Shown: piece by piece, positions 1 to 34,375 of the stretch | Layout of the letters: each line of letters opens with the position of its first letter | Position numbering within the stretch: the first letter of the stretch is position 1 | Assembly (NCBI GenBank): GCA_017503735.1 | Contig: JAFVSN010000028.1 | Coordinates: 1-34,375, forward strand | DNA length: 34,375 nt | Reading direction: 5' to 3' | Source of the DNA: Lachnospiraceae bacterium | GTDB taxonomy: Bacteria > Bacillota > Clostridia > Lachnospirales > Lachnospiraceae | The notes under the pieces: model-generated | The model's database searches: none | The model's input: only the letters and a program-made list of their open reading frames with translations | Told to the model about the DNA's origin: nothing | Translations under genes and position numbers: made by a program

Positions 1-613
1 GAACCTGTCCTACTAAGCTTGCCTGTAAGCCTCTTGCACATACGGTCTTTAACTCTTCCTTATTATAAACGAGGCCACCGCCTGCACCGCCCATGGTATA
101 TGCCGGACGGAGAACAACCGGATATCCTAACTCATCTGCAATGTTAAGTGCCTCTTCTACACTATAAGCAACTTCACTGCGTGCCATTTCGATGCCTAAA
201 GCATCCATGGACTTCTTAAACTCGATACGGTCTTCCCCGCGCTCAATGGCATCTACCTGAACCCCGATAACCTGAACGTTATATTTGTCCAGAATGCCTG
301 CGTTTGCCAACTCTGCACAAAGGTTTAAGCCGGACTGTCCACCGAGATTCGGTAATAACGCATCCGGACGTTCTTTTGCAATAATCTGCTCGAGACGTTC
401 TACGTTTAACGGCTCGATGTAAGTAACGTCTGCGGTCTCCGGGTCGGTCATGATGGTAGCCGGGTTGGAGTTTACCAGTACGATCTCGTAACCGAGTTTC
501 TTCAGCGCCTTACAAGCCTGTGTTCCGGAATAGTCGAATTCACAAGCCTGTCCGATAATAATCGGACCGGAACCGATGATGAGGACTTTGTTGATATCTG
601 TTCGCTTTGGCAT
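1..613 (-). CDS. carB: Carbamoyl-phosphate synthase large subunit, N-terminal part (runs off window)
   Basis: The first 204 codons of the large subunit of carbamoyl-phosphate synthase, which makes carbamoyl phosphate from ammonia (supplied by CarA), bicarbonate and two ATP for arginine and pyrimidine synthesis in the cytoplasm. The reverse strand from ATG at 613 reads [20 protein letters not shown], then the family hallmarks [55 protein letters not shown] and [12 protein letters not shown], i.e. the pre-ATP-grasp domain and the start of the first ATP-grasp domain. The start is fixed by an AGGAGGG ribosome binding site about 8 nt upstream. A possible TACAAT -10 lies on the minus strand at 660-665, without a clear -35. 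The gene continues beyond base 1; nothing seen suggests damage. Confidence 0.97.
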
Positions 614-769
614 GGATGTGCCCTCCTGTTTGTTAAGTTCTAAATTCCTTTTTCCCTTTATTGTATAACAGAATACAAAAAAAGAAAAGAGGGAAAATAA
701 AAAAAACGCGAAAATGGCAATCCGCACAAAAAAAACCAAATATAGGTGCCAAAATAAGATACTTTTTAC

Positions 770-798
770 TTGTAATTCGGATGGAAATTTGATATAAT
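770..798 (+). promoter_or_regulatory. Sigma-A type promoter for the 0.8-1.2 kb noncoding transcript
   Basis: TTGTAA at 770-775, a 17-bp spacer, then a perfect TATAAT at 793-798. The predicted start is about 805. No protein-coding gene follows on the plus strand before the terminator at 1160-1190, so this promoter most likely drives a noncoding RNA. Confidence 0.75.
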
Positions 799-1084
799 GA
801 GAGTGTACAAAAGAACGAAGAGCGGTACGCCCCTTTTTCGAACTTACATAGGAAGTCAACTATCCTAGGATGTACGACACTTCCTGTTATTTTGAACCTA
901 CATTACTTTAAACGGGATTCCTATATTTACAGGTAGCTGCAATGCCTCCGTATGAGTGGACTGCAAAAGCCTGTGTGCGGTTACCCACCTAGCTTAGCTA
1001 GGAGTCAAAATACAGGAAACGGCATTCCGGGATAGTTACAAAAGAAAATGATGATGAAGTACCAAAGCGAAGACTACGACGAAG

Positions 1085-1150
1085 TACAAAAGAGCACGGA
1101 AGCGTACGAAAGAGCATGGAGATATACATAAGAGTATTGTAAAATACGAA
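1085..1150 (+). repeat. Degenerate tandem repeats with an exact 20-bp period
   Basis: TAC-initiated units begin at 1085, 1105, 1125 and 1145, each spaced exactly 20 bp, with loose consensus TACRAAAGAGYAYGG plus five variable bases. More divergent copies lie upstream (near 1037 and 1060). A very similar unit starts at 806 and is followed by TACG at 826, again 20 bp away, at the predicted transcription start. The array forms the tail between the RNA core and the terminator. Confidence 0.6.
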
Positions 1151-1159
1151 TGAGAAAAT

Positions 1160-1190
1160 GCCGCGCAGTTTTCTGCGCGGCTTTCTTTTT
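1160..1190 (+). terminator. Intrinsic terminator of the noncoding transcript
   Basis: Perfect 9-bp stem GCCGCGCAG / CTGCGCGGC (1160-1168 and 1173-1181) with a TTTT loop, followed by TTTCTTTTT (1182-1190). Confidence 0.9.
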
Positions 1191-1227
1191 CGGGTAGGTG
1201 CGAAGCACGGCTTGCACGAATATGTAC

Positions 1228-1683
1228 CTATTCCTCACTTACCACAGCCTTCTCCAGTGTACTTCGGATTCCTTCCAACAATAATGTTTGTGTATATTTA
1301 CTGCTCTCGGAAAGGGTTACTTCCTCCAGCGGAGTTCCTGCAGCCAGTTGTGCGCTGATATCCGCAGCCGCCGGCTCCATCAGAGGATACATAGCAGCGG
1401 TAGCTTCGTCGAGATTAACAAGACGGACGGAATTGATATGGTCGGTATCCACAATGACTTCCAGATTGAGGAAAGAGTCATTTAGCTCCATGACGGAGTT
1501 GTAAACGCCTGCACGAAAGGTTGCTACGGTAGGGGTGATGATTTCATCGTTGTCGGAATCCTTGTCTTTCGGAGAAAAGAACAAAACAAACATCAGAACG
1601 AGGAATACCAAAACCAGTGTAGCGGGAATGGCGATGCGAAGGAGTTTTTTCAGTTTTAAAACGATAATTCGTGTTTTGGCCAT
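1228..1683 (-). CDS. Small membrane-anchored protein of unknown function
   Basis: A 151-residue protein I cannot assign to a family. It has a basic N-terminus (MAKTRIIVLKLKKLLR), one strong transmembrane segment at about residues 17-36 and then an acidic extracytoplasmic stretch (KDKDSDNDE). The remaining roughly 100 residues form a soluble domain presumably outside the membrane. The topology is a single-span anchor with the C-terminus out. The start is supported by TAGGAGG about 6 nt upstream of the ATG at 1683. It is transcribed divergently from addB with only 72 bp between the starts, so promoters may overlap. It ends 38 bp from the noncoding RNA terminator. No catalytic motif is visible. 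Confidence 0.8.
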   Translation of the reverse strand: MAKTRIIVLKLKKLLRIAIPATLVLVFLVLMFVLFFSPKDKDSDNDEIITPTVATFRAGVYNSVMELNDSFLNLEVIVDTDHINSVRLVNLDEATAAMYPLMEPAAADISAQLAAGTPLEEVTLSESSKYTQTLLLEGIRSTLEKAVVSEE

Positions 1684-1755
1684 AGAAGCCTCCTATAGGT
1701 TTCTTAAGGGTACGTTATTGTTACAAGATATTCAGGCAAAGGGGTATTTATTCGC

Positions 1756-4700
1756 ATGTCACTTACATTTATTTTGGGAGCCTCCGGTTCCGGTAAGACG
1801 GAACGGCTCTATGAAAAAGTGTTGCAAACGGCAAAGGAACATCCTGAGCGGACAGTGCTGGTAATTGTGCCGGAGCAGTTTTCTTTGCAAACCATGAAGG
1901 ATTTGATTACGCGCAGCGAAACGAAAAGCATGTCAAACATTGAGGTGCTTAGTTTCCTGCGCCTTTCTTATCGTGTGTTTGAAGAACTGGGGATTGCACC
2001 GGGAGAATTGTTAAGTGATGTGGGGAAAAGTTTATTGATAAAGCGTGTGGTGGGGCGTTTGGCGGGAGAACTGCGCGTGTTTGCCGCAAACGCAAAAAAA
2101 GCGGGATTTATTGACGAGATGAAGTCCTTAATCTCGGAATTTTATCAATACGGGATTACACCGGAATCTTTGGAGCAGATGCGTCTGCTTGCAAAAGAGG
2201 AACCGGTTTTATATAAGAAGCTTTCGGATATTGCGGTAATTTATCAGGGCTTTACCGAGAGCATCGAAGGAAAGTATCTGGCCACGGAAACGGTTTCGGA
2301 TGTGCTGGCGGAGGTCATCGGAGAATCGGCACTGATGAAAGATTGTGACGTGTTTTTGGACGGATTTACGGGATTTACGCCGTCACAGTACGGGTTACTG
2401 AAAAAATTGTTGCAACACGGGCGACATTGTTATATGACCCTGACCGCAGATGCAGCGGCATTACAGGCACCGGAGGCGGAGCACGGATTGTTTTACCTGA
2501 CGCTCCGGACGAGGGCGGTGGTGACACGTCTGGCGGAAGAAGCAGGCTGTCCGGTGGAAACGGAAGTGTTATGCAAGGACGGAACTCTGCCAAGATTTGC
2601 GTACAATAAGACCCTTGGAGCATTGGAGAACGGGTTGTTCCGTTATCCGTTACCGGCAAAACAAGTAAAAGACGACAGTGTTTTGCTTTACGCCAAAATG
2701 AACCGGAAAGCGGAGGCCTCTTTTGTGGCAGCGGACATTGCCCGCAGAGTACGCACGGAGGGGCTGCGATACGGAAAAATTGCGGTGGTGACCGGTGACA
2801 TCGAAGGATACGGCAAACTGTTACAAGCAGAGTGCGGGAAGGCGGGAGTTCCGGTGTTTTTGGACAGTAAGCGGAAGATGTTTCACAATCCCTGTATTGC
2901 TCTGATTCGGGCGGTATTGCAGAATACGCTCAGCGGTTTTTCTTATGATTCTGTGTTCCGCTATTTGAAGTGCGGTTTGACGGATTATACACCGGAAGAA
3001 GTGTCGGTGTTAGAGAACTATTGTCTTGCCTGCGGAATCCGGGGGGAGCGGATGTGGAAAGCTGAGTGGAAGTACCGTTATCGCACAAGACAGAAAGTGG
3101 ATTTGGAATACTTAAATACCTTGCGTGAGCGGATTTATAAGGAGCTTTCCGAAATCGGGGGGAAACTTGCCGACGGAAAGACGGCGGGAGAACGTACCCG
3201 GGCACTGTACGCGTTTTTGGAAACACACGGAGTGGAAGAAAAACTTCGGGAGATGGAAGGGACGTTTTCGGAACGGGGTGACTTGATACGGGCGGCGGAG
3301 TACCGCCAGGTGTACCGGAATGTTTTAGAGATTCTGGATCGGTTTATGGAGTTATTGGATACAGAAGAGGTATCTTTAAAGGAATATACGGAATTGACGG
3401 AGACGGCACTCAGAGAATGCAAAGTGGGCTTTGTGCCTACCGGTACGGACTGTGTGGTCATCGGTGACATGACCAGAACCCGTCTGACGGATATCGATGT
3501 CTTATATGTGGTAGGAGTCAACGAAGGTGTGACTCCGGCACCGGGAAGTACAGGAGGTCTGATTTCCGAGACGGAGCGGGAGTTCTTTAAGGAAAAGGAT
3601 GTGGAGCTGGCTCCCACGAGAAAAGAAGCGGTATACACAGAGCAGTTTTATCTGTATGCCATGCTGACAAAGCCGGCAAAACGGCTGATTATGACTTACA
3701 GCCGGTTATCATCAGAGGGCTCGGCGTTACAACCGTCTTATTTCGTGAGGAGAATCGGGGAATTGTTTACCGATTTTTCCGTGCAGGAAGAGGAGAAGAC
3801 TTCCTATGTATCCCTATTGCAAAACGATACGGGAAAGACATATTTGCTTTCCGGATTGCGTCGCTATGCGGAAGAAGGAACGGTAGAGGATACGGCCTTT
3901 TGGGAACTTTATCGCCGGTTTATGTTAAAAGAAGAAGCGGAAACAAAGAGACTTTTACGGACGGCATTTTTCGGAAATCCTACCGGTTCCATACAAGGGG
4001 CGGTGGCAAAAAGGTTGTACGGTGCGGTGTTGTATGGCAGTGTGACCCGGTTGGAAAAGTACGCGGCCTGTGCCTTTGCACATTTTTTGCAGTACGGTCT
4101 TTCTTTGGAAGAACGGGCGGAGTACCGTGTGGCGGCACCGGAGCTTGGCAATTTATATCATATGGCACTGGAATTATTTACTCAGAAGGTGCGGGAGCGG
4201 GAACTTTCCTGGCATACCTTAACGGAAACGGAGCGGGATACCCTTTGTGAGGAAAGTCTGGCGGAAGCGGTGACCACCTTTGAAAACGGCGTGTTTTCCG
4301 GTACAAAGAGGAACGGTTATCTGGTAACCAAGGCTGCAAGGGTACTGAAAAAGACGGTGGAAATGCTACAGGAGCAGATTAAAGGAAGTTTGTTTGAACC
4401 GAAGCACTGTGAGGCTGTGTTTGAGCATACCGCAAAGTATCTTTCCCTTCACGGAAAAATCGACCGGTACGATGTATGCTACAGTAATGATAAATGGTAT
4501 CTGAGAGTGGTGGATTACAAGTCCGGCAGTAAAAAGTTTGATTTGACGGAATTATATTACGGGTTACAGGTGCAGTTGGAAGTTTATCTGGCGGCAGCAC
4601 TCAGGCAGACGGCGGCAGAAGATTATGTAACTCCGGTACCGGCGGGAATGTTTTATTTTCATGTGGCGGATCCGTTTTTGGAGCGGGAAAAGTATTCTGA

Positions 4701-5130
4701 AGATGCGGTGAAAAAAGAATTCCGACCGGATGGTATTTTCAATAATTCCGTTGGGGCCGTTACGGCATTGGATGTGTCTTTAAAGGCGGAAAACGGAGGT
4801 CTTAAGCCTTCCGAAAGCTCTAAGTTGATTTTTGCGGAGACGGATAAAGAGGGGCAGTTAAAGGCAAACTCCAAGGGAATACATGAAGAAGGCTTTGAAA
4901 CCTTGACGGAGTTTGTGTATCGGAAGCTGGAGCGGGAAGCGGAGGAAATTTTGTCGGGAGAAACAAAGGCAAATCCGTACCGCTATAAAAAAGGAACCCC
5001 GTGCGAATATTGTAATTTCAAGAACGTTTGCGGTTTTGATAACAGGCTTTTCGAGTTTTCTTATCGGGAACTGAGAGAAAGAACAAAAGAAGAACTATGG
5101 GAAGCGTTCGGAAAGGAGTGTCATGAGTAA
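1756..5130 (+). CDS. addB: AddB, ATP-dependent helicase/nuclease subunit B
   Basis: A 1124-residue subunit of the AddAB (RexAB-like) complex, which resects double-strand breaks and generates 3' tails for RecA. The N-terminal Walker A GASGSGKT is at about residues 8-15. The inactivated-helicase region fills the middle. A RecB-type nuclease domain near residue 918 has VVDYKSG followed by the GLQVQLEVYL helix. Cysteines typical of the AddB Fe-S cluster are seen: one in EKYAACAFAHFLQYG (about 770) and CEYCNFKNVC (about 1082-1091). Length fits the family. The ribosome binding site is weak (AAAGGGG about 13 nt upstream). The stop overlaps the addA start by 8 bp, so the two are translationally coupled, consistent with 1:1 assembly. 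Confidence 0.96.
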   Translation: MSLTFILGASGSGKTERLYEKVLQTAKEHPERTVLVIVPEQFSLQTMKDLITRSETKSMSNIEVLSFLRLSYRVFEELGIAPGELLSDVGKSLLIKRVVGRLAGELRVFAANAKKAGFIDEMKSLISEFYQYGITPESLEQMRLLAKEEPVLYKKLSDIAVIYQGFTESIEGKYLATETVSDVLAEVIGESALMKDCDVFLDGFTGFTPSQYGLLKKLLQHGRHCYMTLTADAAALQAPEAEHGLFYLTLRTRAVVTRLAEEAGCPVETEVLCKDGTLPRFAYNKTLGALENGLFRYPLPAKQVKDDSVLLYAKMNRKAEASFVAADIARRVRTEGLRYGKIAVVTGDIEGYGKLLQAECGKAGVPVFLDSKRKMFHNPCIALIRAVLQNTLSGFSYDSVFRYLKCGLTDYTPEEVSVLENYCLACGIRGERMWKAEWKYRYRTRQKVDLEYLNTLRERIYKELSEIGGKLADGKTAGERTRALYAFLETHGVEEKLREMEGTFSERGDLIRAAEYRQVYRNVLEILDRFMELLDTEEVSLKEYTELTETALRECKVGFVPTGTDCVVIGDMTRTRLTDIDVLYVVGVNEGVTPAPGSTGGLISETEREFFKEKDVELAPTRKEAVYTEQFYLYAMLTKPAKRLIMTYSRLSSEGSALQPSYFVRRIGELFTDFSVQEEEKTSYVSLLQNDTGKTYLLSGLRRYAEEGTVEDTAFWELYRRFMLKEEAETKRLLRTAFFGNPTGSIQGAVAKRLYGAVLYGSVTRLEKYAACAFAHFLQYGLSLEERAEYRVAAPELGNLYHMALELFTQKVRERELSWHTLTETERDTLCEESLAEAVTTFENGVFSGTKRNGYLVTKAARVLKKTVEMLQEQIKGSLFEPKHCEAVFEHTAKYLSLHGKIDRYDVCYSNDKWYLRVVDYKSGSKKFDLTELYYGLQVQLEVYLAAALRQTAAEDYVTPVPAGMFYFHVADPFLEREKYSEDAVKKEFRPDGIFNNSVGAVTALDVSLKAENGGLKPSESSKLIFAETDKEGQLKANSKGIHEEGFETLTEFVYRKLEREAEEILSGETKANPYRYKKGTPCEYCNFKNVCGFDNRLFEFSYRELRERTKEELWEAFGKECHE

Positions 5131-8100
5131 GCTTCGATTTACACCGGAACAACGGCAGGTCATTGAGGCAAAGAACTGTACGACGCTTGTGTCTGCTGCG
5201 GCAGGTTCCGGTAAAACCGCGGTTTTGGTGCAGCGGATTATTGAGAAATTGACGGATCAGGACACTCCTCAGGAGATCAATCGCCTGTTGGTGGTGACTT
5301 ACACCAATGCAGCGGCGGCAGAGATGCGGGAACGTATCGGATTGCGACTGAACGAATGTCTTGCCACGGAAGCATATGCCGGGAATGCACACCTGCAAAA
5401 GCAGGTGCTGTTGTTGCGCAATGCATCCATTACTACAATTCACAGCTTCTGTCTCGGTCTGGTGCGGGAATTTTTCTACGAACTGGATTTGGACCCGGGC
5501 TTCCGGATTGCGGAAGAGGCGGAATTGACCTTACTTCGCGCGGATGTAATGGAGGAACTTTTGGAGGACCGGTATGAGAAGGGGGAGGAGTTGTTTCTCC
5601 GTCTGACGGAGTGTATCGGCAGTGGAAAAACCGATGACGGTCTGGTAAAGCATATAGAAAATCTTTATAAATTTGCCCAAAGCGCACCTTTTCCGGAAAG
5701 CTGGTTGCAGAATGCGGAAAAGATACTGGCGGAACAGAAAATCGCAAAAACTCTTTCAGAGGACAGTCCGTGTATCAGCCTTTTGACGGAGCGGGTAAAA
5801 ACACTGCTCACAGATTGCGAAGAGATTCGAAAAAAAGCAGTGGAGATTTGTGAAGGGAAGGAAGGGCCGTCTGTGTATCTGGAGGCACTGGATTCGGACG
5901 GGGAGTTGCTTGCGACGCTTTTGTCAAAGAGTACGTACAGCGAGCTTTGGGATGGGTTTGATTCCCTTTCCTTTTCGAGACTTTCCGGAAAAAAGTGTGA
6001 CACCACAGAGGAAAAAAAGGAGCAGGTAAAGGCACTTCGGGGAACTTATAAGGAGATTCTCGGAAAGTTGAAAAAGGATTATTTCTTTGCGACACCGGAG
6101 CAGATGGCGGAGGATATGGCTGCCATGGCTCCGCTGTTACAGGTATTGGTTGATCTGTGCGGAGAATACGGAGAACGTTATGGGAAGAAAAAGTCTGAGC
6201 GTGGTCTGGTAGATTTTAACGATTTGGAGCATCTGACGGTGCGTCTTTTGGTAGAGGAGACGGAGGACGGATTTTGTCCGACGGAAACCGCAAGACTTCT
6301 TCGTAGCCGTTATGATGAGATTATGATTGACGAGTGCCAGGACAGTAATGAGATTCAGGATCTGCTGCTGTGGAGTATTTCGGGAGAAGAAGACGGTCGC
6401 CCGAACCGCTTTATGGTGGGAGACGTAAAGCAGAGCATATATAAATTCCGTATGGCAAAGCCGGAACTGTTTATGGAGAAATACGAAAGATACGGGGACT
6501 ACAAAGAGGGGGAGGCGTATTGTAAAATCGTCCTCGGAAAGAACTTCCGAAGCAGAAGGACTGTGGTGGAGGCGGTTAACGATGTGTTTGCCTGCCTGAT
6601 GCAAAAACGCTTCGGAGGAATCGAATATGACGACGCGGCAAAGCTGTATTTGGGGGCAACTTATCCTTGGGATGAAGAAACTTCCGGGCAGGGGGAAGCC
6701 TATACGGCGGAACTGTTGTTGACGGAACTTTCTGCGGAGGGAGAAGATGAGGAAGGTGCCGATCGTATAGCCAAAGAGGCCATGGCGGTAGGAGCACGGA
6801 TTCAGAGTCTCATCGACAGTAAATTGCCGGTGTATGACGGGGAAGAAACCGGGGAGGACGGAGAGAAGAGGCCGAAGTTTCATCCGGTGGAATATAAAGA
6901 CATTACGGTATTGTTCCGTGCGCTAAGCGGATATGCGGAACCTTTTACGGAGGTGTTTACGGAGCTCGGGATTCCGGCGGTGGTGGAAAAGCAGAGCGGC
7001 TACTTTTCCGCACAGGAAGTGGCAGTGGTGTTAAATGCCCTTCGTGTAATCGATAATCCGTTGCAGGATATTCCGCTTGTTTCCGTGTTACGGTCCGAAA
7101 TGGTGGGAATGACCGAAGAAGAACTGGCACTGGTTCGCATTGCGGCAAAGCAGGAGGAGAAGGAATACCGAAGCTCTTTTTATGAAGCAATCGGAATCTT
7201 TTTGGAAAATGCGGAAGTTGTGCCGGAAGAAGCAACGAATGGGTCAGAAATTGCGAAGACACGGGGAAAGCTTCTTGGGTTTATCGCTGCCTTAAAGGAA
7301 TTACAGGCACTTTCCGTGTATGCCGGGGTTCCGGAAGTGTTGGAGCGGTTATACGAGCTGACTTCTTATCCGTCTTTTGTTCGGGTAAAACCGGGAGGAG
7401 AACGACGTTATGAGAATCTCTCCATGTTAACGGAAAAAGCAAAGAAGTTTGAGGAAAGCAGTTATTCCGGCATTTTTGATTTTGTACGCTATATCGAGCG
7501 GCTGATAAAGTATGATACGGATATGGGGGAGGCCCAGATTGTATCGGGCGAAAACGCGGTGCGCCTTATGAGTATTCATAAGAGTAAGGGACTGGAAGCG
7601 CCGGTGGTCATTGTGGCCGGACTTTCCAAACAGTTTAACCGCATGGATGTGCATGCCGGGCTGGTAATGCATCCGGAATACGGGGTAGCAATGGATTTTC
7701 GGGATGAGGTATTGCGGGTAAAAGCACCGACCTTATATAAAAAAGTCATAGCGGGACAGCTTAACTATGAAATGCTTTCGGAGGAATTGCGTATTTTATA
7801 TGTAGCACTGACTCGTGCGAAAGAGAAGCTGATTTTATCCGCTACGGTAAAATCGGAGGCTGATTTTTTTGCGGATTTGGGAAAGAATACCGTAGGGGCA
7901 GGTGTTGCAAGCTATTCGGAGCTTTTGGGGGCAAATTCATATCTTGACTTTTTAAAGCTTCCTTTGACCGATTGTCTTGAAAAAGGAAGTATGAAGTATG
8001 TGCAGAAGGAACAAACCGAAGCACAGACCGAAGAAGCGGTAATAAAAAAAGAAGCGGAATATGCGGAGCGGGAGGCACGGTATTACCGGCTGTTGGCATC

Positions 8101-8851
8101 GGGAAGCGATACGATATATGATGAAGGACTTGCCGGAGAGCTTGCGGCACGGGAATCTTATCAATATCCGTACCCGTTATGCAAAGGAAAAACAAAGCTG
8201 TCGGTATCCGAGCTGAAAAAAGCAGCCTATGCCGATGAAGAACAGGAGGAATTGTTCCCGGAGGTTTTGCCGGAGAAAACGATTCCGAAGTTTATGCAGG
8301 GAGTGAAAGAAGAAGGTGTGTCCGGCAGTGAACGGGGAACTTTGTATCACCGCATTATGGAATGCCTGGATTTCTGCAAGGAATATCATACGGAAGAAGA
8401 TGTGCGCTCCGAGATGGAGGCTTTGATAAGGAAGGGACGGATTCGGAAGGATGCCCTTCGGTTGGTTGCACCGGGAAAATTACTGCAGTTTTTCCGAAGT
8501 GAATTAGGAGGCAGAATGCAAGCGGCGGCGCGATGCGGGACGCTTAAGAAAGAGCATCCGTTTGTCATCGGAATCCCGTATTCACAGGTATACAAAGAGG
8601 AAGGGGCAGACACCGATGAACTTGTAATGGTACAAGGAATTATCGATGCCTATTTTGAGGAAGACGGTAAATTGGTGTTGGTGGATTATAAGACGGATTT
8701 CGTGCAGGAGGATGTAAAAGAGGTGCTGACAAAACGTTACCGGACACAGCTTATGTATTATGAGCAGGCCCTTTGTCAGGTGACCGGAAAGCGTGTAAAG
8801 GAGCGGATGATTTATGCTTTCACAAACGGAGAAGCATTCCCGGTAGCGTAG
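5123..8851 (+). CDS. addA: AddA, ATP-dependent helicase/nuclease subunit A
   Basis: A 1242-residue UvrD/Rep-type superfamily 1 helicase with a C-terminal RecB-family nuclease, the motor subunit of AddAB. Helicase motifs in order: Walker A AAGSGKTAVLVQRI (about 26-39), motif II IDECQDSNE (about 401), MVGDVKQSIYKFR just after, SIHKSKGLEAPVVIVAG (about 816) and LYVALTRAKEKL (about 892). The nuclease motif LVLVDYKTDF lies near residue 1185. Start ATG at 5123 overlaps the addB stop, with AAAGGAG a few bases upstream. No frame break or missing motif was noticed. The next gene, cysK, starts 89 bp later, with no terminator seen between. Confidence 0.97.
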   Translation: MSKLRFTPEQRQVIEAKNCTTLVSAAAGSGKTAVLVQRIIEKLTDQDTPQEINRLLVVTYTNAAAAEMRERIGLRLNECLATEAYAGNAHLQKQVLLLRNASITTIHSFCLGLVREFFYELDLDPGFRIAEEAELTLLRADVMEELLEDRYEKGEELFLRLTECIGSGKTDDGLVKHIENLYKFAQSAPFPESWLQNAEKILAEQKIAKTLSEDSPCISLLTERVKTLLTDCEEIRKKAVEICEGKEGPSVYLEALDSDGELLATLLSKSTYSELWDGFDSLSFSRLSGKKCDTTEEKKEQVKALRGTYKEILGKLKKDYFFATPEQMAEDMAAMAPLLQVLVDLCGEYGERYGKKKSERGLVDFNDLEHLTVRLLVEETEDGFCPTETARLLRSRYDEIMIDECQDSNEIQDLLLWSISGEEDGRPNRFMVGDVKQSIYKFRMAKPELFMEKYERYGDYKEGEAYCKIVLGKNFRSRRTVVEAVNDVFACLMQKRFGGIEYDDAAKLYLGATYPWDEETSGQGEAYTAELLLTELSAEGEDEEGADRIAKEAMAVGARIQSLIDSKLPVYDGEETGEDGEKRPKFHPVEYKDITVLFRALSGYAEPFTEVFTELGIPAVVEKQSGYFSAQEVAVVLNALRVIDNPLQDIPLVSVLRSEMVGMTEEELALVRIAAKQEEKEYRSSFYEAIGIFLENAEVVPEEATNGSEIAKTRGKLLGFIAALKELQALSVYAGVPEVLERLYELTSYPSFVRVKPGGERRYENLSMLTEKAKKFEESSYSGIFDFVRYIERLIKYDTDMGEAQIVSGENAVRLMSIHKSKGLEAPVVIVAGLSKQFNRMDVHAGLVMHPEYGVAMDFRDEVLRVKAPTLYKKVIAGQLNYEMLSEELRILYVALTRAKEKLILSATVKSEADFFADLGKNTVGAGVASYSELLGANSYLDFLKLPLTDCLEKGSMKYVQKEQTEAQTEEAVIKKEAEYAEREARYYRLLASGSDTIYDEGLAGELAARESYQYPYPLCKGKTKLSVSELKKAAYADEEQEELFPEVLPEKTIPKFMQGVKEEGVSGSERGTLYHRIMECLDFCKEYHTEEDVRSEMEALIRKGRIRKDALRLVAPGKLLQFFRSELGGRMQAAARCGTLKKEHPFVIGIPYSQVYKEEGADTDELVMVQGIIDAYFEEDGKLVLVDYKTDFVQEDVKEVLTKRYRTQLMYYEQALCQVTGKRVKERMIYAFTNGEAFPVA

Positions 8852-8940
8852 GGATAGTGAGATGTTTGTCGGTTGAAGAAGTGTCCGGAGGGGCATAAAA
8901 TAAAGAGGAAATAGGACAGGAATGGGAAAGGAGAACAACG

Positions 8941-9861
8941 ATGTTAGTAAAAGATGCAAGTGAGTTGGTGGGAAATACCCCTTTGGTGGAGGTGACACGT
9001 TTTGCAAAAGCATATGATGTAAAGGCACGGTTACTGGTAAAAGCGGAATATCTGAATCCCGCAGGCAGTGTGAAAGACCGTGTGGCGAAGGAAATGATAG
9101 AAGAAGCGGAGCGCACGGGGAAACTTATGCCGGGGGCTACCATAGTGGAGCCGACTTCGGGAAATACCGGAATCGGTCTGGCGTTTATGGCGGCCCTTCG
9201 CGGGTATCATGTCATCCTTACCATGCCGGAAACCATGAGCGTGGAGCGCAGAAAATTGCTGGCGGCTTACGGCGCGGAGATTGTTCTTACTCCGGGAGCG
9301 GAAGGAATGCAGGGAGCAGTAAAAAAGGCAGAAGAACTGGCAAAAGAGATTCCGGGAAGTTTCCTTGCGGGTCAGTTTATAAATCCGGCCAATCCGGCGG
9401 CACACTATAAGACCACCGGTCCGGAAATTTATAGGGACACGGAAGGAACTGTGGATGTGTATGTGGCAACTGCCGGTACGGGCGGTACGCTAACCGGAAC
9501 GGCAAAGTATTTGAAAGAACGCATTCCGGAGCTTTATGTGGTAGCGGTAGAACCCCTTTCTTCTCCGCTTTTGTCTGAGGGACGGGCAGGGGCTCACAAG
9601 ATTCAGGGCATCGGAGCTAACTTTGTGCCGGAGGTACTGGATACAAAGATTTATAATGAAGTGGTTGCGGTGGCGGATGAAGATGCGTTTGCTTATGCAA
9701 AAACGATGATACAAAAGGAAGGTTTGCTTGTAGGAATTTCCTCCGGCGCGGCATTGGCAGCGGCGGTGGCAATCGGCAGGAGACCGGAGTATGAAGGAAA
9801 AACCATTGTTGCTGTATTACCGGACAGTGGGGACAGATATTTGTCTACGGAGTTGTTTTAA
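8941..9861 (+). CDS. cysK: Cysteine synthase (O-acetylserine sulfhydrylase)
   Basis: A 306-residue fold-type II PLP enzyme that converts O-acetylserine and sulfide to cysteine and acetate. The PLP lysine is in NPAGSVKDR (about residues 40-48), the substrate loop is PTSGNTGIGLA (about 71-81), the phosphate-binding loop is GTGGTLTG (about 180), and PDSGDRYLST is at the C-terminus. Length matches bacterial CysK. The start has GGAAAGGAG 8 nt upstream. No T-box or S-box element is visible in the 89-bp upstream gap, so it may be cotranscribed with addAB. CysM or a cystathionine beta-synthase-like relative cannot be fully excluded, but the motifs favour CysK. Confidence 0.93.
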   Translation: MLVKDASELVGNTPLVEVTRFAKAYDVKARLLVKAEYLNPAGSVKDRVAKEMIEEAERTGKLMPGATIVEPTSGNTGIGLAFMAALRGYHVILTMPETMSVERRKLLAAYGAEIVLTPGAEGMQGAVKKAEELAKEIPGSFLAGQFINPANPAAHYKTTGPEIYRDTEGTVDVYVATAGTGGTLTGTAKYLKERIPELYVVAVEPLSSPLLSEGRAGAHKIQGIGANFVPEVLDTKIYNEVVAVADEDAFAYAKTMIQKEGLLVGISSGAALAAAVAIGRRPEYEGKTIVAVLPDSGDRYLSTELF

Positions 9862-9881
9862 GGTGAAATATTTGATATAAT
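9853..9881 (+). promoter_or_regulatory. Promoter of the GH9 cellulase gene
   Basis: TTGTTT at 9853-9858, a 17-bp spacer, TATAAT at 9876-9881. The -35 overlaps the last codons of cysK. The implied 5' UTR is about 60 nt. Confidence 0.6.
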
Positions 9882-9947
9882 ATAGAGAAAAGACGCGAAA
9901 ACATCGTCCGAAGGATGGAGATATTTTTACAAAAGGAGAGGTATGTT

Positions 9948-12284
9948 ATGAAGAAGACGAAGCATACAAAACAAAGCTTGTTTTTACAAAGCGGTGTGGC
10001 AATCGTTGCATTGACGGCATTGGTGCTGTTGTTTCCGGCGTGTAATAAACAGGAAGACGGAACCGATGCGCCGACACAGGCTCCTGTTGTAACCGATGCT
10101 CCCACGGTAACCGAGGAACCGGCACCGACGGAAGCTCCGAAAACAACGCCGACGCCGAAACCGACAGCGACACCGAAGCCGGCGCCGACAGCGACGCCGA
10201 CGCCGGACCCCCTTCCGGATTCGAAGAAAAATTTTGTTAAGAACGCAACCTTTGACGAATCTACGGAACGCTGGGGATTTTATTCCGAAAGCGGTGGGGA
10301 AGGAACCGTAACGGCAGAAGATGGGAAACTGGCGTTAAACATTACGTCTCTCGGTACGTTAAATTATGCCGTACAGATTTATTCCGAAGACATCATGAAG
10401 CTTGAAAAAGAGAGGGAGTATCGTGTCAGATATGAAATTTCCTGTACGGAAAAACGAAGTATCGAAGTGATGCTTCAACAAAACGGCGGAAGCTATCAGT
10501 GCTATTCCTGGAAGAAGCTTGAACTTACCCCGCAGACCCAGGTGCTTGATTATACTTTTACGATGGACAGCATGACCGATGATAATGTTAAGTTTGTGCT
10601 GAACTGCGGTACCCAGGGAGAGGCTGTTCCGGAGCATACCATTTATTTGGATAACGTAGCGGTGTCTGTTGTGGAAAATACCGACTACGCAAAAAGCGAG
10701 GAGACATATGAACCGGCAATCCGCATCGATCAGGTAGGGTATCAGCCGGGGAGTGTGAAAAAGGCAGTATTCTGCGACCTTGTAGGTGCACAAGAGTTTT
10801 CTGTTGTAAATGCAGAGACGGAGGAAGTGGTATATACCGGTGAAATATACGGAGAAAAGTATACCAAATCCGCAAATGAGATAAACAGTTTCGGTGATTT
10901 TTCCGAGGTGAAGGATGCGGGAAGTTATTATGTTGCCTGCGGTGAAGTAAAGTCCCATGTGTTTGAAATCGAAGTTTCGTTATATGACGAACTGTTGGAT
11001 GATATGGTTCGGATGTTCTATTTACAGCGTTGCGGTTGCGAAGTGGTGGATGATGTGTTCGGTCACGGGGCTTGTCATACCGGTATTGCAAAGATTTACG
11101 GCACAGAGGAGACCATTGATGTCAGCGGCGGATGGCATGATGCCGGTGACTACGGAAGGTATGTTGTTCCGGCGGCAAAGTCCGTTGCGGATTTGTTATA
11201 TGCCTACGAGACGGCCGGGGAAGGGGCATACAGTGATGACCTTGGAATTCCGGAAAGCGGAAACGGTATTCCGGATTTGTTGGACGAAGTACGATATGAA
11301 TTGGAATGGATGCTGAAAATGCAGGCGGAAAACGGTGGGGTATACCACAAGGTATCCTGCTATAATTTCCCGGGATTTGTAATGCCGGAAAAAGAGACGG
11401 CTCCGCTTTATGTAACGCCGGTGTCTACCACCGCTACGGCAGATTTTTGTGCAACAATGGCAATGGCATATGAGTTCTATTACGAAATCGATCCGACCTT
11501 TGCGGAAGGTTGTCTTGCGGCAGCAGAGAAGGCATGGGCATTTTTGGAAGCAAATCCGAATTTGATTTTTGAAAATCCTGCGGCGATTTCCACCGGTTCC
11601 TATGAAGACGGCAGTGATAAGGATGAACGGTATTGGGCGGCGGCACAGATGTATCGTGCCACAAAGGATGCCAAATATATGACCGCGCTTAAGGAAATGT
11701 CTACAAAGAACGGTATGGATTGGACTACGGTGGGGGATTACGGAAACATAGCAATCCTGACCATGGAAGGTGTGGATAAAGAATCTTCGGTTTATTCCAA
11801 AGCCTATAAGGCGATTATGGATCAGGCAGACCGTTTTGCGAAAACCTCCGCAAGCAATGTATACGGGACTGCGAATACCTCCTTTAACTGGGGAAGTAAT
11901 ATGACCGTATCCAACTACGGAGCGGTTCTGGGACTTGCGTATGCATTGACCGGGGAAGAGAAGTATTTCGATGCGGCAGAAGCAAATCTGCATTATTTGT
12001 TGGGATGTAATTCGTTGGATATATGTTTTGTTACCGGATACGGCACCGTATCTCCGCAGAATCCTCACCATAGACCGTCCATCGCGGTAAAGCGGGCAAT
12101 GCCGGGTATGTTGGTCGGTGGTGTCAATACGAAGTTGGAGGATTCCATTGCAAAGACAAAGTTAAAGGATGCACCGCTCTATAAGCGTTATGTGGATCAC
12201 AAAGAGAGTTATTCCACCAATGAGATTACGATTTACTGGAATTCTCCGTTTATTTATTTGGTTTCCCTGATTTACGGAAAGTAA
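9948..12284 (+). CDS. GH9 endoglucanase, lipoprotein with CBM4/9-type and CelD_N domains
   Basis: A secreted cellulase of glycoside hydrolase family 9, probably cutting beta-1,4-glucan at the cell surface. From ATG 9948 (AAAAGGAGAGG 8 nt upstream, preferred over an in-frame ATG at 9915 with poor context) it has 778 residues. It starts with a lysine-rich signal peptide ending in a lipobox-like LFPAC, then a roughly 50-residue Pro/Thr linker. Next come a CBM4/9-like jelly-roll domain (about 95-243, beginning NFVKNATFDESTERWGFYSE), a CelD_N immunoglobulin-like domain (about 258-345, IRIDQVGYQPGSVKKAVF) and the catalytic (alpha/alpha)6 barrel (about 350-775). Catalytic signatures are present: DAGDYGRY (about 396), HHRPS (about 706) and the acid Glu in STNEITIYWNSP (about 758). 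No dockerin is seen, so this looks like a tethered, non-cellulosomal enzyme. Confidence 0.93.
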   Translation: MKKTKHTKQSLFLQSGVAIVALTALVLLFPACNKQEDGTDAPTQAPVVTDAPTVTEEPAPTEAPKTTPTPKPTATPKPAPTATPTPDPLPDSKKNFVKNATFDESTERWGFYSESGGEGTVTAEDGKLALNITSLGTLNYAVQIYSEDIMKLEKEREYRVRYEISCTEKRSIEVMLQQNGGSYQCYSWKKLELTPQTQVLDYTFTMDSMTDDNVKFVLNCGTQGEAVPEHTIYLDNVAVSVVENTDYAKSEETYEPAIRIDQVGYQPGSVKKAVFCDLVGAQEFSVVNAETEEVVYTGEIYGEKYTKSANEINSFGDFSEVKDAGSYYVACGEVKSHVFEIEVSLYDELLDDMVRMFYLQRCGCEVVDDVFGHGACHTGIAKIYGTEETIDVSGGWHDAGDYGRYVVPAAKSVADLLYAYETAGEGAYSDDLGIPESGNGIPDLLDEVRYELEWMLKMQAENGGVYHKVSCYNFPGFVMPEKETAPLYVTPVSTTATADFCATMAMAYEFYYEIDPTFAEGCLAAAEKAWAFLEANPNLIFENPAAISTGSYEDGSDKDERYWAAAQMYRATKDAKYMTALKEMSTKNGMDWTTVGDYGNIAILTMEGVDKESSVYSKAYKAIMDQADRFAKTSASNVYGTANTSFNWGSNMTVSNYGAVLGLAYALTGEEKYFDAAEANLHYLLGCNSLDICFVTGYGTVSPQNPHHRPSIAVKRAMPGMLVGGVNTKLEDSIAKTKLKDAPLYKRYVDHKESYSTNEITIYWNSPFIYLVSLIYGK

Positions 12285-12340
12285 GAGGGAACAACGGCAG
12301 GCGGGGGTGAAAATCGCTTGTCGGGATAGGAAAATAAAAG

Positions 12341-12390
12341 AGGCACTGTCGTCAGTAAGAGCGTTGCGTCAGACTGGGACGGTGCCTTTT
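12341..12390. terminator. Bidirectional terminator between convergent genes
   Basis: Stem AGGCACTGTC (12341-12350) with GACGGTGCCT (12378-12387), 10 bp with one G-U pair. TTTT follows on the plus strand. On the minus strand the same stem is followed by TTTTATTTT. It lies between the convergent GH9 and hemolysin III genes. Confidence 0.7.
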
Positions 12391-12450
12391 GCATGTGTTT
12401 TAAGAATACGGTTGCCGGAATGGTTCGATCGTTGTTACCGGACTTCGGTA

Positions 12451-13155
12451 TTATGCCAAATAGCACAGCACGAATAAATAGTGACACAAAGTTCCGCCGA
12501 GGCAGAAACAGTGGAAAATTTCATGCAGGCCGAAATTCGGGTGCTTGTTATCAAAAATCGGAAGCTTAAGGGCGTAAATTACGCCGCCGATGGTGTAAAC
12601 AATGCCGCCGCCTAAAAGTAATGCAAAGGCTCCGGCAGGAATACTGCGAAGAAGTTGCGGAAACGCCAGAATACAACACCAGCCCATGGCGATATAAATC
12701 ACAGCCGATACCCACTTCGGACAATTGATAAAGAACAAGCACTGGAAAATGCCGATAAAAGCGATGCCCCAAACCAAAGCAAACAGAAGCTTACCGGCGG
12801 AACCCTTTAATGCAAGCAGGCAAACCGGAGTATAGGTTCCGGCGATTAAAACATAGATCATCAGGTGATCCAGCTTTTTTAAACGGATAAAGCTTTTGAT
12901 GGTTCTGCCGAAGGTATGGTACAGGGTACTGGCACTGTAAAGTAAAAACATACCCGTAATAAACGTGATACAGGAAAAAAGGGAAAGTCCGGAAGTACCG
13001 GCGGCTTTTTGCAGTAACGGAAAAGCACCGAGAGCGGCAAATACTACGCCGACAAAGTGGGTGTATGCACTGCCCGGCTGTCGCGGAATAATCCTGTGTT
13101 TTGATAAATCAATCGGTTGTTGTAAGGTTAAGTCCTTTGATGTTGTAAGTTCCAT
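12451..13155 (-). CDS. Hemolysin III / PAQR-family membrane protein
   Basis: A seven-transmembrane protein of the hemolysin III (YqfA/PAQR) family; the true bacterial role is poorly defined and haemolysis should not be assumed. Family residues: the opening helix YTHFVGVVFAALGAF, SASTLYHTF, LDHLMIYVLIAGTYTPVCL and the C-terminal FGLHEIFHCFCLGGTLCHY. The separated histidines and Asp form the metal-binding cluster typical of PAQR/alkaline-ceramidase-like hydrolases. I place the start at 13155 (234 residues) because AAAGG lies 9 nt upstream; the in-frame ATG at 13164 overlaps that ribosome binding site. It is convergent with the cellulase gene. Confidence 0.88.
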   Translation of the reverse strand: MELTTSKDLTLQQPIDLSKHRIIPRQPGSAYTHFVGVVFAALGAFPLLQKAAGTSGLSLFSCITFITGMFLLYSASTLYHTFGRTIKSFIRLKKLDHLMIYVLIAGTYTPVCLLALKGSAGKLLFALVWGIAFIGIFQCLFFINCPKWVSAVIYIAMGWCCILAFPQLLRSIPAGAFALLLGGGIVYTIGGVIYALKLPIFDNKHPNFGLHEIFHCFCLGGTLCHYLFVLCYLA

Positions 13156-13477
13156 AAATCCCATCCTTTCTTTGATACGCTGATCGCAGTGATAGTGTGT
13201 GCATTCCTAAAAATGTCATTCATAAGAAGGTTTTACATACAAATATTATGTGCTGTGTTAATTAAAAATATTACATGTGGTTTTTAAAACTACGTTATAT
13301 CTAAGATGATACTATCACATATATTTTTAAAAAGCAAGAGGAGAAACGAAAAAAGATTGGGAAAAAAGACCTAAATTATTTAGAAACGTCGAAAATGCAA
13401 ACAACATGATAAAGCGATAGCATTTTCAAAACTTTTATGATACAATAACCTTATTCTTACTATGATTCGAGGGTATT
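13156..13477. other. AT-rich intergenic region between divergent genes
   Basis: About 320 bp of AT-rich DNA upstream of both the hemolysin III gene (minus) and the DUF3842 gene (plus). A TACAAT at 13441-13446 could be a -10 for the plus-strand gene, without a clear -35. GTGATAGT near 13190 recurs as its reverse complement ACTATCAC near 13311, possibly a coincidence. I see no gene or strongly folded RNA here. Confidence 0.5.
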
Positions 13478-13888
13478 ATGGAAGTTTTAATTATTGACGG
13501 ACAAGGCGGGCAGTTAGGTGCTCAGTTGGTAAAAGAAATTATGGCGGGTTTTGCCGATGTGCAGATTACTGCGGTAGGGACCAATGCAACGGCAACGGCG
13601 ACGATGTTAAAGGCAGGTGCAAAGCAGGCGGCTACGGGAGAAAATCCGGTACTGGTGGCTTGCCGGAGTGCAGATGTGATTATCGGACCCATCGGCATTG
13701 TGATTGCGGATTCCATGTACGGAGAGATTACTCCGAAGATGGCGGTTGCTGTGGGACAGGCAGATGCGACGCGGATTTTGATTCCGATGAACCGATGCGA
13801 AAACGTAGTGGCAGGAATGGAAGATATTACGATGACGGCAATGGTAGAGGATGTGTTAAAAAAACTCGACAAAATACGAAAAAAATGA
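13478..13888 (+). CDS. DUF3842 family protein
   Basis: A 136-residue protein matching the small DUF3842 family found in Clostridia; function unknown. It begins MEVLIIDGQGGQLGAQLV, with a glycine-rich turn (DGQGGQLG, residues 7-14) after a beta strand, as in Rossmann-like nucleotide-binding folds. Later come VITAVGTNATATATMLKAGA-like and SADVIIGPIGIVIADSMYGE segments. It looks soluble and cytoplasmic. GAGGG lies about 7 nt before the ATG. A new promoter begins 13 bp after its stop, so it is probably monocistronic, although no terminator separates it from the next unit. Confidence 0.8.
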   Translation: MEVLIIDGQGGQLGAQLVKEIMAGFADVQITAVGTNATATATMLKAGAKQAATGENPVLVACRSADVIIGPIGIVIADSMYGEITPKMAVAVGQADATRILIPMNRCENVVAGMEDITMTAMVEDVLKKLDKIRKK

Positions 13889-13900
13889 TATGGGATACGG

Positions 13901-13929
13901 TTGAAAGAAAAGATGTGATATGATATACT
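13901..13929 (+). promoter_or_regulatory. Promoter of the ECF S-component leader
   Basis: TTGAAA (13901-13906), a 17-bp spacer, TATACT (13924-13929). The predicted start is about 13936, which is exactly the first base of the first leader hairpin. Confidence 0.75.
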
Positions 13930-13935
13930 GACAGT

Positions 13936-14310
13936 GTTATTCAGAAGGATAACGCCGAGCAGAAGCTCGTACAGTTTATTGGTTTGCTTTTAACAAAGAT
14001 AGTATCGACACTAGGAAGGTGTTATTTTCCCAGAAGGGAAAATGATGCCTTTTCCTTTACGCTATAGGAAATTGCGCATTTCCTATAGCGCAAAAAAACG
14101 CTCCGCTGCGGGTCCACAAGGTCCGGGGGACCTTGGCTCTGGACGGACCGAAACGGAGTGTAGATTGCGCACGCTTTTGCAGAAGAAGGTGTCGCATAGA
14201 TGCGACGCAAAAGCGGCGCGAGAGTTCCGCAAGCGGAACTCTTTGTTCCTTCGGAAATCACATGATTTTCCGTATTTTAAAAGATTCCGCAGAATTTGAT
14301 TGCGGAAAAG
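13936..14310 (+). promoter_or_regulatory. Hairpin-dense leader upstream of the ECF S component
   Basis: About 390 nt of untranslated leader made almost entirely of inverted repeats. In order: GTTATTC-AGAA-GGATAAC (13936-13953); CGAGC-AGAA-GCTCG (13956-13969); ACAC/GTGT (14008-14022); TTTTCCC-AGAA-GGGAAAA (14025-14042); a perfect 13-bp stem (14060-14090); a compound structure at 14099-14160 with core CAAGGTCC-GGG-GGACCTTG; CGCTTTTGC/GCAAAAGCG enclosing GTCGCA/TGCGAC (14172-14215); AGAGTTCCGC-AA-GCGGAACTCT (14221-14242) followed by TTGTTCCTT; CGGAAATCA/TGATTTTCCG (14252-14272); and TTCCGC/GCGGAA (14285-14307). It may be a riboswitch or attenuator, an independent RNA, or an inserted palindromic repeat element. 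It lacks the conserved cores of the TPP, FMN, cobalamin, preQ1 and tetrahydrofolate riboswitches as I know them. Confidence 0.6.
14221..14251 (+). terminator. Possible attenuator/terminator hairpin inside the leader
   Basis: Perfect 10-bp stem AGAGTTCCGC / GCGGAACTCT with an AA loop, followed by TTGTTCCTT. The T-tract is interrupted, so efficiency is uncertain. It sits about 86 bp before the start codon of the S component, where an attenuator would act. Confidence 0.4.
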
Positions 14311-14327
14311 TGAAAAAGGAGACACCC

Positions 14328-14867
14328 ATGAGAAAAAAGAATCCTATATTTACAATGGTATCGGCAGCGATGTTTTTGGCAATCGCTTATGTGTTGCCGT
14401 TTTTTACGGGTCAGATTCCTCAAATCGGTTCCATGCTCTGCCCGATGCATATTCCGGTATTGCTTTGCGGGTTTATTTGCGGTTGGCCATGGGGACTGGC
14501 AGTGGGCTTTTTTGCGCCTTTGTTACGTTCTGTGGTGTTGGGAATGCCACCGTTTTTTCCGACGGCGGTTTGTATGGCATTTGAACTGGCAACCTATGGT
14601 GCAATGACCGGCCTGTTTTACAAATGGTTCCCGAAGAAGAAGGGATTTATTTATGTGTCCCTTTTGGCGGCAATGGCAGTGGGTCGTCTTGTGTGGGGAC
14701 TTGCGATGCTGATTTGTACGGGAATTAAGGGGGGAAGTTTTGGTATTGCGACATTCTGGGCAGGTGCCATAACGAATGCACTTCCGGGCATTGTACTTCA
14801 GATTGTTTTGATTCCGGTTGCTGTGATGTTACTGGAGCGAGCAATGCGTTTTGAAGAGAACCGTTAA
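14328..14867 (+). CDS. ECF-type vitamin transporter S component (substrate unknown)
   Basis: A 179-residue membrane protein with about six hydrophobic helices, matching S components of energy-coupling-factor transporters, which bind a vitamin or precursor and work with the shared EcfA-EcfA'-EcfT module (not in this window). The start ATG at 14328 has AAAAAGGAG 7 nt upstream; an upstream in-frame extension runs through the hairpin leader and is rejected. Features include MRKKNPIFTMVSAAMFLAIA, a long loop with GQIPQIGSMLCPMHIPVLLCG and WPWGLAVGFFAPLLRS. It resembles the pantothenate/folate-type S components by general character, but the ligand cannot be read from sequence. The kinase downstream (26 bp away) suggests import followed by phosphorylation. 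Confidence 0.85.
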   Translation: MRKKNPIFTMVSAAMFLAIAYVLPFFTGQIPQIGSMLCPMHIPVLLCGFICGWPWGLAVGFFAPLLRSVVLGMPPFFPTAVCMAFELATYGAMTGLFYKWFPKKKGFIYVSLLAAMAVGRLVWGLAMLICTGIKGGSFGIATFWAGAITNALPGIVLQIVLIPVAVMLLERAMRFEENR

Positions 14868-14893
14868 TAGATTGAGAAAGTAAGGGAACAGAA

Positions 14894-15952
14894 ATGAAAG
14901 AAGAAATAAAGACGGCGGTAATCGATCATTGGAAGCGATACCCGAAAGCGCAGTTGCAGGATTTATTTAAGTATCTGTATCAAAGTTCTTTCGGATGTGA
15001 GCATTTAATTGCAAGCCCGGAGGCGGTGGAAGGTTATATCAGACAGGAAGCGGAACGGGCACCTTGCACCGGCGGAGAATTTATCGAGTCATTAAACGGG
15101 GCTTATTGCAGAGTGCATTTGGATTGTATCAGGGAGGGACTCTGTGCGGAGACGCTGGCAAAGCTGTTTTTTCTTTCAGCCGGTCATGTGGAGGATGGGA
15201 AAGAACAATTGGAGAAAAGGCTTTCGGTTCTGTTGGAAACGGTGGAAGAGGGATTGCTTCCCTTTGAGACGGAGGCAGTGACCGACGGGATTAGAAGGTG
15301 GCGAGAGGCAGGTTACCCGGCATGTCGTCATTCGGAAACGTTTCGAAAAGAATATGCACCGGCCTATCGTCTGGTAAAAAAAGAGTACGGGGCATTTCTT
15401 CCGTTGTTTTTAACCATTGACCGGATGTTACGGGAAGGACCGGTGAATCTGGCAATCGAGGGAGGGAGCGCATACGGAAAAACCACCCTCGGCAATCTTC
15501 TTGCACAGATATATGATTGCAATGTATTTCATATGGATGACTTTTTCTTACGTCCGGAACAACGTACAAAGGAGCGGTTTGCTGAACCGGGAGGTAATGT
15601 GGACCGGGAACGTTTTCTTACCGAGGTGCTCACACCACTTCATCACGGGGAACCGGTTTCTTACCGGAAATTTGATTGCAGTACATTTACACTGACGGAG
15701 CCGGTTGTGATACAACCGAAGGAACTTAATGTAATAGAGGGCGCTTACAGTATGCATCCGGAACTGGAAGGATATTATAATCTTTCGGTATATTTGGAGG
15801 TTTCTCCGGAATTGCAGAAGCAGCGTATTTTAAAGCGGAACACACCGGAACTGGCAATACGTTTCTTTGAGGAATGGATCCCCATGGAACAGAGGTATTT
15901 TAAGGAATTTAAGGTGAAGGAACGGTGCGATATGGTTTTCTTGTTCGAGTAA
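14894..15952 (+). CDS. Two-domain protein: unknown N-terminal domain fused to a uridine kinase-like P-loop kinase
   Basis: A 352-residue protein. Residues about 1-175 form a mostly helical domain I do not recognise, with conserved-looking QSSFGCEHLI and LNGAYCRVHLD segments. Residues about 180-352 are a P-loop kinase of the uridine kinase/phosphoribulokinase/pantothenate kinase type: Walker A GGSAYGKTT (about 189), Walker B-like NVFHMDDFFLR with the DD that contacts substrate and metal, VIEGAYSMHP, and a lid-region LKRNTPE. Start by AGGGAACAG-type ribosome binding site, weak. It lies 26 bp after the S component, probably in one operon, so the kinase may phosphorylate the imported compound (inference). 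The substrate could be a nucleoside, pantothenate or another vitamin. Confidence 0.75.
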   Translation: MKEEIKTAVIDHWKRYPKAQLQDLFKYLYQSSFGCEHLIASPEAVEGYIRQEAERAPCTGGEFIESLNGAYCRVHLDCIREGLCAETLAKLFFLSAGHVEDGKEQLEKRLSVLLETVEEGLLPFETEAVTDGIRRWREAGYPACRHSETFRKEYAPAYRLVKKEYGAFLPLFLTIDRMLREGPVNLAIEGGSAYGKTTLGNLLAQIYDCNVFHMDDFFLRPEQRTKERFAEPGGNVDRERFLTEVLTPLHHGEPVSYRKFDCSTFTLTEPVVIQPKELNVIEGAYSMHPELEGYYNLSVYLEVSPELQKQRILKRNTPELAIRFFEEWIPMEQRYFKEFKVKERCDMVFLFE

Positions 15953-15964
15953 TGAGAAGATATT

Positions 15965-16113
15965 ATGATTTCGGGACAATATGCCGATATATATTACAAA
16001 GGGAATGAATACGAATTTACGGATAGCGTTATGGTTTCAATGGAGTGTTAGTTGGGGCTGTAGCGCTTTCTCTATTGTTGGGGAAGATTGCAGAGAAAGT
16101 GATTGATTTGTAA
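15965..16113 (+). pseudogene. Frameshifted small membrane-protein gene
   Basis: From ATG 15965 the frame reads MISGQYADIYYKGNEYEFTD and stops after 28 residues at 16051. Another frame, open from about 16027, reads RYGFNGVLVGAVALSLLLGK then IAEKVIDL and stops at 16113. Joined, they would give a protein of about 48 residues with a polar N-terminus and a C-terminal hydrophobic helix, so one indel near 16025 seems to have split it. The family is unknown. Alternatively the first part is a genuine 28-residue peptide. Confidence 0.5.
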
Positions 16114-16142
16114 AAGAGCGGTTTGCGGAAAGGAGCGGTGTT

Positions 16143-16496
16143 ATGGGAATCGGTATGGTACAGAGCGGGTACGGAGTTTTTTTGAACAAACAGACTACAG
16201 AAGTAGAAAGAAAACGAAAGAATGCATACGGAACAGAACGGAGTCGGGATGAGAAAGATAAAACCGCGGAATGTATGGAATTTTTGAGGGGAAAGAGTGA
16301 AGAAATATTAGAAAAGCTCCGAACCGGGGAAACGGAAGTTTCTTACCCAATCGGCGCAGAGTTTTATACGGAGAAGGAATGGGACAAACTTCTGAAAAAG
16401 TTTGATGACATTCAAGAAGATGTGAGACAGAAGATGGAAGAGCGGTTTCGGAAGCTGGAGGAGAAGGAAGAAGAGAAAAGAGTTGCGGAAGGATGA
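16143..16496 (+). CDS. Hypothetical charged protein with C-terminal coiled coil
   Basis: A 117-residue hydrophilic protein of unknown function. The N-terminus (MGIGMVQSGYGVFLNKQ) is followed by a very basic, Arg/Lys-rich stretch. The core is YPIGAEFYTEKEWDKLLKKF, then the charged heptad-like tail DIQEDVRQKMEERFRKLEEK predicts a coiled coil. There is no signal peptide or membrane segment. AAAGGAGCGG precedes the ATG. It ends 4 bp before the start of the XRE regulator, so the two are probably cotranscribed and possibly functionally linked; nothing in the sequence names a function. Confidence 0.7.
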   Translation: MGIGMVQSGYGVFLNKQTTEVERKRKNAYGTERSRDEKDKTAECMEFLRGKSEEILEKLRTGETEVSYPIGAEFYTEKEWDKLLKKFDDIQEDVRQKMEERFRKLEEKEEEKRVAEG

Positions 16497-16500
16497 GTTT

Positions 16501-17058
16501 ATGGATTTGCTTATTGCGGAAGGATTGGCGGAGCAGTTCGGTAAGGGAGTGCCGAAGTGGGTGTCCGGTACTTCCGGAACCGAATTGGTATGCGAGGTGC
16601 TATATCGGACAGGAAGGATGGAACAGGAGGATTTCCCACCGGCACGAATTGAGTATGAAGCGACGCCGGAGTATTGGTGCGGTTGGATTTTGGCATATTA
16701 TCAGTGGTATACCGGGAAGTCTTTTCGAAATATCCGGGATATCATTTCCATGGATGAACTATTAAGAATGTATCCGACTTTACATGAAGCGTCGGAAGAG
16801 AAGTTTATTGATGTGATGATTGAATGGGAGCGAAGAAAGGATTTGCCGACGCAATTACAACAGATGCGGAGAATCGCAGGGTATTCCCAACGTTTGTTAT
16901 CGGAAAAGTCCGGTGTGTCCCTTCGGATGATACAGCAGTATGAACAGGGAGCAAAGGATATCAACAAAGCAACCGGGACAAATCTTCTGGCGCTGGCACG
17001 GACGCTTGGGTGCAGGATGGAAGAATTGATGGAGATGAGAGCAGAGGAGGAAGAATAG
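16501..17058 (+). CDS. XRE-family regulator with an uncharacterised N-terminal domain
   Basis: A 185-residue protein with the helix-turn-helix at the C-terminal end (about residues 117-180): LQQMRRIAGYSQRLLSEKSG followed by VSLRMIQQYEQGAKDIN. Residues 1-110 form a separate domain, with KGVPKWVSGTSGTELV, TPEYWCGWILAYYQWYTG and MYPTLHEASEEKFIDVM. The start at ATG 16501 has GGAAGG 8 nt upstream; an in-frame TTG at 16483 would overlap the previous gene. From memory, this architecture is common in gut Firmicutes, often next to DUF3791/DUF3990 toxin-like genes, none of which is seen here. The stop lies within the stem of the terminator at 17049-17083. Confidence 0.8.
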   Translation: MDLLIAEGLAEQFGKGVPKWVSGTSGTELVCEVLYRTGRMEQEDFPPARIEYEATPEYWCGWILAYYQWYTGKSFRNIRDIISMDELLRMYPTLHEASEEKFIDVMIEWERRKDLPTQLQQMRRIAGYSQRLLSEKSGVSLRMIQQYEQGAKDINKATGTNLLALARTLGCRMEELMEMRAEEEE

Positions 17059-17083
17059 CTTCTATTCTTCCCCCTTTTCTTTT
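17049..17083 (+). terminator. Intrinsic terminator overlapping the XRE gene stop
   Basis: Perfect 10-bp stem GGAAGAATAG / CTATTCTTCC (17049-17058, 17062-17071) with a CTT loop, then CCCTTTTCTTTTT. The 5' arm contains the last codons and the TAG stop. Confidence 0.85.
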
Positions 17084-17161
17084 TCCATAAAATATGCTAC
17101 ACTATACTATGTGCTTTTATGGCTTTATTTGGCACGAGGACATATGTGAGGAGATCAGAAC

Positions 17162-19561
17162 ATGAATATCTATGAACAGTTAAAAAACGAATTAGGGATT
17201 CGTTTGGAGCAGGTAGAGGCTACCGTAAAGTTGATTGATGAGGGCAACACCATTCCGTTTATTGCCCGTTACCGTAAGGAAGTCACCGGTTCGTTAAATG
17301 ACGAAGTACTTCGTAACCTGCACGAACGTTTGGTATATCTTAGAAACTTAGAGGAAAAGAAGGAGCAGGTGCTTGGTAGTATCGAAGAGCAGGGAAAGCT
17401 TACCGAGGAACTCAAGGCACAGATTTTGGCGGCAACGACGTTGGTTGAAGTAGAGGATTTGTATCGTCCGTACCGCCCGAAGAGAAGAACCCGTGCCACC
17501 ATTGCGAAGGAAAAGGGTCTGGAACCTTTGGCAGAGCTTATTTTTACGGAAAGCTTAGACAAGCCGGCAGAGGAAGCAGGCGCAGAGTATGTGAAGGAAG
17601 CAGAGGATGCCGCTCTTTCCGTTAAGACTGCAAAGGAAGCGGTGGAAGGTGCGTTAGATATTATTGCGGAGCAGATTTCCGACGATGCGGAGTATCGTCG
17701 CTATATCCGTGAGATTACCATGGAGGAGGGTAAGATTGTTTCCAATGCCAAGGAAGCAAAGACCCAGTCCGTGTATGAGATGTACTATGAGTTTGAAGAG
17801 CCGCTTAACAAGCTTCCGGGACATCGTATCCTTGCTTTAAACCGTGGCGAGGATGAGAAGATTTTGACTGTGAAGGTCAGTGCACCGGAGGAACGTATTT
17901 TGCAGTTCCTTCGCACGAAACTCATTGTAAAAAAGAACGAGTTTACGGATGATTTGCTTGCGTTTGCGGCAGAGGATGCTTACAATCGTTTGATTGCTCC
18001 GGCTATCGAGCGCGAGATTCGTAATGATTTGACGGAGAAGGCAGAAGACGGTGCCATCAAGGTGTTCGGTAAGAACCTGGTACAGCTTCTTATGCAGCCT
18101 CCGATTGCGGGACAGACGGTTCTCGGTTGGGACCCGGCATTCCGTACCGGTTGTAAGTTGGCGGTAGTGGACCCGACGGGTAAGGTACTGGATACCGTTG
18201 TGATTTACCCGACGGCTCCGCAGAATAAGGTGGAAGAGTCCAAGAAGATTTTAAAGAGACTGATTGAGAAATATAACATTACCCTCATTTCCGTAGGAAA
18301 CGGTACGGCATCCAGAGAATCCGAACTGGTCATCGTAGAGCTTTTAAAAGAATTGAATCAGCCGATTCAGTATGTGATTGTAAACGAGGCAGGTGCTTCT
18401 GTTTATTCCGCAAGTAAGCTGGCTACGGAAGAGTTTCCGAACTTTGATGTGGGACAGCGTAGTGCGGCTTCCATTGCCCGTCGTTTGCAGGACCCGTTGG
18501 CGGAACTTGTTAAGATTGATCCGAAGTCCATCGGTGTAGGGCAGTATCAGCATGATATGAACCAGAAAAAGTTGTCCGAGACCTTATCCGGCGTGGTAGA
18601 GGATTGTGTAAATAAGGTAGGCGTGGATTTAAATACCGCTTCGGCACCGCTCCTTGAGTATGTGTCCGGTATTTCTAAGCCGATTGCGAAGAATATTGTG
18701 GCATATCGTGAGGAAAACGGTAAGTTCAAGACCCGTAAGGAACTTCTTAAGGTGGCAAAGCTGGGACCGAAGGCTTACGAACAGTGTGCGGGCTTCCTTC
18801 GCATCAACGACGGAACCAATCCGTTAGATGCCACCAGCGTGCATCCGGAGTCTTACGAGGCGGCGGAGAAGCTACTTGATAAGCTTGGTTATACCGTAGC
18901 GGACATTAAAAAGGTACAGGCAGAGCAGAAAGAATTACAGGCTCGTGCGGAAAAGGCAACAAAGAAGGACGAAGCTCCGAAGCGCAACCGGGAAAAGGAC
19001 AACCGTCTCCGTGTCAAGGGAGGTAACACCATGATGGCACAGGCTTTGATGGCGGCTATGAGCGGCGGTAACTTTACCGCACCGGCAGAAGATGCCGAGG
19101 TGAAAAAGTCCGGTAAGGGCGGCGATAAGAACGTGGCACAGGATGTGGCATCCGGCAGCGGGTTGTCCGGTCTTTCCCGTCAGATTAAGAATAAGACGGC
19201 TCTGGCAGAGGAGCTTGGTATCGGTGAGATTACCTTGACGGATATTATTAAGGAATTGGAGAAACCGGGACGTGACCCGCGTGAAGAAATGCCGAAGCCG
19301 ATTCTTCGTACCGACGTGCTGGAAATGAAGGATTTGACCGAGGGCATGATTTTAAAGGGTACGGTGCGTAACGTGATCGATTTCGGTGCGTTCGTGGATA
19401 TCGGTGTACATCAGGACGGTCTGGTACACATTTCCCAAATGTCCAAGGAACGTTTCATTAAGCATCCGCTGGATGCTGTGAGCGTTGGTGATGTTGTGGA
19501 TGTTAAGGTCATGAGCGTGGATTTACAGAAGAAGAGAATTCAGCTGACGATGATCTTATAG
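17162..19561 (+). CDS. tex: Tex-family S1 RNA-binding transcription accessory protein
   Basis: A 799-residue Tex/YhgF protein, a nucleic-acid-binding factor related to eukaryotic Spt6. The N-terminal helical Tex domain contains TIPFIARYRKEVTGSLNDE. The YqgF-like RNase-fold domain contains GWDPAFRTGCKLAVVDPTGK (about residue 323). The HhH region VSGISKPIAKNIVAYRE lies near 500. The C-terminal S1 domain (about 722-799) has LKGTVRNVIDFGAFVDIGVH. Between the HhH region and the PGRDPR motif, residues about 590-685 form a lysine/glycine/alanine-rich insertion that makes this copy longer than the usual 715-785 residues as I recall them. AGGAG lies about 8 nt upstream of the start. Confidence 0.95.
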   Translation: MNIYEQLKNELGIRLEQVEATVKLIDEGNTIPFIARYRKEVTGSLNDEVLRNLHERLVYLRNLEEKKEQVLGSIEEQGKLTEELKAQILAATTLVEVEDLYRPYRPKRRTRATIAKEKGLEPLAELIFTESLDKPAEEAGAEYVKEAEDAALSVKTAKEAVEGALDIIAEQISDDAEYRRYIREITMEEGKIVSNAKEAKTQSVYEMYYEFEEPLNKLPGHRILALNRGEDEKILTVKVSAPEERILQFLRTKLIVKKNEFTDDLLAFAAEDAYNRLIAPAIEREIRNDLTEKAEDGAIKVFGKNLVQLLMQPPIAGQTVLGWDPAFRTGCKLAVVDPTGKVLDTVVIYPTAPQNKVEESKKILKRLIEKYNITLISVGNGTASRESELVIVELLKELNQPIQYVIVNEAGASVYSASKLATEEFPNFDVGQRSAASIARRLQDPLAELVKIDPKSIGVGQYQHDMNQKKLSETLSGVVEDCVNKVGVDLNTASAPLLEYVSGISKPIAKNIVAYREENGKFKTRKELLKVAKLGPKAYEQCAGFLRINDGTNPLDATSVHPESYEAAEKLLDKLGYTVADIKKVQAEQKELQARAEKATKKDEAPKRNREKDNRLRVKGGNTMMAQALMAAMSGGNFTAPAEDAEVKKSGKGGDKNVAQDVASGSGLSGLSRQIKNKTALAEELGIGEITLTDIIKELEKPGRDPREEMPKPILRTDVLEMKDLTEGMILKGTVRNVIDFGAFVDIGVHQDGLVHISQMSKERFIKHPLDAVSVGDVVDVKVMSVDLQKKRIQLTMIL

Positions 19562-19617
19562 TAAATGAGGAAGGAGCCATTTTCGATAGAAAATGTGCGG
19601 AATCCGAATGTTAGTAG

Positions 19618-19650
19618 GATTGCGGGAACTGCGAAGCAGTAGAGCAATCC
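19618..19650 (+). repeat. Nested inverted repeat between tex and the esterase
   Basis: GGATTGC (19618-19624) pairs with GCAATCC (19644-19650), enclosing ACTGC-GAA-GCAGT. No T-tract follows on either strand, so it is not a classical terminator; it may be a processing or stability hairpin in a shared transcript. Confidence 0.55.
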
Positions 19651-19681
19651 GGGTGTACCAAAAGGATAAGGAGGAATACAG

Positions 19682-20560
19682 ATGGAAAATCAACCGACCC
19701 CACCGTGGGCAAATGAGCTTACGGAGGATGAATTTATCAGTTATGCCGCTACCTACAAGGTAGGAGAGTATTTTCATCTATATCACAAGGAAATCTTTGA
19801 AGTACCGTCCATCGGGAATCTCAGATATTATTATTACGACCCGACGGAGCATGGGTATCCGAAGGATAAAAAGTATCCGCTTTTGGTTTTCTTACACGGA
19901 ACCTCCAATGCGTTGGAAGGTGATATTTGTATCAATTACAGCGGCGGGGAATTGTTTGCTTCTCCGGAGTATCAGAAGCAGCTTGGCGGTGCTTATGTGC
20001 TGATTCCCCTTGCCAATGAATACAGAGATGAGGAGGGTTCTGTCAAAGGAACCTGGCATACGGGAGAATACACAAAACCGGTGGTGGACCTGATCAAGCA
20101 GTTTGTCAAAGAAAGAGAGCAGACCGTAGGGAAAAAGATTGTGATGGGAAATTCCAGCGGAGCAACCTTCTGCTTTCAGGTGGTTGCACAGGATACCGCA
20201 TTTTTTGACGGGTGTGTACCCATTGGGACAAGTGAGATTCCGTCGGATGAAGTATTGGATGAATTTGATGCCGATGATGTACATCTGTTTTTTGCGATTT
20301 CTACCCACGATGAATTCCATGATTTTGAAACGGAAATTCGTCCCCGGGTGCCGCGTCTGGAACGGCTGAAGCATAAATTCCTCTATTTTCCGAAGTGGAC
20401 AAAGAACGGGGACGGCGGTATTGCGTCCATTAACTTTGGCGTAGAAATGGGACAGCATTGTCTGGTGAATTCCATGCATGCGAATTTGATGTTTGATGAC
20501 GGAACACCGATGGAAGAACGACTGCTGCAAGGGGTAATTGGATGGATTCTACAAGTGTAG
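19682..20560 (+). CDS. Cytoplasmic alpha/beta-hydrolase (esterase/depolymerase-like)
   Basis: A 292-residue alpha/beta-hydrolase without a signal peptide. It has the oxyanion-region segment KKYPLLVFLHGTSNALEG (about residue 60-80) and the nucleophile elbow GNSSGAT (Ser about 157), and a later GQHCLVNSMH supplies the likely catalytic His (about 260). The Asp could be in ISTHDEFHDFE. The family resembles PHB-depolymerase/feruloyl-esterase-type hydrolases, but the substrate is unknown. AAGGAGG sits about 8 nt upstream of the ATG. A second, lipoprotein member of the same broad fold is at 23492. Confidence 0.75.
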   Translation: MENQPTPPWANELTEDEFISYAATYKVGEYFHLYHKEIFEVPSIGNLRYYYYDPTEHGYPKDKKYPLLVFLHGTSNALEGDICINYSGGELFASPEYQKQLGGAYVLIPLANEYRDEEGSVKGTWHTGEYTKPVVDLIKQFVKEREQTVGKKIVMGNSSGATFCFQVVAQDTAFFDGCVPIGTSEIPSDEVLDEFDADDVHLFFAISTHDEFHDFETEIRPRVPRLERLKHKFLYFPKWTKNGDGGIASINFGVEMGQHCLVNSMHANLMFDDGTPMEERLLQGVIGWILQV

Positions 20561-20596
20561 GATGAATTAGAAAGGTACTTGAAAGGGGTATGTTTC

Positions 20597-21103
20597 ATGA
20601 AAGAAGTTAAGTTTTCGGTTCAAATCACGGTGAAGGATATGTTTGCTTTTTTGATGCACCATTCCTACCGGGGAACGTCTTTGATTGCAGATGCGGTTGT
20701 GACCTTCGGAGCAATCGGTCTGTTGATTGCCGGCTTCGGAGAAGGAGACCCGGTAAAGACGACCGCTTTGATTTTGGTGGCATTGTTGTTTACGGTGGTA
20801 CATCCGTTACAGCTTTATAACAGAGCCGTAAAACAGGTAAAGAATAATGAAGTGTTCAAATTGCCGCTTGATTATGTGCTGACCGACGAAGGAATCACTT
20901 TGAGCCAGGGAGAAGAAACCCAGTCCTTTACCTGGGCAGATGTGTATCAGATTAAGGAGTATAAGTCCCAGATTTTAGTGTATACCGGTCGTGTGTATGC
21001 TTGTATTTGGCCGAAGCGTGTACTTACAGAGTGTGAAGAAAAAGTAAAAGAGCTGTTTAAGGAACATTTGACGGAAAAAGTGGCCGGCAAGAGTATCAGA
21101 TAA
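20597..21103 (+). CDS. YcxB-like membrane protein
   Basis: A 168-residue protein with two adjacent transmembrane helices (about residues 28-45 and 52-72) and a C-terminal cytoplasmic YcxB-like domain. That domain is recognised by the pattern LDYVLTDEGITLSQGEETQS, then FTWADVYQIKEYKSQILVY. Function is unknown; the domain has a PH-like look. The start at 20597 is supported by GAAAGGGG 8 nt upstream; an in-frame TTG at 20579 is less likely. It follows the esterase by 36 bp. Confidence 0.75.
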   Translation: MKEVKFSVQITVKDMFAFLMHHSYRGTSLIADAVVTFGAIGLLIAGFGEGDPVKTTALILVALLFTVVHPLQLYNRAVKQVKNNEVFKLPLDYVLTDEGITLSQGEETQSFTWADVYQIKEYKSQILVYTGRVYACIWPKRVLTECEEKVKELFKEHLTEKVAGKSIR

Positions 21104-21187
21104 GAAGTGCTTGTAAGAACAGGATGGAAGCATAGAGTGGAATGTTGACGGCAGTAATGTTTGAAAAGTCTGATTAAAGGAGCAGTT

Positions 21188-21607
21188 ATGAAGTTTGAAA
21201 GTTTTTCGGCAGAGGAAACTTATGCCCTTGGAAAGAAGTTAGGCGAAGAGGCAAGGCCGGGGGCGGTGTATTGTTTGTCCGGTGACCTTGGTGTAGGAAA
21301 AACTGTGTTTACAAAGGGATTCGCAGCGGGTCTCGGTGTCACCGATACGGTGAACAGCCCGACGTTTACCATTGTGCAGGAGTACAAGGGACGTTTGCCG
21401 TTTTATCATTTTGATGTGTACCGTATTGAGGAGCCGGAGGAGATGGAGGAAATCGGCTACGAGGATTATTTCTACGGGGACGGTGCCTGCATGATTGAGT
21501 GGGCGGAGTTAATTGAGGAACTGATTCCGGCAGATGCGGTAAAAGTGTGCATCTGCAAGGATTTAGAAAAGGGTACGGACTATCGTTTGATTACGGTGGG
21601 AGAATAA
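21188..21607 (+). CDS. tsaE: TsaE, ATPase for tRNA t6A37 synthesis
   Basis: A 139-residue ATPase that works with TsaB, TsaD and TsaC to place threonylcarbamoyl on A37 of ANN-decoding tRNAs. Walker A SGDLGVGKT is at about residues 28-36, followed by NSPTFTIVQEY (about 57), FYHFDVYRI (about 71) and the later CMIEWAELIEE. Length is typical. The start ATG at 21188 has AAAGGAG 6 nt upstream; an in-frame TTG at 21161 is rejected. It is directly followed by tsaB and rimI, a conserved arrangement in Firmicutes. tsaD is not in this window. Confidence 0.95.
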   Translation: MKFESFSAEETYALGKKLGEEARPGAVYCLSGDLGVGKTVFTKGFAAGLGVTDTVNSPTFTIVQEYKGRLPFYHFDVYRIEEPEEMEEIGYEDYFYGDGACMIEWAELIEELIPADAVKVCICKDLEKGTDYRLITVGE

Positions 21608-21635
21608 AGGATTTTACTTTAAGAGGTGAAATTAC

Positions 21636-22355
21636 ATGAAGATTTTAGCCATTGACAGCTCGGGACTCATTGCCTCTGCGGCACTTGCTACGGAGGATGC
21701 GGTGTTGGCCGAGTACACAACCAATTATAAAAAGACCCATTCCCAGACGTTACTTCCTATGATTGATGAAATTGTGAAGATGACGGAGACGGAACTTTCT
21801 GCGTTAGATGCCATTGCGGTAACGGCGGGACCGGGCTCTTTCACGGGACTTCGTATCGGGTCCGCTACGGCAAAGGGATTGGGACAGGCTCTTGATAAAC
21901 CGCTCATCGCGGTGCCGACCACGGAAGCCCTGGCTTGGAATTTCTGCGGCACTGAGGCGGTGATTTGTCCACTCATGGATGCCAGACGGTCTCAGGTGTA
22001 TACGGGATTGTATCGTTGGAATAAGGAAACCGGTGTCATTGATTGTTTACTGGAACAACAGGCGGTAGCGGTAGAAGAAATTATCGCGACAGTGAACCGT
22101 TTAGGACAGGCTGTGATTTTCCTGGGAGACGGTGCGGATGCGTACAAAGCAGTACTTGCGGAGAAGACTACAGTGGAATATTCCTTCGCACCGGTACATA
22201 TGAGTAAACAGCGTGCGGCTTCTTTGGCGGCTTGCGCTTTCGTGTATGCAAAGGAAGGAAAGCTTGTGAGTGCGGCGGAGTTTGTACCGACCTATCTTCG
22301 CAAGTCTCAGGCAGAGCGGGAAAGAGAAGAAAAGGAACGGGCAGAGCAGGCGTAG
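21636..22355 (+). CDS. tsaB: TsaB, tRNA t6A37 threonylcarbamoyltransferase complex dimerisation subunit
   Basis: A 239-residue ASKHA-fold protein that dimerises with TsaD as the scaffold of the t6A complex. The N-terminus MKILAIDSSGLIASAAL, the motif KTHSQTLLPMID and the signature TAGPGSFTGLRIGSATAKGL (about 64-83) are diagnostic. The C-terminus is highly charged (QAEREREEKERAEQ). AGAGGTG precedes the ATG. It lies 28 bp after tsaE and 12 bp before rimI. Confidence 0.95.
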   Translation: MKILAIDSSGLIASAALATEDAVLAEYTTNYKKTHSQTLLPMIDEIVKMTETELSALDAIAVTAGPGSFTGLRIGSATAKGLGQALDKPLIAVPTTEALAWNFCGTEAVICPLMDARRSQVYTGLYRWNKETGVIDCLLEQQAVAVEEIIATVNRLGQAVIFLGDGADAYKAVLAEKTTVEYSFAPVHMSKQRAASLAACAFVYAKEGKLVSAAEFVPTYLRKSQAEREREEKERAEQA

Positions 22356-22367
22356 GGAGGATCTTAC

Positions 22368-22817
22368 TTGGAGAAGACTTGGGCTATCAGAAGGATGACA
22401 GAGGAAGATGTGGCAGATGTGGCGGCTCTGGAGAAAGAAAACTTTTCCAGACCGTGGAGTTACGACGCTTTTTTGAATACCCTGTCGGATGAAAATTATA
22501 TAGTAATCATATCAAAGGACACGGACGCATTATTGGGATACTGCGTCCTTCTTTGTACGGGAGAAGAGGCGGACATCACCAACGTGTGTACTGCGCCGGT
22601 GGCACGGGGAAAGGGCGTGGCAACAGAAATGTTGACGGTTCTTATGGAAGAAGGAGAGTCCCGGGGAGTTGAGGAGTTTTTCTTAGAAGTACGGGAGAGC
22701 AATACTCCGGCGAGAGGTTTGTATACGAAGTTGGGCTTTGAGGTCATCGGTCTTCGGAAGAATTATTACGAGGAACCGAGGGAGCATGCGGTATTGATGA
22801 AGAAGACATTGAGGTGA
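22368..22817 (+). CDS. rimI: RimI-type ribosomal protein S18 alanine N-acetyltransferase
   Basis: A 149-residue GNAT acetyltransferase. RimI acetylates the N-terminus of ribosomal protein S18 (known for the family). It has IRRMTEEDVADVAALEKENF, SRPWSYDAF and the acetyl-CoA loop VARGKGVATEML (about 80-92), then EVRESNTPARGLYTKLGFEV and RKNYY near the end, all typical of RimI. The start is TTG at 22368 with GGGAGG about 8 nt upstream; no suitable ATG was seen nearby. Position behind tsaE-tsaB supports the call over a generic GNAT. Confidence 0.9.
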   Translation: MEKTWAIRRMTEEDVADVAALEKENFSRPWSYDAFLNTLSDENYIVIISKDTDALLGYCVLLCTGEEADITNVCTAPVARGKGVATEMLTVLMEEGESRGVEEFFLEVRESNTPARGLYTKLGFEVIGLRKNYYEEPREHAVLMKKTLR

Positions 22818-22838
22818 ATCGCGCTGGATTCTTTTTTG
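22817..22838 (+). terminator. Short-stem terminator after rimI
   Basis: GAATC (22817-22821) and GATTC (22828-22832) form a 5-bp stem followed by six T (22833-22838). The stem begins at the last base of the rimI stop codon. The short stem makes efficiency uncertain. Confidence 0.45.
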
Positions 22839-22884
22839 TCGATTTTAAGGGAAATCCGCTTGATTATGAGTAATCCAGGGGATA

Positions 22885-22978
22885 GATTTTCTCAAAATGT
22901 TCCTGTGCGCTATATTTGAGAAAAATTTTTCTGCTTTCTTGGGTACAAATAGCTAAAGGAGGCAATTTTGAGAAAATC
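22885..22978. repeat. Perfect 14-bp inverted repeat with a third half-site
   Basis: GATTTTCTCAAAAT (22885-22898) and its exact reverse complement (22965-22978) are separated by 66 bp. Between them, near 22914-22930, lies TTTGAGAAAAATTTTTC, sharing the TTTGAGAAAA core. The right arm overlaps the ribosome binding site region of the small reading frame at 22968. Confidence 0.65.
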
Positions 22979-23042
22979 CACTTCTTTCAATAGAAGTTTT
23001 GCAATTGTTGTGGGGAGGAATTGCTATGTGCGAAAAGTATAA
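22968..23042 (+). CDS. Possible 24-residue leader peptide
   Basis: A short frame starting at TTG 22968, 5 nt after an ideal AAAGGAGG. It encodes MRKSTSFNRSFAIVVGRNCY plus four residues, and its stop (23040-23042) lies 17 nt inside the downstream gene. The strong ribosome binding site argues for translation; the peptide has no recognisable function. It could couple translation to the membrane-protein gene at 23026 or be fortuitous. Confidence 0.3.
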   Translation: MRKSTSFNRSFAIVVGRNCYVRKV

Positions 23043-23475
23043 ATTCGGTTTTGATATTTGGGGTCTGATTCTGTTTTTGGTTATTATGCTTCCGAACTTT
23101 ATCTGGTTTGCGGTACCGGCACCCAATGATATTTTGCGGGTGGAGTCTGTTACAAAAGTAGCGGATGCCATCGGTTCGGTTTGTCAGGTGGTGATGGTGG
23201 CAGCGTTGTGCGCAATCATACATAAGGAGCGGAAAAAGTTTAGTATAACCCCGTTGATTTTTGCGGTCATCGGATGTTGTCTGCTATATTTTTTATGTTG
23301 GGGTTTGTATTACACAGGCGTGACGGATACAGTAGTACTATTGGGTCTGACGGTAGTACCGTGTCTGGCATTTTTTCTCTTTGCATTGGATAGAAAGAAT
23401 AAAATCGCATTGATTCCAATCGGTGGTTTTACGATATGTCATGTGATATTCGGAGTAGTGAATTTTGTGATATGA
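23026..23475 (+). CDS. Four-helix integral membrane protein of unknown function
   Basis: A 149-residue protein with four predicted transmembrane helices: FGFDIWGLILFLVIMLPNF, VVMVAALCAIIH, FAVIGCCLLYFLCWGLYY and a final pair in VVLLGLTVVPCLAFFLFAL and the C-terminal hydrophobic stretch. No catalytic motif is visible. The start at ATG 23026 has GGGGAGG 8 nt upstream; an in-frame TTG at 22999 lacks one. It is 16 bp upstream of the lipoprotein esterase and probably cotranscribed with it. Confidence 0.7.
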   Translation: MCEKYKFGFDIWGLILFLVIMLPNFIWFAVPAPNDILRVESVTKVADAIGSVCQVVMVAALCAIIHKERKKFSITPLIFAVIGCCLLYFLCWGLYYTGVTDTVVLLGLTVVPCLAFFLFALDRKNKIALIPIGGFTICHVIFGVVNFVI

Positions 23476-23491
23476 GAAAAGGTAGGGCGGT

Positions 23492-24382
23492 ATGAAAAAA
23501 ACGGTAATTACGGGACTTGTGTTAGGGGTGTTTGTGTGTCTTTGCGGGTGTGGCGGAAAGACAAAACAAGAGTACAGGTTGGAAAATGTTGTACAGGAAA
23601 GTGACACAAAAATTTCCTGTACCTTTGATGGAGTGGGGCATTCCTTCCTTTTGGATTTTCCGGAGAAAACCGAAGGAGCACCGTTGGTTCTTATGCTGCA
23701 TGGATATGGAGGAACAGCGGAAGGGTTTCGGTCTACAACCCGTTTTGAGGAAGAGGCCAATACATTGGGATATGCGGTAGTGTATGTGACGGGAGCAAAG
23801 GACTCGGAGGATGCCACAGCTTCAAACGGATGGAATTCCGGGCTAAGAAGCACGGGAAACAAAGATGTGGAGTTTTTGGTTGCGTTGGCAAAGTATTTGC
23901 AGGAGGAGTATGGGATTGATAAAGAGCACACTTATGCGGTGGGATTCAGTAACGGAGCTTTTATGACGCACCGGCTTGCGATGGAAGCCTCGGACACTTT
24001 TTCGGCAGTAGTGAGTGTGGCGGGAAAAATGCCGGAGAGAATTTGGGAGAATCGGAATAAGAAAAATGAGGTGAGTGTTCTTCAGATAACCGGTGAAAAA
24101 GATGAGGCGGTTCCGAAACACAGTGATGGGACAGCAAAGTTTGCAATTGACCCTGCCATTGAAGATGTTATGGAATATTGGGCAACATCAAATGGCTTGG
24201 AATTTGAAAACAAGGTTACTGTAGGACCGAAGGCTACGTTGACACGGTACGGAAATGAAGAGAAGAAAACAAAGGTATGGCATTTGTTTATAAAGGATGC
24301 GCATCATTCCTGGTACGAAGAAGAGATAAGTAAGGTAGATACCAATGGTGTGATACTTGCTTTTTTTGAGGAATTGAAATAA
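23492..24382 (+). CDS. Lipoprotein alpha/beta-hydrolase (LpqC / PHB-depolymerase-like esterase)
   Basis: A 296-residue secreted lipoprotein esterase. The signal peptide MKKTVITGLVLGVFVCLCGC ends in a lipobox with the acylated Cys at about 18-20. The fold elements are LVLMLHGYGGTAEGF (oxyanion region), the nucleophile elbow GFSNGAF (Ser about 152), ITGEKDEAVP with the likely Asp (about 203) and DAHHSWYEE with the catalytic His (about 270). The family includes polyhydroxybutyrate depolymerases and feruloyl/acetyl-xylan esterases; in a cellulolytic organism a plant cell-wall esterase is plausible (inference). Confidence 0.8.
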   Translation: MKKTVITGLVLGVFVCLCGCGGKTKQEYRLENVVQESDTKISCTFDGVGHSFLLDFPEKTEGAPLVLMLHGYGGTAEGFRSTTRFEEEANTLGYAVVYVTGAKDSEDATASNGWNSGLRSTGNKDVEFLVALAKYLQEEYGIDKEHTYAVGFSNGAFMTHRLAMEASDTFSAVVSVAGKMPERIWENRNKKNEVSVLQITGEKDEAVPKHSDGTAKFAIDPAIEDVMEYWATSNGLEFENKVTVGPKATLTRYGNEEKKTKVWHLFIKDAHHSWYEEEISKVDTNGVILAFFEELK

Positions 24383-24404
24383 TGATTTTTGAGGTAGGGA
24401 TGAA

Positions 24405-25001
24405 ATGGGAAACAGAAGAAAAACAGCAACTTTTTATTTGGCAATCATCATTGTACTGGTATTTGTTGTGAATGTTGCGGTAGGCGGAGGAAATCGCTTT
24501 TGGATTTTTCTGACCGGCGGCGGTTATGTAAAGGATTACGGAGAGGTTTCTTTTGCTTTGGTAACGGAACAAGGACAATGGTGGCGGCTGTTGACCTGCG
24601 GGTACCTTCATATGGGAGTTATCCACTTGGTAGGAAACATGGCGGCATTGGAGATAATAGGTACTAAGCTTGAGAGAAAAATTGGACCGATAAGGATGCT
24701 TTTGATTTACAATATGGGTACGATGTTGACCGCATTTTTGTGCTGTCTCATATTTCGGGAAGGATGGATCGTTGGAGCATCCCTCGGGATATATGTTTTG
24801 TTCGGCATGATGTGCGTGATGCTTTGTTTAAAAGGGAAGAAAAGAATTATTGAGCTAAGTGGGTATGATAAAGGATATCTGGCATTTTATGTGATAGTAG
24901 GATGTTTTCTTGGAATCGGTACCATTGTGGCGCATCTGATAGGATTTGTAATCGGAATCTTGGTAGGACTTATTTTGGGGAGGCAACTACAGACAAAGTA
25001 A
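24405..25001 (+). CDS. Rhomboid-family intramembrane serine protease
   Basis: A 198-residue polytopic membrane protein. It has the rhomboid L1/TM2 signature QWWRLLTCGYLHMGVIHLVG followed by NM (about residues 58-80), with the HxxxxHxxxN pattern. The catalytic Ser is in VGASLGIYVLFG (about 126) and the partner His in VAHLIGFVIG (about 177). The serine motif reads GASL rather than the usual GASG, so activity is likely but should be tested. It is 22 bp after the esterase and 41 bp before the Nudix gene, with no obvious promoter between. Confidence 0.8.
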   Translation: MGNRRKTATFYLAIIIVLVFVVNVAVGGGNRFWIFLTGGGYVKDYGEVSFALVTEQGQWWRLLTCGYLHMGVIHLVGNMAALEIIGTKLERKIGPIRMLLIYNMGTMLTAFLCCLIFREGWIVGASLGIYVLFGMMCVMLCLKGKKRIIELSGYDKGYLAFYVIVGCFLGIGTIVAHLIGFVIGILVGLILGRQLQTK

Positions 25002-25042
25002 AGCAGTTGTTATGAGAAAAAGAATATAGACCGGAGGCTAAA

Positions 25043-25492
25043 ATGAAACGTACAGAAACAGTAGAATTAACGGTGTTATGCCTGATTCGGAGAGGCGATG
25101 AATATTTGTTGCAGGACAGAGTGAAAAAGGATTGGAGAGGCTTTACCCTGCCGGGCGGTCATGTGGAGCCGGGAGAGTCTATTGTGGATGCGGTTGTCCG
25201 GGAAATGAAGGAGGAAACGGGGCTTGCCGTGGAGAATCCGAAGCTTTGCGGTGTGAAGCAGTTTCCCATTGACGGCGGTAGATATCTTGTGTTTTTGTTT
25301 GTAGCGGATAAGTTTTCGGGAGAGATTGTTTCTTCGGAAGAAGGTGCTATGCACTGGGTGAAGAAAGAGGACTTGCCGAAGGTAAATCTGGTCAATGATT
25401 TTACGGAATTGTTGGAAGTGATGTTAGATGAGAATTTGAGCGAGTTTCAGTATGTGGTGGAAGACGGAAAATGGAAGGTTGTGCAGAAATAA
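25043..25492 (+). CDS. Nudix hydrolase (8-oxo-dGTP diphosphatase-like)
   Basis: A 149-residue Nudix enzyme, cytoplasmic, hydrolysing a nucleoside diphosphate linked to another moiety. The Nudix box GX5EX7REUXEEXGU is complete: GGHVEPGESIVDAVVREMKE followed by ETGL (about 38-61). The flanking DRVKKDWRGFTLPGGH and DEENL-like C-terminus resemble MutT/YtkD-type 8-oxo-dGTP diphosphatases of Firmicutes, but substrate assignment from sequence alone is weak. The start has CCGGAGG about 6 nt upstream. Confidence 0.85.
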   Translation: MKRTETVELTVLCLIRRGDEYLLQDRVKKDWRGFTLPGGHVEPGESIVDAVVREMKEETGLAVENPKLCGVKQFPIDGGRYLVFLFVADKFSGEIVSSEEGAMHWVKKEDLPKVNLVNDFTELLEVMLDENLSEFQYVVEDGKWKVVQK

Positions 25493-25504
25493 AGACCGTA
25501 GAGG

Positions 25505-25533
25505 TTGCGTAAAAACGAAAAATGAGGTATAAT
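25505..25533 (+). promoter_or_regulatory. Promoter of the FGGY kinase gene
   Basis: TTGCGT (25505-25510), a 17-bp spacer, TATAAT (25528-25533). The ribosome binding site AAAAGGAG lies at 25553-25560. Confidence 0.75.
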
Positions 25534-25566
25534 TAAGCATTCTAATTAACTGAAAAGGAGATAGGT

Positions 25567-27159
25567 ATGAACGCAAAGGATATTATTTTAAACGGAAAAG
25601 CAGTGCTTGGGATTGAGTTCGGCTCTACCAGAATTAAGGCTGTATTAATCGGAGAAAATCACGAGACATTGGCACTCGGTACGCATGACTGGGAAAATCG
25701 TCTGGTGGATGGTATCTGGACGTATACCTTAGAGGATATTTGGGGCGGTTTGCAGGATTGTTATGCAAGCATGGTTGCGGATGTAAAGGCAAAGTATGAT
25801 GCAGAGGTGACCAAGCTTTCTGCAATCGGTTTTTCCGCAATGATGCACGGGTATCTGGCATTTGATAGGGATGATAATTTGCTGGTACCGTTCCGTACCT
25901 GGAGAAATACCATTACGGCACAGTCCAGCGCGATTCTGACCGAGAAGTTAGGTTTTAACATTCCGCAGAGATGGAGCATTTCCCATCTGTATCAGGCGGT
26001 ATTAAATAAGGAGGAGCACGTAAAGGACGTAGCATTCTTTACAACGCTTGCAGGCTATATTCATTACAAGCTGACCGGTGAAAAGGTACTGGGTGTGGGT
26101 GACGCTTCCGGTATGTTCCCGATTGATGCAAATACCAACGACTACAATCAGAAGATGGTGGCGCAGTTTGATGAGCTTATGGCAGGGGAAGGCTTCTCCT
26201 GGAAGCTTTCCGACATCCTTCCGAAGAGTCTTAACGCCGGTGAAGCGGCAGGTACTCTTACCGCGGAAGGCGCGAAGCTTTTGGATGTGTCCGGGAAACT
26301 TTGTGCAGGTATTCCGCTTTGTCCGCCGGAGGGTGACGCAGGCACCGGTATGGTGGCAACCAATGCGGTAGCGGTAGGAACCGGTAATGTATCCGCAGGT
26401 ACTTCCATCTTCTCCATGATTGTTACCGAGAAGGATTTGGACGGCGTACATGAGGAAATCGATATGGTAACCACGCCGGACGGTAAGCCGGTAGCCATGG
26501 TACATTGTAACAACTGTACGTCCGATTTGAATGCATGGGTAAATCTGTTCAAGGAATTTGCGGATACCTTCGGCATGAGCGTAGATATGAACGATTTATA
26601 CGGAACTCTGTACCGCAAGGCACTGGAAGGTGACGCGGATTGTGGCGGACTGGTTTCCTTTAATTACTTCTCCGGCGAGCCGGTAACCGGTTTTGCGGAA
26701 GGACGTCCGATGTTTGTTCGGAAGCCGGATGCGAAGTTTAGCCTGGCAAACTTTATGAGAACTCACATTTTATCTTCCCTGGCAACCATCAAAATCGGTA
26801 ATGACATCTTGATTAAGGAAGAGGGCGTAAAGGTAGACTGCATCATGGGTCACGGTGGCTTGTTTAAGACTCCGGTGGTAGGTCAAAAGCTTCTCGCTGC
26901 AGCCCTGAACACTTCTGTAACCGTAATGGATACCGCAAGTGAAGGTGGTCCGTGGGGTATGGCCGTACTGGCTGCCTACATGGCAAACAAGACAGAGGGC
27001 GAGACCTTAAGTGCATACTTAAACGACAAGGTATTCGCAGGTCAGACCGGCACTACCTTAGCACCGGATGCTGCGGATGTTGCAGGCTTCGATGCATTTG
27101 TAGAGAACTACAAGACTTGCTTTGCGGCAGAGCACGGCGCAGTGGACAACTGGAAGTAA
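25567..27159 (+). CDS. FGGY-family carbohydrate kinase (xylulokinase/ribulokinase-like)
   Basis: A 530-residue sugar kinase of the FGGY family with two actin-like ATPase domains. The N-terminal phosphate loop reads [13 protein letters not shown] (about 15-27), with Glu where many relatives have Asp. The sugar-binding and catalytic segments are [14 protein letters not shown] and the [16 protein letters not shown] region, containing the probable catalytic Asp. The C-terminal ATP-binding part includes [20 protein letters not shown] and [13 protein letters not shown]. The exact sugar is not readable; a ketopentose such as xylulose or ribulose is likely for a kinase of this size. The gene is monocistronic, with its own promoter and terminator. 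Confidence 0.85.
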
Positions 27160-27206
27160 GATATAGAGGCAGCTGAATAAGGTTGCAGAAATGAAAAAGA
27201 TACCCG

Positions 27207-27271
27207 AGAGGACCAGGCAAAGTATGAATGTTTCGGACGAGTGATGTTCAAAATAGCGGGTCCTCTTTTTT
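27207..27271 (+). terminator. Terminator of the FGGY kinase gene
   Basis: AGAGGACC (27207-27214) pairs with GGTCCTCT (27259-27266) around a 44-nt loop, followed by a T-tract (27267-27271). Confidence 0.7.
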
Positions 27272-27293
27272 ATAAAAAGATATAGTAATTTAG

Positions 27294-27322
27294 TTGCCTT
27301 TTGCTAATAATACTTGTATAAT
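27294..27322 (+). promoter_or_regulatory. Promoter of the fic gene
   Basis: TTGCCT (27294-27299), a 17-bp spacer, TATAAT (27317-27322). Predicted transcription start about 27329, inside the tandem repeats. Confidence 0.75.
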
Positions 27323-27358
27323 TAAGCAAGATAATAAGCAAGATAATAAGCAAGATGA
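27323..27358 (+). repeat. Three tandem 12-bp repeats in the fic 5' UTR
   Basis: TAAGCAAGATAA at 27323-27334 and 27335-27346, and TAAGCAAGATGA at 27347-27358. The array begins directly after the -10 hexamer and ends 1 bp before the AGGAGG region of the ribosome binding site. Confidence 0.9.
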
Positions 27359-27370
27359 AGGAGGATGACA

Positions 27371-28363
27371 ATGGAGGATTATACACCGCCGTTTCGGATT
27401 ACCAATGATATTTTATCTTATGTGGCTTCAATTTCCGAAAAAATCGGGAAGATATCGGCAATCGGAAATTTAGAATCTAAGCCACATCTTAGAAGAAATA
27501 ACCGAATAAAGTCTATCCACTCTTCCTTAAAGATTGAAGCAAATTCCCTTTCTCTTGGGCAGGTGAGGGATGTAATTAACGGCAAACTGGTTCTCGGTGA
27601 GCAAAAAGAAATTCAGGAAGTAAAGAATGCGTATGCGGCTTATGAAAAATTAGATAGCATTGACCCGTACCGTATGGAGACATTAAAGGAACTGCACGGA
27701 GTTATGACTAAATATGTGGTAGAAGAATCCGGTGCGTTTAGAATGGGAGAAGAGGGTGTATTTAACGGGGATGTATGTATTTTTATGTGTCCTCCTGCAA
27801 GGCTGGTTCCGGGACAGATGGAAGAATTGTTTCGTTGGATGAAGAAGGCAAAGGAAAAGGTGCATCCGCTTATCTTAAGTAGTGTGTTTCATTATGAATT
27901 TGTGTTTATTCATCCGTTTTCCGACGGAAACGGAAGAATGGCACGGCTATGGCATACCGCCATTTTATCAAAATGGAAGCCGGTATTTGCTTATATTCCG
28001 ATTGAAAGCCAGATTGAGAAGTTTCAGGAGGAGTATTATGATGCCATTGCCAAATGTCATGTACAAGGCGAATCCACAAGTTTTATAGAGTTTATGCTTT
28101 CGCAGATTGATAAAATTTTAGATGAGGTGGAAGGGCAAGTGGCAGAAGGCTCTGAATATATGACGGAATATCTTAAGAGAATGCTGGATGTTATGGAATA
28201 TGATGTGCCGTATACTGCTTCTGCAATCATGGATATGCTTGGTTTGAAATCAAAGGAAACGTTCCGTAAGAATTATATGAATCCGGCATTAGAGCAAAAT
28301 CTTGTGAGAATGATGCTTCCGGACAAGCCGAACAGTAGAAATCAGAGGTATATAAGGTATTAA
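27371..28363 (+). CDS. Fic-domain protein (probable AMP-transferase, class II)
   Basis: A 330-residue Fic protein, which would transfer AMP (or another nucleotide moiety) from a nucleotide to a target hydroxyl. The Fic core HPFSDGNGRMARLW (about 181-194) has all canonical residues, including the catalytic His and the GNGR anion hole. An N-terminal SSLKIEANS (about 51-59) matches the class II inhibitory helix pattern (S/T)xxxE with the regulatory Glu, so the enzyme is probably autoinhibited. A C-terminal region (from about 260, with PYTASAIMDMLGLKSKETFR) looks like a winged-helix DNA-binding domain, hinting at self-regulation. The start at ATG 27371 has AAGGAGG 6 nt upstream. Confidence 0.88.
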   Translation: MEDYTPPFRITNDILSYVASISEKIGKISAIGNLESKPHLRRNNRIKSIHSSLKIEANSLSLGQVRDVINGKLVLGEQKEIQEVKNAYAAYEKLDSIDPYRMETLKELHGVMTKYVVEESGAFRMGEEGVFNGDVCIFMCPPARLVPGQMEELFRWMKKAKEKVHPLILSSVFHYEFVFIHPFSDGNGRMARLWHTAILSKWKPVFAYIPIESQIEKFQEEYYDAIAKCHVQGESTSFIEFMLSQIDKILDEVEGQVAEGSEYMTEYLKRMLDVMEYDVPYTASAIMDMLGLKSKETFRKNYMNPALEQNLVRMMLPDKPNSRNQRYIRY

Positions 28364-28395
28364 GTGATTGAGTATAAGGAGTAGGAGGGCCGGAT

Positions 28396-29034
28396 ATGAG
28401 TACCTATATTTTGACAAGCATGTTTCCGAACGGATTTCATGCACAGGCTGCGGAGGTATTCCGAGAGAAAATAAGTAAAAGAAATAAATTTGCGTTTGTG
28501 GCATCCGAGTTTGAACTGTTGCATGAAAAAACAGACAAATACTTTCGGTTCTTTCTGGATATGTTTGAAAGCATCGGGATTCATTTTGAGGAAGCATATG
28601 CTATTGATGGAAGAATGAATGCGGAGGAAGCACAAAGACAAGTCGCGGAAGCGGATGTGATATGGTTGTCGGGCGGAGATACCCCGACGCAGTTCGGATA
28701 TTTTCAAACATACGGTTTGGACAAGGTATTAAGGGAACATGGCGGAGTGATTATCGGAATGAGTGCAGGCTCTATTAATATGGCAAAAACATCAATCTGC
28801 ACGTTAGCCTGCGGTCATTACAAACAGGAGATTTATCATGGTCTCGGTTGTGTGGATATTTCTGTGGAACCCCATTTTGTCAGAGGGAATGTTTCGGAGG
28901 AACTGCTGACGTTATCCGAAGAATATACCATATATGGGCTGTGCGATGACGGACTAATTGTATGCTCCGGGGAGCCGGTGGAGTTTTACGGAGAAGTATA
29001 TAGGCTTAGTCACAGAACTGTTGAGAGAATTTGA
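28396..29034 (+). CDS. Peptidase S51 (dipeptidase E-like)
   Basis: A 212-residue member of peptidase family S51, related in fold to class I glutamine amidotransferases. Diagnostic segments: WLSGGDTPTQFGYF (about 90-103), the nucleophile strand-turn IIGMSAGSINMA (Ser about 123) and VDISVEPHFVRGN with the catalytic His (about 159). Known S51 enzymes cleave N-terminal Asp dipeptides; the actual substrate here is not determined. It follows fic by 32 bp, and a GAGGGCCGG ribosome binding site precedes the ATG. Confidence 0.82.
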   Translation: MSTYILTSMFPNGFHAQAAEVFREKISKRNKFAFVASEFELLHEKTDKYFRFFLDMFESIGIHFEEAYAIDGRMNAEEAQRQVAEADVIWLSGGDTPTQFGYFQTYGLDKVLREHGGVIIGMSAGSINMAKTSICTLACGHYKQEIYHGLGCVDISVEPHFVRGNVSEELLTLSEEYTIYGLCDDGLIVCSGEPVEFYGEVYRLSHRTVERI

Positions 29035-29060
29035 CTACAAACAGGAGATCAGTAACAACT

Positions 29061-29421
29061 ATGAAAAAACGTGCAAGTATGATTTCTGTCCTGGTCGGTG
29101 CGGACGGACCGACTTCGGTGTGTTTACTGAAAAGAAATCAGAAATTAACAGTAAAACAGAAATTACATAAATTCAAATACAACTTAAAACGGGCACACGT
29201 GGAAAAGACGCTGAAAGCGGGAGGTCAATGATAATATCTATTTCGTAATTGAGAAGCGGTTCGGTCATATCGGTGGCGGAGCTTCGGGAAATAAGAAAAT
29301 ATTGAAGCGATTTCAACACTTGGATAAGGAAATCCATCGGTATTACGGCGTAACCGAGGAGGATATCAGGACGAAATCGGGGCGGTACAAGGACGTGGTA
29401 CGGGCGTTGTGCCGGAAGTAA
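29061..29421 (+). pseudogene. Internally deleted gene for an ADGPT-motif hypothetical protein
   Basis: Two remnants of one protein. The N-terminal part (29061-29231, 56 residues) begins MKKRASMISVLVGADGPTSV and continues with a basic KLTVKQKLHKFKYNLKRAHV stretch before a TGA. The C-terminal part, in a different frame from about 29233 to the TAA at 29421, reads VNDNIYFVIEKRFGHIGGGA then SGNKKILKRFQHLDKEIHRY and YGVTEEDIRTKSGRYKDVV. From memory, related Clostridia proteins carry a middle segment of roughly 90 residues between these parts, so a deletion plus frame change is likely. Function is unknown. Confidence 0.6.
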
Positions 29422-29491
29422 GAGTCTACGTTCCGTAGGTAGTAAAACCGCCGTTGTAGGTTTATGATGGCACCATAGGAGGTGCGAAAGA

Positions 29492-30088
29492 ATGAATCAA
29501 TATATTACAGGAGCAGTCATTAAAGAATTGCGGGAAAAGAATCATTTTACGCAGGCAGAGCTTGCGGGGAAGCTGAATGTGTCGGACAAGACGGTGTCAA
29601 AATGGGAAACCGGAAAAGGCTATCCGGATATTTCTTTGCTGGAGCCTATTGCCAAGGTGTTCGGAGTGTCAATTACGGAATTAATGACCGGGAATGCGGT
29701 GAACAACGGAAATGTATCGGCCAATATGATGCGTTCGCATTTTTATGTTTGTCCGGTTTGCGGAAATATGATTCACAGTATGGGAGAGGCGGTAATCCAC
29801 TGTCACGGAATATTGCTGACTCCGTGTCTGGCAGAAGAACCGGATGAGATGCACAAGATAAGCGTCGAAAAGGTAGAAGACGAGTACTATGTTCGCATTG
29901 AGCATGATATGACGAAGCAGCATTATATCTCTTTTATCGTAGCACTGGGTTCGGACAAAATGCAGATGATAAAGCTCTATCCGGAAGGAAATGCGGAAGC
30001 GCGGGTGAAGAGAAACGGCGTGCGGAAACTGCTTTTTTATTGCAACCGGGACGGATTGTTTTCGGTGGATGTGAGGAAAGGGAGATAG
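29492..30088 (+). CDS. XRE regulator fused to a degenerate desulfoferrodoxin-like domain
   Basis: A 198-residue fusion. Residues about 7-65 are an XRE-type helix-turn-helix (TQAELAGKLNVSDKTVSKWE). Residues about 84-195 follow the order of desulfoferrodoxin/superoxide reductase: a zinc-ribbon-like YVCPVCGN (as in the CxxC of centre I) with a later HCHG where CCG is usual; HKISVEKVEDEYYVRIEHDM, then TKQHYISFIVAL; LYPEGNAEARV; and FYCNRDGLF. Three His and the Cys expected to bind the mononuclear iron of centre II can be aligned, but the last His (CNLHG in classical enzymes) is Asp here. It may sense superoxide, iron or another metal rather than catalyse (inference). AGGAGG lies 8 nt upstream of the ATG. 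Confidence 0.8.
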   Translation: MNQYITGAVIKELREKNHFTQAELAGKLNVSDKTVSKWETGKGYPDISLLEPIAKVFGVSITELMTGNAVNNGNVSANMMRSHFYVCPVCGNMIHSMGEAVIHCHGILLTPCLAEEPDEMHKISVEKVEDEYYVRIEHDMTKQHYISFIVALGSDKMQMIKLYPEGNAEARVKRNGVRKLLFYCNRDGLFSVDVRKGR

Positions 30089-30121
30089 AAAAGCAAATGT
30101 GCAGAGTGGGGAAGAAAAACA

Positions 30122-30717
30122 ATGTTAGAGAATGAAATTACATGGGACAAGCTCCTGCAAATAAAAACGACCGGGCGGGATGACTCGAACTCGGACCAAT
30201 ATCGTTACCCTTATGAGCCTACCCCGTACTCAGTTTTGGAGCGTTTGGCCAATAGCGGTCTGATTCGTAAAAAGGATGTGGTGTTGGATTATGGATGTGG
30301 GAAGGGCCGTGTGGATTTCTTTTTGTCTTATCAGACCAAAGCCAATACGTTGGGGATTGAGTATGACGAGCGGATTTATCAGGGAGCGTTGGAAAATCGG
30401 AAGACGGCCGTTTCGGGTGCAAGGACAGAATTTGTAGCGGCGAGAGCAGAAGAATATGAAGTGCGGTCGGATGTCAACCGGTTCTATTTTTTCAATCCCT
30501 TTTCCGTGGAATTGCTACGGAAAGTCATGGCGCGGATTACGGAGTCCTATTATGAGAATCCGCGGGATGCGTATTTGTTCTTTTATTATCCGTCGGAGGA
30601 ATATATCTCCTTCTCATGACCGTAGATGAACTGGAATTTTACGATGAGATTGATTGCAGTGATTTGTTTGCGGGAAATGACTCACGGGAACGGATACTGA
30701 TTTTTTATTTACCTTAA
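30122..30717 (+). pseudogene. SAM-dependent methyltransferase gene with a C-terminal frameshift
   Basis: A class I methyltransferase, intact for 165 residues to the TGA after 30614: the SAM loop VVLDYGCGKGRVDFFL is at about 52-67, GIEYDERIYQGA carries the acidic residue for ribose, and RFYFFNPFS the active-site strand. The coding signal resumes in another frame as MTVDELEFYDEIDCSDLFAG then NDSRERILIFYLP, ending at TAA 30715-30717. The natural protein would be about 198 residues. A 1-2 nt indel just before the TGA is the simplest cause. The truncated form may still be stable. It could be a sequencing error. Confidence 0.7.
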
Positions 30718-30740
30718 GAAAAAAGGGAGGTCCGCATGTT

Positions 30741-31868
30741 ATGTTATATGTAAGACCGGATTATTATGAAAAATTTAAGTGCATTGCGGACCGGTGTGAA
30801 GCGACCTGCTGTGCCGGATGGCAGATTGTGATTGATGAAGGAGCAATGGAATGTTACAAATCCCAACAAGGAGAGTACGGAGAGGTTTTGCGGGAGCGCA
30901 TTGATTGGTCGGAAGGCGTATTCAAACAGGATTGCCGGAAACGCTGTGCCTTTCTAAAAGACAACAATCTTTGTGAAATGTATGAGCGGTTGGGCGAGGT
31001 AAGTCTTTGTTTTACCTGTGCCAATTATCCGAGACATATCGAAGAATTTGAAAATCTGCGGGAGGTTACGTTGACAATTTCCTGTCCGGAAGTTGCAAGA
31101 ATTCTGTTGGAACAGAAAGAACCGGTGAAGTTTACGGAAGAGGAAATTGATACGGACGAGGAAGAGTTCGAAGATTTTGATCTCTTCTTTTTCTCCTATT
31201 TGGAGGACGCAAGAAAGATAATGATTGCAATACTGCAAAAGCGTAGCTTGTCTGTAGCGGTGCGGGTATCCTTGGTGCAAAAAATGGCGGAAGAAATGCA
31301 GACAATCATTGAGGGAAGCGATTTGTTTGATTTGGCGGATGTGTTTGATACCTATGAGGAAGAAGCAAATCTGGCAAAGGCTGTTTCGGAAGCAGAGCAG
31401 GAGTTAGAGGCATTTTATGAGAATAAGTTGGAAATCTTCTTTTACTCCAAAACAGCATTTGAACGGTTATACAAGTTGGAATTTTTAAGTGAGGACTGGG
31501 AAGCGTATCTGGATAAGTGCCGGGAAACGTTGTACGGAGAGGATGTACAAGGTTATCATGAGATGCAAAAGAAGTTTGGAGAATATTGTGCCCGGACTCC
31601 GATTGACGGAATAGACATGGATATTCTTTTGGAACAATTGCTGGTATACTTTGTTTTCGCTTATTTCTGCGGTGCAGTGTACGATGATAATGTGATAGGA
31701 AAAATCAGAATGGCGGTAGACAGCGTTACGGTCCTGTATGAGATGTTCATGGCAAAATGGGTAGAACAGGACGGACGGTTATCGGCAGAAGATATCCAGA
31801 GGATTGTGTACCGGTATTCCAGAGAACTGGAGCATTCGGATGTGAATTTGGGTATTATGCAAAGGTAA
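30741..31868 (+). CDS. fliB: Flagellin lysine-N-methylase
   Basis: A 375-residue protein of the FliB family, which methylates lysines of flagellin in known cases. The N-terminus LYVRPDYYEKFKCIADRCEA followed by TCCAGW, then CRKRCAFLKDNNLCEMYERL and LCFTCANYPRH, gives the cysteine-rich cluster characteristic of the family. The rest is helical and acidic. Start ATG 30741 has AGGGAGG 10 nt upstream. No other flagellar gene is in the window, so it is detached from its usual context. It implies the organism makes flagella, or once did. Confidence 0.85.
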   Translation: MLYVRPDYYEKFKCIADRCEATCCAGWQIVIDEGAMECYKSQQGEYGEVLRERIDWSEGVFKQDCRKRCAFLKDNNLCEMYERLGEVSLCFTCANYPRHIEEFENLREVTLTISCPEVARILLEQKEPVKFTEEEIDTDEEEFEDFDLFFFSYLEDARKIMIAILQKRSLSVAVRVSLVQKMAEEMQTIIEGSDLFDLADVFDTYEEEANLAKAVSEAEQELEAFYENKLEIFFYSKTAFERLYKLEFLSEDWEAYLDKCRETLYGEDVQGYHEMQKKFGEYCARTPIDGIDMDILLEQLLVYFVFAYFCGAVYDDNVIGKIRMAVDSVTVLYEMFMAKWVEQDGRLSAEDIQRIVYRYSRELEHSDVNLGIMQR

Positions 31869-31962
31869 GGACAATTTGATATGGGTATAAATTTTGAATC
31901 TCTTTATCTTAAGCCGGATTACGAGTATGAGTAGGGATATCTTTACAGGAGGTACGATAAGG

Positions 31963-32566
31963 TTGTTTGAGAATAAAAAAGAAGTAAAACGATTCAAGAA
32001 GATATTGAAAGGCTATGCGCGGGGGGGAACCCGGTAGCAGCCACCCACTCCTTCGTAAAGGAGTTTTTAAATCCCCAACCGGACCGTTATGATTTGACAT
32101 ATCGGTATGAGCATTCTCTTCGCGTGGCACTTTGGGGAAAACGGATTGCAGAAGGGGAAGGCTGGGATGGCGAACCTTTGGTAATGGCATGCCTTTTGCA
32201 TGATACGGGGTATCCTTTTTTGTGAAACCATGGAGGAGTGGAACCTACATCCTGCATACGGCGCAGAGGTGGCGCGACTGTTTATGGAGAAAATCGGCTA
32301 TGATGCGGAACTGACGGAGTGATATCGGGGAGCGTAGCGCAGGAGAATTAATCGAAGTTTGTGAGAAACGTCAGCAGACATTGACGGATTGGCAGGATAG
32401 AATCTGCGGTACAAAGACCGCGAAAGCCTTTTGGGAAGAAAAGCTACAGATGCGAAGGCAGTTTTACGAAGCCTTGCAGGCAGAGATGCAGGGAACGCTG
32501 GAAATGGAAGCATTTTTGAAGGGCGGATTCCGAATGGTGCATGGTGAAATAGAAAGCAAAACTTGA
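31963..32566 (+). pseudogene. Broken HD-domain hydrolase gene
   Basis: Four fragments of one HD-domain protein. From TTG 31963 (AGGAGG 10 nt upstream) the frame reads LFENKKEVKRFKKILKGYAR and stops at 32035 after a G7 run (32021-32027). A second frame continues at once as VAATHSFVKEFLNPQPDRYD, then LTYRYEHSLRVALWGKRIAE and ACLLHDTGYPF, i.e. the conserved H...HD core, and stops at 32225 after a T6 tract. A third frame gives ETMEEWNLHPAYGAEVARLF and ends at 32322. A fourth gives DIGERSAGELIEVCEKRQQT through to TGA 32566; the middle segment carrying the later HD-superfamily residues seems deleted. At least three lesions, so probably dead. Confidence 0.75.
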
Positions 32567-32614
32567 ATTTTCACTTGTATTTACATAATAGTTTGAATGT
32601 TTGGAAGTATGACG

Positions 32615-32665
32615 AATTCCAAAGTCAGGGTATGCGACAGATACCCTTGTCTCTTGGAATTTTTT
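32615..32665 (+). terminator. Terminator after the HD pseudogene
   Basis: AATTCCAA (32615-32622) pairs with TTGGAATT (32654-32661), enclosing GGGTAT/ATACCC (32628-32633, 32641-32646), followed by TTTTG. It marks the boundary to the more AT-rich sigma-factor region. Confidence 0.75.
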
Positions 32666-32689
32666 GTATTTACCAAAATAGAAATTGAA

Positions 32690-32715
32690 TGTTACTTTTT
32701 AGGGATACACGGTAC
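32690..32715 (+). promoter_or_regulatory. Possible ECF-sigma autoregulatory promoter
   Basis: TGTTAC (32690-32695), 14 bp, then CGGTAC (32710-32715), upstream of the sigma gene. The elements do not fit a housekeeping promoter well and resemble the general form of ECF-type promoters (an AC-rich -35 and a C/G-containing -10). Speculative. Confidence 0.3.
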
Positions 32716-32744
32716 TAATAGATGAAGGCGAAAGGAGGTGCAGC

Positions 32745-33248
32745 ATGAGTGAATTTGAAGATTTATATAATTTATATTATAAAGATGTTTTTTATTATGT
32801 ATTAAAACTAACGGATTATCAGGAGTATATAGCAGAGGAAGTGACGCAAGAAAGCATTTACCAGGCATTTACTTCTCTTACTCGTTTTCGCGGAGAGTGT
32901 TCTGTAAAATCCTGGTTATGTCAGATTGCCAAGAATACATATTACAAATATCTTAGAACTCATGCAAAGGAAACCTATCTGGACGAGGACTTTCAGCGAC
33001 AACAGGAGGGAGAAGACATTAGTACCCAACTGGAAAAAAGGCAAATGATATCTCACATAAGAAAAGTAATTGCAGACTTGGACGAACGAAGTCGAAAAGT
33101 TGTGGAGTATCGTTTGTTTGATGAAAAGCCTTATAAGAAGATAGGGGAACTAATAGGAATTAGAGAAGCAACGGCAAAAGTGTTGTTCTCACGGGCAAAA
33201 GTAAAGATTAGACAACGGTTAAAGGAGGAATATGGTTATGAAATATAA
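32745..33248 (+). CDS. ECF-type sigma-70 family RNA polymerase sigma factor
   Basis: A 167-residue ECF sigma factor. Region 2 (about 8-75) contains YKDVFYYVLKLTDYQEYIAE, EVTQESIYQAFTSL and FRGECSVKSWLCQIAKNTYY. Region 4 (about 110-160) has LDERSRKVVEYRLFDEKPYK, then KIGELIGIREATAKVLFSRA as the DNA-recognition helix. AAAGGAGG lies 8 nt upstream of the ATG. It overlaps the next gene, an anti-sigma factor, by 11 bp. The coding sequence is noticeably AT-richer than the upstream genes (for example many TTA and TAT codons), suggesting acquisition by transfer. Confidence 0.9.
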   Translation: MSEFEDLYNLYYKDVFYYVLKLTDYQEYIAEEVTQESIYQAFTSLTRFRGECSVKSWLCQIAKNTYYKYLRTHAKETYLDEDFQRQQEGEDISTQLEKRQMISHIRKVIADLDERSRKVVEYRLFDEKPYKKIGELIGIREATAKVLFSRAKVKIRQRLKEEYGYEI

Positions 33249-34038
33249 GTGTGATATGGTAAAGGATTTGATGCCTCTTTGTCTGGATCATGAGGCTTCA
33301 GAGTCAAGTGAGCAGACTGTAATTGAGCATTTGGCAGAATGCAGGGAATGTTCAAAATATTATGAGGCTCTTGGAAAAGAAATGGAGCCCATAGAAATAC
33401 AAAATGATAAAGAGAACAAGTACATACGTCTGGCATCTAAATTGCGAAAGAAAAGAAAAATAACAGCTGCTTTTATCGCCTTGTTTGTTTGTATATTTTG
33501 TTTTATCTGCTTACGTTATGCCAATGGTTATCGCCTAAGTTCCAGAGCAGCGGCAGATTTAAGCGGCAGATTAAAGGATGTATCACAAATAGTAGCTTGT
33601 TATGAGTGGAAGGATGATTTACATTTTTATATTTATGATAGTGCTAGTTGCTATGATGTAGTTCATGTGGAAAAAACATTACTGGGGTGGAAGCAATTTG
33701 ATACATATTTAAATTGGCCTAAATGGAGTATATATGAAGAAAATATCGGCATTGAGATGGCTGGTTCGACTCTTCACTTTCGGTATGATGAAGGAGTGCA
33801 GTTATTTCCGGTTAGGGTATACGATGAAAATGTGAAAAGTATAGAAGTAACTTGCTTTGGGCAAACACAGACAAAGGAAGTTTCTTCGGGCGAGGTGGTT
33901 CTGTTTACATTTGACGCTCCACTTGGACAGTCAAACGAAGAAGTTGAGGCAACTGCTTATGATGAAAGCGGAAATGCTGTTTATCGCTTGGAAATCCAGA
34001 ACGGAATGTGGATTTGGGTATCTATTTTACAGGAATAA
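33238..34038 (+). CDS. Membrane-bound anti-sigma factor with zinc-finger (zf-HC2) domain
   Basis: A 266-residue protein predicted to hold the neighbouring sigma factor at the membrane. The N-terminal anti-sigma zinc domain has the HxxxCxxC pattern in HLAECREC (His31, Cys35, Cys38). One transmembrane helix is at about 76-96 (ITAAFIALFVCIFCFICLRY). The extracytoplasmic domain of about 170 residues is the likely signal-sensing part; I do not recognise its fold. The start at 33238 has AAAGGAGG 9 nt upstream; an in-frame ATG at 33232 is only 3 nt from it. Overlap with the sigma gene implies coupled synthesis. The signal is unknown. Confidence 0.85.
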   Translation: MKYKCDMVKDLMPLCLDHEASESSEQTVIEHLAECRECSKYYEALGKEMEPIEIQNDKENKYIRLASKLRKKRKITAAFIALFVCIFCFICLRYANGYRLSSRAAADLSGRLKDVSQIVACYEWKDDLHFYIYDSASCYDVVHVEKTLLGWKQFDTYLNWPKWSIYEENIGIEMAGSTLHFRYDEGVQLFPVRVYDENVKSIEVTCFGQTQTKEVSSGEVVLFTFDAPLGQSNEEVEATAYDESGNAVYRLEIQNGMWIWVSILQE

Positions 34039-34094
34039 TGGAGAGATAACTTTCAGTAATACGTTCTGTTGCTGTGATGATTTTTCTACGATAT

Positions 34095-34112
34095 ACTCCT
34101 TCAAAAAGGAGT
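34095..34112 (+). promoter_or_regulatory. Hairpin overlapping the recombinase ribosome binding site
   Basis: ACTCCTT (34095-34101) and AAGGAGT (34106-34112) form a 7-bp stem with a CAAA loop. The 3' arm is the only Shine-Dalgarno-like sequence before the recombinase, so folding would hide it. Confidence 0.5.
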
Positions 34113-34120
34113 GTGCTCTT

Positions 34121-34375
34121 ATTGGTAGGGAAATTTACTACATCCTCAATGATATGGCGGAAGTGTTAAATGCATCGCAGATGCAAAGATTACAAGAGGT
34201 TCTGGTAAAACGCTTATCTGAAAAGGCTACATCAGATTGTGCACAGACCACGAATGTGGAATTTTTGGATATGTTTTTAACTGCAAAGCATTTAGAAGGG
34301 TGTTCTGACAAAACAATACGCTATTATAGGTGTAATATTGAAAAAATGCTGGATACAATAAATATTCCGGTGATA
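34121..34375 (+). CDS. Tyrosine recombinase/integrase, N-terminal part (runs off window)
   Basis: An open frame to the window edge with the N-terminal SAM-like (core-binding) domain of tyrosine recombinases. It reads IGREIYYILNDMAEVLNASQ, MQRLQEVLVKRLSEKA, then FLDMFLTAKHLEGCSDKTIR and YYRCNIEKMLDTINIPVI. The segment FLTAKHLEGCSDKTIRYY is typical of phage and transposon integrases. The start is uncertain: the only good ribosome binding site (AAGGAG, 34106-34111) is followed 9 nt later by ATT at 34121, with no ATG until MAEVLN (34153). The frame is open upstream too. The catalytic domain lies outside the window. The 34039-34120 gap holds only the hairpin at 34095-34112. Confidence 0.75.
   Translation, partial: MGREIYYILNDMAEVLNASQMQRLQEVLVKRLSEKATSDCAQTTNVEFLDMFLTAKHLEGCSDKTIRYYRCNIEKMLDTINIPVI

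Follow-up and report, generated by a model that had tools for sequence, protein, structure and literature searches.

The window analysed here, a stretch of 34,375 nucleotides from a Lachnospiraceae bacterium (assembly GCA_017503735.1, contig JAFVSN010000028.1), carries on its forward strand a gene for the S component of an ECF transporter (14328–14867), which matches PF12822 with 62.7 bits against a cut-off of 30.7 and which we propose to take up the nickel-pincer nucleotide (NPN) or an NPN precursor. Its upstream neighbor on the same strand (13478–13888) encodes a DUF3842 protein (PF12953, 164 bits), and downstream of it, again on the forward strand, lies a gene (14894–15952) for a two-domain protein made up of an uncharacterised N-terminal domain and a P-loop kinase domain with a distant likeness to uridine kinase and phosphoribulokinase that reaches no curated cut-off. 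DUF3842 homologs are found in 35 of the 68 ortholog S loci (L009–L076) and in 15 of 60 S loci of the class genomes; for the kinase-like protein these numbers are 36 and 38, respectively, and each of its two domains also occurs alone in orthologs. The N-terminal domain (14894–15430, forward strand) matches no family, has conserved residues Asp23, His37, Glu52, Arg73 and His146, and stands alone in L015, L017, L049 and L057. No paper on DUF3842 was found in a literature search with subscription papers and preprints outside its scope.

The S protein resembles ThiT/FolT-type S components in exceeding the PF12822 cut-off and in its weak similarity to the ThiT and FolT families, but differs from them in reaching none of the curated cut-offs set for the named transporter families of NCBIfam and in its genomic links to lar genes. 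Assignment as a thiamine transporter (ThiT) was rejected, with TIGR02357 scoring 21.6 of the required 108.45 bits and PF09515 24.1 of 25.8 bits. Queuosine salvage by a QueK-like kinase was likewise discarded, QueK being described as a nucleoside hydrolase (PMC11130926; also PMC11477304). A Hemolysin-III/PAQR family protein is encoded at 12451–13164 on the reverse strand; this family is listed among the candidates for preQ1/queuine transporters (PMC11130926).

Two unrelated elements between promoter and S gene

The S gene is preceded by a promoter-like site, TTGAAA-17-TATACT (13901–13929, forward strand), with 10 of 12 matches and a TG before the −10 element; chance alone would give 0.6 such sites over this region. 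The 375 nucleotides that follow (13936–14310) fold with −154.7 kcal/mol, compared to −103.7 ± 4.9 kcal/mol for 100 shuffled sequences, none of which equalled it (z −10.4); the first part, 13936–14053, has a z of −5.2 when folded alone. Among the helices are a pair of 17-nucleotide arms, 94% complementary (14056–14072/14078–14094), which include a perfect 13-bp stem (14060–14090), a perfect 10-bp stem (14221–14230/14233–14242), a perfect 9-bp outer stem enclosing an inner hairpin (14172–14180/14207–14215), and a compound helix at about 14099–14160. With the Rfam 15 covariance models, no family reached its gathering score within this segment, and at E values of up to 10, unrelated families gave six matches below threshold, the best with an E value of 0.0014. 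A preliminary description of the locus had reported the inverted repeats, including both perfect stems, the nested stem and the compound helix, together with a promoter upstream, an S-component gene downstream and the lack of a core of the riboswitches usual for S components, and all of this is borne out.

When the segment was used to search its own genome, 61 matching segments were obtained at E ≤ 10 and 41 at E ≤ 1e-4, the former count including the self-match of the query and matches of these palindromes on the opposite strand. The non-self matches start around base 114 of the query (window position 14049), and the first approximately 115 bases returned no second match. At orthologous loci the reverse is seen: the first part (13936–14053) is conserved and the second (14056–14250) is missing. 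In L009 and L010, whose S proteins are 84% and 80% identical to that of the window, respectively, the leader terminator is followed by the start codon within some 20–25 bases; further short hairpins in the window at 14251–14310 (forward strand) are also extra relative to these two loci. The hairpin cluster is thus almost certainly two unrelated objects, a conserved leader and a mobile palindromic repeat, the latter being no part of an RNA switch.

That the whole of 13936–14310 is one large new RNA regulator, as its strong overall folding and its position between promoter and gene might suggest, is hardly credible, since the second part is missing from orthologous leaders and occurs at many unrelated sites, mostly behind terminators; we rejected a single RNA because of the copies elsewhere and the empty sites. 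The preliminary description had likewise taken the hairpins for a single array and had offered three alternatives for it. Two of these are supported, one for either half: 13936–14053 fits a new and probably metabolite-sensing leader with an attenuator, and 14056–14250, with its multiple genomic copies, fits an inserted palindrome-rich mobile repeat. The search for copies elsewhere in the genome that it had recommended returned many copies of 14056–14250. The hairpins it had singled out (14060–14090, 14099–14160, 14172–14215 and 14221–14242) all belong to the mobile repeat; the switch lies in the less conspicuous first 118 bases. The locus shows how a palindromic element behind a regulatory terminator can pass for part of a switch.

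A mobile palindromic repeat behind the terminator

The repeat composite (14056–14250, forward strand) consists of three units. Own-genome copies and their alignment define unit A (14056–14111), a long hairpin with a CGCTCCGC tail, and unit C (14166–14250), a nested stem and a terminal hairpin ending in TTTGTTCC. Unit B, of about 54 bp (14112–14165), lies between them; at L079 and L081, A is joined directly to C. The basic repeat unit is A+C, with a length of about 140 bp (e.g. L079:2608–2748), and unit B, which stands by itself or in tandem copies at L087, L089, L091, L092, L093 and L106, is a separate repeat family. Tandem arrays of unit B, and arrays in which it is mixed with other palindromes, are found at L092, L093 and L106, and inspection by eye reveals changes on both sides of its stems. 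The A-B-C composite occurs at a second locus, L077, with 96% identity over 161 bp.

Repeat matches were present in 20 of the 61 genomes searched, including all ten of the genus (the window's own and nine congeners), and the orthologous leaders in L009, L010, L016 and L034 represent empty sites. One genome, G008, contains many near-identical copies of an A+C variant, as judged by eye (L150–L157), seemingly the result of a recent expansion within this single species. In an alignment of 21 of the 25 long copies (A6), 97.2% of the cells are paired, and the covariation score is 0.337 versus 0.109 in shuffles (0 of 500 as high); the 10 pairs with double changes do not exceed the shuffled alignments (67 of 500). 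By a strict rule, 25 of 35 repeat copies, picked for a preserved 5′ end with truncated copies left out, directly follow a hairpin with a T-run, compared to 35 of 3000 random positions. The copies have a fixed orientation with respect to these terminators. The copy in the window sits behind the leader terminator, so only read-through transcripts would carry it, and it leaves the ribosome-binding site untouched.

In being short, palindromic and non-coding, and in having many intergenic copies and composites, the repeat is like REP/BIME elements, MITEs and other bacterial palindromic repeats; it differs in its fixed orientation immediately behind intrinsic terminators and in that the genome has no Y1 transposase (PF01797), so that an IS200/REP-type partner was rejected. 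The fixed orientation, the covariation of paired positions between copies and the missing transposase could also be taken to mean that the repeats are terminator-associated structured RNAs which arise and spread by recombination and not as mobile DNA. We regard this as rather unlikely: the hierarchical nesting, with B inside A+C and the A-B-C composite found again at L077, and the lineage-specific near-identical copies seen by eye in G008 look like movement. With multiple copies in unrelated contexts and its absence from the orthologous site, we read 14056–14250 as a mobile composite of palindromic repeats that would have inserted immediately after the leader terminator, just as other copies came to lie behind other terminators.

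A probable attenuator with covarying helices in the leader

The leader (all features on the forward strand) begins with two hairpins, P1 (13936–13953, GUUAUUC-AGAA-GGAUAAC) and P2 (13956–13969, CGAGC-AGAA-GCUCG), and continues with hairpin P3 (14007–14023, GACAC-UAGGAAG-GUGUU), a proposed antiterminator, and an intrinsic terminator (14016–14053) whose 5′ arm is common with P3. A simple terminator scan omitted the latter because its T-run is short (4 T). A strict pattern recovered the leader upstream of 31 of the 68 ortholog S genes, and nine additional instances were recognised by eye. In an alignment of 36 sequences, including that of the window, the order is P1 and P2, both with C-WGAA-G loops, a linker of variable length, P3 (of the type GAUAC-UAUGAAG-GUGUC) and a terminator that has the 3′ strand of P3 within its 5′ arm.

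The RNAalifold structure of the 36 leaders comprises 28 pairs, 23 of which show compensatory changes, and 93.3% of the cells are paired, versus 83.0% in shuffles (0 of 500 as high) and 47–59% when the partners are slid; for P1, P2 and P3 together, the values are 92.5% versus 34–52% with slid partners. Changes on both sides are found for 6 of the 7 pairs of P1, all 5 of P2 (97.7% of cells paired), 2 of the 5 of P3 (98.9% of cells paired) and 12 of the 17 terminator pairs. P3 and the terminator share a strand and are therefore mutually exclusive, as computed from the sequence. L321 and L323, both divergent, appear by eye to use the 5′ strand of P3 in the terminator instead, so the exclusion would be kept by a different wiring; P1 is missing in divergent members. 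Thus, 13936–14053 combines a conserved, covarying structure in a 5′ leader with a helix that, by computation, excludes the terminator. It is very likely a regulated attenuator and probably a riboswitch.

The leader shares with terminator-type riboswitches the 5′ position, the conservation of its loop residues and of a covarying structure, a helix exclusive with the terminator, and a location upstream of transport and biosynthesis genes for one cofactor. In contrast to them, it matches no Rfam family, neither here nor at 18 ortholog loci, and its description is computational. Guanidine-II (mini-ykkC) riboswitches have ACGR loops. Like the leader, they have two small stem-loops of similar sequence, which in their case dimerise by loop–loop contact, making the binding pockets (PMC5486947). 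The leader differs from guanidine-II in its WGAA loops, in the third hairpin P3 tied to the terminator, in the associated genes and in the lack of an Rfam match.

Genes downstream of the leader

NPN serves as a nickel cofactor for lactate racemase and for related racemases and epimerases, abundant among gut bacteria. A covariance model of the leader, R1, was run over 391 Clostridia genomes at E ≤ 1e-3 and matched in 21 of them: before S genes in 10, before lar genes in five, before a pair of membrane-protein genes in one, and before neither in five. The lar-type leaders precede larE-larB-larC-cbiM-cbiQ-cbiO (L171/L185), a FecCD-type ABC transporter with larE-larB-larC (L172/L186), a membrane-protein pair with larC (L173/L187), the same pair with larE-larB-larC (L174/L188), and larC (L182/L192). 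At L184, the leader precedes the membrane-protein pair alone. Representative LarB, LarE, LarC and CbiM proteins from these loci score well above the curated cut-offs. The five matches with neither gene (G123, G202, G242, G253 and G408; E 4.5e-5 to 4.8e-4) were taken as chance matches, the flanks that were read showing no S or lar genes; L178 (of S type), L182 and L184, whose E values of 1.7e-4 to 5.9e-4 are as weak as those of the five, were accepted on their hairpins and gene context.

The membrane-protein pair (about 141 and 104 residues; L188:9801–10534 on the reverse strand, L187, L193 and L302) adjoins lar genes or the leader and has no Pfam match; of 40 other LarC loci, five contain it. 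It may constitute a membrane system related to NPN or nickel.

To these loci, R1 later added a sixth of lar type, L302 (E value 4e-6), which lay outside the training set of this model. It is the only one of 40 further LarC loci to have the leader, and most lar operons of the class are therefore not under its control. With a second model, R2, at E ≤ 0.01, 30 of 71 S loci were found to have the leader 0–300 bases ahead of the S gene and the other 41 to lack it, these counts being obtained with a training set that included the window, L175 (G371) and L302. Weaker R2 matches lie at the same distance of 32–91 bases from S. In the window, the leader is farther away from the S gene because the repeat lies between them. 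In one alignment of leaders (A4), 21 of 30 sequences were used, with L075, L321, L318, L323, L014 and four rows with a misplaced P2 left out.

The S gene is itself linked to lar genes. It stands directly before larC in L066 and L070 (2 of 68 loci), the latter with the gene order DUF3842-S-larC-kinase, and directly before larA in L315, L316 and L317 (3 of 60 class-genome loci); larA was found in none of the 68 loci L009–L076. The LarC proteins adjoining S exceed the cut-off, and the two scored LarA proteins of L315–L317, with 621.5 and 624.9 bits against a cut-off of 460, are lactate racemases at equivalog level. A gene for a LarC2 domain alone (L016:1959–2393, forward strand; 151 bits, cut-off 50) is located just upstream of a DUF3842-leader-S-kinase cluster. 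The leader is common to S genes and larE, larB and larC, and S genes lie beside larC or larA; the leader is likely to be a member of an NPN regulon. S-type and lar-type leaders occur within one genus (G271 and G395, respectively).

The operon with CbiM/CbiQ/CbiO-type cobalt/nickel transporter genes next to larEBC (L185) and the FecCD-type ABC transporter with larEBC (L186) would also be expected if the leader sensed nickel ions instead of the cofactor, with lar genes and nickel transporters responding to Ni2+; the S gene would then be carried along because its substrate carries nickel. Metal-binding riboswitches are known, and a possible link to nickel biology is what the leader has in common with the NiCo (czcD) riboswitch. 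The architecture of the NiCo riboswitch is a multi-stem junction; the leader, in contrast, has small separate hairpins and is not matched by the Rfam NiCo family. Moreover, most leader-bearing genes encode vitamin-type S components (10 of the 16 recognised R1 matches; 30 of 71 S loci with R2) and have no adjacent nickel transporters. We consider nickel sensing unlikely.

Sites for proteins commonly take the form of two or three hairpins whose small loops are nearly identical, and the leader might equally be a target recognised by a regulatory RNA-binding protein, perhaps one encoded in the vicinity, and no riboswitch. DUF3842, which is conserved beside both S-type and lar-type leaders, would be an example: its homologs occur in S loci (35 of 68 and 15 of 60) and also precede the leaders of lar type at L172, L174 and L184. 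However, DUF3842 is absent from about half of the S loci, some of them leader-bearing, no RNA-binding domain was recognised in it, and conserved unpaired positions in the flank of P3 and in the loops fit a small-molecule pocket as well. Protein binding seems improbable to us.

Distribution of S, LarA and LarC

We surveyed the 391 genomes with a threshold of E ≤ 1e-10 for S homologs. Of 144 genomes with LarA, 80 have no strong LarC and 64 have LarC. S homologs are present in 68 of the 80 and in 22 of the 64 (Fisher's exact test, 4e-10). S and LarC are thus distributed in a complementary manner, and the association persists when 11 weak LarC matches are counted as LarC (5.6e-8), with majority calls for genera (1e-8) or families (2e-5), in a within-family stratified test (p 8e-4) and with a stricter S threshold of 1e-40 (43 of 80 versus 6 of 64; Fisher 1.6e-8). 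The weak matches to PF01969, the LarC family, have E values of 1e-6 to 1e-27 (G112, G138, G166, G235, G256, G276, G301, G332, G347, G400 and G418), and nine of these 11 genomes belong to a single family (f42) with several S-bearing genomes.

Among 16 leader-bearing genomes, all five of S type with a LarA over the cut-off lack LarC. Yet four LarC-bearing genomes (G208, G292, G333 and G285) also have the leader before S, so that the two roles are not strictly divided; a rule confining S genes with the leader to genomes without LarC was abandoned in view of three exceptions (G208, G292 and G333).

The window's own genome, which is 94.6% complete, has no LarC and no LarA, the latter also with a six-sequence profile. 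It is one of 32 genomes, out of 89 with close S homologs (E ≤ 1e-40), that have neither LarA nor strong LarC, and the LarA profile found no convincing LarA in these 32 (best E 5.7e-4). A 'LarA' match in G422 (23.5 bits) was not counted, the ORF being DUF362-like by eye. About 15% of genomes have been described to possess larB, larE and larC but no larA, and NPN proteins other than LarA have been proposed (PMC11796402). Such proteins would accommodate genomes without LarA, but the proposal does not bear on the present genome in particular.

A possible route for NPN scavenging

Taken together, these data lead us to favor, with some confidence, an NPN-pathway attenuator that controls the import of NPN or of a precursor, the repeat composite behind its terminator being unrelated. 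In the mechanism that we envisage, P1 and P2, capped by WGAA, would form a receptor together with P3, through which RNA polymerase would pause or proceed. If P3 persisted, the terminator would be blocked and the S-component and kinase genes transcribed; if P3 were absent, transcription would stop at 14053. The wiring suggests that a ligand would stabilise one of these two states. Judged from the uptake role, import genes would be on when the cofactor is scarce and repressed when it is abundant. The substrate of the S component may be NPN or one of its late precursors, perhaps taken up in nucleoside form, which the kinase-like protein could then rephosphorylate; the presence of a kinase fits import in this form.

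Direct binding of NPN or a precursor by the leader is a plausible step that we advance with reservation. More tentatively still, the 118-base leader could represent a new riboswitch class binding NPN or its immediate precursor, with the S component and the kinase forming a scavenging route in gut Clostridia unable to make NPN. This reading bears on how LarA genomes without LarB, LarE and LarC obtain NPN. If it is true, the leader would be a ready marker for NPN-related genes and would point to a candidate for the importer; genomes that have S and the leader but lack LarA, the present one among them, should hold an NPN enzyme unrelated to LarA. A literature search, again with subscription papers and preprints outside its scope, found no paper joining the nickel-pincer nucleotide and a riboswitch, and no regulatory RNA for NPN was among the best-ranked titles in broader searches. 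A term search of PMC11770544 and PMC7583248 found no mention of transport.

Elsewhere in the window, two known RNAs are present on the forward strand, a 6S RNA (RF00013, 80.6 bits) at 859–1037 and a Clostridiales-1 RNA, of an sRNA family (RF01699, 54.7 bits), at 19520–19659.
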